This document shows positions 1 through 64,000 of a DNA stretch of 64,000 nucleotides, piece by piece. The DNA comes from Acanthosoma haemorrhoidale (Eukaryota > Arthropoda > Insecta > Hemiptera > Acanthosomatidae): NCBI GenBank assembly GCA_930367205.1, contig OV884015.1, forward strand, positions 107,758,509 through 107,822,508, in the 5' to 3' direction. How positions within the stretch are numbered: position 1 is the first letter of the stretch; each line of letters begins with the position of its first letter. Under the pieces are notes generated by a model. That model was not told the origin of the DNA. It ran no database searches and saw only the letters and a program-made list of their open reading frames with translations. Position numbers and translations under genes: made by a program.

Positions 1-3000
1 CTACAACCAAATATAGAGAAATGACACATATTCAATGTTCATTCAACACACAACCAAGTTGTCAAGGTGCACGGCTCAAATAAACTATATGAAGTGGTCA
101 CTAGTGAGGGACATGTATCTTATATTGAACAGGTAATAAGATAAAGAATCTCGATAACAGGAATGCAGCTTGTGAACAATGAATGTTCTTCCCTACCACC
201 AAATATACATAAATGACACATATTCAATGTTCATTCAACACACAACCAAGTTGTCAAGGTGAACGGCTCAAATAAACTATATGAAGCAGTCACCAGTGAG
301 GGACCTGTATCTTATATTGAACAGGTAATAAGATAATGAATCTTGATAACAGGAATGCAGCTTGTGAACAATGAATGTTCTTCCCTACCACCAAATATAG
401 ATAAATGACACATATTCAATGTTCATTCAACACACAACCAAGTTGTCAAGGTGCACGGCTAAAATAAACTATATGAAGTGGTCACCAGTGAGGGACCTGT
501 ATCTTATATTGAACAGGTAATAAGATAAAGAATCTCGATAACAGGAATGCAGCTTGTGAACAATGAATGTTCTTCCCTACCACCAAATATAGATAAATGA
601 CACATATTCAATGTTCATTCAACACACAACCAAGTTGTCAAGGTGAACGGCTCAAATAAACTATATGAAGCAGTCACCAGTGAGGGACCTGTATCTTATA
701 TTGAACAGGTAATAAGACAATAAATCTCGATAACAGGAATGGAGCTTGTGAACAATGAATGTTCGTCACCACAACGAAATATAGAGAAATGACACATATT
801 CAATGTTCATTCAACACACAACCAACTTGTCAAGGTGAACGGCTCAAATAAACCATATGAAGCGGTCACCAGTGAGGGACCTGTATCTTATATTGAACAG
901 GTAATATGATAAAGAATCTCGATAACAGGAATGCAGCTTGTGAACAATGAATGTTCTTCCCTACCACCAAATATAGATAAATGACACATATTCAATGTTC
1001 ATTCAACACACAACCAAGTTGTCAAGGTGAACGGCTCAAATAAACCATATGAAGCGGTCACCAGTGAGGGACCTGTATCTTATATTGAACAGGTAATAAG
1101 ATAAAGAATCTCGATAACAGGAATGCAGCTTGTGAACAATGAATGTTCTTCCCTACAAGCAGATATAGATAAATGACACATATTCAATGTTCATTCAACA
1201 CACAACCAAGTTGTCAAGGTGAACGGCTCAAATAAACCATATGAAGCAGTCACCAGTGAGGGACCTGTATCTTATATTGAACAGGTAATAAGACAAAGAA
1301 TCTCGATAACAGGAATGGAGCTTGTGAACAATGAATGTTCTTCCCTACAAGCAGATATAGATAAATGACACATATTCAATGTTCATTCAACACACAACCA
1401 AGTTGTCAAGGTGAACGGCTCAAATAAACCATATGAAGCAGTCACCAGTGAGGGACCTGTATCTTATATTGAACAGGTAATAAGATAAAGAATCTCGATA
1501 ACAGGAATGGAGCTTGTGAACAATGAATGTTCTTCCCTACAAGCAAATATAGATAAATGACACATATTCAATGTTCATTCAACACACAACCAAGTTGTCA
1601 AGGTGCACGGCTCAAATAAACTATATAAAGCGGTCACCAGTGAGAGACCTGTATCTTATATTGAACAGGTAATAAGACAAAGAATCTCGATAACAGGAAT
1701 GGAGCTTGTGAACAATGAATGTTCTTCACTACAACCAAATATAGAGAAATGAAACATATTCAATGTTCATTCAACACACAACCAAGTTGTCAAGGTGCAC
1801 GGCTCAAATAAACCATATGAAGTGGCCACCAGTGAGGGACCTGTATCTTATATTGAACAGGTAATAAGACAAAGAATCTCGATAACAGGAATGGAGCTTG
1901 TGAACAATGAATGTACTTCCTACAACCAAATATAGAGAAATGACACATATTCAATGTTCATTCAACACACAACCAAGTTGTCAAGGTGCACGGCTCAAAT
2001 AAACCATATGAAGTGGCCACCAGTGAGGGACCTGTATCTTATATTGAACAGGTAATAAGATAAAGAAAGTAGAAGAGGAATGGAGCTTGTGAACAATGAA
2101 TGTTCTTCCCTACCACCAAATATAGATAAATGACACATATTCAATGTTCATTCAACACACAACCAAGTTGTCAAGGGGCATGGCTCAAATAAACCATATG
2201 AAGTGGCCACCAGTGAGGGACCTGTATATTATATTGAACAGGTAATAAGATAAAGAAAGTAGAAGAGGAATGGAGCTTGTGAACAATGAATGTTCTTCCC
2301 TACAAGAAAATATAGATAAATGACACATATTCAATGTTCATTCAACACACAACCAAGTTGTCAAGGTGCACGGCTAAAATAAACCAAATGAAGCAGCCAC
2401 CAGTGAGGGACCTGTATCTTATATTGAACAGGTAATAACACAAAGAATCTCGATAACAGGAATGGAGCTTGTGAACAATGAATGTTCTTCACTACAACCA
2501 AATATAGAGAAATGACACATATTCAATGTTCATTCAACACACAACCAAGTTGTCAAGGTGCACGGCTCAAATAAACCATATGAAGCGGTCACCAGTGAGA
2601 GACCTGTATCTTATATTGAACAGGTAATAAGATAAAGAATCTCGATAACAGGAATGGAGCTTGTGAACAATGAATGTTCTTCCCTACAAGCAGATATAGA
2701 TAAATGACACATATTCAATGTTCATTCAACACACAACCAAGTTGTCAAGGTGAACGGCTCAAATAAACCATATGAAGCAGTCACCAGTGAGGGACCTGTA
2801 TCTTATATTGAACAGGTAATAAGATAAAGAATCTCGATAACAGGAATGGAGCTTGTGAACAATGAATGTTCTTCCCTACAAGCAAATATAGATAAATGAC
2901 ACATATTCAATGTTCATTCAACACACAACCAAGTTGTCAAGGTGCACGGCTCAAATAAACTATATAAAGCGGTCACCAGTGAGAGACCTGTATCTTATAT

Positions 3001-5549
3001 TGAACAGGTAATAAGACAAAGAATCTCGATAACAGGAATGGAGCTTGTGAACAATGAATGTTCTTCACTACAACCAAATATAGAGAAATGAAACATATTC
3101 AATGTTCATTCAACACACAACCAAGTTGTCAAGGTGCACGGCTCAAATAAACCATATGAAGTGGCCACCAGTGAGGGACCTGTATCTTATATTGAACAGG
3201 TAATAAGATAAAGAAAGTAGAAGAGGAATGGAGCTTGTGAACAATGAATGTTCTTCCCTACAAGCAAATATAGATAAATGACACATATTCAATGTTCATT
3301 CAACACACAACCAAGTTGTCAAGGTGCACGGCTCAAATAAACCATATGAAGTGGCCACCAGTGAGGGACCTGTATCTTATATTGAACAGGTAATAAGATA
3401 AAGAAAGTAGAAGAGGAATGGAGCTTGTGAACAATGAATGTTCTTCCCTACAAGCAAATATAGATAAATGACACATATTCAATGTTCATTCAACACACAA
3501 CCAAGTTGTCAAGGTGAACGGCTCAAATAAACTATATGAAGCGGTCACCAGTGAGAGACCTGTATCTTATATTGAACAGGTAACAAGACAAAGAATCTCG
3601 ATAACATGAATGGAGCTTGTGAACAATGAATGTTCTTCACTACAACCAAATATAGAGAAATGACACATATTCAATGTTCATTCAACACACAACCAAGTTG
3701 TCAAGGTGCACGGCTCAAATAAACCATATGAAGTGGCCACCAGTGAGGGACCTGTATCTTATATTGAACAGGTAATAAGATAAAGAAAGTAGAAGAGGAA
3801 TGGAGCTTGTGAACAATGAATGTTCTTCACTACAACCAAATATAGAGAAATGACACATATTCAATGTTCATTCAACACACAACCAAATTGTCAAGGTGCA
3901 CGGCTCAAATAAACCATATAAAGTGGCCACCAGTGAGGGACCTGTATCTTATATTGAACAGGTAATAAGACAAAAAATCTCGATAACAGGAATGCAGCTT
4001 GTGAACAATGAATGTTCGTCACCACAACCAAATATAGAGAAATGACACATATTCAATGTTCATTCAACACACAACCAACTTGTCAAGGTGCACGGCTCAA
4101 ATAAACTATATAAAGCGGTCACTAGTGAGGGACCTGTATCTTATATTGAACGGGTAATAAGATAAAGAATCTCGATAACAGGAATGGAGCTTGTGAACAA
4201 TGAATGTTCTTCCCTACCACCAAATATAGATAAATGACACATATTCAATGTTCATTCAACACACAACCAAGTTGTCAAGGTGCACGGGTCAAATAAACCA
4301 TATGAAGCAGCCACCAGTGAGGGACCTGTATCTTATATTCAACAGGGAATAAGATAAAGAAAATCAAACAGGAATGGAGCTTGTGAACAATGAATGTTCT
4401 TCCCTACAACCAAATATAGATAAATGACACATATTCAATGTTCATTCAACACACAACCAAGTTGTCAAGGTGCATGGCTAAAATAAACTATATGAAGTGG
4501 TCACCAGTGAGGGACCTGTATCTTATATTGAACAGGTAATAAGATAAAGAATCTCGATAACAGGAATGCAGCTTGTGAACAATGAATGTTCTTCCCTACA
4601 AGCAGATATAGATAAATGACACATATTCAATGTTCATTCAACACACAACCAAGTTGTCAAGGTGAACGGCTCAAATAAACCATATGAAGCAGTCACCAGT
4701 GAGGGACCTGTATCTTATATTGAACAGGTAATAAGACAATAAATCTCGATAACAGGAATGGAGCTTGTGAACAATGAATGTTCTTCCCTACAACCAAATA
4801 TAGATAAATGACACATATTCAATGTTTCTTCAACACACAACCAAGTTGTCAAGGTGCACGGCTCAAATAAACCATATGAAGTGGCCACCAGTGAGGAACC
4901 TGTATCTTATATTGAACAGGTAATAAGATAAAGAAAGTAGAAGAGGAATGGAGCTTGTGAACAATGAATGTTCTTCACTACAACCAAATATAGAGAAATG
5001 ACACATATTCAATGTTCATTCAACACACAACCAAATTGTCAAGGTGCACGGCTCAAATAAACCATATAAAGTGGCCACCAGTGAGGGACCTGTATCTTAT
5101 ATTGAACAGGTAATAAGACAAAAAATCTCGATAACAGGAATGCAGCTTGTGAACAATGAATGTTCGTCACCACAACGAAATATAGAGAAATGACACATAT
5201 TCAATGTTCATTCAACACACAACCAACTTGTCAAGGTGCACGGCTCAAATAAACTATATAAAGCGGTCACTAGTGAGGGACCTGTATCTTATATTGAACG
5301 GGTAATAAGATAAAGAATCTCGATAACAGGAATGGAGCTTGTGAACAATGAATGTTCTTCCCTACAAGCAAATATAGATAAATGACACATATTCAATGTT
5401 CATTCAACACACAACCAAGTTGTCAAGGTGCACGGGTCAAATAAACCATATGAAGCAGCCACCAGTGAGGGACCTGTATCTTATATTCAACAGGGAATAA
5501 GATAAAGAAAATCAAACAGGAATGGAGCTTGTGAACAATGAATGTTCTT

Positions 5550-6890
5550 CACTACAACCAAATATAGAGAAATGACACATATTCAATGTTCATTCAACAC
5601 ACAACCAAGTTGTCAAGGTGCACGGCTCAAATAAACTATATGAAGTGGTCACTAGTGAGGGACATGTATCTTATATTGAACAGGTAATAAGATAAAGAAT
5701 CTCGATAACAGGAATGCAGCTTGTGAACAATGAATGTTCTTCCCTACCACCAAATATACATAAATGACACATATTCAATGTTCATTCAACACACAACCAA
5801 GTTGTCAAGGTGAACGGCTCAAATAAACTATATGAAGCAGTCACCAGTGAGGGACCTGTATCTTATATTGAACAGGTAATAAGATAATGAATCTTGATAA
5901 CAGGAATGCAGCTTGTGAACAATGAATGTTCTTCCCTACCACCAAATATAGATAAATGACACATATTCAATGTTCATTCAACACACAACCAAGTTGTCAA
6001 GGTGCACGGCTAAAATAAACTATATGAAGTGGTCACCAGTGAGGGACCTGTATCTTATATTGAACAGGTAATAAGATAAAGAATCTCGATAACAGGAATG
6101 CAGCTTGTGAACAATGAATGTTCTTCCCTACCACCAAATATAGATAAATGACACATATTCAATGTTCATTCAACACACAACCAAGTTGTCAAGGTGAACG
6201 GCTCAAATAAACTATATGAAGCAGTCACCAGTGAGGGACCTGTATCTTATATTGAACAGGTAATAAGACAATAAATCTCGATAACAGGAATGGAGCTTGT
6301 GAACAATGAATGTTCGTCACCACAACGAAATATAGAGAAATGACACATATTCAATGTTCATTCAACACACAACCAACTTGTCAAGGTGAACGGCTCAAAT
6401 AAACCATATGAAGCGGTCACCAGTGAGGGACCTGTATCTTATATTGAACAGGTAATATGATAAAGAATCTCGATAACAGGAATGCAGCTTGTGAACAATG
6501 AATGTTCTTCCCTACCACCAAATATAGATAAATGACACATATTCAATGTTCATTCAACACACAACCAAGTTGTCAAGGTGAACGGCTCAAATAAACCATA
6601 TGAAGCGGTCACCAGTGAGGGACCTGTATCTTATATTGAACAGGTAATAAGATAAAGAATCTCGATAACAGGAATGCAGCTTGTGAACAATGAATGTTCT
6701 TCCCTACAAGCAGATATAGATAAATGACACATATTCAATGTTCATTCAACACACAACCAAGTTGTCAAGGTGAACGGCTCAAATAAACCATATGAAGCAG
6801 TCACCAGTGAGGGACCTGTATCTTATATTGAACAGGTAATAAGACAATAAATCTCGATAACAGGAATGGAGCTTGTGAACAATGAATGTT
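5550..6890. repeat. Higher-order satellite block (reference copy)
   Basis: This run of about seven monomers carries a fixed order of rare variants: GACATGTATC (5661), TACATAAATG (near 5757), TAATGAATCTTG (near 5886), CTAAAATAAAC (near 6011), ACAATAAATCTCG (near 6268), CGTCACCACAACG (near 6313) and GTAATATGAT (near 6451). The same order recurs from 1, from about 9389, and in part from about 7590 and 8570. These are therefore duplicated multi-monomer units rather than independently drifting monomers. Confidence 0.85.
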
Positions 6891-9388
6891 CTTCCCTACA
6901 ACCAAATATAGATAAATGACACATATTCAATGTTTCTTCAACACACAACCAAGTTGTCAAGGTGCACGGCTCAAATAAACCATATGAAGTGGCCACCAGT
7001 GAGGAACCTGTATCTTATATTGAACAGGTAATAAGATAAAGAAAGTAGAAGAGGAATGGAGCTTGTGAACAATGAATGTTCTTCACTACAACCAAATATA
7101 GAGAAATGACACATATTCAATGTTCATTCAACACACAACCAAATTGTCAAGGTGCACGGCTCAAATAAACCATATAAAGTGGCCACCAGTGAGGGACCTG
7201 TATCTTATATTGAACAGGTAATAAGACAAAAAATCTCGATAACAGGAATGCAGCTTTTGAACAATGAATGTTCGTCACCACAACGAAATATAGAGAAATG
7301 ACACATATTCAATGTTCATTCAACACACAACCAACTTGTCAAGGTGCACGGCTCAAATAAACTATATAAAGCGGTCACTAGTGAGGGACCTGTATCTTAT
7401 ATTGAACGGGTAATAAGATAAAGAATCTCGATAACAGGAATGGAGCTTGTGAACAATGAATGTTCTTCCCTACAAGCAAATATAGATAAATGACACATAT
7501 TCAATGTTCATTCAACACACAACCAAGTTGTCAAGGTGCACGGGTCAAATAAACCATATGAAGCAGCCACCAGTGAGGGACCTGTATCTTATATTGAACA
7601 GGTAATAAGATAATGAATCTTGATAACAGGAATGCAGCTTGTGAACAATGAATGTTCTTCCCTACCACCAAATATAGATAAATGACACATATTCAATGTT
7701 CATTCAACACACAACCAAGTTGTCAAGGTGCACGGCTAAAATAAACTATATGAAGTGGTCACCAGTGAGGGACCTGTATCTTATATTGAACAGGTAATAA
7801 GATAAAGAATCTCGATAACAGGAATGCAGCTTGTGAACAATGAATGTTCTTCCCTACCACCAAATATAGATAAATGACACATATTCAATGTTCATTCAAC
7901 ACACAACCAAGTTGTCAAGGTGAACGGCTCAAATAAACTATATGAAGCAGTCACCAGTGAGGGACCTGTATCTTATATTGAACAGGTAATAAGACAATAA
8001 ATCTCGATAACAGGAATGGAGCTTGTGAACAATGAATGTTCGTCACCACAACGAAATATAGAGAAATGACACATATTCAATGTTCATTCAACACACAACC
8101 AACTTGTCAAGGTGAACGGCTCAAATAAACCATATGAAGCGGTCACCAGTGAGGGACCTGTATCTTATATTGAACAGGTAATATGATAAAGAATCTCGAT
8201 AACAGGAATGCAGCTTGTGAACAATGAATGTTCTTCCCTACCACCAAATATAGATAAATGACACATATTCAATGTTCATTCAACACACAACCAAGTTGTC
8301 AAGGTGAACGGCTCAAATAAACCATATGAAGCGGTCACCAGTGAGGGACCTGTATCTTATATTGAACAGGTAATAAGATAAAGAATCTCGATAACAGGAA
8401 TGCAGCTTGTGAACAATGAATGTTCTTCCCTACAAGCAGATATAGATAAATGACACATATTCAATGTTCATTCAACACACAACCAAGTTGTCAAGGTGAA
8501 CGGCTCAAATAAACCATATGAAGCAGTCACCAGTGAGGGACCTGTATCTTATATTGAACAGGTAATAAGACAATAAATCTCGATAACAGGAATGGAGCTT
8601 GTGAACAATGAATGTTCGTCACCACAACGAAATATAGAGAAATGACACATATTCAATGTTCATTCAACACACAACCAACTTGTCAAGGTGAACGGCTCAA
8701 ATAAACCATATGAAGCGGTCACCAGTGAGGGACCTGTATCTTATATTGAACAGGTAATATGATAAAGAATCTCGATAACAGGAATGCAGCTTGTGAACAA
8801 TGAATGTTCTTCCCTACCACCAAATATAGATAAATGACACATATTCAATGTTCATTCAACACACAACCAAGTTGTCAAGGTGCACGGCTCAAATAAACCA
8901 TATAAAGTGGCCACCAGTGAGGGACCTGTATCTTATATTGAACAGGTAATAAGACAAAAAATCTCGATAACAGGAATGCAGCTTGTGAACAATGAATGTT
9001 CGTCACCACAACGAAATATAGAGAAATGACACATATTCAATGTTCATTCAACACACAACCAACTTGTCAAGGTGCACGGCTCAAATAAACTATATAAAGC
9101 GGTCACTAGTGAGGGACCTGTATCTTATATTGAACGGGTAATAAGATAAAGAATCTCGATAACAGGAATGGAGCTTGTGAACAATGAATGTTCTTCCCTA
9201 CAAGCAAATATAGATAAATGACACATATTCAATGTTCATTCAACACACAACCAAGTTGTCAAGGTGCACGGGTCAAATAAACCATATGAAGCAGCCACCA
9301 GTGAGGGACCTGTATCTTATATTCAACAGGGAATAAGATAAAGAAAATCAAACAGGAATGGAGCTTGTGAACAATGAATGTTCTTCAC

Positions 9389-10500
9389 TACAACCAAATA
9401 TAGAGAAATGACACATATTCAATGTTCATTCAACACACAACCAAGTTGTCAAGGTGCACGGCTCAAATAAACTATATGAAGTGGTCACTAGTGAGGGACA
9501 TGTATCTTATATTGAACAGGTAATAAGATAAAGAATCTCGATAACAGGAATGCAGCTTGTGAACAATGAATGTTCTTCCCTACCACCAAATATACATAAA
9601 TGACACATATTCAATGTTCATTCAACACACAACCAAGTTGTCAAGGTGAACGGCTCAAATAAACTATATGAAGCAGTCACCAGTGAGGGACCTGTATCTT
9701 ATATTGAACAGGTAATAAGATAATGAATCTTGATAACAGGAATGCAGCTTGTGAACAATGAATGTTCTTCCCTACCACCAAATATAGATAAATGACACAT
9801 ATTCAATGTTCATTCAACACACAACCAAGTTGTCAAGGTGCACGGCTAAAATAAACTATATGAAGTGGTCACCAGTGAGGGACCTGTATCTTATATTGAA
9901 CAGGTAATAAGATAAAGAATCTCGATAACAGGAATGCAGCTTGTGAACAATGAATGTTCTTCCCTACCACCAAATATAGATAAATGACACATATTCAATG
10001 TTCATTCAACACACAACCAAGTTGTCAAGGTGAACGGCTCAAATAAACTATATGAAGCAGTCACCAGTGAGGGACCTGTATCTTATATTGAACAGGTAAT
10101 AAGACAATAAATCTCGATAACAGGAATGGAGCTTGTGAACAATGAATGTTCGTCACCACAACGAAATATAGAGAAATGACACATATTCAATGTTCATTCA
10201 ACACACAACCAACTTGTCAAGGTGAACGGCTCAAATAAACCATATGAAGCGGTCACCAGTGAGGGACCTGTATCTTATATTGAACAGGTAATATGATAAA
10301 GAATCTCGATAACAGGAACGCAGCTTGTGAACAATGAATGTTCTTCCCTACCACCAAATATAGATAAATGACACATATTCAATGTTCATTCAACACACAA
10401 CCAAGTTGTCAAGGTGAACGGCTCAAATAAACCATATGAAGCGGTCACCAGTGAGGGACCTGTATCTTATATTGAACAGGTAATAAGATAAAGAATCTCG
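9389..10500. repeat. Higher-order satellite block, copy
   Basis: This block repeats the variant order of the 5550 block: GACATG at 9497, TACAT near 9593, TAATGAATCTTG near 9721, CTAAAATAAAC near 9846, CGTCACC near 10150 and GTAATATGAT near 10288. The offset from the 5550 block is about 3836 bp, or 20 monomers. Confidence 0.8.
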
Positions 10501-12664
10501 ATAACAGGAATGCAGCTTGTGAACAATGAATGTTCTTCCCTACCACCGAATATAGATAAATGACACATATTCAATGTTCATTCAACACACAACCAAGTTG
10601 TCAAGGTGAACGGCTGAAATAAACCATATGAAGAAGTCACCAGTGAGGGACCTGTATCTTATATTGAACAGGTAATAAGATAAAGAATCTCGATAACAGG
10701 AATGCAGCTTGTGAACAATGAATGTTCTTCCCTACCACCGAATATAGATAAATGACACATATTCAATGTTCATTCAACACACAACCAAGTTGTCAAGGTG
10801 AACGGCTGAAATAAACCATATGAAGAAGTCACCAGTGAGGGACCTGTATCTTATATTGAACAGGTAATAAGATAAAGAATCTCGATAACAGGAATGCAGC
10901 TTGTGAACAATGAATGTTCTTCCCTACCACCAAATATAGATAAATGACACATATTCAACGTTCATTCAACTCACAACCAAATTGTCAAGGGGCACGGCTC
11001 AAATAAACCATATGAAGCGGTCACCAGTGAGAGACCTGTATCTTATATTGAACAGGTAATAAGATAAAGAATCTCGATAACAGGAATGGAGCTTGTGAAC
11101 AATGAATGTTCTTCCATACAAGCAAATATAGATAAATGACACATATTCAATGTTCATTCAACACACAACCAAGTTGTCAAGGTGCACGGCTCAAATAAAC
11201 TATATGAAGCGGTCACCAGTGAGGGACCTGTATCTTATATTGAACAGGTAATAAGATAAAGAATCTCGATAACAGGAATGCAGCTTGTGAACAATGAATG
11301 TTCTTCCCTACCACCAAATATAGATAAATGACACATATTCAACGTTCATTCAACACACAACCAAGTTGTCAAGGAGCACGGCTCAAATAAACTATATGAA
11401 GCGGTCACCAGTGAGGGACCTGTATCTTATATTGAACAGGTAATAAGATAAAGAATCTCGATAACAGGAATGCAGCTTGTGAACAATGAATGTTCTTCCC
11501 TACCACCAAATATAGATAAATGACACATATTCAACGTTCATTCAACTCACAACCAAATTGTCAAGGTGAACGGCTCAAATAAACCATATAAAGTGGCCAC
11601 CAGTGAGGGACCTGTATCTTATATTGAACAGGTAATAAGACAAAAAATCTCGATAACAGGAATGCAGCTTGTGAACAATGAATGTTCGTCACCACAACCA
11701 AATATAGAGAAATGACACATATTCAACGTTCATTCAACACACAACCAAGTTGTCAAGGTGCACGGCTCAAATAAACCATATGAAGCGGTCACCAGTGAGG
11801 GACCTGTATCTTATATTGAACAGGTAATAAGATAAAGAATCTTGATAACAGGAATGCAGCTTGTGAACAATGAATGTTCTTCACTACAACCAAATATAGA
11901 GAAATGACATATATTCAACGTTCATTCAACACACAACCAAGTTGTCAAGGTGCACGGCTCAAATAAACTATATGAAGCAGTCACCAGTGAGGGACCTGTA
12001 TCTTATATTGAACAGGTAATAAGATAAAGAATCTCGATAACAGGAATGCAGCTTGTGAACAATGAATGTTCTTCCCTACCACCAAATATAGATAAATGAC
12101 ACATATTCAATGTTCATTCAACACACAACCAAGTTGTCAAGGTGAACGGCTCAAATAAACCTTATGAAGCAGTCACCAGTGAGGGACCTGTATCTTATAT
12201 TGAACAGGTAATAAGATAAAGAATCTCGATAACAGGAATGCAGCTTGTGAACAATGAATGTTCTTCCCTACAAGCAGATATAGATAAATGACACATATTC
12301 AATGTTCATTCAACACACAACCAAGTTGTCAAGGTGCACGGCTCAAATGAACTATATGAAGTGGTCACGAGTGAGGGACCTGTATATTATATTGAACAGG
12401 TAATAAGATAAAGAAAGTAGAAGAGGAATGGAGCTTGTGAACAATGAATGTACTTCCTACAACCAAATATAGAGAAATGACACATATTTAATGTTCATTA
12501 AACACACAACCAAGTTGTCAATGCGTACGGCTCAAATAAACCATATGAAGCAGTCACCGGTGAGGGACCTGTATCTTATATTGAACAGGTAATAAGATAA
12601 AGAAAATCGAACAGGAATGGAGCTTGTGAAAAATGAATGTTCTTTCTTACAACCAAATATTGAC

Positions 12665-12965
12665 CAAATTGTGATCTCATGTTCCCATTCATATCACATT
12701 TACAGTTCTTTAATCATTCATACAGTATTTATAAGCAGTTTAGAGACTTCCCAAATTCGCATGGTTGTAACCTCCCTCGCATATGGAAGAGGAAGCGGAA
12801 TATCGGTACGTACCCTACGCTCCTTACCAACCGTGTTATTAAAAAGTGAATGGATGCTGTCCAAAAGCGGGAGTCATATACGCTCAGAGTATGATCGGAG
12901 AAACTGGCTATTACCAGGTCTCCCACTGACACTTTAGTCTCCGTCGAGGATTATAGGGATGTGAG
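12665..12965 (-). mobile_element. Jockey-clade LINE 3' end, old fragment
   Basis: Reading the minus strand, this is a diverged copy of the 3'-terminal segment found at least nine more times in the window. Landmarks kept on the plus strand are TCATTCATACAGTATTTA, ATGGTTGTAACCTCCCTCGC, GGAGAAACTGGC, and GTCTCCGTCGAGGATTATAGGGAT, which is split here over bases 12933-12956. It directly abuts the satellite edge. The plus-strand open frame here (12617-12937) starts in satellite and runs antisense through the LINE, so I do not call it a gene. Confidence 0.7.
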
Positions 12966-14169
12966 CTACTAAATGGAAGAAATCGAAGTTTATTATCTAG
13001 TTATAGTTTGTACATCGTGTTTAGTCTCCAGAATAGTCGTGTACTTACGAATAGGTTAAGGCAGGTTAAAGTTTAGAAAGAATTAAGCATGATGCACTAC
13101 TCAAAGTACCAATATACCTAGTAATTAATTTACGGAACAAGGAACTACAATTTGACGAGTGAGAACACTTTATTATTTGTATGTTGACATTGCATCGGGA
13201 GGGGAGATTTCAGAATGAATTTAACCTAATTGTTGAGAAAAAACAAACGTCAGAGCAACAAACAAAGGCGTTCCTAACAAATCAAATGAATCAAAAGACA
13301 TATAGCAAAGAATATGATGATTTGTAAATCAAAAATATTATCAATTTTTGTTGTAATGCCCCAACCTTATGAATTTGGGAACTAACAAACCACTAAATGA
13401 ATTCATCAATTGGTATACAAATTCATAACGAATGTTCTAGAGAGTTAGGAAAAAAAAAAAAAAAAAAAATATACATAAAACTATATGATAATAAGATACT
13501 CACTGCGAGTTCTTTACATATGATCCCATATGTACCTAGAAAGAAAAAGAAAATTAATATTAATATAAGCTAGATAAATACAATAAATTAGGAAAAGTAA
13601 TTTTACAAAAACAATACTCCAGGTCCAAAACAATTGAGTAAAAATCTAAAAACAGAACATTTTTTCTGTTCTGTTCACTATTATAAATCAATAATATTAA
13701 GTTTACCACATAAATTACTACATTGCTATTGAACCATTAACAGGAACATAATGGACTTTGAAACTCAATTTTCAGTAGCTAACCTGACTAGAAAACCAAA
13801 AAAAAAAAATTCATAAATATCAAAACCTAGAAAAATATGGTAGATAAACCATTTATTTCTTCAAAATTTCTTGCTGCAGAACCATATTGGCTGGCTTTAA
13901 TAGATCATACTTTGCTGGGACCTAAGGTTGTTTTAAGCATTCTTGAAAAATACTGTTATGTTGCCAGATGTTAAAAATGTACAGCGCAAAAATTCAGAAG
14001 GGATATTACAAACAGACTCTCAGCTCCTTAAGGATCTCGCAGCAGGATCTTTTTTTCTCTTTCTCATTCCCTGAGTACTTTGAAACTCGTACAATAACAA
14101 GAGAAGCTGTTACTATTTATGAGGATGCAATAATAATATCTTAAACAGTTGGAAATGTACTTGTTTATG
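12966..14169. other. AT-rich intergenic sequence
   Basis: I see no coding frame or recognisable repeat here. The stretch contains a long A-run near 13450-13468 and ordinary AT-rich sequence up to the BEL target duplication. Confidence 0.6.
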
Positions 14170-14174
14170 CAATC
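14170..14174. repeat. Target-site duplication, left
   Basis: CAATC lies immediately outside the left LTR and matches 19884-19888 exactly. A duplication of about 5 bp is usual for BEL/Pao integrases. Confidence 0.9.
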
Positions 14175-15029
14175 TGTTTACGCTGAACTACCCGTGGAGT
14201 ATTATATACTTCCAAGTGATAATTCAAACACAGGTTGGTTCATTAGCATGAACTAGTGGACTGTAAATTAATGAAAATAAGAGTTGATGCCAATTCACAA
14301 TACATTTATTCTAAAATTAAACAGAATATTATATAAAAAAAAAATTTCATAAAAAAAATGAGGAGCAAAATAAAATACCATTAATAATAATAAAATTTGC
14401 CAATGTAAGACAGACTGGTTTCAAAAAATAAAAAAATGTCTTTTATTCTTAATAATTAAAGGAATTAACCAAATTCTCGTCACTTTTAGTGTATATATGA
14501 AATAAGTGTATATTCACGCAGCGGCAAGTTGCAGTTCAAGTGCTCTCGCGGGTGCGGGCTGCAAACAAAACGTAGAGCTGTCGTCATCAGGTTGAGGCTC
14601 AAAAAAAAAATCCAACCGCAGGGCGGCGATTCCAAGCTCCAAGGGGAACGTCGAATATCATATAGGTATGATTTTGGCCAAATGGCCAATCAAGTCTGAG
14701 ATCGGTACACCTCAACCCTTCAGACGTTACCTCAACACTGACGTAAATGGGCTTGGGCCCACAAGTTCCCCTACCAAAAGTCCAAAGTGCCACTGTCCTA
14801 GGTATGGAATTCTCCTTTAGGTATTTAACTTAGATTACAATTTAATCTTACGAAATAAAATTAACAGAAATTATATTATACAATCATATTTTACATGAAC
14901 AATAAAAAAAACGATTCTTATTAAGTTTTTTACGTCAGTAACAAAAATAATAAATAATTAAATCTAACAAACAAATTAATTTTTTACTTCACTTTTCCAA
15001 CAAAACAAAAACTTTATCTGGCCTTAACA
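14175..15029 (-). repeat. BEL element 3' LTR
   Basis: This 855-bp LTR starts on the plus strand with TGTTTACGCTGAAC and ends with TATCTGGCCTTAACA. By eye it matches 19028-19883 except for one A in the run before TGAGGAGC (8 A here, 9 in the other LTR). It contains a GC-richer island near 14515-14815 inside otherwise AT-rich sequence. That island encodes two overlapping short frames discussed with the solo LTR at 61879-62859. Confidence 0.95.
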
Positions 15030-15045
15030 TACCGCCCACCAAATT
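15030..15045 (-). other. Purine-rich tract before the 3' LTR
   Basis: Directly upstream of the 3' LTR, the minus strand reads TTTGGTGGGCGGTA. This G-rich stretch sits where the plus-strand primer (polypurine tract) of a retroelement belongs. It is short and interrupted, so the exact primer is uncertain. Confidence 0.5.
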
Positions 15046-15090
15046 TTCATTGAAAATTTCAAAGGTTAACATGAATTTATTGTGGCCATA

Positions 15091-15651
15091 TTAGTTGGCC
15101 CCTGTTTGTGGTAGCAATGGTGCCAATCTGGAAACAGCCCGCTTGTACTCTCCTTTTGGAGTTTTAACTTTTACCACTCTAACTATCCCACCTTTCCCAG
15201 GATAAATTTCAATTATTCGACCGGTGGGCCAATTTTGCACTGATACGTTGGGTTCTTTTAGTAAAACTAATGTTCCAACAGTCAAATCTGGCTTTGAGGA
15301 AGTCCACTTCGTCCGTTGTTGTAGACTGTTTAGGTAGTCGTAACGCCATCTTGTCCAGATGTCTTGAATGCAACGCTGTACAATTTGCCACCTCGTTAAT
15401 CTGTTTTCTGGTATGTCTGTCAAGTTAGGTGTAGGCAATGACAACAAGGGGGCCCCAATTAAAAAATGACCAGGTGACAGCACATCATATTCACTAGGAG
15501 AGGAGGAAATGGGGTACAATGGTCGAGAGTTGAGGACGGCCTCAATTTTAGCCACAAGAGTACTCAGTTTTTCAGTTTGATCAAAAATCAGAGACTTGAG
15601 AGGTGAAATGACAATAGTTGTTCCTCTGCTCAGCACCGGTGGCAGGTGATA
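15091..15651 (-). pseudogene. In-frame continuation: BLM motif Ia joined to BEL integrase C-terminus
   Basis: This segment continues the same reading frame after the single TGA at 15652-15654. Counting from the first internal Met (15636), residues 1-26 are helicase sequence with the motif Ia block TIVISPLKSLIFDQ. From about residue 27 it is the BEL integrase end: the EAVLNSRPL block, which carries the third catalytic acid, then SPGHFLIG (54-61), a TRW-RWRYDYL block (81-101), and a C-terminal beta-domain with WPTGRIIEIYPGKGGIVRVV (136-155). The stop is at 15091-15093. The catalytic D-D part of integrase is missing. It is translated only if the TGA is read through, or from a separate internal start. 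Confidence 0.82.
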
Positions 15652-16645
15652 TCACAAAGATTTACCTCCACCAGTCGGCATAAGTATAAAATAGTCGTAA
15701 TTCAACATAGCAGCATTGATGGCTTCCATTTGGTTTGGACGAAATTTATGAAGTCCAAATTTTGTGCGGAATACCTTCATCATCTCAACTGAATGTGGAT
15801 AATTTGTTAAATTGAATTCCTTGGTACTACTTTCAATAACATTTTCCATGCTACATTGTGTAGGCTCAAAGTCTTTCGGACTTTCGCTATAACTAAATGA
15901 TGTATGAGAAATGTTAGCAGTTTTTGTAGGTTTAGAAAACACAGGGGTGTATTGAGTCATTAGTTCTTCATCTCTAGGAAATGACATATTCGATGCTTGA
16001 GGCGTTGAATTTAGAAATGACATATTCGATGCTTGAGGCGTTGAATTTAGAAATGACATATTCGATGCTTGTGGCGTTGAATTTGGAAATGAGATACTCG
16101 ATGACTGTGGTGTTGTGGATAAATGTGGAGCCAAGTTTGCCTTAAGTTCATTTCTATTATTAACAATCGCCTGATCAACAGGTCTTGCAGGTACTTTGAC
16201 TGGTAAAGCTCTATTTTCTTTATCGGAGAAATTTGAACTGAAACTATTCAAATTTTCAATATTTTGAGCACTGGGCCGCATCGGATTGGAATTTTCAGAT
16301 GGCAATGGTTTTCTAGAGGCAGAATTTGCACCGCTTGAAACAGAAGGACTCGTGCTCATGAGCAGTTTTGAAGGTTGTTTTAATTTGAAACCTCCGACAG
16401 AAGGTGATTTAGTTTGTTTAACAAAACCATCTTGTGGCGCGTCCTCGAAATAACTATTTGATAGTTCTTCCCCACTTCTGCTGAAACTATATGGTGCTCT
16501 AATAATATCTGATTCTTGGGACATTTGACCGTTCAGGGGAAAATCCGAGTCTATACTATCAACAAGATTAACTGTACTAAGTTCAGAACGGACTGAATTC
16601 TTGTTTAATAAACAAGAATTCGAACCTTGAGGTAAAGCAAATGAA
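15558..16645 (-). other. BLM-like: Captured BLM/RecQ helicase segment (about 1.09 kb)
   Basis: The stretch lies between the BEL pol linker and the BEL integrase C-terminus and stays in frame with both. The firm part is its last 75 or so residues, which match the start of the BLM-family RecQ core: the FGLHKFRPNQMEAINAA block before motif I, Walker A TGGGKS, and motif Ia ISPLKSL. The preceding 280 residues are low-complexity, like the disordered N-terminus of BLM proteins, and I infer from contiguity that they share this origin. No intron is visible, so capture from processed RNA is likely. Motifs II-VI are absent, so it cannot be an active helicase. Confidence 0.78.
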
Positions 16646-18846
16646 TCCCTTTTGATCATATCATTATCCAAATAATCTTGCAAAACTGCTGAATATTCTT
16701 TTCGTTTAAGCGGATGATTATTAAAATCAAATTCCAAACGTTGAAATCTTTTTTGAGCCACGTTACGAGAATTGTTAAAATATATAGAACGTTCGTCCCT
16801 GAAGGGCAACTGTACAATATAGCGCCCACTTTCATTGCGAGAGTGTGTCTTCGAAAAGTGGGATTCACATTTAACGTCGTCAGGATTCTCCAGACTGATG
16901 TGTTCGAGTTCTTCGATTTTCCAAACTTTCTCTATAATAGAATTTAGGGACTCGTCTGTGGTCAATAGTACCCTTTGTGGTGAGTGTGAGTTATTATCAG
17001 GTAAGGATCCTAAGATTACTCCTCCAAATACTGTATTTAAAATATTGGGACAACTAGAGGCTTTGTTGAAATTGCTGAGAATATCCAGAAATAAATCTGC
17101 TCCTAAAAGGAAATCTATAGGACCTGGTTTCCAAAAGGAAGGGTCCGATAGATCCTCACAACTTAATTGTCTCCTAATTTGCTCAGAAATTGGCTGAGAA
17201 GGCATATTATTGCTTATTTGCTGAATAATTACAGCATTTGTTCTCAACTTTGGATTATCAGAGTTTAATGGAACCAAGATACAGTCTACTTGCTGAGACC
17301 CTCCAGCAATAGGGCTGCTTGCAAATCCACAGAGTCTGTGGGGGTTGTGAGAGGGGATCAATTTCAATTTTTTAGCACATGAAGCCGTAATAAATGAACG
17401 TTGTGCTCCACTGTCAATTACAATTCTTATTTGATGATAGTTACCTACATTGTCTTTTATTCTAGCCAAAGCAGTACCAAGTAAAACGTTTACCTTTCCA
17501 TCTAGAGAAGTGGAAAAAACAGCACTTCTAGATGTATCAGTTGCAACCTGACAATGTTCCGAAACTGGATTCAAAGAATTATTTTTAAATTCTTCCTCAA
17601 CAGGAAGTGCAGGTATAACCGAGTTACCCCAGTGCAATAAGGAATGGTGTTTTTTATTACAATAGCGACATAATTTATTTGACTGGCAATCAACATTTTT
17701 ATGATTTTCAGAAAGGCAATTGGAACATACATTCAATGGCTTTAATTTATTAAAACGTTTATATGGACTAAGCTCCAAGAATTTAGGGCAACGATACAAC
17801 ACATGCTTTTCCCTACATAAGGGACAGGAGTGAGAAATTCGTTGTCCTGACGAGTAAAAAATTTGTTTCACCCCTTTAGGGTAAGTTTTATTGCTATTCC
17901 AATAACTGGACTCACTTGGGGTAGATAAAGCTTGAGATTGAAATGCAACACATTGCTGAGAAATTAGGTCAACTAGATTTTGGAAAGAAGGAAGTTCCTC
18001 CTTCACTGATTGTAAAGTCTCAAACCGCTCACGGGTTTTGGGGTCTAGCAGTCTTAGTGCAAAGGTAAGCAAAACAAACCCAGATTCATCCTCAATTTCT
18101 AAATGTTTGAATGCTGTTACACTCTCTAGCACAATCTCTGAAAATCGTTCCAAAGAAGTTAAATTACATTGTTGTAATGGCTTGAAAGTAAAAATTCTTG
18201 CAAGCAAATTGGTAGCTTGAATTCGTTTGTTGTCATACCGTTTCGTCAAACTGAGCCACGCCTGTGGATAATCAGGGGCAGTAATTGGAATGGATGCCAC
18301 ACATTGCAGGGCAGGGCCTTTTAAGGACGATTTGAGGTAATGAAACTTTTGAATAGGCGATAAGGATCGATTTTCATGAATTAATGAAACATAAGTGTCT
18401 TTGAATGAAGTCCACTTTGTCAGCTCACCGTGAAAGGAAGGAAGATTTATAGAGGGCAGTTTGAATAAGGGATTTTGGGTTTCCGTTGAAGATGAATTCA
18501 ACGTTTGATCTAGGGTTGATTGTTCTCGGTCAAGTGATAACGCTTCATAAAAATGATTGCGAACCTCCTTTCTTATCCTGTCATACTCAGTGCAATCTTT
18601 GTCTAGTAATTTAGCATATCGTTTCACATCTGTGACAGTTTTGTTAAACTTTTGGAAAGTAGCGTCTAATCGTGATAGTCTAGCTTTAAAAACAGGAAGT
18701 TGTTCTGAATTTTCAGTTACAGCATGACCTAATTCCTTTGTTTCTTTTATATCGTCCCTTAAGTCCTCAAATTCGTCATGTAGGGTACTCCACGTTCCTT
18801 CATAGTCTGGTTTGTCAACTTTTGGACCCATTTTTAGTTTAAACAA
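15652..18846 (-). CDS. BEL Gag-protease fused to BLM-like helicase start
   Basis: The frame encodes 1064 residues, ending at a TGA. Residues about 1-410 are BEL-type Gag: a helical N-terminus, the conserved LPSINLPSFHGELTKW block (130-145), and three zinc clusters, CPLC-H-YRC (341-353), a CX2CX4HX4C knuckle (374-387) and CRYC-HH-H (393-405). Residues about 450-610 are the aspartic protease domain, with catalytic DSGAQRSFI at 478-486 and LLGADLF at 580-586. Residues 658-727 are the linker that normally leads into reverse transcriptase (THSRNESGRYIVQLPF). After about residue 735 the BEL similarity stops. A Ser/Asn/Pro-rich tract follows, with four 12-residue repeats near 920-960, and then a RecQ/BLM block (1020-1064) with VFRTKFGLHKFRPNQ and FILMPTGGGKSL. 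The RT, RNase H and integrase catalytic domains are absent. The first ATG is supported by its position about 180 bp inside the 5' LTR. Confidence 0.88.
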   Translation of the reverse strand: MFKLKMGPKVDKPDYEGTWSTLHDEFEDLRDDIKETKELGHAVTENSEQLPVFKARLSRLDATFQKFNKTVTDVKRYAKLLDKDCTEYDRIRKEVRNHFYEALSLDREQSTLDQTLNSSSTETQNPLFKLPSINLPSFHGELTKWTSFKDTYVSLIHENRSLSPIQKFHYLKSSLKGPALQCVASIPITAPDYPQAWLSLTKRYDNKRIQATNLLARIFTFKPLQQCNLTSLERFSEIVLESVTAFKHLEIEDESGFVLLTFALRLLDPKTRERFETLQSVKEELPSFQNLVDLISQQCVAFQSQALSTPSESSYWNSNKTYPKGVKQIFYSSGQRISHSCPLCREKHVLYRCPKFLELSPYKRFNKLKPLNVCSNCLSENHKNVDCQSNKLCRYCNKKHHSLLHWGNSVIPALPVEEEFKNNSLNPVSEHCQVATDTSRSAVFSTSLDGKVNVLLGTALARIKDNVGNYHQIRIVIDSGAQRSFITASCAKKLKLIPSHNPHRLCGFASSPIAGGSQQVDCILVPLNSDNPKLRTNAVIIQQISNNMPSQPISEQIRRQLSCEDLSDPSFWKPGPIDFLLGADLFLDILSNFNKASSCPNILNTVFGGVILGSLPDNNSHSPQRVLLTTDESLNSIIEKVWKIEELEHISLENPDDVKCESHFSKTHSRNESGRYIVQLPFRDERSIYFNNSRNVAQKRFQRLEFDFNNHPLKRKEYSAVLQDYLDNDMIKRDSFALPQGSNSCLLNKNSVRSELSTVNLVDSIDSDFPLNGQMSQESDIIRAPYSFSRSGEELSNSYFEDAPQDGFVKQTKSPSVGGFKLKQPSKLLMSTSPSVSSGANSASRKPLPSENSNPMRPSAQNIENLNSFSSNFSDKENRALPVKVPARPVDQAIVNNRNELKANLAPHLSTTPQSSSISFPNSTPQASNMSFLNSTPQASNMSFLNSTPQASNMSFPRDEELMTQYTPVFSKPTKTANISHTSFSYSESPKDFEPTQCSMENVIESSTKEFNLTNYPHSVEMMKVFRTKFGLHKFRPNQMEAINAAMLNYDYFILMPTGGGKSL
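15981..16124 (-). repeat. 36-bp coding tandem repeat
   Basis: Four units with an exact 36-bp period start at 15981, 16017, 16053 and 16089; the last is diverged. They encode the 12-residue repeat NSTPQASNMSFL within the inferred BLM N-terminal tract. Because the period is a multiple of three, copy number can change without breaking the frame. Confidence 0.9.
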
Positions 18847-19005
18847 AAAAAATAAAAAATTTAAAAAAATTAATTAAAATGCAAATAACGATAGGTTTCC
18901 CAACTGGCACCTAACAATTGCTGAAATGTGTAAATTACATGCAATTAAACGTAAATTAAATAGTTAATCTAAAGATTAAATAAATAAATGCTAGAATGTA
19001 TTGTG

Positions 19006-19023
19006 ATCCGGCCCGGAGGACCA
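19006..19023 (-). other. Primer-binding site (tRNA-Tyr-like)
   Basis: Four bases inside the 5' LTR, the minus strand reads TGGTCCTCCGGGCCGGAT. This is complementary to a tRNA 3' end ATCCGGCCCGGAGGACCA. The ATCCGGC...GAGGACCA pattern resembles animal tRNA-Tyr 3' ends, but I recall that only approximately. The position and the TGG start are what a reverse-transcription primer site requires. Confidence 0.75.
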
Positions 19024-19027
19024 ATTA

Positions 19028-19883
19028 TGTTTACGCTGAACTACCCGTGGAGTATTATATACTTCCAAGTGATAATTCAAACACAGGTTGGTTCATTAGC
19101 ATGAACTAGTGGACTGTAAATTAATGAAAATAAGAGTTGATGCCAATTCACAATACATTTATTCTAAAATTAAACAGAATATTATATAAAAAAAAAATTT
19201 CATAAAAAAAAATGAGGAGCAAAATAAAATACCATTAATAATAATAAAATTTGCCAATGTAAGACAGACTGGTTTCAAAAAATAAAAAAATGTCTTTTAT
19301 TCTTAATAATTAAAGGAATTAACCAAATTCTCGTCACTTTTAGTGTATATATGAAATAAGTGTATATTCACGCAGCGGCAAGTTGCAGTTCAAGTGCTCT
19401 CGCGGGTGCGGGCTGCAAACAAAACGTAGAGCTGTCGTCATCAGGTTGAGGCTCAAAAAAAAAATCCAACCGCAGGGCGGCGATTCCAAGCTCCAAGGGG
19501 AACGTCGAATATCATATAGGTATGATTTTGGCCAAATGGCCAATCAAGTCTGAGATCGGTACACCTCAACCCTTCAGACGTTACCTCAACACTGACGTAA
19601 ATGGGCTTGGGCCCACAAGTTCCCCTACCAAAAGTCCAAAGTGCCACTGTCCTAGGTATGGAATTCTCCTTTAGGTATTTAACTTAGATTACAATTTAAT
19701 CTTACGAAATAAAATTAACAGAAATTATATTATACAATCATATTTTACATGAACAATAAAAAAAACGATTCTTATTAAGTTTTTTACGTCAGTAACAAAA
19801 ATAATAAATAATTAAATCTAACAAACAAATTAATTTTTTACTTCACTTTTCCAACAAAACAAAAACTTTATCTGGCCTTAACA
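19028..19883 (-). repeat. BEL element 5' LTR
   Basis: This 856-bp LTR would carry the promoter for minus-strand transcription through the element. It matches the 3' LTR apart from one homopolymer base. The two LTRs are identical at insertion and then diverge, so this copy is young. Confidence 0.95.
19453..19647 (-). other. LTR-internal open frame, shifted copy
   Basis: This 64-codon frame starts MALWTFGRGTCGPK and ends at a T10 run (A10 on the plus strand). The identical frame lies in the other LTR at 14599-14793. In the solo LTR the run is T8, and the frame continues to 98 codons. It lies in the GC-richer island of the LTR. Whether it is translated is unknown, and it may be fortuitous. Confidence 0.4.
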
Positions 19884-19888
19884 CAATC
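19884..19888. repeat. Target-site duplication, right
   Basis: CAATC lies immediately outside the right LTR and pairs with 14170-14174. The intact pair shows that both element ends come from a single insertion event. Confidence 0.9.
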
Positions 19889-19924
19889 ATTAACAGATAT
19901 AACTAATTGCAGTAAATAGAACAG

Positions 19925-20015
19925 ATTATAAAAATAGTGTTATTGTCTTTCCACAACTTATAACTTCTTTTATAATGAAATAGCGCTTTTGACAGCTCTG
20001 AGCTGTTATTATACT
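19925..20015. repeat. Short dispersed repeat, inverted partner of about 30415-30500
   Basis: The segment reads GTTATTGTCTTTCCACAACT, then after a gap GACAGCTCTGAGCTGT. The reverse complement of 30415-30500 carries a similar series (TTATTGTCTTTCCACAACT, then GACAGCTCTAAACTGTC). These are probably termini of one old element family, which I cannot name. Confidence 0.45.
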
Positions 20016-20129
20016 GTTGTGGCCACATCTTAATTACAAATAATTAGATGTTCCCCTCTTCTCGACCTAAAACATATCTATCTATGTTTCCATATTTTAA
20101 TAATAAAGCATATGACGTCAGTCAAGGGG

Positions 20130-20590
20130 GAGAAGCTAGTGGGGAAAACAACCGCAGGTGGGGGAACCATCCCCACCACGGCTGGCCTGCCTATATAACC
20201 CGGCTGTCTTAGGGCAGTCGAACCGGCACTTGGAACACTGCTCTCTCTCTGCACTGGTGCTTGCTGCTCTACTCAAAGCATGGGATTCTCATTCAACTAC
20301 CTCTGCATCTCTCTATCCTAACCTCGCTATGTTTTAGTCCGGCTTTGTCAGACCTCACACCTTCCTAATGGGAATCTCTGCCTTCGTTTCACTAAAACTA
20401 GCACCTCCTTGGAACATACATGGAGAGAAATAAGCTGCCCACCGACTAGGCCGCCAGCAAGGGTGAAAGATTACAGGTCCACCCATCTTATCTCTTTCTT
20501 GGCGCTCGTCGGACAGCGGGTAGAGGGTGTAGCGACCCTAGCCCGCGGCGGGTGTCCCCACTTTAGGGATACTCAGTTATCTGAGCTCGA
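20130..20590 (+). repeat. Promoter-bearing dispersed repeat, copy 1 (LTR-like)
   Basis: A TATA-like CTATATAACC (20191) is followed by a segment shared with 36036-36450 and 41012-41470. Shared landmarks are TTTTAGTCCGGCTTTGTCAG, TGGGAATCTCTGCCTTCGT and CTAAAACTAGCACCTCCTTGG. The order of TATA box and conserved transcribed-type sequence suggests the R-U5 part of an LTR or another promoter-carrying repeat. I found no convincing TG/CA ends or target duplication. Confidence 0.55.
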
Positions 20591-20639
20591 CAATTATTAT
20601 ACGTAACTATGGTTACTTTTTAAAAAATTTCCTTCTATT

Positions 20640-22425
20640 CTACTATAAATAAAACGCAAAAAATAAAGTCCAAAAATACAACACGTATGTAGTAAATAAC
20701 TAAAATTCAAAAACCATCAAGTAGCCATTAAACCCGTCAAAAATCATTAAAAACTTTTTCAACTAGTCTTAAAATTATAAAAACCTACTTAAAACACGAC
20801 TATATATATCAATAATCCTAAGGCTGCTCGCCCGATAAGTTATATGGGATATTTAGCTAGTATCTTTTAACCAGGGCTGCTACATACACGCTCCTCACTC
20901 TACGACTGACTTTGTCCATATTAGGAAGTCGGTGATGAATGTGGGACTGCCACGAGCGAATTATACAATTCAGAATGGTTTGCGTTCGACAAAATGCATA
21001 TATTTCTCTACTTCATTGGCACCATAACAAAATTAGCAGAAATTATTGTTTAAAGAGGCTGCAATCTATAATAAATTAAAGTAGGTGTGCAAATTTATGA
21101 TTTATTTAAAAAAATAGAGCTATTTTCTAGTAAATGTCTGTTTCATAGTTTGCATTATAAACATTACTACATACTGATGAATTAACAATACTTGTCTTGT
21201 CGAGATAACTAAGTGTGTAGTGAAATACTTAGGGAAGGTGTTGCAAATAGCCTTAGATACTTCACCTAGGTTACTAGCCGCCTTCTTTAACCACTTAATG
21301 ACGGAGTGAAATGGAAAAAAATGGCCAAAAAATACGACTTACTTTTTTCATGTCTTTTATTTAGGTTATAATGAGATGATATATATAAAAAAAAATAAAA
21401 AAAAAGCGATATATTGTTTAATTTATGGTCAAAACAACAAAGTTCATTAAATGATTAATCCGGATTATGAAGGGGTCCAATAAAATAGTGTAGCCTTATA
21501 CGAATGTTATGTTTTTACAAATAGCGATTTCGACAGTTCTAATCTACGATGGAGACAAACCAAATTCTACCAGAAGCAACCATGGCAACAGTCATTAAAT
21601 ATAATGTATATTCAAATTAACAGTACTCAACTGTTCTTAGTTTGATAGGACCCTTCTATTTTAATAAAATTAATTTTTTTTTAATTCGAAATTTGACTCG
21701 TATGTACCAAATAATTAAAAAATAAAAAAACTACTAGCATTAAAAGCATAACATTACATCAATCTTTAACCTAATTGATTTTTTGGGAAAACTCAAACCT
21801 TTTCAAACAATTAACATCACTTTTAACTTTAAATTATGTTGTTCTCTTCTCCGTCTCACTATGACTTCATTTAGCAACTGTGGAGGAATGGTTTCTGACT
21901 GTGTCTACTGCTTGTGATATTTCTTCCGTTTTATTTATATTATCCGATATTAAGGAATATAATTTTATTTCAATATTTTCCATGCTATTAATTAATCTTT
22001 TATCGTTTGTATGGTGTAGCAATGCTGACGCACAACAGAATCGGTATTTAAATCATTTCGTATGTATTGGAAGTACATCACATCACATCACATCACTGCC
22101 GACGCACATGCTATTGTGTGCATGTTGGTATTCTGATAGTGCAAATAGACTGGGAAACACAATATTGTTTTCTTGAATACCATGAGATTGGATTTACACA
22201 ATGATACACAACACACCATCTTGTAATTTTTTCGTTGGTAATCTCTTGTGCCCCAATCTGCATCTGAGTTAACAGATTCTGTGACCCTTTCTTGGGAAAT
22301 GTAAGGCAGACATTTAATAATAGATAAGAGAACCTATCAGTTCTCTGTATGACAAATTTTTATTGATTTTTGTGTAATGTCTACTTAGAAGTTGTCTTCC
22401 ATAGGTGTATCCACCATAGTTTTTC
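20640..22425. other. AT-rich intergenic sequence
   Basis: I see no gene. A short CATCA microsatellite lies near 22077-22096. A 98-codon plus-strand frame at 21880-22176 has no recognisable motif, and I treat it as chance. Confidence 0.55.
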
Positions 22426-22429
22426 CTTT

Positions 22430-22790
22430 ATCCATATCCATACCTTTTTATCACCTGTAATACTTATGTCATCGACCCATATGAGTAGAAAATCATTGTT
22501 ACCTTTATACAAGCATTTAGTTCTGTGTTTTCTTTATTCTTACATTCAGGATTAGTTACATTTCTAGGTCCCTTGTTGTCATTTTCAATTAAATCTTGAG
22601 GTTTTTCATTTTCTCGGGTTTCACTTTCTTTAGGCATCTGTGGTTGTTCTTTTGAAAATTCCTTAGGGTTATAAACATAATTATTTGTATCCAAGGTGAC
22701 ATCTCTTGTAATCATTATTTGGTTACTTTTTGGAATCCATATCCATCCATTGTTCATCAGAATACAATGCGATTTTTTGCATTTCTCACA
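22430..22790 (-). pseudogene. Copia (Ty1) pol relic with internal deletion
   Basis: On the minus strand, the frame 22757-22464 begins with NNGWIWIPKSNQIMITRDV, which matches the Ty1/copia integrase end where a G-rich start, an I-P-K segment and I-RDV precede an acidic/proline linker. The linker (KEQPQMPKESETRENEKPQ) follows. In an adjacent frame come CLYKGNND and FLLIWVDDISITGDKK, the copia reverse-transcriptase block around the catalytic VDD (about 22468-22513). About 200 residues of RT that should lie between linker and VDD are missing, and the frame shifts there. It is a dead, internally deleted fragment. Confidence 0.72.
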
Positions 22791-23027
22791 ATCTATTCTT
22801 TACACGCCCGATTTATTTTTATTTTCCAAAATTACTTCTTTTTTAAGATCACAACTTAATCATTCTTATAATTGTTCTATTTTTATTTTAATACAAGTAT
22901 TATTCATTCTCTATATAAATTACATAACGTTTACAGGAAGGAGACAAAAGTAATTAGCTACAGTAGTATATAGTAGAGTAAAATTTAATTTTTGTATTTC
23001 TCAAATTTTTTTCTTTATTTGTTTCAG

Positions 23028-23122
23028 GCCCTAAGTCTGCTAACGACCGCCCATCGCCTTCATGGGGACTACTGGCCGCAGCAATAGCAGTCACACTATT
23101 AATCCAAAAGACAAAAAGATAA
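23028..23122 (+). CDS. Possible last exon with hydrophobic C-terminal tail
   Basis: A T-rich tract ending TTTATTTGTTTCAG (AG at 23026-23027) makes a strong-looking 3' splice acceptor. The following 30 codons are open and GC-richer than their surroundings: PKSANDRPSPSWGLLAAA, then a hydrophobic run to LLIQKTKR, and TAA at 23120-23122. The first codon would be split across the junction, with two bases here. The tail of about 16 hydrophobic residues with a basic end would suit a tail anchor or a GPI-type signal. AATAAA signals follow at 23301 and 23311. Upstream exons are not identifiable and I cannot name the protein. A chance open frame remains possible. Confidence 0.4.
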
Positions 23123-23340
23123 CCGTCTGCTCAATGAACTTGTTTTATTTTTTTCATTTGTTTCTATTGTAAATTGAATTGAATTTTGAGAATATATTCA
23201 ATATATATGTTGTACATGTTGTTAGATTACAAAAAAGTTTTAATGACATTAAATCTTATTGAGTATTTCTAAGGATCAAATGGATGTTATATAATCCCTA
23301 AATAAATGTTAATAAAGTACTTAGAATAATGTAACGTTAG
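23123..23340 (+). other. Possible 3' UTR of the candidate exon
   Basis: AT-rich sequence follows the TAA, with two overlapping-type polyadenylation signals, AATAAATGTT (23301) and AATAAAGTAC (23311). The assignment depends wholly on the exon call. Confidence 0.3.
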
Positions 23341-24394
23341 TCATTCTCCATGATATACGATAGTGTTCTCTTATTTATAAGTTCAAATGTTACCGTTTAA
23401 AACGAAATATAGATACATTGTGTTGCTTAAATTTGTACAAATTGTATATATTCTATGAAATAAATTGTTTATAGAAAATCACTTCAGCCAAAATATTTTT
23501 CCAAAATTTAAATGAAGCTATTCACGACCTCTTATTACTATTGTCAACGAATTATGCCATTTATTTAAAGGTGTTTATTATTTTCATTATTAGAAACCTC
23601 ATCGTCATATTTCAAGGTATATATACTGAGAATTTCAGTTCAAAAGAATCACCAAACGAGATCGGCTTCCTTGGATGTATAAAAAGTAGAGCCTCTTCCT
23701 TCTGGCTCGGCATAAGGACAGTTAATATCAGTAAAATGGAAGAAGGTATTAATAATTTCACTTGACTAAAAAATAACATAAAAATTATAAATCACTAAGA
23801 GTGAAGACTGAAGTAAAGACAGAGGGGACGTTCCCTCGTTAGGTTATACGAAACTTAAATTCGGGTTCTCTGTCGTTAGTGGAAATAATTCGATCCAACG
23901 AAGCGAAAAGGAGACGATTGTTTGAAGTGGCTTAATTAAAGGGTTACTTGTGGGGGGGGATCTTAAGGTAATTTGAAGGGCAGTTTGAGAGGGCTGCGGT
24001 CTGCTGATTCAATGTTGACTGCTAGTTCTCATCAGACAGTTGTTCCTACCTCTTGTTACAATGTTCCTTTCTAGCACCTCTTCATATGTGAAAAATATCT
24101 CTTATGTTTGGATCGTATCAAACACAACAGATGATAACCAAACAAAGGGGTGAGGTCCATGACTCGTCAGTCGGTCTCATTTAAAAAAAAGTACTTAAGA
24201 ATATGGTGAAGAGCCCACTGGCTCATATGGTTTCAGCTATCAAAAGATGTATTATGGATTAGGGGTCAGAGTAAGGTTTTTTAATATTTTACTGGTTGTG
24301 GCTTACTCGTGAATATAATGAAAACGTTTAGTTCATTTTCTTCATGTGTAGATAGACTCTTTCAGCAGCAGAGAATTCGTATGGGGAAATGGAC
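23341..24394. other. Intergenic sequence
   Basis: There is no recognisable gene or repeat. A 74-codon frame at 23541-23765 lacks motifs and is treated as chance. Confidence 0.5.
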
Positions 24395-24402
24395 CACACT
24401 TG

Positions 24403-24475
24403 TGCAGGTTAGCTCGGTTGGTTTGTCCGACTGGACAAGATCTAGGGTTCAAGACCCTGCCGGTAGAACATCCTT
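24403..24475 (+). repeat. tRNA-derived SINE head
   Basis: An A-box-like TTAGCTCGGTTGG (24409) and a B-box-like GGGTTCAAGACCC (24445-24457) are spaced as in a tRNA. The B-box folds as a T-arm (TAGGG/CCCTG). The anticodon arm is distorted and no good acceptor stem closes, so this is not a working tRNA. It looks like the RNA polymerase III promoter head of a SINE whose tail continues to about 24540. Confidence 0.55.
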
Positions 24476-24800
24476 ATCGTAGGGTTACCTAAAGTGAAAC
24501 CCACTAAGTCAAAATTCTCGATTTTCGGCCTACTTCATTCATATATAATCATCGAAATTCATATAACCCACAAATTCTTATTATTAATTTATTTTAAATG
24601 GTAAATTTGATGTAAGTACCAATGAAGTTAAAAGAAAAAAATCTTGGATTTCTCAAATTTTTACAAAACCCGTCGATCTTAGAGTTCTTCGGCTCATAAA
24701 AGCATGTCTGCCTGCAATGTATTTTTTATTTTGAACACTGTGTGGCCAAGTTGTTTTTAACGTTGCCATGTGAACGTATTATTATTTTCTTTAATTAATA

Positions 24801-25678
24801 GGGGCACCGGAAAGTAATGTTGTATTTGTTTTTTACATTAAAGTCAACAAATAAATTTTTAACAAGTTTTTGTTTTTAATCAATGATCTAATGACCATCG
24901 TTATCAGCAACCTTTAGCTATCTAGTGTGCAAATTTTCAACGCCGAATTGATGAAAATCAATAGGGTTGTGTGCAAAATATCCGGAGATAGCACTTTGGA
25001 CATCATGTGAATTTTCAAATTTTTAGTGATCGGAATTAATGGAAATCCGATGGCGCAATATCGGGCGAGTATGGTGGGGGAGGCTGGAGATGAAAAATGG
25101 GTCCTCTAAGATAATCCAAAAATCTCTCTCCGCATGAATCGGCACGAAGTACAGCTAAGCCAGGTTTACACTCCAAAAAGGCGCTTTTGTGTGTTTGGTG
25201 GAGTATTCGCGGGGTCGTTCATCGCTGATACCTGGAAAAACTGTGAGTGCAGATCTTTACAGTGAACAATTGGATCGAGTAAATCAATTTTTAATTGAAA
25301 ATTGCCCAGCGATTGTCAAAAAAAAAAAGGCGTTATTCTGCAACACGATAATGCAAGACCCCACTGCGCCTATTTTTTCCGTAAGAACCCTGGAAAAAAT
25401 TAATGAATTGGGGTAGAGGGTATTGCCTCAACAACCATACTCGCCCGCTATTGGCAAAATATTTCAAAATTTGGATGATGTCCAATATGCCATCTCCAGA
25501 TATTTTGCTCAAAAACCAATTGATTTCGATCGATCAGGCATTAAAACTTTGCACACTAGATGGCAAAAGGTTGTTAATAACGAGGGTGATTAGTTCATTG
25601 TTTAAAAACAAAAACTTGATAAAAATTTGTCTGTTTGAATTTAATGTAAAGAAAAACGACATTACTTTCCGGACCCCC
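24801..25678 (+). mobile_element. Mariner derivative with inverted-duplicate left arm
   Basis: TA flanks both ends (24799-24800 and 25679-25680), and the termini start GGGG(C/T)-CCGGAAAGTAATG. The right half encodes the mariner transposase C-terminus on the plus strand: PGKTVSADLYSEQLDRV from about 25230, the catalytic LQHDNARPH near 25340 in a shifted frame, VLPQQPYSP, and FFAQKP-like and TRWQKV blocks. The left about 285 bp (24801-25085) is a diverged inverted copy of the right end (about 25428-25678), including transposase 3' coding sequence. This gives a fold-back structure. The N-terminal half with the DNA-binding domain is gone, and frameshifts and stops make it inactive. Confidence 0.82.
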
Positions 25679-25689
25679 TAATAGTTTAA

Positions 25690-26615
25690 TTAAAATAATA
25701 TCATAGTTGATTGAACAGATAAGGGTACATGGATACAACAAAATATAAATTACACTCTATTAAAAAGTGCTTGGTTTTTATGTAGCATCACAAACAAGAA
25801 TGTGATGATTGGTAACAAAAGTTTTTTTTTATATAATAGCGAAAATCAAGTAGTATATAACAGTACATAACTGATGGGTTGTTTTTTTTATCAAGAATAG
25901 TGTGTTACTATATATGCAAATACCTAAGATTTACATAGCGTGTGAAAAGGAGAGTGATGTGAACTGTTCCAAGACAAATGTCAACCGCCAACCGCTTAGG
26001 ATAAAGAAGCTGGTGTAGGAAAAAAAAGTGCGTAGTGGAACGGGTGAGATGGAAAAAAAATTGTTTTCTTTTGTATTTGGCAGAGTAATCTGATTTCAAT
26101 AATTGTAATTATCGTTTATACAATCTCCGATCGAATAAAAACAATACACTTTGACTATCATGTCGTCATTGCCTCAACAATAACAAACTAAAAAAACTAT
26201 TTCCCTACTCAAAGATCGCATTGAGTCTAATCTCCTTAGAGGCTGTATCTCGTATAAAATACCTCGTAGTTCTCATAACTGAAATTAACCATAACTAAAT
26301 AATCTATTTACAATGTCGACTAACACAACCCAACAAAAAAACTTACAGTTCTGAGCTCACAAAACATCTACTTACTAAAAAACATTGGTTTGATTTCTTC
26401 AATCAGAATCGTATACAAACAAGTGGAACCACACCCATAAACTTCAGTGAGAGAATAACTACCCGTTAGTTAGAATTCAGTGCTGTCAATAACAAAACAA
26501 ATATTCGAAACCTAAGAACAAATATTACAAATGCTAAAATAACTTCGGATTGTATCACCATAACAGAGCAAATTTTCTTGGGTATGATTCATTTCTAAGA
26601 GACTACATTGAAACT
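25690..26615. other. AT-rich intergenic sequence
   Basis: I see nothing recognisable between the mariner derivative and the following LINE fragment. Confidence 0.55.
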
Positions 26616-26618
26616 TCA

Positions 26619-27199
26619 TTATTGTGATAAAATTACAATCTGCCTCATTGGGCAATAAGTAATTGTGATGAATGTTCTCATTCGTACCATACTTACAGTT
26701 CATCATTCATACAGTGTTTTTAAACATCCAAGAGACCTCCAAAATACACATGATAAATATTTAACGAAACAAAAAACTTCTTTGTTGCGATACAATTACC
26801 ATCCGGCTGCCCCTCCCTATCAGGTGAAAGAGGATCCGGAGTCTTGGGAAGTCCCTAACGCTCTTTCCTCAGCCACTTCACTGGTCACGAGCCCGTGGAG
26901 GCCAACCAAGAGCGTGAGAGCCACAGACGCTCAGGACATGATTGGAGAAACTGGCCATTGCCAGGACTCCCACTGTCACGCATTTATAGCAGGTCACGTA
27001 GCCACTGTCGTTTTAGTCTCCGAAGAGGATTATAGGGATAAGCGGCGCAGTGTAATGACTGTGCTAGGGGATTAGGGTGATTGGATGGGTTTCGATGGAA
27101 TTTCATGAACTTGGAAGGGATGAGTTCAAAAATGTAAGGTATGGAAAGATATTTATGTAAGGTTTTGTTGCTGACGTATTAAGGGGCATTAACTATTAA
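26619..27199 (-). mobile_element. Jockey-clade LINE 3' fragment with internal rearrangement
   Basis: This is the antisense copy of the shared LINE 3' end. On the minus strand it begins near 27199 in the sequence that at 59039-59281 encodes VSNKTLHNDINIPYI, passes through the CCTCGGAGACTGAAACG region (here mutated) and ends in the 3' UTR near AATTACAATCTGCC (26631). About 70 bp near 26749-26821, starting GATAAATATTTAACG, do not match other copies and look like an insertion or replacement. The plus-strand 136-codon frame here is antisense to the LINE and is not a gene. Confidence 0.75.
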
Positions 27200-28157
27200 T
27201 TAATAGCTGATACATACATCAATATCTTATATGATATGTCAGTCTATTGACGTATGTATACACTTTTCATTCTATTCAGTAAGATATGTTTTAATAGACT
27301 GAAAATAACATTGACAGTTGAAAACCCTCGATGTGTGTAAACTAAACAGATCTTACCTATAAAATATATTCAACAACCGGTCCATTATCAGGAGAAAAAA
27401 TATTTGGTTAAATTAAAAAATAAATAAAACCAAAGACCCTAATTAGTAGATGAAAAATAAATAGAATCAAATCTGCAGAGGATTTAAACCCAGTGGCTCT
27501 GCATAAAATTTGAAAAAAAAAAAATATTTCCTTTCTTTTCCTGTTTCATTTCCCGTCTTAATTCGGACTGCAACATGCCTTAAAACAAAAACAACGAAAC
27601 CTGCTTAAAATATCTTCCTCGGATCCCTAAACGAAACGAAATTACACCCCGAGAGGGGGACGGGGGGGGAGTAAAAAAGCATGTATAGAGTAGATGGAGA
27701 GGGATTGTTGTGCCTAGACTAAGATATTATAATTTCATCCCCCCTCTCATCCCCCCGCTTTGCCGCAGTGTGCATACTACATTAGCTCCAGGCTTTTCGC
27801 CGGTCTCATCTCCCGGCCTGTCGTCTCTTTAAATAATTGCTACTCAAACAAGCTATTATATCAGCAAGAGAGTGGGCTCTTCTGTTTTTAGGCAGAATAC
27901 GTTTTGAGGCCGGGGTTAAATGAAAAGAATACATACGAAATCTTCAAATAAGCAAGCCTCAACGTAAAATTCAGTTCCATGTATAAAATATACATAAACA
28001 AATTTAAGTACATACTCGTTATCCCGGACCACCTCTTTACTCCCGCAAGAAAACACGGGCTTTTGTCGATGAGATATAAAGCCTGAAGACATATTTCTTC
28101 GAAACTTTGGTTTGAAATAACTGGACATCAATCAGTGCACCAGCATTGCTCAGAATG
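27200..28157. other. Intergenic sequence
   Basis: There is no recognisable coding sequence. A purine-rich GC patch (GAGAGGGGGACGGGGGGGG, near 27651) and a pyrimidine-rich patch near 27737-27757 are the only compositional features. Confidence 0.5.
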
Positions 28158-28159
28158 TA

Positions 28160-29020
28160 TAGGGTGTCCCAGAATTAACGCAAGATTTGAATTTGCCGCC
28201 ATTTGAGCACTAAAGTGCTGGCAACCCGAAAAAAAACAATTTGACAGCTGACAGTTTAGGGTTATTAAAAATGGAGCGTTACACGATAGAACAACTTGTC
28301 TTCTATAGTTGAACATTATCTCAAAAATAATGAAAGTTTGGCGGCCGCAGTTCGAAAATTTCATACAAAATTTGGTCGGAATAGTGTTTTGACTTCATCA
28401 ACTGTGAAGAGATTAATTGAAAAATTTAGGGACACGGGATCAGTTGGAGACACTAAACACACTGGTCGTCCAAAAACAAGCCGTTCAAATGTCAATATCG
28501 AAGCAGTACGTGAGTGTTGTTGAAAATCCAGGAACATCAATTCGGCGTCGTAAACTGGATGATAATGATATGGCCAATATGTGGTTTCAACAAGATGGTG
28601 CCACATGCCATACAGCCCATGAAACAATTCAAATAATGCATGAGACATTTCCAGGTCGTGTACTCCCTCGTTTCGTTGATCAGAATGGGTCCCCCTAGAT
28701 CTTGTGATTTAACACTATAGATTTCTTTTTATGGGGTTATAAGAAGTCGAAGGTGTAAGTCAACAAGCCCACATATACCCGTGCAACAAAAGAGGAAATT
28801 CATCGCTGCATCAACGAAATTCAACCACATTTATGCCAAATGGTCATGGCAAATTTCGACAAAAGAGTGCGTATGTGCCAACAAAGTCGTGGAGGCCATT
28901 TGCCCGATGTGTTATTCCATAAAAAACCCTATCCTATTTACTTTATAATTCAATAACAAAAATACTAAAAACTATATGTTCTATTTAAATCAAATCTTGC
29001 GTTAATTCTGGGACACCCTA
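28160..29020 (+). mobile_element. Defective DDxD (Tc1/mariner-superfamily) transposon A
   Basis: Terminal inverted repeats TAGGGTGTCCCAGAATTAAC (left) and GTTAATTCTGGGACACCCTA (right) are flanked by TA. The transposase starts at the ATG at 28271 (MERYTIEQ). A helix-turn-helix region follows (LKNNESLAAAVRKFHTKFG, then STVKRLIEKFRDTGSVGD, then GRPKTSRSN). After a frameshift near 28517 the sequence jumps from SIRRR straight to KLDDNDMANMWFQQDGAT. The region with the first catalytic Asp is therefore deleted. The second Asp (QQDGATCH) and third (SCDLTPLDF in other copies) lie about 42 residues apart. It is non-autonomous, and its ends are intact enough to be moved by a relative. Confidence 0.85.
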
Positions 29021-29462
29021 TATTAATAATTTTTAAAATACTCGTGACTGGGTCAACAATGTGCCTAAGCCTCGCAAACGTGGTCTATTGTTGTCACTTT
29101 ATAATTAAAGAAATGCTTTTGAAAAGAAGCAAACATTGCTTTTATTTAAAACATAAGTACTGTTTTACTTAAGCTTTTTAGGGACACCTAAAACATTTTA
29201 ACCAACGCTCATATTTAAATCGAACCAGTTATTTTTTCTTTGGCTTTTTAACGTAAAACAAAGTTCTTTCATGAGAGCCCAGAGGTCCGGAAGTTTTTAA
29301 TTGCATAAACACTGTCATAGAAAACAATTGAAGGGTTAATGATTATAATCGTTAAATTAATAATTTCTTCCTAATAGTATAAGATAGATTAACATATGAA
29401 ATGTCAGTTCCTCGTTTATAAGCCGAATGGAAAAAAACAAACAAAAAACCTTTAATCTCATC
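29021..29462. other. Intergenic sequence
   Basis: I see no recognisable element between transposon A and the mariner relic. Confidence 0.5.
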
Positions 29463-30140
29463 ATGTCACCCAACAAGGTTTTTTATTACTTGTTCAAAGA
29501 AACTTTTTGGCTTTGAATCAATGAATTCGAGATATGAAAAATTGTATCTAGTTTTTACTGTGAAATGTATATATTTTTTTAAATTATAGTCAGTTGGAAA
29601 CAAACTGCGTGAATATGGTGTATGTGCTAAAACATCTATTTTTAGATCACGTAATGTTTTTAAGGTATCAGACTCGGAGATTAAAACGGCAGTGGCCTCG
29701 TGACCTGCTATAACTAAGCGGTAGTGGGAGTTCTGGCAATGGCCAGTTTCTCTAATCATGTCCTGAGCGTCTGTGGCTCTCGCGCTCTTGGTCAGCCTCC
29801 GCTGGCTCTTATCCAGTGACGCGGCTGACGTAGGAGCGTGGGGGACTCCCCAAGACTCCGCTTCCTCCTTCGCATGCGAGGGAGGCAACAACCGTGTGGA
29901 CTTGGGGGGCCGTTTGTAAATATTGTATGAATGAGCGAGTGAATGATGAATTGTAAATATGGTATGAATGATAACATTTATCTCAATTACTCATTGCCTA
30001 ATAAAAGGCAGATTGTAATTTTATCTTAATAAAATTGATTGAAACCGGAAAAGGTATCAGACAAAAATGTGTTCGAGCATTGTCATGAAGCAGTATAAGT
30101 CCTCTCCTATTGAAAAGGGACTTTTTCTTTCAATTTGCCA
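29463..30140 (-). pseudogene. Mariner transposase relic split by a LINE
   Basis: On the minus strand, 30125-30063 contains LLHDNARTH, the mariner second catalytic Asp block. After the inserted LINE (29674-30050), 29661-29466 continues with LKTLRDLKIDVLAHTPYS, then FPTDYN (third Asp), and FIDSKPKSFFEQVIKNLVG, which is the mariner C-terminus. Removing the LINE and one target duplication rejoins the two halves, but a one-base frame difference remains. I saw no terminal repeats. It is an old, inactive copy. Confidence 0.8.
29674..30050 (+). mobile_element. 5'-truncated Jockey LINE inserted in mariner relic
   Basis: This 377-bp insertion begins at TCGGAGATTAAAACGGCAG, the codons for the last residues of ORF2, runs through the family 3' UTR and ends shortly after AATAAAATTG (near 30029). 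The 12-bp target duplication AAGGTATCAGAC flanks it exactly at 29662-29673 and 30051-30062. This is target-primed insertion of a severely 5'-truncated copy. Confidence 0.9.
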
Positions 30141-32985
30141 ATTTCTGAACAGTAAGAGACTTTATTATTAAAAATATGGGTCGTATTTTCGAATTTTACA
30201 AATATTTTTGGGAAATATATAATCGGAAATTTTAAATTTTAGTTGACTAAAATACAATTTCAAACTAAGTACAGTTCAGCACTTATGGTGGAATATATTT
30301 TATATTTTACTTAATGACTGTGACCATTGTTACGTATAATAATAGTAATTAGTTTCTCTCCATATGGTCAGATAAACATTTTTATCATTTGACTTTTTAT
30401 TTTATTGTAGAAATAACTGAAAATGACAGTTTAGAGCTGTCGTAATTACATTAGAGAAGAGTTGTGGAAAGACAATAAAGTTGTGTTATTTTATTGTACT
30501 ATTTCAAAATCAATTACCAGTCAAAGTTTTTGTTACATTATCACAATATATAATGTTGTACAAAACATTTTTTAATAAAGATCTTCTACTGATAGATTAT
30601 CAACTAAAATAAATTACGCTGGAAAATATGTTTTATAATGCTCACTAAATATTTTAGATGAATCGACAGTACAGCTACACTTTATTCAAATTTAATTTCG
30701 TTTACAGTATCATTAAAAATAAAAAAATTAAATTGAGTTTATATTAAATTGAGTCTAAAACAGAAATTCGTTGATATCCCAAAAAAAATGTTTAAACATT
30801 TCAGAGGCAAGGCATTAATAAAAATATAGATTACTCATTATACCAAATATGTATCCTTTGTTTATATCGTATCTTGGTACATGCGTAAATTTGAAAATTT
30901 AATTTATAATAAATTAATCTTCGATAGAATAGAAAAATGTACAGATGACCCTTGCACTAACTAATATGATCTATAATATAACATTATATATTATAATAAG
31001 TACCTGCTATGAAGACATGAGAAACGAGTCACGCTCCTCTAAGACTTGCTAGTTAATAATAATACTGTTTGACTGGAGCCTCGTAGACAGAGTTCAAAGA
31101 TAACACTAATACTAGCACGGCATTAAGGCACATAATAATATTATTTACTTATTTAATACAAGTATATAACATAGGCCAACAACATGGGACATATTTAAGT
31201 CTACGCTCCATAACCTTCGGACGTGAGATAAGAGGTTTGTCAGTAGTCAACATTTATAGCTTTCCCGTATTTTTTTTTTAAATCAGAAATATTTTTGTTT
31301 TCACCTGTGTGCCTGTCTGTTCAATCACATGAAATTAATTAAATACTTTTAGATATTTACCATATTGAGTAGAATATCAAATATAATATCTTATTTCCCT
31401 GATAATTAATGTGTATTTTTTAAAGTCCTTAAAACACATCTTCGCAACTTCAACTCAACTTTTGTTTTACTTAGAGAGTTCATATCATGAACGTTTATCT
31501 ATTCCCCGATGATGCCGGTAAATTACAAAGTATCATATTATAGTTACTTAATTACTTGGTAATTAAAACATTCGTAAGTGGGTAGTAAAATTAATGATCT
31601 TGGCGTTTTTGTTAATAATGTCGAATTCTTTTTTGTTTAACTTTACTTTAAAAAGTTGAAACCGTCATTAAAATTGTGCTACAACTTTAACTCAACCAGT
31701 AATTCCTAGAGGAACAAAATGTTGCTTGGTAGTTAAATTCGGTGGACAAATAATACTACAGATACAAGTAATGTTATGAAAAATAAGTGTCAATATGGAA
31801 TTAATTAATTGATTACTGAAATTTTTTTTTCTTTTTCGCGTATCGTATTTTAATAGCCAATCGATGCTTTCGATTTGAGGAGTAATAAGATTTATAATAT
31901 ATTATTGGTTAAGTGGACTTTAATATCAGAGCAACATATGATTGGATTAATAAAAAATTTATTTTAAACAGCTGCAGCGTTGGTTACAAATTCTCATGTA
32001 AAATATCAATCAATGTGATTCGAAATCGATTAAATAAAATTTGAGAAACCAATCAAGCAGGAGTAAGATATTTGTAAGCCTTAATCGGATAATCCTGCAC
32101 AGTTAACTATTTTTTTCACGTCCAAGGTAAATGAAATGTATACCTCTAAACAGAATAACAGATGTAAATGCGTAATATTGTTAAATATTTACTAAACCCC
32201 TCCTTTCAGAGGTCTGGACCTCAAACGAGGTTTCCCCACAACTACGTGAAGCGTACGTACGTCGCCTATAGTGCGCGTATTCCGGTACAATGGGATTGCT
32301 GAACTCAAACTACAAGAAAAACAAAATCTCATCTTATTATCTACTATTTATAATTTCTTTGCTCACTAGTTAATTTTTTTTTTTTTTTAAATATTTACTA
32401 AACCACTGCGAAAAAAATGGAATTGTACGTAATTTTCCATTTTATCTCTTAAACTATATCATCATAGTTTCTGAAACTAATAAAACTATTGAATAAAAAG
32501 TAAATTGAAAGCGGTTCTAACAAAAATAAATATAAATGACATATATTTTTAGCTCGTAAATCATTTTCTTTTCAAATCCTATTGAAATTACTATTGCAGT
32601 AGATCCGGTCAACTCACAGTCCGAACCTTAAGAGGTCATATTATGTGTTTTTCTTTTAAGTTTGAAAAAACAGTGAGGTATATATATTGTATTAATTTCA
32701 ACAAGACAACAAACAAGATAGCTATTTATTTTTATTTTTACATACAATTAGAATGCTTGGCACTTGGAGACAACGAGCATGTACAATATAATTGTATAAT
32801 GCATAGTTTCTGATTGGCTGCCTACTTCCAGAACTTTTTCTCCCGTTTTCCAGGTAAGAAGACCTCCAGAGGACAGGTTAGTTCTTGGGCGTACATTAAT
32901 TTCTTTTCTATTCCTCATTTCCTTCCGAAAACTGCATTTTAGTCCTGTCACCTTATTTATTATCAGATTCATCAAACCTTATTGC
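30141..32985. other. AT-rich intergenic sequence
   Basis: About 2.8 kb hold no gene-like frame. 30415-30500 is the inverted partner of 19925-20015. A GC-richer patch at 32210-32290 (CGTACGTACGTCGCC) is unexplained. Confidence 0.55.
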
Positions 32986-32987
32986 AA

Positions 32988-33973
32988 AGGGTGTCCCAGA
33001 ACTAACTCAAAATTTGAATTTGCCACCATTTGTGCAGTAAGTGGTGGCAACCCTAAAAAAAACAATTTGACAGCTGACAGTTTAGGGTTAGTTAAAATGG
33101 AGCGTTACACGATAGAAAAACGCGTCTTTATTTTTGAACATTATCTCAAAAATACTAAACGTTTGGCGAACGCAGTTTGAAAATTTCATACACAATATGG
33201 TCGGAATAGTGTTTTGACTTCATCAACTGTGAAGAGATTGATTGAAAAATTAAGAGAGGCTGGATCACTTGGAGACACTAAAAACACTGGTCGTCCAAAA
33301 ACAAGCCGTTCAAATGTCAATATCGAAGCAGTGAGTTTCACTCAGCAATTCAAATAAGAATATTATGCCCCAAAAATGAGGACTAACAATTAATTATTCA
33401 ATGACTTTATTTTCCTTTTTGTGTCAGTATTTGTCATCGCAGTTATCCTATAAACTTGATTTGAAGAGTAATTAAATTTTCTAGTAAATAAATAGATTGA
33501 ACTGTCAACTCCATAACAAAGGCAAAAAATAATTTACAGATTTATGAGGAAATTTTGAACTGAAATATTAAACGCTTTCCCTGCAAGAGACATTTCCAGG
33601 TCGTGTACTCTCTCGTTTCGGTGATCAGAATTGGCCCCCTAGATCGTGTGATTTAACACCTTTAGATTTATTTTTATGTGGTTATTTCAAACAAAGGTGT
33701 ATGTCAACAAGCCCACATCCACCTGTGCATTAAAAGAGGAAATTCAACGCTGCATCAACGAAATTCAACCACATTTACGCCAAATGGTCATGGAAAATTT
33801 CAACAAAAGAGTGCATATGTGCCAACAAAGTCGTGGAAGCCATTTGCCCGATGTTTCATTCCATAAATAACCCTATCCTATCTACTTTATAATTCAATAA
33901 AAAAATAACCAAAAAATACTTAAACCTGTGCTTTTTTTTTAAATCAAATCTTGCGTTAATTCTGGGACACCCT
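32988..33973 (+). mobile_element. Defective DDxD transposon B with filler
   Basis: This is the same family as transposon A. The left end AGGGTGTCCCAGAACTAAC and right end GTTAATTCTGGGACACCCT match it. The transposase ATG is at 33097. The N-terminal helix-turn-helix half (STVKRLIEKL, GRPKTSRSN) is broken by a stop (TGA near 33178) and ends near 33331. About 250 bp of unrelated sequence (33332-33583) follow, and then the C-terminal end resumes with ETFPGRVLSRFGDQNWPP and SCDLTPLDLFLCGYF, carrying the third Asp. The deletion endpoints differ from transposon A, so the two decayed separately. I did not see a clean TA duplication. Confidence 0.82.
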
Positions 33974-34312
33974 TTATATCTATTACCTCTCCTCATCTCA
34001 TCCTATCAGAACACTCGTAGTTAAATTAATTTCTAAAGTGTTATCATTGACCAGGTGCTGTATACAGGGGCCGAGATATCCAAGCGATGAGAGAGCGCCC
34101 GAGCAATCACCAAGAAGAGCAGAGAGCACATGGCGACGAAGAGCAAGGAACTGGAATCTAAATGCTAATGAGACGTGTTGAATTGTTAAACAGAAAGTCC
34201 AAGAGGTGTTTAGCCAACAAGTTCCTGATTTATATGGAAATCCGGACAGTAGCCCCCCAGGCAAACAATTAGAACTCTCAACTTTCAACTTGAGAGCCCT
34301 TTTTAAATGTAT

Positions 34313-34335
34313 TTCTCTCTCTCTCTCTCTCTCTC
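34313..34335. repeat. (CT)n microsatellite
   Basis: This is an uninterrupted CT run followed by TATATA-rich sequence. The open frames across it are low complexity and are not called. Confidence 0.9.
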
Positions 34336-34520
34336 AGTATATATATACACGCTATATATATATTCTTTGGCTTCGCATTATCCGTCCTTGGGTATTGTTC
34401 CCTTCTCCTTACCTCCTCTCCGGCTGGAACTGGAGACAAATCCCCTTCTTCACTCACTTATTTACAGAAGTAAATATGTTTGTCTTTGGCCTCTCTTCTG
34501 TTAACACTCACCTCTCGAAC

Positions 34521-34620
34521 GAGAATTTGCACCCACGATAATAGCTGTCATAATGATACAATATATCATTAATCAAGATTGATCCAATATCTAGCTGGGC
34601 GCTCTACCAGCTAAGCTACA
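34521..34620 (-). repeat. Degenerate tRNA-like SINE head
   Basis: The minus strand reads TAGCTTAGCTGGTAGAGCGC, a good tRNA D-arm and A box (34608-34619). About 75 bases on it reads GGTGCAAATTC, a weak B box (about 34522-34532). The interval is too long and unpaired for a functional tRNA. Confidence 0.35.
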
Positions 34621-35160
34621 ATGCATCGAGTGACCCAATTTGAATTCTTTTCAGCGAAACTCTAAAAGATTACGCAATTGCTCCAAATCGGGAACGAGTA
34701 ACCTGCTTGCTAATCTTTTTTTTTTTGCTAACTGTTAATTGTTTATAATTATAAAAATTTGTCATGAAGACTATAATAAATTACTAAATATCTACCCTTC
34801 TCCGCTCTCTCCATAACGCTTAGTCACGACATTCAGTCGCCTGGTCTACCGTGCAGGTCATCCATGCTCGGCGGATGACTCAAGACATGTTTTTTATGTA
34901 TATACAGTGTTTCTATAGAAAATTTATGTTTATGTGTGTGTCAAAATATATATTGTTGTGATATTTAGATGTTGTGAGTTTGTGATGTTGCCTTTGATAT
35001 AAACTCAAAATTAGCGGGCGTAAATGAGCGGTAAACGACGCGTGGATCACGGCTATGAAGGGATAAACATTATTTGTTGCCCTTATATCTAATATTAATA
35101 GTTACCATATAAATAATATCAAGAATTAAATATAAATATTTTTTATGTATATTATATATA

Positions 35161-35205
35161 CCACCCCTCCCGCATCGATGGCAACAGACTGTCGGGGAAA
35201 AATTA
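35161..35205 (+). repeat. Short conserved repeat, inverted partner of 51252-51291
   Basis: The 40 or so bases from CCACCCCTCCCGCATCGATG to GTCGGGGAAAA recur in inverted orientation at 51252-51291 with no mismatch that I can see. Weaker similarity extends on both sides (TTAGGATAA against TTAGGTTAA). The flanks are AT-rich, so this GC-rich core stands out. The family is unknown. Confidence 0.75.
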
Positions 35206-35469
35206 GGATAATAATTAGTAATAATAATAATAATTGTAAATTTTAAGTTTAGTTTTAACATCGTAATTTTGTCACAGACGTGCTTATATGTATATTAAAT
35301 TCATGAATACATTTGTAATTAAACGATTTTCCTTTTATATTAACAAGAACCTATCAATCGCAGATTTAAATTAAACAATATAGATAAAAATTGGAACAAT
35401 ATATTTCCTCAATATGCCGATTAACGTTTACTTAAAATGCAATAAGGAAAAACTAACATAAATCAACCT

Positions 35470-35625
35470 TCGACCCTTATTCTTGTATTATCAAGGGAAA
35501 TCACGTTCTTTACGGTGACTTGTTTAAGACGAGCCCTAAACAGGCGTCCGTCTTTTCCTTTTACAACATCGGTCAAAAAAATAATGCGATTCGTTACTTA
35601 TATCGCTTCTCCCGAAGGACATAGA
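35470..35625 (-). pseudogene. Possible retroelement integrase C-terminal remnant
   Basis: The minus strand encodes FLTDVVKGKDGRLFRAR followed by LKQVTVKNVISLDNTRI and a stop near 35470. The V-x-GKDG-x-RAR pattern resembles the C-terminal beta-domain of BEL/Pao or gypsy integrases. There is nothing diagnostic upstream, so this is a weak call. Confidence 0.3.
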
Positions 35626-36000
35626 CACGATTGATTATACAGCTCATCAGAAATCACAATTTAAAATTTAAATTCCTTGCAACCAGCAAGGAATAGGCTT
35701 TAAATAATGAATCAACAGTTATGTATGAGTATTACAATTATAATATACCGTTGTTAACATTAAAAATAACAATTTTTCTTACTGTTATCGTATTCATTTT
35801 TAAATTTACGACAAAATTTACACTTGCGTCAGACATTGTTTCTACGGAGAAGTGTTATATGAATGTTGTGCCAACTACTTCACCACAAATAAATAGAAGT
35901 TATTCTTTCCTCGGACCAGAAAACCCCCCTCCTACCTTTCCATATTTCATCAATAAGTCTTCGGCGTCCGAATAGAGAGAGGGGACTAATTCACGATCCT
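35626..36000. other. Unassigned region with one 84-codon frame
   Basis: The plus-strand frame at 35721-35975 begins with a hydrophobic stretch (about residues 9-35) and ends PPPTFPYFINKSSASE. I do not recognise it and found no supporting splice or promoter signals, so chance is the default reading. Confidence 0.3.
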
Positions 36001-36035
36001 GACAAGGGGCGCGGGCATAGCCCTAAATAATGCAG

Positions 36036-36450
36036 AAAGTCTGAGCTTTTTCAGACAGTCGGAACCAAACACTTGTGCACAAAGTGAACTCTCTTCACTG
36101 GCGCTTGTTGCTCTGCTCGAATCATGGTTTTCTTATTGAACTACCTCTCTTTCCTAACCTTGCTTTGTTTTAGTCCAGCTTTGTCAGACCACAAACTTTC
36201 CTAGTGGGATTCTCTGCCTTCGTCTCGCTAAAACTAGCACCTCCTTGGAAGAGATCACTTCCTTCCGGGCGAAAGTCCCTGGGGCCCTACAAACCTAGTA
36301 CCTTACCTAGTTACCTAGTAGCGTCTCCCCCAGCGATACTTTGGGATCTGGACGGTTTTCGCCTTAAACTCGATACCGAGTGTGAACTCGTGGACAAGAG
36401 CAAGTAAACTACCTGGCCTGTACCTCTTCTGAACATAGTGCACTGTAGAG
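36036..36450 (+). repeat. Promoter-bearing dispersed repeat, copy 2
   Basis: This copy shares GTTTTAGTCCAGCTTTGTCAG-type sequence (written here as landmarks only), GTGGGATTCTCTGCCTTCG, CTAAAACTAGCACCTCCTTGG, and, with copy 3, GATACCGAGTGTGAA. An upstream AT box (CTAAATAATG, near 36024) sits where the TATA boxes of the other copies lie. AATAAACAAA follows at about 36469. Confidence 0.55.
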
Positions 36451-37039
36451 GCTTTTGGGGTAAGATCAATAAACAAAATTCGAATTAAGCAGCAAGAAAA
36501 GGTTTATGGCCATGGCCAGGGTCGACGAGACCTTCCTGGCGTGCACCCTAAACAATAAATATTAAACAACGCCATTAAAGTCGCATAAAATGAAGATGTA
36601 ATGACAGAAATTATGGGGGAAAAATTCCTTCCCTGTTGACTGATCGGTATTATCTTGTCATTTATTAGATGTTTAAAGATAAATCAGTATTACGGGGTAT
36701 TATTGTCTGCTATTCGGTGTAAAGTCAATTTTCTTCTACAGTAGTCATTTCCTTCAACTAGTATGGTTCGCTGATTCTTTGTTTTATTTTTTTTTTAATA
36801 TTTATTCATCAGGACTTTATCTATCAGACTAAAAAATAGTCTAATTTCTAATATTTCTTCATTGGTTTTATCCTACTTCTGACTCCTTCTCAGTCAAGAG
36901 TGTTATTTCAATCTTAAAACTTGGCTCAATGTGCAATGTTTCTAACAAGTAAAGCTGATTTGTATTAATGGTGGTTTTAAAATTGAATGTAGCCATATTT
37001 ACTGTAGTCGGAGAAGAGAATGTTTAAACTTCATGATGT

Positions 37040-37560
37040 CAGTTCATGATGTTTAAACCCTTCATAACGACCTTAATATACCCTACATTCTAGAACTCAT
37101 CCCTTCTAAGTTTATGAAATTCCACAGTAGCCTTTCCAACCACCCTAATCCTGTAGCACAGTCATTGCACTGCGCCACTCATCCCTATAATCCTCCTCGG
37201 AGACTGAAACGGCAGTGGCCTCGTGACCTGCTATAAACGCGTGACAGCTGAGGTCCTGGCAATGGCCAGTTACTCCAATCATGTCCTGAGCGTCTGTGGC
37301 TCTCGTGCTCTTGGTCAGCCTCCACTGGCTAGTATCCGGTGACGCGGCTGACGGAGGAGCGTGGGGGACTTCCCAAGACTCCGCTTTCTCTTCGCATGTG
37401 GATTTAGGAGGTCTATGGGCTGTCTGTAAATATTGTATGAATGAGTGAGTGAATGATGAATTGTAAATATGGTATGAATGAGAGCGTTCATCGCAATTAC
37501 TGATTGCCTTATAAAAGGCAGATTGTGATTATAGCCCAATAAAGAGTATAAAAAGAGAAA
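37040..37560 (+). mobile_element. Jockey-clade LINE 3' fragment with 14-bp target duplication
   Basis: The plus strand encodes the end of ORF2 from about 37060 (LHNDLNIPYILELIPSKF, then LSNHPNPVAQSLHCATHPYN and PPRRLKRQWPRDLL, stop near 37234), followed by the family 3' UTR and AATAAAGAG (37539). The exact duplication AAACTTCATGATGT flanks it at 37026-37039 and 37561-37574. The first 16 or so bases after the left duplication repeat part of the target (TTCATGATGTTTAAA), which suggests a template jump at the 5' end. The frame is intact across this piece, so the copy is fairly young. Confidence 0.9.
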
Positions 37561-37579
37561 AAACTTCATGATGTGGATA

Positions 37580-38330
37580 TTGGTATTGTTTTAATTCATT
37601 GTACAAATAAGCAGACATTTATCAACAAACGTTAAGCATCTCGTTATAAAATTTCATGGTTATAGGTCTAGCAGACTGATAATCACAGACTAACTAAACA
37701 GTACTTCAATATTTCGGCCATATTATGAAATACAAGTCGCACAGAGGCGTTGACAATATCCGACAATATAGGAGGGTGCATATACAATGTGCCACACATC
37801 CCTTAGATCCCGATCTCTCAATTCAGGCAATTGTAAAGGATCCATTATGTTGGAACAAAAGAGATATCTCACGGTCGCTGAAATTATCTTACGGTAGGGT
37901 CTCTGGATATGATCTGATTGCTTCGAAGGTCTGCCCTAATTTATAAAGCCATTCGGCCAACCAGTCCATTCGAAGCATTGAAATCGTTTCTTATTATACT
38001 AATACGGTATACTAAAGGATTACATTTAAACGCAAGTTCATTTTTGTAAAATACTTTAATTTTAACTACCAAAATAGTAAAATTTCTCGTAAAATGAGAT
38101 GTATTCCCTATGCACAAAGTTTTAAGTTTAAAATTTGATCTTTTATCTTTGATCTTTGATTGAAAAGTTTGATCTTTTCAAAATGTACATATATATGTAA
38201 ATATGTGTTATATTGTGCAATTGACATTTCCTCAGAATCAAAGACTCGAGTTTTGGACAGTAAACAGTAAAAAAATTACCGCAGACAAACAATTGGTGCC
38301 ATTTGTATCTAAATACTAAAGCGTCTTCCA
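37580..38330. other. Intergenic sequence
   Basis: There is no recognisable feature. A 73-codon frame at 37725-37946 has no motif. Confidence 0.5.
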
Positions 38331-38331
38331 T

Positions 38332-39581
38332 AATAGGGACTTCCAAAATTTGGACAGTTTATAGCGGCCATATTGTTGAAGCTGCATCTGTCAAATTGGC
38401 TTTTATTCATTCAGTCTGTTTTGCCAAATCACCATGGACGGATATAGCGTTCAACAACACGTGCGAATAATAAAATTGTATTATCAATATGGGTGTTCTG
38501 TTCGGGCAACGTTCCGCGGTCGCCATAACCGTCCTACCGAGAGCACTATTCGCAGTGTGGTGGATAAATTTGAGTCCACTGGTTCAGTAAATAAACAACC
38601 AACACCCGTACGTCGACGAAACGCAAGATCTGCCGAAAATATCGCCGTTGTCCGTGAGAGTGTGCAGGAGAATCCGAGGCAGTCGATTTCGCGTCGCTCA
38701 CAAGAACCCGGCCTTTCGCAATCCACAACATAGCGAATTTTGCGTCGTGACTTGGGCCTGCACCCGTACAAAATTCAACTGACCCAGGAGCTGAAGGTAA
38801 ACGGCCATAGACAACGACGTGTGTTCGCTGAATGGGCCCTGGAGCAGTTGGAAACTGACCCTGATTTTCATCGAAAAATCATCTTCAGCGATGAGGCCCA
38901 TTTCTGGATGAATGGGTGCGTAAACAAACAAAATTGTCGAATTTGGGACGATACCAATCCACATGAGATCCAAGAGCGTCCAATGCATCCCGAAAACGTC
39001 ACTGTTTGGTGTGAAGTTTGGGCTGGCGTCGTCATTTGTCCATATTTCTTTGAGAACGACGTTGGCCAGCCCATCACCGTCGACGGCGAGCGCTATAGGT
39101 CGATGATTACCAACTTCTTTTAGTCTGAATTGGATGATTTGGACACCAACGACATGTGGTTTCAACAGGACGGCACTACATGCCACATTGGAGAGTCTGC
39201 ACGAGCGATTTGAGGGCATGGTCATCTCAGGTGGAGGTAATGTGAACAGGCCACCGAGAGCGTGCGATTTGACCCCGTTTCCCTTTCTTGTGGGGTTTTC
39301 TTAAGTCGCAGGTCTATGCGAATAAGTCACAAATCACAGCGGTCCTCAAAGCCAACATAACCCATGCCATCGGTCAAATTCAGCCTGGTTTATGCGCCAG
39401 AGTCATGGAAAATTGGACATTTTTCGACATCGAAGCCGCGCGGACATTTTCACGATGTTATATTCCATACATAATGGCATCAATAGGCCTTTCAAACGAA
39501 TAAAAAATGTTGATGATATCTCACACACACTTTAATTTATTAAAATTTAAAGACAGGAAGCGCTTAATGAAAGACCCTTTA
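38332..39581 (+). mobile_element. DDxD transposon C, nearly full length
   Basis: This element belongs to a lineage related to transposons A and B but is diverged from them. The ends are approximate: the left AATAGGGACTTCC and right GAAAGACCCTTTA match only loosely. The transposase gene is described separately. It lies about 100 bp inside the left end and is followed by about 80 bp of AT-rich sequence. Confidence 0.7.
38434..39501 (+). pseudogene. DDxD transposase with two TAG stops and a frameshift
   Basis: Starting at the ATG at 38434, one frame covers most of a transposase of about 350 residues. It has an N-terminal helix-turn-helix (MDGYSVQQHVRIIKLYYQYG, ESTIRSVVDKFESTGSV, RRRNARSAENIAVVRESV), then TAG at 38731-38733. 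The same frame continues with LGLHPYKIQLTQELK, ALEQLETDPDF, the first catalytic Asp in IIFSDEAHFW, NKQNCRIW, ENVTVWCEVWAG and ITVDGERYRSMI, to TAG at 39121-39123. It then runs on to MWFQQDGTTCH (second Asp). A deletion after TCH shifts the frame, and the third Asp region (RACDLTPF) and the C-terminus (QVYANKSQITAVLK) are in another frame. It is inactive. Confidence 0.85.
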
Positions 39582-39589
39582 TAATTACT

Positions 39590-40695
39590 CAGAAAATTCT
39601 ACATTTTATTTAGTAAAGCATCGCATTCAATAAACATGGCTTTTTAATAAGTAAAAGAATTGTATATTACTATAACATTAATGCCGTCAAGAGTTCGTTG
39701 TATTTTGAATAAAAGGCTGGTTTTAGTCACAATACTTTACAATATTAGATACACATAATATACATTAGATACTCTAAGTGGTTCACCTAATTTAGGGCTG
39801 ATTACATACAAACTAGCTGAGATGATTAAAAAAGCAGGTGAAGGAATCACGTTAAAAAAAAAAACAATCATCTCAAATAAAACACCCCATTCAAACTAAA
39901 CATCGTTGCTGAGCTCACAGAATAGAATGAGGACAATGTAAAGGACCGAATGTTGGGACTACAAACCGGAAACTGGAGATAAGCAAGGTCACACGGTTTC
40001 CGGGAGGAAAGCAACTTCTACCAACATACAAGAGAGGAAGGGCTCACAAAGTCACCTTAGAGCCCACTAGAGACAGTTTCTTCCTCACAAAGGAACTCGA
40101 GACTACAGAAATAAAACTAGACTCCTTTAGAACCAAGAGCATGAACAAAATACATGAAATAGTAAGTACACCCCCTCCTACTTAGAAAAGTCGAGTTAAG
40201 AACCCTCCTTGAACATGTTTTAACATTATTAATGAATAACAACAACATGTAACTTTATACAACATTGTAAAATACAACTGTTTAGGCCATATCATTGAGT
40301 ATTGTAAGTACTTGTTATTGTTTTTCAATTTCTTTGTTTATAAACAATTTTTAACGTCAAACCTTTAGCACGTATTAAATTTCGTTCCTCGTAATGAAAT
40401 TCCATGTATATGAATCCTAACTCTGTAAAGGACGCTCGTGTTAATTTTTAAAAGATGTAAAAATATATTACCACATATTTGGGCAACCATGTTGACTTCT
40501 CGCCCTGTCTAGCCTGTGAAAAGGATTAAATACGACAGTAGGCCTATGACTGTTTCATTAAACCAAGGTTTGTTTATCGAGTTGGAACACTAGTGGTTTT
40601 TCGTTTGTGCAAGTCACCAATGACTTCAACTATCCTCTATTATTAATCGTGTATTGCGATTGGCTTTCCATATATAGATATATAGATATATATAT
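39590..40695. other. AT-rich intergenic sequence
   Basis: I see no gene or repeat that I recognise. Confidence 0.5.
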
Positions 40696-40699
40696 GTAG

Positions 40700-40795
40700 A
40701 TATATAATAGAACCATTTACAACAGGAATGGAATTGAACTTTGAGTCAAAACTCACTGTAGCGACCGCTACCCTATACTCTAGTGTATAAATATT
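40700..40795 (-). repeat. tRNA-derived SINE with TATC-type tail
   Basis: On the minus strand, an A-box-like TAGGGTAGCGG (about 40765-40776) is followed 25-35 bases later by AGTTCAATTCC (40730-40740), close to the B-box consensus. The 3' side runs into a TATATATCTA repeat (40671-40707), a common SINE tail. The anticodon arm is degenerate. Confidence 0.4.
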
Positions 40796-41011
40796 GTAAA
40801 TTAATTTAAACAAACGTAAATAACATAAATAAGTCATTGTAAATGTTGTAAACAATAAAGAAATCGCAGCTGCAAGGGCTGGAGACCCTTAACCGGGTCA
40901 GGTATTAGTGACTCAGGCCAGGCCTGTCAAAGAACAAAGGCCACCACATACTGGGCTGTCATTGGCCACAACAACGAGTCCCACGATTGGGCACTAATGA
41001 AGGAAGCCTAC

Positions 41012-41470
41012 TATAAATAGACCGGGGTCTTTAGCTGTAATTCATTCTCCAGACGACTAGCTAACTGAATGCGGTTGCGCTGATGTTCAAGAACTTGGCC
41101 TTCTCATTTATGAAACCCTCTACACCTCTCTCTCCCTCACCTCACTATGTTTTAGTCCGGCCTTGTCAGACCCCACACTCTTCTAGTGGGATTCTCTGCC
41201 TTTACCTCGCTAAAACTAGCAGCTCCTTGGGAGAGACCTCTACCGCGGGGACAACGGTTGTCGTGACCCTGCAAATTTACTAAGTAGTGTCTCCCACGGC
41301 AATCCAGTCTGCCTCTCTCCGGGTCACACTCGCTTTTGGGATCCGGATGGATTTCGCCTACCCTCAGATACCGAGTGCGAATTTGTGGTCATTCCAAGAC
41401 CACACAAACTACCCATACTACCTACCCTATTCCTCTTCTCCTGAACAGAGTGGATTGTCAGGGCACATGC
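41012..41470 (+). repeat. Promoter-bearing dispersed repeat, copy 3
   Basis: A clean TATAAATA box (41012-41019) lies upstream of TTCATTCTCCAGACG and the family landmarks TTTTAGTCCGGCCTTGTCAG, GTGGGATTCTCTGCCTT, CTAAAACTAGCAGCTCCTTGG and GATACCGAGTGCGAA. Copy 3 has the best core promoter of the three. Short open frames here (41083-41283 and 41287-41554) do not match across copies and are not called. Confidence 0.6.
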
Positions 41471-41869
41471 CTATCAAACATGGAGTCAGATAGTAAGACC
41501 GTCATGAAACGACCTAATCAACCCTCACTTCGTCACCAGGGCTGGGGTAACTAGGCAGCCCCCTCGTGACGACCCGACACTCAACAACACGGATCTCCAT
41601 CAACAAGACTGGACTAATCACACATCACCAGCTGGGCCAAAGGACGTCGGCTTTGATTTAGATGATGACGCGGCATGATAAACCAGTTACCTGTTGTACC
41701 AGGGTATTTAACTATTCATTTGTTGATAATTCCACAATTACTTTATAAGTTTATTGATATAGACATTTTTTTTATCTTTTATTTTAGTTTAAAGCAGGAC
41801 AATATTTATCATACAAAAGTATTCCAATTAACTTTCTAATATTTACGTTTCTAAATGTTTATACTTCAG

Positions 41870-42118
41870 CCTTCACTGGCCCTTATCCAGTGACGCGGCT
41901 GACAGAGGAGCGTGGGGTACTTCCCAAGACTCCGCTTCCTCTTTAGTATGCGAAGGAGGTCACCATGTGGACTTGGGAGGTCTCTGCGCTGTTTGTAAAT
42001 ACTGTATGAATGAGCAAGTGAATGAAAATTGTAAATGTGGTGTGAATGAGAACATTTATTACAATTACTTATTGCCTAATAAGGCAGATTGTAATTTTAT
42101 CATAATAAAGTTGTTTAT
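41870..42118 (+). mobile_element. Jockey LINE 3' UTR fragment
   Basis: The fragment runs from CTTCACTGGCCCTTATCCAG through GTGACGCGGCTGAC, ACTTCCCAAGACTCCGCTTC and CTAATAAGGCAGATTG to AATAAAGTTG (about 42105). The 50 bases upstream (41822-41870) also match those upstream of the fragment at 42935, so the two share a common 5' junction. Confidence 0.8.
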
Positions 42119-42281
42119 CTATCTAATATTTATACCAATGAAAGACAATGGTATATTTTTCCTTTATATTATGTAGTAAGGTTTCTTTCTTTCTTTTTTT
42201 TTTTCTTTTTGTAAAATATGTTGTATTATACAGTATCAAAAAATGATTAAAAGAAGCATTTGGTATCTTAGGTATCACCAG

Positions 42282-42326
42282 CAATTAATTTTCTTGAATG
42301 AAAAATTCATTCAAGAAAATTAATTG
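42282..42326. repeat. Perfect hairpin, 21-bp arms
   Basis: The arm 42282-42302 (CAATTAATTTTCTTGAATGA plus A) is exactly complementary to 42306-42326, with the loop AAA. It has no T-run and no neighbouring gene that would make it a terminator. It is probably a decayed MITE core or a replication-slippage palindrome. Confidence 0.9.
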
Positions 42327-42934
42327 TGTTCCATTCAATAGATTTTCAGCGTTATTATTGAAAGGTGAGGTGGTGCTAGGGTGCGAATTTGTTACTTTAA
42401 CAAATAATCGAAATTTATTCTTACTGACCGGAAGGGTTTATTGAAATTAATAGAGCACCTTTTGCCTCTCAACAGCTTTAATCATTCAATCCCGAACGTT
42501 TTCGGCGGTCTACTCCGCGGTTCAAGCTTTTAGTAATTATATCACTTAGACTTACAGATAAACATAAACACCTGCCAAGCAATTAACCTGGGAGAGGATA
42601 AATATGATTATAGTGTAAGATACACATGTTGCTACAAGCGTTAACAGGCCAGAAGTCGTGCGTGGGGTTACGCGATCATCGCCCAATGTTTCATCTGGGT
42701 GTACAACAGTCATTTCCAGATCGCCAGTAACGGGTAATGGGGGGGGGAGGGAGGGTAAATAATACCTTAAAAAAATCCGATTCCAAGCACAGTTTATCTC
42801 TAACTTTCCACAGTGAAGAGTCATAAGAACCAAAAGTTGAGTAATGGTTTAAATAAAATTGGAATAATAGGTCAGTCACATTTTCGGCAACATTCCAATT
42901 AACTTCATAATATTAACGTTTCTTAATGTTTATA

Positions 42935-43000
42935 CCTAAGCCTTCGCTGGCTCTTATCCAGTGACGCGGCTGACGGAGGAGCGTGGGGGACTTCCCAAGA
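42935..43000 (+). mobile_element. Short Jockey LINE 3' UTR piece
   Basis: Only CTTCGCTGGCTCTTATCCAG through GGGGGACTTCCCAAGA is present; the rest of the tail is missing. The upstream bases 42893-42934 resemble 41822-41870. Confidence 0.7.
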
Positions 43001-43473
43001 TATTATTTTGATAAACACACTTCACGCCGACACCACCCCATCAACATACATTTCAAAACAAAATGAATTTATGTACTCAGGTACTCATCATATTTTGTGG
43101 AGTTGGATAATGAATCTTCAACATTTTTGTTATTTTTCCAGCTTAGCAGTATAGTCAAACTTGAATTAGTTTCCTTTAATCCTTTAATTGTCTTTTGATT
43201 CGTTAGTGCTAAACAGGCCGGGACCACCGAGTAGAGCTCTGCTGTACGATGTCCCACTACGAGGTTGTCAGAAGGCCCAGGACGAAATCATCGAGCCAAG
43301 ATTCCTTGGTTACCAGTGGACCAAAAACCAAAAAAAGATATCATTTATTTTTTATTTAATCTTTACTGGACAAGGCTTACTACCAGAACCGCAACGCCAA
43401 AGCTACGATGGAATTCTATCCTGTAACGTTTATATTAGTTCGTAATACACAAAATAGGCACTTTTGATTATAC

Positions 43474-44105
43474 TAAAAGTTCTGAGAACAATAGTAAATG
43501 CCCCTTATTATGTCAGCAACAAAACCCTTCATAACGATCTTAACATACATTATTGAACTCATCCCTTCCAAGTATATGAAATTCCATAGTAGCCTCTCCA
43601 ACTACCCTAATCCCGTAGCACCGAAATCCCGTAAAACCCTTCATAACGATCTTAACATACATTATTGAACTCATCCCTTCCAAGTATATGAAATTCCATA
43701 GTAGCCTCTCCAACTACCCTAATCCCGTAGCACAGTCATTGCACTGCGCCACTCATCCCTATAATCCTCCTCGGAGACTGAAACGGCAGTGGCCTCGTGA
43801 CCTGCTATAAATGCTTCACAGTGAGAGCGCTGGCAATGGCCAGTTTCTATAATCATGTCCTGAGCGTCTGTGGCTCTCGCGCTCTTCGTCAACCTCCACT
43901 GGCTCGTATCCGGTGACGCGGCTGACGGACGAGCGTGGGGGGGACTTCCCAAGACTCCGCTTCCTCTTTCGCGTGCGAGTGAGGTGACAAACATGTGGAT
44001 TTGGGTGGCCTCTGGGCTTTTGTGAATATTGTATGAATGGGAACATTTATCTCAATTATTTATTACCTAATAAGGCAGATTGTAATTTAAGCACAATAAA
44101 GAATT
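43474..44105 (+). mobile_element. Jockey LINE 3' fragment with internal 112-bp duplication
   Basis: The fragment starts in ORF2 with codons for KVLRTIVNAPYYVSNKTLHN. It loses frame by a one-base deletion at CATTATTGA, and then a 112-bp unit is tandemly repeated (43521 and 43633, both starting AAAACCCTTCATAACG). It continues through the end of ORF2 (RRLKRQWPRDLL near 43776-43810), the 3' UTR and AATAAAGAATTG (about 44094). The minus-strand 91-codon frame here is antisense to the LINE. Confidence 0.85.
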
Positions 44106-46795
44106 GTAATTGATTATACTATGGTAGTAGCAAAAAGTAAGGATGGACTGGAGATCTAGTTGAATTCGATAGGTTAGGGCATGTGTTACATAAATTCTTA
44201 AGCAGAACGAGCCATTAAGTAGATATGCAAATGGGAGAAGAACGCCATGAATTGCGAAACCGGTTAAAATCATCAGGAAAAGGCAAAGTTTCCACCAGGA
44301 ACAGAGGCAGAAAGAAAGTCAAATATCCCAATTAGACTAATCCGGCGCACCAGCTAACTCGCTCCCTTTGCACATGAGCCAATTTGTGAGGGCAGAATGG
44401 TTCATGGTTCAGGTGGCCCGGTAATAACTGGTCCCTGTCAGAGGGCCGATGTCAAAGAGATGGCTGACATAGGGCCGATGTCAAAGAGATGGCTGTCATA
44501 GGGAAACTTATGGGGGCGGCTTCACGGTCACTGGCGGCACCAATGGGGCTCGTTTTAGCCTTAAAGGCCTCTTTCTATCATAGCAGAGGAGTAGAAATGA
44601 GGCTCGGTGAAACTTGAAATGTAATTTGCCGTCAAGATGTACAATCCACAACTTGACTCTTGAGGGATCATATAGAGCACAAGAGATGAAACAGACTAGT
44701 TACATATTAACGTAAGTCTTGTCTCCTGCAAAACCAAAGAAAACAACGGACTGTAAAGAACATAGTATAGTTCACATAGAAAGGCACGTAAGCTTTAAAC
44801 AGGATCTTTCCAAGAATTTAAACAAAGCATATTTTTTACTTCCCAGAACATCTCATTACCGTTTGAGAGACACTCCGACTTAAGTGTACAGAGTTCGTTA
44901 TCTTTAGTCATTATTTCAAAGTGCTCTTCTGATCACTTGAGTGGTGGCTATCAATACTCCCATTTTTACTAACGTTTCTTCCATAATCGCTCACATACAC
45001 AGTACATGGACTAGTTATACACATACACGGAATACAAAGCCCAAGACCTTCCAACCCCCGATGAATGTTACCACGCTCGCATGTGAAAATTGAAATAGAG
45101 GTCTTCAATCACACGAGAAGTTATTAGCTAGAAGTCGCCAAGGAAGAAAGCGATTCACGAGTTGCTTAAATCTTTGAAGAAGATTATGGAAATAAGTGGA
45201 TCTGGATAAGGACAGTGTCGGGTATTGGTTGAACAATTGTCGGAGGTGAACAATTGTCGGAAAAGGTGAACAATTGTCGGAGGTGAACAATTGTCGGATT
45301 GCTGTAGTTAATAACATGGACCGTGTTCCATGTACGCGTTAATATCTGACTCCATTTATCGATATGAATGTGTCCCGACAAGACACAGTGTTCAGGATGA
45401 GGTTCAGAGGTTCATAAAGAATAAGACCAGTTTTCAGAGTTCGGGCGAGAGATCGGCAGCGTAATAAGTACAAGTCGCCAGAGGTCTGCTATAGGCTGTG
45501 TGGCAAGTGCCGTCGTAGAGTAGCGGAAGGCTGAGTAGGCATATCGCGACGGTGGTAGCGGCTATCGGTATGTAGAAACTAGAAGAGAATGAAGAGTGGG
45601 CCTACCAGGGGCCAAGTGCCCCTGGTGTGGTTACCAGTGTGGCTCGGAAGACTAAGGAAAATAGAGTAGGGTGAAGAGTGAAATTTACTGATATAAATAT
45701 GATAACCCCCTCCCTCGTGGAAGGCTGGGTCTGTCTGCCCGGAGTAAGTTTTACGATACACAGGTAGTCACTTCCTTTTAGTTTTTATGACCGTTGGGGT
45801 ACAAGGGTGTGTTTTATATGGCTGCCGGAAGGACTGAAGGTCTATTCTAATAGGGGTAAGTGTCCTTTGCCCAGGTTTTATGGTACCAGGTGGCTAATTC
45901 TCTTGGTTTATTGCCGCACCCTTTTAGTTACTTGTCTACGACTTCCGACCTCTCTATGATTTATTACCAGAAGTTATATAGATTTACATTTTCTATTATA
46001 ATACATTATGAACCAGAGTGTAGGGTAATTTACATATATAGTTAGCGGACGCTATAGACAGTTTTACAGGATTTCGTTGAATGGAAGATCAGGGCGTGGA
46101 GATCTCAAGCAGGTTTCGGCAGCTTATTCAAAGGAACATAGTGCCCCATATCAATAGCCCGTATGTAAAAAAAGAAAAAAAGTAAATTAACACTTTTAGT
46201 TATTCTAGCTTTTATTTTTATCTCTCCAAAATGTTACTTTTTTTGACGATATATAATTTAACAGTTTCGCTTGTTGTTCAGGCATCATCAGGAATACAAT
46301 TTGGAAGCAATTTATTGTGTTAATAATTACGTTTAAGAACAATATATATACCGACTGTCTATATTTAAAAGTAATATAATACAAAAATTGGATTGTGATG
46401 AGATATAATTGACGGAATACAAAATAAAAATAGTATTGACTAGCAGTCACTGGTTGAGGTAATGCATTAGGGAGGCTTTGAATGTTATGAGATTATTGTT
46501 AATCGCCAAAAGTCATTAACTAATTATAAAATAACACAATAAGACCCAGAACAAACTCAACCTTCAATGGACTCTCACCACTGTACCGAGATATCTACCT
46601 CACTCCACAATTCCTTCACACAACCTTCAAATTAGCCGCTCCTATCCTAGTAAAAGGATCCTTTTCACTCCTATAAATTCTTTGTGATTTTATTTTTCCT
46701 CATTCCCCTTCTCGAATTTTGAGAGCTTTGGAAAACAAAAAAATTGTTATCGCAGAAAATTAGGTTAAGATTTAGTTTAAATTTGTTTAGTTATA
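44106..46795. other. Mixed unique sequence, no gene recognised
   Basis: The stretch contains a GC-richer block (44330-44680) with a 29-bp tandem duplication (44443-44471 and 44472-44500), a GC-richer stretch near 45390-45560, and the GAACAATTGTCGG cluster at 45231-45297. Short frames lack motifs. It could hold regulatory or unspliced host sequence, but I cannot show it. Confidence 0.45.
45231..45297. repeat. Four copies of GAACAATTGTCGG
   Basis: Exact 13-bp copies begin at 45231, 45248, 45268 and 45285 (spacings 17, 20 and 17). Each contains the palindrome CAATTG. It is a compact cluster that could be a binding-site array or simple slippage. Confidence 0.85.
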
Positions 46796-46799
46796 TTTG

Positions 46800-47150
46800 T
46801 ACAATGCAGATCACAATTAGTAGAAAACAGAAATGGTATAAAATGTAGCCAAGCTACAGGAAATATAATGAATCAGTTGTAAATAGATTCGTTTATATAA
46901 TATCTATTTTGTACATATATATTAATTTTATAATTATCGGGGATATGGAAAAAAAAGGAATCATTAATTTTAGTTAACGATTCCTATACTAATAGTTATC
47001 CATAATTTATAATATCACCTTGTTATTATTTATATTAATGTTGGATATGAAGGAAAAAAAAATTGTTAAAATCAGTTTTGTCAGTAAGTTTTAAATGAAG
47101 GGCCTTCATCAAGTATTAAGTCGTTTTTATGCTTGTTATGTTAAAATCTT
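46800..47150 (+). repeat. Dispersed repeat, copy 1 (pairs with 47485-47755)
   Basis: The shared blocks are GTATAAAATGT(A/G)GCCAAGCTACAG, TCAGTAAGTTTTAAATGAAG and CCTTCATCAAGTATTAAGTC, in the same order and orientation. The second copy can be read as CIKCGQATEHIMTNC, a C-C-H-C pattern like that near LINE ORF2 ends, but this is weak. Confidence 0.6.
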
Positions 47151-47400
47151 ATGACATTTTTTGAGTAGTTTTATGAGACCTTCCACACTTTTGTCGATCA
47201 CTCAAACCACCGGAATAAGATTTTTTTAATAAATCACTTACAATAATTTTACCAAATTTTAATATTTTTTTTTAAAAAATTAATTATGCTCTTATTTAAT
47301 CCTTTAACTACAGTAGAAGTCAAAAGTTAATGGACACTGTTTTTTAGTGCGTAAAAAGTAAAACAAAATTACTCTACCTTAATATATATTTTTTAAAAAT
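47137..47400. repeat. Tc1-type terminal repeat fragment, copy 1
   Basis: GAGTAGTTTTATGAGACCTTCC, split as GAGTAGTTTTATGAG then ACCTTCCAC, precedes GTCGATCACTCAAACCACCGG, and CTACAGTAGAAGTCAAAAG (about 47309) heads a second terminus. The same sequence series occurs at 52450-53060. The start CAGTAGTGGTCAAAAGTTTT in the best copy resembles Tc1-family ends. No transposase is present. Confidence 0.55.
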
Positions 47401-47484
47401 AAATGTGATCAATCTATTATTTTTAAAATACTATTATTATTAAACTCAGTTTTGTCTATCGATTATAATATACATTATACTTTT

Positions 47485-47755
47485 GTAACAATCGCAAATC
47501 ACAGTGTGGATTGTATAAAATGTGGCCAAGCTACAGAACATATAATGACCAACTGTAAATATATTCATTTACATAAAATCAACAAGGGAATGCTCAGGGG
47601 AAAAAAGGAATTGTTACTTTGTCTATTTATATAAGTATAATTAATTATTATTGTAACATTAAACAGTTAGTCAGTAAGTTTTAAATGAAGGCCTTCATGA
47701 TGAAGCCTTCATCAAGTATTAAGTCCTTTTTATGCTTGTTATCTTAAAATCTTTT
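47485..47755 (+). repeat. Dispersed repeat, copy 2
   Basis: This is the partner of 46800-47150. It has an extra GGCCTTCATGATGAAGCC near 47690, which is a short inverted repeat. Confidence 0.6.
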
Positions 47756-48419
47756 GGCGTGAATAGGTTTGAACTTTTAACTTTACACTCGACCAGCTTT
47801 TCATTTCAAAATGCCTCGTTTTACAATCCACAGATTCTTCAATGGCTAGCCTTCATTACATTTTACCTGGAGAACCACTCCACAGGATTGAGAGGGAAAG
47901 CTTGGAAATTAAACAGGGAAATATGCCAAGTAATGAAGTATCAAGTTATTTAAAAAGAAAGGGTTCATTTTAATTTAATTTAATCTGTTTTTCATAAAAA
48001 AACTTATTAATAATGATATTTAATAGTTTTAATTAGTTCGTATGTCCAGCTTATGTGCAAAAATGCCCATTGAGATATTCAAACTACTAAACAGATGCAA
48101 ATTCTGTGTTTAAAGACTTAACGATACCACATATGACAAACATTTCTCCGACCATTGAGACTACTGTAGTAGGTTATTCGGAAAGAAGTACGTATGTACG
48201 GAAATCAGAAGTTACCGAATTTGAATCCGGCTACAACTATTTTCTATACTTCACAGATAACACAGGCTTACAAGAAAAAAAATTTCGGTTTTCCAACGGA
48301 ATTTCGTTATATTTGGGGCGCTGAATCTAAATATGAAATTATTTTTTCTCTAATTTTATAGATCACAGTTTTTTTTCGAGCAGTTGTAAATCACATATTA
48401 CTCAACGTTTCAACCAGGA

Positions 48420-49325
48420 TTAGTTAAATGACCTCCCCAGAGGTCTCAACCTGTCAAAAGAAGGTTCTGAATTACTGGCTTCCAGATTGAATGACAAAAA
48501 TTTGCTGGAACAAGAAACCAAAATTACCATTTACAGTACAAGAGAAGAAGGGTACCATTCTTCTCTCAAAAAGATAATCTTGTATTTTGCCACAAAATTA
48601 GAGAACTCCTTGAAAAAATGGGTCTTCCTGACTATTTTCAGATGATGAAATGTGTCCTATACAATGAGAATAAATATGGTTCAATATCAATTTCTCCCTC
48701 AAGGAAAATAAAAGAAGAATATAACACGGTAGTTTTGGTCTTGGAGAATCATATAAAGTATCATGAACATCAATAGGAGATTGTGGACTTAAAAATGGTA
48801 AACTTTCTCCTTGTGCAGCAAAAGTGGCCTCAAGTAGTATACTTGCTTCTTGTACCTCTGGGATAGCAGAGACAAAACACACCACTGGGTTAGAAACGAG
48901 TTGCCAAAGAGACAAAACATGGACGTTGGCGAAAAGAATGCCACTAACGACCCCTTAGTGAACGAGAGAAAATGATGTTTCCTCTACTACATATGAAACT
49001 GGGCCTTATGAAGCAGTTTGTAAAGGCTCTTGATAAAAACGGAAGGAGATGCTTAACAGTTTCAAATCCCTTGGGTGTAACATGAGTATTGAGGTGCACT
49101 ATTTACACAGCCACTTAGACAGTTTTCCTGAAAATTTAGGAGACATCGGTGAGGAACAAGGCGAAAGATTTCACCAAGAACTATGGAGGCCCGCAATCAA
49201 GGAATATGGGATACGCACATGATGGCAGATTACTGCTGGAGTTTAAAAAGGGACTGTTCCAAAATGCATTCAAGAATGTCACGGAAAAGAAGCTTCTGAA
49301 GTGTTTAGTGACTAGTCGGTTTCAT
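48420..49325 (+). pseudogene. Decayed copy of an unknown arthropod repeat protein
   Basis: Across shifting plus-strand frames one can read LSKEGSELLASRLNDKNLL, then YHEHQ, DLKMVNFLL and ETKHGRW-type pieces, then GCNMSIEVHYLHSHLDSFP, ENLGDIGEEQGERFHQE and, after a shift, MMADYCWSLKRD (about 49215). From memory, this series (SELLASRL, DLK-VNFLLG, CNMS-K-HFLHSHLDFFP, GERFHQDI, MADYCW-LKRD) belongs to an uncharacterised multicopy protein family widespread in arthropod genomes. The middle part before GCNMS is deleted. Stops and frameshifts are many, and the activity is unknown. The minus-strand 105-codon frame here (48598-48915) is antisense to it. Confidence 0.6.
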
Positions 49326-49843
49326 CGATGACTTTTTCCTCTATCTTTGTACATAATTATATTTGTATAGTATAATAATAAAAATTCCGTGTTTAATCTG
49401 ATCCATGGATTTAAATTAAAATATTCTAACTATAATGTTATATCTTAGAAGTTTTGAGCTCCAAGGCAAAATCTAATGCCATATTTGAATTCAGGGATGC
49501 AAATTCCTGTGCAGCCTGCTCCAAATAGTCCGGCACCAAAACACCTGTTGGGCTGTGTAATTATTGAAACGTAAATGACATGATGCTTTCACAAGTTGTG
49601 AACCTACTGGATGATTGGTCGGATGACACAACCCTATGGACTTTCGGGTCTTATCTTACCCGGTGATGTGAACTTAGTCTTAGTATTTATTATAATTTTT
49701 AGCTGAAGTTGTGACGAGTAGAATCCTTCAATTGCATAAATGAAAACAACTAATTTATAACTAAATTAGTATCAATTCTAGGACGTGCCTGGATGTGAAA
49801 GTAATTGACTTTCTTCTTATAAATGTTATAAGTTAAACACAGA

Positions 49844-49885
49844 CATGATGTTGAGGAATGAGGGCTTTCATTCCTCAACATCATG
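49844..49885. repeat. Perfect hairpin, 18-bp arms
   Basis: CATGATGTTGAGGAATGA (49844-49861) is exactly complementary to 49868-49885, with the loop GGGCTT. A tandem pair of CCCTAAAAATGCATGTCACT units of 23 bp follows at 49890-49912 and 49913-49935. Confidence 0.9.
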
Positions 49886-49939
49886 CTTTCCCTAAAAATG
49901 CATGTCACTTGTCCCTAAAAATGCATGTCACTTGTCTCT

Positions 49940-52115
49940 AAAAACCTTCTCTCGAACTGATACTTCGGATAAGACGACTTAACCTCAAAGTGTACATCCG
50001 TGGTTTGTTCGGCCAGCGATGAAGCTGTTAAATAAATATTTAGAGTATATTTTACCATATATTATATTGGTGAAAAAAGAGTTATTTTTTATTAACCACG
50101 TATGGTATGGATGTTATGTACAACAATAAAAAACGATACGCTGAAAAAATACGTTTTGACTCTAACCTAACTTATTTCCAAAAATCACTTGCATATAGTA
50201 AAAATAAAAATATTCTAAGCCAGTTCCCCCCAGGGTAAGAGGTTCTCTCCCTGCTATTTGTGAACGCACGCGATCCACCGCGATCATTGGAGAAACATTT
50301 CAATTTAAATAATCAGTGCAGCCAAAGTAATAATAGTTGATAATGTCTATATACCAGATAATATACCAGATATACGAAAAAACAACAGCTAACGAAATAA
50401 TGACTGAAAACTTTGTAAACATAGAAACTACCTAACACCGTTTAGGCGGAAAATATACAGACAATGCTTAGTTTGTTCTGATTTTGTAAATTTGAGACTG
50501 CTAATAAAACAATTTATTCAAATTTAGAAGATTTTCCAGTCAAATTTAGTTAGCTAAAGATTATATTAAACTATCTTTCGTAACGGAGCATATATTAGAG
50601 TAAACAAATGATTTTTTTTTCAGATTAATGTTAATTATATTTACAACTAAAGTTTTATACAATAGAAAGCTACAGCACATTAGTTAGGAATCTGCTTAGG
50701 TTTAGCTGACAACAAAAGATAATAGATTTTCACCAAAGTTGTTTAAGAATGAAGTCTCTACCATACTATATAAAAAAATAGATTTTAAAAAACACGCCAG
50801 TATTGTTATTAAAAAGACTACAAATAAGAAGCAGGAATGAATGAAATATAAACAGTTTATGAAATGTATGAAACTGTTAATTACTTTGAATTTGGAGAAT
50901 AAGAACAATGAGTAAATGGACTAACCCAAAACCCATCTAAAATGTATACTTTTTAGGTTTGAACATAAAGAAAAGTTTTTTTGTTTTTTTTCTCTATAGC
51001 CCCTTTAAATTTACCGATGATTCTATACAATTATAGATCCTCGGGTGAATCTGTTTACAAATTATTTTTGTATTTCCTGCAGCATCGCTACATTATATAC
51101 AGGTTTTGTTATTTTATAAAAATTATATAATGAATAAACAAGTATAATGATACACATTATACGTGACTGAACTGAACTGACTAATAAAGGTGATGGGGCT
51201 CACCTTTTTGATCAAATCTAAAACTAACTTACATACTAATTCTTAACCTAATTTTCCCCGACAGTCTGTTGCCATCGATGCGGGAGGGGTGGTGGGGTCA
51301 TAGTGTGTATAAGAACACAAATTTAATGTATGGTGGTGCATTAACAAGTATACTTATGTTCAAACTAATGAATACATCCATTTTATTATTGCAACATATA
51401 TAAGCAAGGTATAGGAGGTTATCGTACGAAAGAAGGATTGAGGATCTTTAATATGTCAAAGCGTAATATAAAAGTATAAAACGTTTCAAAATTATCTTGC
51501 AAATTTTCAATGATATAATTAAAAAGAGAAACCCTATTCCCGAAAAGCCGTATCATGTTGAGAGCGGTGGAAGATAATTTTACGAGGACAGGAAAAAGGG
51601 TGAAGGGTGGTAAAACCCTAAAGATAAAAGAAAAAGCCCCCCCCCCCATGAAGGAAGGACCCCCACAGCGAGGACTTGGCAGGCGAGATGGCCGAGCTTA
51701 GCGCCCCAACGCCTCGTAGATCCCTATCCCCGCCAAGAACTTATTTACTGTTTAGTGTCTTGGGAGGCAGGAGAAGTCGAGCGGGAAGCAGATACACAAT
51801 AGGAAGGAGGGTGGTGGGGCTTGTACCGTCGGGTAGGGAGGCGGAGCAGAAAAAATGTAGTGTTGTCAGGAAATAATTGCAGGTTTAGTGTCTATAACTA
51901 ACAAAAAAATAGAAAAAAATTGCGCGAAAGGCAGTAGCCGATTTAGAAAAAAAAAATACCCGTGGAAAAAGAAAAAAAGCTGGATTTGGCTTAGTAATTC
52001 AAATTAAGTACCAAAAATTTAGAACATGGAGCTTTGGGATTATTCCCTTCATCTTTTCTTGCAATGGTTTGATCCTGAAGACACAGTGGAGTCTATCGTA
52101 GAACTACCTTTAGGA
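49940..52115. other. AT-rich intergenic sequence
   Basis: There is no recognised gene. It contains the conserved short repeat at 51252-51291 and a segment (51000-51058) repeated directly at about 54052-54105 (AGCCCCTTTAAATTTAC and ATAGATCCTCGGGTGAATCT). A GC-rich patch at 51640-51850 has a 66-codon frame with low-complexity Arg/Ser content and no motif. Confidence 0.5.
51252..51291 (-). repeat. Short conserved repeat, inverted partner of 35161-35205
   Basis: TTTTCCCCGACAGTCTGTTG and GCCATCGATGCGGGAGGGGT are the exact reverse complement of the core at 35161-35201. Confidence 0.75.
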
Positions 52116-52119
52116 AATA

Positions 52120-52275
52120 TTAGACCTGGTTTAAGAAGGAACATTTTTGGGAACTGCTAGGCATAGTTCGTAAATTGGACAAGTTGGATAAACTCAGCTG
52201 ATATTCAAAGAGAATTCTGATAAACATTAAATAAAGAGTTGTATTATTCCTTGAGACAATCGGAGCTGGGTGGTA
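52120..52275 (+). mobile_element. LINE 3' tail, truncated copy
   Basis: From TTTAAGAAGGAACATTTT through GACAAGTTGGATAAACTCAG, AATAAAGAGTTGTATT and CCTTGAGACAATCGGAGCT, this matches the minus strand of 54600-54755. It is the 3' UTR of the same CR1/L2-like LINE, inserted in the opposite orientation. Confidence 0.75.
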
Positions 52276-52449
52276 TTGACCGTAGGGAGATTGTTTGGTT
52301 AAAAGGTCAACCCAATTACGTTGGGGGTTGATGATTAATTTTTGGAGCATTATCACGTACTTCCCTTCTTGCAAGACAACCCCGAAAATTCTTTATAGAT
52401 TCCAGTACACTAAACTCCAGCGTCCAACGCCTTCGTTCGTCTATTTTAG

Positions 52450-53065
52450 AAGTACAGCAGTGGACAAAAGTTTGTAATTTTGATTTTTAACGTCAGCGAC
52501 ATTTTTTGAGTAGTTTTACGAGGCCTTCCACTCTTTTGTCGATCACTCAAACCACCGGAATAAGATTTTTTTAATAATTTAATAACTTTAAACATTATTT
52601 TTTTAAATTAATTATGCTTTTATTTAATACTTTAACTACAGTAGTGGTCAAAAGTTTTGGACACTGTGATTTTTTTTTAACGTCAGCGACTTTTTTTGAG
52701 TAGTTTTACGAGGCCTTTTACAACTTGCTCGGTCACTCAAACCCCTTCTTGAATTATATATTTTTAATAAATCACTTACAGTACTTTAAGCAACTTTGAA
52801 CATTTAAGCGATTTCATGACAAGATTTTCATTCAAATGAAAAACTAATAATTCTTTCAGCGTTATCTATACTTGTATGACGAACTATTTTAACTAAATGA
52901 ATGAAATTATTATTTTGTATTACCTTAATAAGGATTAGAGTGGAAACAAAATTACTCAACCTTAAAATATATTTTTTTAAAATAAATTTGATCAATCTAT
53001 TATTTAAAAAAAATTAATTATGTTCTAATTTAATCCTGTAAAAAAAAAATGGTCAACTCCTAATG
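52450..53065. repeat. Tc1-type terminal repeats, two partial copies
   Basis: ACAGCAGTGGACAAAAGTTT (52451) and ACAGTAGTGGTCAAAAGTTT (52638) each start a copy of the same terminus, followed by AACGTCAGCGAC, GAGTAGTTTTACGAGGCC and CACTCAAACC. They lie head-to-tail about 187 bp apart, so one was probably inserted in or duplicated beside the other. The sequence also matches 47137-47400. No transposase remains. Confidence 0.6.
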
Positions 53066-54595
53066 ACTGTTTTTGGACATTAAGAAACATTTAATCACTA
53101 CTGCAAGGTTTAACTGGTAAATCCGGTGTATTTAATAAAGCCTTAATAAACAATTCCACTTGTTAAAATACTGTTGAGTATTATGCTTAGTGTAGTTATT
53201 TTTAAATCCCTTCTTCGGGAGAATTCTTAACAAGTTTTCATCTGCATATAATACCGTATATTTTTAGTAAACCCAGTTACATTTTTATGCTATCGCTGTA
53301 AACTGTGCTTTTTCTTTGTTGAAGAGTTCTCTTAATTTATTCTCGTTTTCGAAATAAAGCCTGTGCAGGTCATCGATGTAAAATGAGTGATACAGGTTGA
53401 TGTCTTGTCAAGTGGATTAAGAGCCTCTCTGGAATAAGAGAGGCTCTGGAAAATACCACATATTACGAATGTGGGATCGCTAAATATCGGACCGAATCAT
53501 ACTTATCTAGGTATATTACGATTAGTAATACTTATTTTTTCGGTTGCCGACGAGACCAGAGCTATAATACTATTTTATGCTTTGGCGATCGAAAGTTTTA
53601 TAATGCTAAGAACAAGTGGAAGGCGCTTCAGCAGAACCCTTGTTTTTTTCAAGTAAGCAACCGCTACCTTCCAAGAACTCCCTACTTCCCAGAATCTTAT
53701 CCTTTTCTTATACATATATGTCTCAGCTTTAGCCCTAGACCCCACTCATCCCTAGACATTCCGCCCAGTATATAGTAACATAACTATATTTGTAAACACC
53801 AGTGTTTTGCTTGTACTTCATAATAAAGCTTTCTTTTCTTTTAAAAGGCTCTCCTATACAAAGATTATTTAACTGAAGATAATCACTGATTTCTGACTGT
53901 TTCTTTATAACCAGAGAGGTGACAATATTGCAGAATGATTTTAGCCGATATATACATAACTTAAACCATAAATAGCGTTTATGTATATCATAAAAACTCT
54001 GTGAACAATTAACCGTTGCCCTGTGAGAGGAGATTTTTTTTTTTTTCCCTTCATAGCCCCTTTAAATTTACAGATAATTATAGATCCTCGGGTGAATCTA
54101 TGAGATTTTATTTTCTGTTTAATTATCTATTAAAAGAATATTATTGTTATCAGGTATCAGAAATATTAACATTTAAATATAGGTCACTAATGGACACGTG
54201 AAAGAAACGAGTACGAGTGGGGATGTGTAAAAATTATAATGATGAATGTGGAGGAGAGAGCTGAAAGGGGTGAGTGAGGCTCATCTGCATATATTCATGG
54301 AAGTATATTTAAAAGGCAAAAGAAATATTTGCTGTAGATGATATTCACGAGGTAAATTAATATTTATACCTGATTTATTGGCACTAGGTACCAAATACTT
54401 TACTAGATAACAGATACTTCTTTCTAGTTCTAAAATAGACGAACGTTATCCTCAGGCATTGGTCACTGGAGTTTAGTGAACTGGAGTCTGTACTCCACGT
54501 GACTTCTGGTTGTCTTCCAGGAAAGGAAGTACATGATAATGCTTCACAAATTAATCATCAAGTCCCAACGTAGGTGGGTGAACCTTACAAGCTAA
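53066..54595. other. Intergenic sequence
   Basis: There is no recognised gene. A sequence ending AATAAAGCTTTC (about 53822) after a C-rich stretch could be an old retroelement or transcript 3' end, but nothing confirms this. Confidence 0.45.
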
Positions 54596-54599
54596 CCAT

Positions 54600-55290
54600 A
54601 TCCAAGTCAATACCAAGCTCCAAATGTCTCAAGGAAAAATACAACTCTTTATTTAATGTTTATCAGAATTCTCTTGGAATATCAGCTGAGTTTATCCAAC
54701 TTGTCCAATTTATGAACTAGCAGTTCTCGAAAATGTTCCTTTTTAAACCCGTCTAAAAAAAATCTGTATGATACAACAAATATAATTAAACAGAGAACCA
54801 TAAAATATAAAACAAAAGACAGTTCAACGATAGTAATAATGAAGATAATAAATATGCATATACAAGAATAAAAATGTTTTGCCTTAGAAATAAAAAATAT
54901 AAATAACAACAATACATAAGAATGTCTAAAAAAAAAAATTCCTAGCATTGAACAAATTTTATAAGCCTATGGAATAATAGTGTATACAAATATATCATAC
55001 AATGTGACATGGTTATGCACATGTGAGATTACTACAAAGAACCCACAGCAACAAATTGAAACAAAAAGAGAAGAAAAAAACAAATAAATAAAACATAGAA
55101 ATTATTATTATTTGAATTGTTAGATTGGAGGGAGGTAAGAAACTGTTTAAGTCTGGATTTAAAGATTGGAAGAGTCCACGAACGACGAATATCGATGGGA
55201 ATAGAGTTGCAAAGTATATGCCACATATAACGGCCAAAGGAAACAGATTTACGAGAAGGAAATACAGGTCCAAATGGTAGCATCTACTAT
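54600..55290 (-). mobile_element. CR1/L2-like LINE ORF2 end and 3' UTR
   Basis: On the minus strand, about 55283-55130 encodes SFGRYMWHILCNSIPIDIRR followed by SWTLPIFKSRLKQFLTSL. This fits the typical non-LTR ending of a W-N-LP-x-x-R block and F-K-x-x-L-K before the stop. AT-rich 3' UTR follows down to AATAAAGAGTTG (about 54655 on the minus strand). A second copy of the last 150 bp is at 52120-52275. Assignment to CR1/L2 rather than another clade is tentative. 5' truncation removes the catalytic RT. Confidence 0.65.
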
Positions 55291-55423
55291 TGCGAGATTT
55301 GATCGCTTATTTGAATTGGTACGGTCTTATGTTTGGCTGTTTTCGATATTGGACCAAAATCCGTACAAAATAGATCTAAAATTTTAAACATAAACTAAAA
55401 AAAAATCTGGATTACGGTATACA

Positions 55424-55529
55424 CAGGTGGTCTGAAAAGTTTCCGACCGCAACATGAAGATGATAATAAAATAAATAAAAGCTAGTGAAATAAAAGCTTT
55501 GTTAGGTCGGAAACTTTTCAGACCGCCCT
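55424..55529. mobile_element. 106-bp mariner-type MITE
   Basis: Near-perfect 25-bp terminal inverted repeats, GGTCTGAAAAGTTTCCGACC at the inner part of each, enclose about 56 bp of AT-rich sequence. The outer bases differ by two or three positions. The GTCTGAAAAGTTTCCGACC-type terminus is mariner-like. No coding sequence is present. A frame crossing it (55384-55566, minus) is fortuitous. Confidence 0.85.
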
Positions 55530-58315
55530 CGTAAAGCTCACGGCTTAGATATTTGGCACAATTCACAATTTTTCAGCCTACCCCTCAAATTATTTATTTT
55601 ATTTTTTTTAATTATTAAAAAAATAAATATTTAATTAAAATTAAAGATTGGCAAGAAAAAATAAATTCAACCATATTACCAAAAAAAACAAAAAAAATAT
55701 ATCTTCATGACTTTAGGAGCCAAAAATCGACTTTTATGAAAAATATTTTGATGTTTTCATATTTTTTACATGTTAAAAATGTAATTGTATATTTTATTCC
55801 TTAACTTAAAATTAAGTAGGTAGTGTTTTTTACTTGTCAATATTTGTAATATTTACATTTTTTTGATTCGCTAAGTAAACTAGGTTTCTAGCGATCTAGA
55901 TTTATGTCGTTTATTCACAGAAGTTTAATTAGCATTTAAGAACCTGCCACGTCTATGTCGATAATGTTCCTTCACTTTTTAAAAGCCCTTCAATATTTAA
56001 GTTTACAAAGTATATAAGGTAACAGCAGGGTGATTCGTTAGCGTATTTCAATATTGTTTACGCCCGTGTACTCCGATTAAGGAAAGGAAAGTTGAAGCCA
56101 ATTAAAAAAAAAAAAATGCCAAGCAAATGAATCACGGCACAGGCAATTAGTAATTATGGCTTCACTTATACAAACAACAAGTCAACTACTTTTTAAAGGA
56201 AAGAAATACAAACTCGGATGACTAATAGAATCTTAGAAACTTTTTAATTCCGTGAAATGAAAATATATATAAACTTGTTGACAGAGTTTTTTAGTGAAAT
56301 TGTTCACAATCACAATCCAATGAAACAAATTTATCGCATCCTACGGTTCATTTCCTTGAAGATTTTTCTTATAATCTATATTCTATAATTATATAACTAA
56401 TAAGATCTTTATATAACATGGAGTATTATAAATGAGGTCTAATATGCTTCAACGCTAGAAGGTTCCCGAGCAGTTTTTTAAGATGGACCAATCTCAAGAA
56501 AAAGAAAAGAGAGACACTTCGTTCTTCCTACTACTTTTGACTACAGTAATTCGTATTAAATCGGCCATTTTGAAAAAAAAACTGTATGCAATGATTTGTT
56601 TCTAGTCAAAATAAACCACTCTCGTTTACACCAAAATTTACTCTATAGACTGATGTAAATTTATCTTCGAGTTGAACATTTTTGAAGTTTTAAAAAAAAA
56701 AAAGAAAAAAAAGATTAAAGATGCTATAATTATAAAACAAGAAAATTAAATTTAAAAGTAGGGTTAGGGAATAAAAAGATATATTTTAATAGCACTTGTA
56801 AAAAGCGAGGTAAATTATCTAAATATGTATTATATAAAAGTAAAAAATCATTGGTAACTGCTAGATTTAAAAATGAAATTAACGATCTCATTTTGAAGGG
56901 AATAATGCCTAGTGAATAACTTGATTTGTATGAGCTTGAGCAATATAACAACATAAACACACATTTAGGCATAAACATAAACAAGGAACTGAAAACCCTG
57001 GTCCTTAACCACAATATAACTAACAATAAATATAACGAAAATTATTTTATTAAATAATGTGTTTCCCTAAATTAGTTAACCTATCTGAAACACACTTCAA
57101 TGAAAAAAAAATAATCAGGTGTAGAAAAAGTTTTGTTTATAATTTTTGGAATTACTTAGTTTCCAAACATTTATTTCATTTTTTTTTATTACAATGGTTG
57201 TGCAAGAAAGTTGTAATGTTTTATGGATTGGCTGGAATACAAATGGTTTATTGCTGTCAATATTTTAGATATGGTTAGATTACATGTATGTATCTGTGAT
57301 CTAGGTGGAGTAATATTGTCTTTTTTTTTTGGTCTAAAAAACACGTTGGTTCTTAAGAACCTAACAGGGTACGTACCAATACGTCTCATTGGTATAGATA
57401 CTTTATTTTGAATACTAATATGTAAAATTCATATAATACAATTTCAGATGGTAAATATAATAAAACTTGTGAGGGCTTTCCTTATGTTAAGCAAATGATG
57501 TATGTTACAATCCTCTATAACCGATTGACTATATTGCGCCAAATATACAAAGTAGTCTGTATTTAGAATTCAGTCATATCCCAAAGCCACACAGAGCGTG
57601 CAAGTAAGCTCTTTTACAATATTTTGACCTATGGCAACATGCATGTGAATGCCTAGTGCCTAGTAGGATAAAAAAAACAACAGTGCAATAGATAGAAGCT
57701 AGCAAAAATAGCAAAGGATTGCCCTAAAAGTTTTTAAATGCGTTTCAGAACCTTTTAAAAGCCTACAATTTCCGGCTCCTGTTTCCACTAGTATTGGCAC
57801 AGTTAGTTAGTTCAGTGCTTGATAGGTTACAAAGCATTCTCCAACCTATTTAACATTCTACCTCAAAATGGATAATTTAGATGTAGAGTGCCTGTTAGGG
57901 AACACCTTCTCAATCAAGGATATATCAACAAAAAGGCAGTTATATTATATATATATAAAAAAAAAAAAATTTTCGTATTTATATCATAATATTAGTGCAA
58001 ATTCGATCGGTTCAATAATTCACTTCTTAAAAGAAAACTTCTTGAAATTCTAGCAAAAATCTTTAGACCCAAACATATAATATTTGTTTATGTTTATTTT
58101 GTATAGTATTTTTAAATTTAGTTCGATGATATATTGTGATATCGAATTATATGGTTTGTAACAGCACTGGTTTGTGATTGTTTACAGAGTTACCTGATTA
58201 CAGTTGACTCTTTCCAAATGGTTAACATAACAAAACAACTTACTTGCTTTACGCGAATCCTTTTTTGGTTTATATTAGAAAAGCTTTCGGTTTTAATTTT
58301 TTAATCTATGCAAAA
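55530..58315. other. AT-rich intergenic sequence
   Basis: About 2.8 kb of mostly AT-rich sequence with many homopolymer runs. Several frames of 60-98 codons lack any motif, and I call none. Confidence 0.55.
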
Positions 58316-58317
58316 AT

Positions 58318-58458
58318 TGTGGATTTGGGAGGCCTCTGGGCTGAATACTATACTAGGTACATACTGTACGAATGAGCGAGTGACTGAAAATTGTAAATAT
58401 GGTATGAATGAAAACATTGAGCACAATTACTTATTGCACAATCAGGCAAATTTTGAAA
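58318..58458 (+). mobile_element. Jockey LINE 3' UTR fragment
   Basis: GTGGATTTGGGAGGCCTCTGG, then GAATGAGCGAGTGA, AAATTGTAAATATGGTATGA and TTACTTATTGCACAATCAGGC match the family 3' UTR and end in an A-run (58456). It is severely 5'-truncated. Confidence 0.75.
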
Positions 58459-58769
58459 AAAAAATATGTAAAACATATAAAAAATGTAGGTTTTTTAATC
58501 CTTAGTAATTTTTAATTAACGAAAAATTCAGTTATAAATTGAAAACATTAAAATGAGAGGTAAATTTAGGTAATTAAGATTTTTAACTATTAATAATTTT
58601 AATGTGAATACTCAATTATTAATAGAAAAAATAAAAGCTAAAAGCCAATAATTTTTAATGAGTCATTAGTTTGTAATTATTTCTAACTATTATTTATAAC
58701 GTTCCTTTTTACGGTAAGCGGGAAAAGAGTGGAGTAGAATGACTGCGCATGTCTTTGATTCTTAGTCCA

Positions 58770-59470
58770 GTTTTTTTTTTTTTTTCTGTTAACAATTTTT
58801 ATTAAGATAAAATTACAATCTGCCTGATTGGGCTATAAGTAGTTGTGATAAATGAGATCATTTATACCAATTTACAATTTTCATTCACTCGTTCATTCAT
58901 ACAATATTTACAGACAGCCCAGAGGCCCCCCAAGTCCACATGGTTGTCACCTCCCTCGCGTGCGAAGCCGTGTCACTGGATAAGAGCCAGCGGAGGCTGA
59001 CCACTCTCACTATCACTTATTTATAGCAGGTCACGAGGTCACTGCCGTTTCAGTCTCCGAGGAGGATTATAGGGATGAGTGGTGCAGTGCAATGACTGTG
59101 CCAGGGATTTAGGGTGGTTGGATAGGTTACTATGGAATTTCATGAACTTTGAAGAGATGAGTTCAAGAATGTAGGGTATGTTAATATCGTTATGAAGGGT
59201 TTTGTTGCTGACATAATAAGGGGCATTTACTATTGTTCTCAGGACTTTTGATTGAAAGGATTGGATGCGCTTGATGTTCAACTTTTTTGATGTCCCCCAT
59301 AGCTCTATTCCGTATGTCCAGATTGGCTCAAGTATAACTTTTTAAATTAGTAGTTTATTTTCTATTGACAGATGGGATGTCCTTCGAAGTAGTCTGTACA
59401 GTTGTCCAAAGCGTCTGTTTAGTTCTTGTCTGTTAGTCCAGTTAAAGAATTTATCTTGACGAAGGACTTT
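58770..59470 (-). mobile_element. Longest Jockey LINE fragment (ORF2 C-terminus, 3' UTR, poly-A)
   Basis: On the minus strand, coding begins near 59470 with FNWTNRQELNRRFGQLYRLL and LRRTSHLSIENKLLI. A stop interrupts (TAA near 59344), then comes EPIWTYGIELWGTSKK and the frame 59281-59039 (NIKRIQSFQSKVLRTIVN, APYYVSNKTLHN, LSNHPKSL, PPRRLKRQ). This is the classical Jockey-clade ORF2 C-terminus that follows the reverse transcriptase. The family 3' UTR, AATAAA (about 58802) and a poly-A tail (poly-T on plus, 58770-58784) follow. A piece of the UTR near 58965-59010 is deleted relative to other copies. Confidence 0.88.
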
Positions 59471-59479
59471 TTAAAGTCT

Positions 59480-61730
59480 AAGTGGGAAGAGAGCTAATTA
59501 ATTCTAGAGGAGGATGGGCGGACATGACTCAATGCTGATGGAGGTTGTCTGCTTCCATAACTGCCCTTACTCCAATCCTTGGATTGTTTTGACAATCACA
59601 AACCGTGTTGTTTGTTTCGAACAAGGTTTGGAGCGTGTTGCGTTCAGACAGGTGTCTGACAAGAGTTGCATTCGGTGCAAATGTACTGTTTGATGACACT
59701 TTGAACAAATTGGCGTTTTAGAATAGCGTCACTGGTCCTGGTTTAATTTGGGTCTCAGGGTGAACTATGTTATGGTTGTTGTAAGGTAATACTTGTGCGC
59801 GTATAAATTATTGTTATTTCCATAAATGGACCAATTTAACGCAGCCCCTCTGGAAAAAATGGACTGAGCAGTGAGCAGGTTTCACCACCTACATGCCAAT
59901 AACATTAACTTATTAGCGTAATGAGAGAATTAATGAGGGACGGGTAATGATTGGCAGAGCCGCAACGGTGGTGAGTCGATATCAATTATGCACAATCAAC
60001 TGATCCACGGACGTGCGTGGAAGGTGTAATGATTCAATCACAGCGTGCAGTCATTAGCGGGCCTACCTCAGCGAGACTTTATTATGCCTCGGGCCCGCAT
60101 CTGACACGAATCAACGGACTTGGGGAGAGGCCGAAGCCCCGTATCCTCGCTCGATACAGCAGGGATTGAAGTAAATTGCCAACCAACAAACCTCCAGTCA
60201 AAAGGGAAACAAATAAATCAATTTATTACCAATATTTACATAGTAAAAATGATTCATTTCGGTTCTGAAACTCAACAAAAACAAAAAAATTAAAAATCTA
60301 GATATAATGGCTTATCTTTGGGTGATTTACCGACGATTATATTTCTGAAGCTCAATGATTCAAAAAAAGAAACTTCATTTGGTATAACACACAAAGGTAC
60401 AATTATATATCGTTACAATCTAAGAGCTTACTAGCTAATGACTGCCCTAAGGGACCAACACTCTGGCTTATGCCTAAAGGGTATTTATCTGTGTAGGAAA
60501 ATGATAACAGTAGTGATAATAGTACAGATATTAGTGAAAGGTCGAGGGAGACAAATATTTAGAATAGAGGTCTGGGAAAGGAAAATAAGTTATTGATAAT
60601 TACAATAGAGCTGATTACAAGTTAACAGATACAGTTCTTGGGATGTTAAACGTACCATTTGATAATGATAAAATTATATATATTACATAACTGACGTTAG
60701 CAATATTTTGCAGAAATGGATTCTAATTGTGTTTACATCTGTAATATTTTACGGTTATTGGTTTCCTAGAATATAATCAGCTTTGGATACGCCGTCGAAC
60801 ATTGTTAAAGAATTATTTTTGATTATTTGAAATTGGCATGAGTTGACTATATGCTTGTTAGTAAATGTGCTTTGCATGATAAATTTCGTCTGGGTATTAA
60901 ACCTAGAATTTGTCACGATAATAAATGGGAGTGGTTTCAGCAGTGGTACCACCCAATTTTCATACTCTATGGATTAATGTCACTTTTACCGGATGACATT
61001 TTAAACCTAATCTATGCGGTCAATTATTATTTAGTTAAAAACGAAATAAATGACCTATAAAGTAAGAAGCAAGATCCAGAGAAACATATATCATATATAT
61101 GAACGAATTAACTTTATTATGGCAATAAGGAGTTACGATTCTGTAGCACAAAGCTATAAACATTTAATCATAATAAAAAATGCATATATAAATTAGAAAA
61201 AAAACATGAAACTTATTTACAGTTTAATAATTGTAGGAGATAAATATATTATATTCATAAGATTGACTCTAAGAAAAAAAATAATAATGAAAAAGGTTTC
61301 TAAAATATTATTACAGGTAAATACAAATTCCACACACAATAAAATAATTGGTTGATAGATCTTCATAGTGTAGAAGTAACTTCCTTATGAACAAACAATT
61401 CCTAATATAATTTTTATTTTCTATTTACAAATTTTTTAATTTGTGAAATTACAATCTTATCCAGCATTAATAAAGGTGACTTAAGAGCTCATTCATAACT
61501 TGTATACAATTACCCTCAGGAGGTTCTGCGGACGTATGAAGTACTTACTGTAGTTCTAGTGTTATCGATTCGACCCTCCATCGTAATACTTGAGAAAAAA
61601 ATGAACTGTTAAGAGACAATCAATAATTATGTTTCTATCTCCATCTTTTTGGAGGGTTTTGATGTATTTATGTAAATATGTTTGACTGCAGTTTTTAAAT
61701 AAAATACGTTCAATTAAGAAGTCTGTTTTA
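59480..61730. other. Unique sequence including a GC-balanced, TAAT-rich block
   Basis: 59480-59800 holds a minus-strand open stretch of about 57 codons with no recognised motif. 59860-60175 is less AT-rich than its flanks, contains repeated TAAT-type motifs (TAATGAGAGAATTAATGAGG, TAATGATTGG) and a GCGGGCC/GGGCCCGC inverted repeat (60056-60101). It could be a regulatory element or a non-coding exon, but I cannot assign it. The rest is AT-rich. Confidence 0.4.
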
Positions 61731-61734
61731 TGTG

Positions 61735-61786
61735 TTCACGCCAGTGCGACGTCATTATGGTTCACGCCAGTGCGACGTCATTATGG
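61735..61786. repeat. 26-bp tandem duplication with ACGTCA
   Basis: The unit TTCACGCCAGTGCGACGTCA plus TTATGG occurs exactly twice, at 61735-61760 and 61761-61786. Each unit contains GACGTCA, a CRE-like site. It lies about 95 bp upstream of the solo LTR. Confidence 0.9.
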
Positions 61787-61873
61787 TTCAAAGTCACATG
61801 TCACCTGGTGGGTTGTGGAGTATAGATGACAAAAGAGAGTCGAGGTCGGAGTCATCTGTATTGTAGCCATATT

Positions 61874-61878
61874 GTTGG
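61874..61878. repeat. Solo LTR target duplication, left
   Basis: GTTGG, matched exactly at 62860-62864. Confidence 0.85.
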
Positions 61879-62859
61879 TGTTAAGGCCAGATAAAGTTTT
61901 TGTTTTGTTGGAAAAGTGAAGTAAATTGAATTAATTTTTTTTGGTCTTTATTTAAAAAATTAATTTGTTTGTTGGATTTAATTATTTATTATTTTCGTTA
62001 CTGACGTAAAAAAAAAAACTGTAAATAAAAATCGTCATTTTTTTTTATTGTTCATGTAAAATATGATTGTGTAATTTCTGTTCATTATATTTCGTAAGAT
62101 TAAATTGTAATCTAAGTTAAATACCTAAAGGAGAATTCCATACCTAGGACAGTGGCACTTTGGACTTTTGGTAGGGGAACTTGTGGGCCCAAGCCCATTT
62201 ACTTCAGTGTTGAGGTAACGTCTGAACAGTTAAGGTGTACCGATCTCAGACTTAATTGCCCATTTGGCCAAAATCATACCTATATGATATTTAACGTTCC
62301 CCTTGGAGCTTGGAATCGCCGCCCTGCGGTTGGATTTTTTTTGAGCCTCAACCTGACCACGACAGCTCTACGTTTTGTTTGCAGCCTGCACCCGCGAGAG
62401 CGCTTGAACTGCAACCTGCCGCTGCGTGAATATACACTTATTTCCTAATCAATTCCGTAATTGATTTGTTGCTGGTTGCCTTTTGAGTATTTATTTTGTT
62501 TAAATGGCATTATGTTTAACTTGGATGAGTTTATTGACAATTTAATTACAAGTGACGAGAATTTGGTTAATTCCTTTAATTATTAAGGATAAAAGACATT
62601 TTTTTATTTCGAAACCAGTCTGTCTTACATTGACAAATTTTATTATTATTAACCAGGCCTGGGTACTTTATTTTGCTCCTCATTTTTTTTTATGAAATTT
62701 TATAATATTCTGTTTAATTTTAGAATAAATATATTGTGAATTGGCATCAAATCTTATTTTCATTCATTTACAGTCCACTAGTTCATGCTAATGAACCAAC
62801 CTGTTTTTGAATTATCACTTGGAAGTATATAATACTCCACGGGTAGTTCAGCGTAAACA
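61879..62859 (+). repeat. Solo BEL LTR
   Basis: This is a single LTR of the same family as 14175-15029, in plus orientation: it starts TGTTAAGGCCAGATAAAG and ends GTTCAGCGTAAACA. The duplication GTTGG is exact at 61874-61878 and 62860-62864, so a full element inserted here and recombined out between its LTRs. It is 981 bp against 855. The extra 120 or so bases lie near 62448-62560 (AATCAATTCCGTAATTGATT onward), where the young copies have a short ATATATAC linker. Point differences are frequent, so this is an older or different subfamily. Confidence 0.92.
62152..62448 (+). other. 98-codon open frame inside the solo LTR
   Basis: The frame starts MALWTFGRGTCGPKPIYFSV and runs through GAWNRRPAVGFFLSL to LNCNLPLREYTLIS. 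The same island in the young LTRs is split into two frames because a T8 run here is T10 there. I do not recognise the product. Differences between copies do not look mainly synonymous, so translation is not supported; the island may be conserved for an RNA or promoter role. Confidence 0.4.
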
Positions 62860-62864
62860 GTTGG
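62860..62864. repeat. Solo LTR target duplication, right
   Basis: GTTGG, matched exactly at 61874-61878. Confidence 0.85.
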
Positions 62865-63930
62865 TGTAATTAAACATATTTAGTGATATACATAAAGAAC
62901 CTTATTCGCGAGGTGTTGTTTTCCACTTGTGTTAACGTTATTATAGAACTTGAAGGCTGTGTCAAGTGGACGTGTGATGAGCCGCATGAACCATATGTAA
63001 GAGGAACATTATTGACAGAGGTGATAGACAGGAGGTAAGCTAATGTCACAATTCATATTATACAGTCCATTTGTACAGTCTAAATACCCTGGTGTTGGGT
63101 GTTTTGACGTGTACAAATGTATAACCGAATGATTGTAGAAAACGTAAGTATTTCTCATCTCTAAAAATTAGCTGTTCAACAAATGACTAAAAAAAAAAAA
63201 AAATAATAATTTAAACAAGCTTCAACAATCTACTTTTGGCTCTCATTACATAATTTCTTCTTATTGCAATAAAATTAATAATAAAATGGCGTATTCTACG
63301 TTCCTTTAACGAATCTGAACAAACCATAAATTTAAATCATTAACAACCAGCACTTCTACAGATACCCCATAACTTTAGTTATGTTCTATTATTATTCTAT
63401 AAGCAGTTCAATTATTCACGCCTGTTACTCCAATATGAGATGGTTGCCCCTAATGTGTATGATAACTCCGAGTCATGCTGCCTTTTGATAAGTACAAGTC
63501 ACTTGGCCAATGTGCTAATATATTATTTAATTATCCTGTGTGTCAGATTGTCAGTGAAGTTAATTTAATGCAATTTGAATACGAGAGTTCCTCGTATTAA
63601 GTCATTTTTTTTTTTCTCCCCTGGCTTAATAAAAGTGGAAATGACCCGTGGAAATAGGGAACCGCCAAGCTAGAAATGTAACAGAAAAACAAAACAAAAA
63701 AACTTCAATATATCAGATATTTGTCAGTGAGCGGCCATCAATCAGAATAAATGGAACAGAAGTGAACTTTTTGAAGTGGATGAATGCGGGATGGATATTT
63801 CATTTCCAATAGTTCTTCCTTCGTCATTTTACCATTTGCCTCCTAAACCAAAAATAACCTGTTACGGTTTCAAAAATAACAAATTTTGTTTTTACTTGAG
63901 TATTTATTGTATATCCAGCTACTTTTTTTT
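62865..63930. other. AT-rich intergenic sequence
   Basis: There is no recognisable gene or repeat between the solo LTR and the edge LINE fragment. Confidence 0.5.
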
Positions 63931-63934
63931 TCCC

Positions 63935-64000
63935 ATCGAAACCTATCCAACCATCCTAATCCCCTAGCACAGCGCGGCACAACCCTATAATCCTCCTCGG
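63935..64000 (+). mobile_element. Jockey LINE fragment cut by the window edge
   Basis: CCTATCCAACCATCCTAATC, then CTAGCACAG and CCCTATAATCCTCCTCGG match the ORF2 C-terminal coding region of the copies at 37135-37199 and 43596-43780. A deletion near 63973 removes part of TCATTGCACTGCGCC. The fragment continues beyond the window. Confidence 0.75.

What the first reader, a model, noticed from the sequence alone, without database searches (positions are those of the whole stretch)
15558..16645. BEL/Pao retrotransposon carrying a captured Bloom-helicase segment in place of RT-RNaseH-integrase core
Seen: one minus-strand frame runs from BEL Gag and protease (DSGAQRSFI) into a RecQ/BLM block (VFRTKFGLHKFRPNQ, Walker A TGGGKS, ISPLKSL) and back into the BEL integrase C-terminus (EAVLNSRPL, SPGHFLIG). 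Both junctions keep the frame, and no intron is visible. Known: BEL elements have RT, RNase H and a full integrase between these points, and host-gene capture by LTR retrotransposons is rare in animals. Inference: RNA-level template switching onto a spliced host BLM transcript replaced about 2.5-3 kb of pol. The 3' junction lies at KLSTL/VAKIEA, where BEL integrases often have a similar T-L-L stretch, so microhomology may have guided the switch.
Basis: partly seen in the sequence, partly recalled or inferred. Interest (0 to 1): 0.95.

Follow-up and report, generated by a model that had tools for sequence, protein, structure and literature searches.

The report
BEL retrotransposon family carrying Bloom fragment
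In the hawthorn shieldbug, a virus-like jumping element lost its copying enzymes, took in part of the host's own Bloom DNA-repair helicase message instead, and has since spread to some three dozen places in the genome.

Summary
Window 14175-19883 (minus strand) is a complete BEL/Pao element: 5-bp TSD, LTRs without substitutions, open Gag-protease. The enzyme region of pol is replaced by 1.1 kb of Bloom helicase (BLM) coding sequence. Contig sizes identify the host as Acanthosoma haemorrhoidale. The host BLM gene has 668- and 209-bp introns exactly where the element has none. Thirty-six loci carry the 5' junction; of 27 complete LTR pairs, 24 have an exact TSD and 19 no mismatch. Five relatives with full-length frames were listed; all counts are lower bounds. 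The 5' junction lies in 13 nt shared by parent and BLM. One damaged locus (L046) keeps what looks like the original 3' junction: BLM runs into its next intron, then switches to integrase at 8 shared nt containing AATAAA. The common form lacks a further 791 nt. Best explanation: LTR-mediated retroposition by double template switching onto partly spliced BLM RNA, later deletion, amplification in trans. The mechanism is known; this is an unusually well documented, successful variant. No protein-level selection on BLM was detected.

The parts
14170..14174 (.). target-site duplication CAATC (left)
   Evidence: same 5 bp at 19884-19888
14175..15029 (-). 3' LTR in element sense, TG...CA
   Evidence: 0 substitutions and 1 one-base indel against 19028-19883
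15091..15563 (-). BEL integrase C-terminal part and DUF5641
   Evidence: Pfam DUF5641 E 1.6e-33; 57-60% identity to P0121, P0123 and P0124; 97% identical to three parent DNA stretches beside the junction
15564..15567 (-). present 3' junction: 4 nt in register shared by BLM exon and parent integrase (probable secondary deletion point)
   Evidence: 791-nt offset in L046
15564..16670 (-). captured BLM coding segment: N-terminal part and first part of the helicase domain; three exon parts joined without introns (joins at 15894/15893 and 15775/15774)
   Evidence: host gene L011, introns of 668 and 209 bp absent
15652..15654 (-). in-frame stop codon inside the BLM segment; of 36 loci 27 have a stop here, 5 do not, 4 were not scored
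15978..16103 (-). 36-bp tandem repeats within the BLM segment (3.5 units); segment length varies between copies
16658..16670 (-). 5' junction: 13 nt identical in parent BEL and host BLM
   Evidence: 0 of 1,000,000 random breakpoints gave a run of 13 or more
16671..18831 (-). Gag-protease coding region, open
19028..19883 (-). 5' LTR in element sense
19884..19888 (.). target-site duplication CAATC (right)

Best explanation
The window holds one young copy of a non-autonomous BEL/Pao retrotransposon family in Acanthosoma haemorrhoidale. Shown: the element has two LTRs, a TSD and open Gag-protease; its BLM segment is the host's own BLM coding sequence without two introns; the same 5' junction occurs at 36 loci; relatives with the same Gag and full-length frames exist. 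Inferred: while BEL RNA was being reverse transcribed, reverse transcriptase moved from the integrase region onto a partly spliced (perhaps intronically polyadenylated) BLM RNA at AAATAAAC, copied three exon parts, and moved back to BEL RNA within a shared 13-nt stretch. A later jump between short similar sequences removed the intron remnant and the remaining integrase core, giving the compact form. That form is moved by RT and integrase from parent BELs and, possibly, its own Gag, and seems to have become more numerous than the parents. The BLM part is most likely a passenger.
For: Element with substitution-free LTRs and a TSD. Host BLM gene with GT-AG introns of 668 and 209 bp exactly absent. 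36 chimeric loci, 5' junction in 36 of 36, four with a one-base difference. Of 27 complete LTR pairs by self-comparison, 19 have no mismatch, 17 mismatches in 23,081 bases in all, 24 with an exact TSD (one more, L019). Five loci with Gag at 98-99% identity and 1735-1742-codon frames, one with an internal stop. Shared runs of 13, 8 and 4 nt at the three junctions; random breakpoints reach such lengths in 0, 0.03% and 2.4% of 1,000,000 trials. L046 keeps BLM exon and intron followed by integrase. The stop label needs one change on the BLM tree, weakly supported.
Against: L046 is damaged and single, so the order of events rests on one locus. No RNA data. No inner branch of the tree reaches the tool's support mark (0 of 19). 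Constraint on Gag is doubtful: nonsynonymous deficit p 0.02 over all polymorphisms, but Gag and BLM do not differ in N:S (p 0.48) and shared Gag polymorphisms are 18 nonsynonymous to 5 synonymous. Copy counts are lower bounds on both sides. That the five relatives are autonomous is inferred from frame length and, at three, from integrase stretches.
Confidence: 0.92

Rival explanations
1. Assembly artefact joining a BEL element and a BLM sequence.
For: Reads were not examined here; the assembly gives one haplotype.
Against: The same 5' junction occurs at 36 loci on six chromosome-scale contigs, 24 of 27 complete LTR pairs having an exact TSD; intron-less sequence cannot come from misjoining the host gene.
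Confidence: 0.01
2. DNA-level origin: a BEL copy recombined with, or was gene-converted by, an existing intron-less BLM retrocopy.
For: Would also give intron-less BLM.
Against: Among the 58 matches none is a free-standing retrocopy: they are the 36 chimeric loci, the host exons and a repeat array; L046 contains the next BLM intron beside spliced exons; junction microhomology is as expected of reverse-transcriptase switching.
Confidence: 0.05
3. The present 3' junction is the original one, and L046 is a separate, later event.
For: L046 is a single, damaged locus; 32 of 36 loci have the compact 3' junction.
Against: L046 shares the 5' junction and continues contiguously into the native intron; simple deletion explains the compact form, whereas gain of the intron would need a second capture at the same place.
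Confidence: 0.1
4. The BLM part is retained because its protein or RNA benefits the element, for example as a Gag-fused decoy or as a shield against silencing.
For: Of 28 full-length matches, 21 have an open frame of 1054-1061 codons and five a longer one, two a shorter one; the chimeric form outnumbers the listed parents.
Against: No deficit of amino-acid changes in BLM (p 0.27); 27 of 36 loci carry a stop in the helicase part; only the first part of the helicase domain was captured. Young age alone explains open frames.
Confidence: 0.1

Closest known systems
LTR-mediated retroposition in metazoans (Tan et al. 2016, Genome Res 26:1663; not held, seen only as cited in passages of PMC5408686, PMC9674220 and PMC8277862)
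   Same: Template switching between LTR-element RNA and host mRNA at microsimilarities; an amplified case, the CG17604_r family, is named in PMC8277862.
   Different: Here a BEL/Pao element, host sequence replacing pol in frame, a probably partly spliced template kept in one locus, and 36 loci. Whether any case of Tan et al. shares these points was not checked.
Pxyfem retrocopies of Masculinizer in Plutella xylostella (PMC9674220, passages)
   Same: Insect LTR element and spliced host mRNA joined at a short shared sequence, then multiplied.
   Different: Pxyfem lies beside truncated LTR-element remnants on the W chromosome and yields antisense piRNAs; the shieldbug loci are mostly young elements with both LTRs, on several chromosomes, with BLM in sense; small RNAs unknown.
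Maize Bs1 (PMC5408686, passage: took part in retrocopies of three cellular genes)
   Same: LTR element with host gene parts.
   Different: Plant element; other details are recalled, not checked here.
TR-GAG and other non-autonomous LTR elements (names seen in a search listing; definition recalled)
   Same: LTRs and Gag kept, enzymes lost.
   Different: Here the lost enzymes were replaced by a host coding segment; whether such elements elsewhere carry captured genes was not checked.

Membership tests
BEL/Pao LTR retrotransposon | Two LTRs with TG...CA ends and a 5-bp TSD | tested here: met
BEL/Pao LTR retrotransposon | BEL-type Gag-protease and C-terminal DUF5641 related to intact BEL polyproteins | tested here: met
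   protease models are below Pfam's cut-off
BEL/Pao LTR retrotransposon (autonomous) | RT, RNase H and integrase core present | tested here: not met
   The region matching P0121 residues about 755-1591, which holds RVT_1, Peptidase_A17, Integrase_H2C2 (below cut-off) and rve (below cut-off), is absent; RNase H was not itself matched and its place there is recalled. So: a non-autonomous derivative.
LTR-mediated retroposition | Host segment lacks introns of its parent gene | tested here: met
   668- and 209-bp introns absent; but the start of the next intron is kept in L046
LTR-mediated retroposition | Microsimilarity at switch points | tested here: met
   13 and 8 nt at the inferred capture junctions, 4 nt at the later one
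LTR-mediated retroposition | Switching observed in virus-like particles or reverse transcripts | not testable with these tools
   needs RNA and particle data
LINE-type processed pseudogene | Free copy with poly(A) tail and its own TSD | tested here: not met
   the BLM segment lies between BEL sequences inside LTRs and one TSD pair
Functional BLM/RecQ helicase | Complete helicase region (in P0001: DEAD, Helicase_C, RecQ zinc-binding, RQC) | tested here: not met
   captured part ends early in the DEAD domain and carries a stop in the window copy

The most novel reading that the evidence does not exclude
The family is a transducing retrotransposon whose dozens of near-identical BLM segments act on the host: silencing of the element by small RNAs would also hit the BLM message, or the Gag-BLM fusion would draw off BLM partners, so that attacking the element harms the host's own genome-maintenance helicase. 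That would make captured host sequence a shield and explain why the chimeric form outnumbers its listed parents.
Probability: 0.08. Interest if true: 0.88.

Novelty: new variant of a known kind. Interest (0 to 1): 0.66.

Why it matters
It is an unusually complete case of host-gene capture by an LTR retrotransposon in an animal: donor gene, parent element, probable intermediate and amplified descendants lie in one assembly, with the switch points readable. It suggests that a partly spliced, possibly prematurely polyadenylated RNA can serve as donor, and that replacing pol with host sequence did not stop the element from spreading. It offers a natural test of whether silencing of a transposon that carries a host exon spills over to the host gene.

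Tried and rejected
Assembly artefact, LINE-type pseudogene, DNA-level recombination and functional helicase were considered and given low weight (see rivals and membership test). A conservation test of the window's BLM piece against 119 BLM proteins and a simple probability that its odd residues arose after insertion (3.3e-4) first suggested an older capture; the copy comparison replaced that argument, since those changes are polymorphic in the family. RNA folding around both junctions gave nothing unusual (z -0.83 and 1.12). Primer-binding site: the window copy's candidate string occurs exactly in only 7 of 36 loci, and most of the 29 loci examined differ, so no tRNA is assigned. Scans of viral contigs and genome contigs confirmed no relative. 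A third protein search with the BLM segment alone listed 19 proteins of 201-542 residues, 18 of them with a helicase Pfam domain; they were not looked at further. Passages of PMC3118150 on BEL/Pao elements hold no mention of host gene, chimeric or helicase. Evidence that Gag is under constraint is mixed. A genome-wide count by junction DNA did not complete.

Full report
What is there. On the minus strand, window 14175-19883 is a complete LTR element: 855- and 856-bp LTRs with no substitution and one one-base indel, TG...CA ends, and the TSD CAATC on both sides. After the 5' LTR comes an open Gag-protease region with DUF1759 (E 1.4e-28) and weak aspartyl-protease matches, and at the 3' end the BEL integrase C-terminus with DUF5641 (E 1.6e-33). 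Between them, 15564-16670 is BLM, with matches to human BLM chains (best E 1.5e-17) and to Halyomorpha halys Blm (E 6.4e-48). A stop at 15652-15654 breaks the frame. Compared with the intact BEL protein P0121, residues about 755-1591 are missing; Pfam places RVT_1 and Peptidase_A17 there, and weaker matches to the integrase zinc domain and core. RNase H was not matched by itself; that it lies there is recalled.

Host and host gene. The assembly holding the window has 865.6 Mb in 72 contigs, and its six contigs named here agree within 0.01 Mb with chromosomes 1-5 and X of Acanthosoma haemorrhoidale ihAcaHaem1.1, 866 Mb in 72 scaffolds (PMC9971695, passages including Table 2). The window lies on the contig that matches chromosome 5; the host BLM gene on the one that matches chromosome 1 (locus L011). 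The element matches three exon parts and lacks introns of 668 and 209 bp with GT-AG ends, exactly at the splice points. Outside the tandem-repeat block, 32 copies compared differ from the host gene by 6-16 of 967-968 sites, mean 1.0%.

A family, not an oddity. The BLM segment search gave 58 matches: 36 chimeric loci, the host gene in three exons, and a repeat array on contig C2; counts are lower bounds. I fetched the 35 loci besides the window. The 5' junction is present in 36 of 36, four with a one-base difference; the compact 3' junction in 32, the longer form in one (L046), and three loci (L041, L042, L047) end before it. By self-comparison 27 of 36 loci have a complete LTR pair of 800-900 bp; 19 of these show no mismatch, though some have indels, and the total is 17 mismatches in 23,081 bases, an upper figure because some alignments run past the LTR. 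Of the 27, 24 have an exact 5-bp TSD by the script; L019 has one; L020 and L045 showed none in register. L035, L036 and L037 also have two LTRs but were not counted; L035 and L036 look like a tandem pair sharing an LTR. L043 and L044 share one TSD and are probably a duplicated stretch, so independent insertions are fewer than 36. Five loci with the same Gag (98-99%) have 1735-1742-codon frames, one with an internal stop; only 62 of 1678 candidates were scored, and two further loci with this Gag (C2:89.9 Mb at 93%, C6:105.1 Mb at 98%, both broken) were not classified. Leader and LTR end are 97% identical to the window copy at the three parents sampled.

Junctions. Against three parents and the host gene, the 5' junction lies within TGGATAATGATAT, identical in both. 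In L046 the BLM part continues past the common 3' junction through the end of the exon and about 70-80 nt of the following intron, then passes to parent integrase at AAATAAAC. That stretch holds an AATAAA 72 nt after the exon end, so a BLM RNA polyadenylated in this intron is a possible donor; this is inference. The common form lacks 791 nt between CTGA in BLM and CTGA in integrase. Random breakpoints between the leader-Gag region and the BLM gene gave runs of at least 4, 8 and 13 nt in 2.4%, 0.03% and 0 of 1,000,000 trials; the 4-nt run is therefore weak evidence.

History and selection. On a tree of BLM pieces the stop label needs one change, but 0 of 19 inner branches reach the tool's support mark. 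Polymorphism among 32 copies gives pN/pS 0.61 for Gag-protease, 0.81 for BLM and 0.93 for the integrase tail; Gag and BLM do not differ in N:S (p 0.48). Nonsynonymous changes are in deficit in Gag (p 0.02) but not in BLM (0.27) or the tail (0.49), and Gag has fewer nonsynonymous changes per site than the other two together (p 0.004) with no difference in synonymous ones (p 0.57). However, in 26 Gag pieces of equal length, two probable duplicates left out, polymorphisms shared by two or more copies are 18 nonsynonymous to 5 synonymous, which shows no constraint. These tests treat sites as independent and are uncorrected for their number. So BLM looks like a passenger, and use of the element's own Gag is possible but not shown. 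LTR divergence of about 0.07% against BLM divergence of 1.0% places most insertions well after the capture; no clock was applied.

Comparison with what is known. Template switching between LTR-element RNA and host mRNA at microsimilarities is described in PMC5408686 (passages), PMC9674220 (passages) and PMC8277862 (passages), which cite Tan et al. 2016; that paper is not held. PMC8277862 also names an amplified LTR-mediated family. A chimeric BEL-BLM element was not seen in print in searches, which covered only the held library and of which I saw listings apart from the passages named. What appears new is the combination: BEL element, pol replaced in frame by a host repair-gene segment, with parent, probable intermediate and 36 loci in one genome.

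Noticed in passing
window 1-12660: Satellite array of about 66 units of 192 bp beginning at the window edge, 1.5 kb from the element.
   Followed up: no
window 61879-62859: Related LTR (about 92% identity) flanked by GTTGG on both sides and without an internal region: a solo LTR.
   Followed up: partly
window 16595-16621: 27-nt near-perfect palindrome just inside the 5' junction, also present in the host BLM gene; forms a hairpin, but the surrounding fold is not exceptional.
   Followed up: partly
window 15978-16103; BLM segments of the loci L013-L046: The BLM segment differs in length between copies (1020, 1056, 1058 and 1092 nt), largely by whole 36-bp units.
   Followed up: no
L043 and L044: Two loci 90 kb apart on contig C3 with the same TSD and identical LTR pairs: segmental or assembly duplicate.
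   Followed up: no
L035 and L036: Two chimeric internal regions about 4.8 kb apart that appear to share an LTR.
   Followed up: no
G000, contig C2 near 3.44 Mb: Array of matches (60-64%) to the repeat part of the BLM segment in frames of 593 and 923 codons; perhaps an unrelated repetitive protein.
   Followed up: no
G000, several contigs: Other BEL families at 40-45% Gag identity, many with open frames of about 1740-1790 codons.
   Followed up: no
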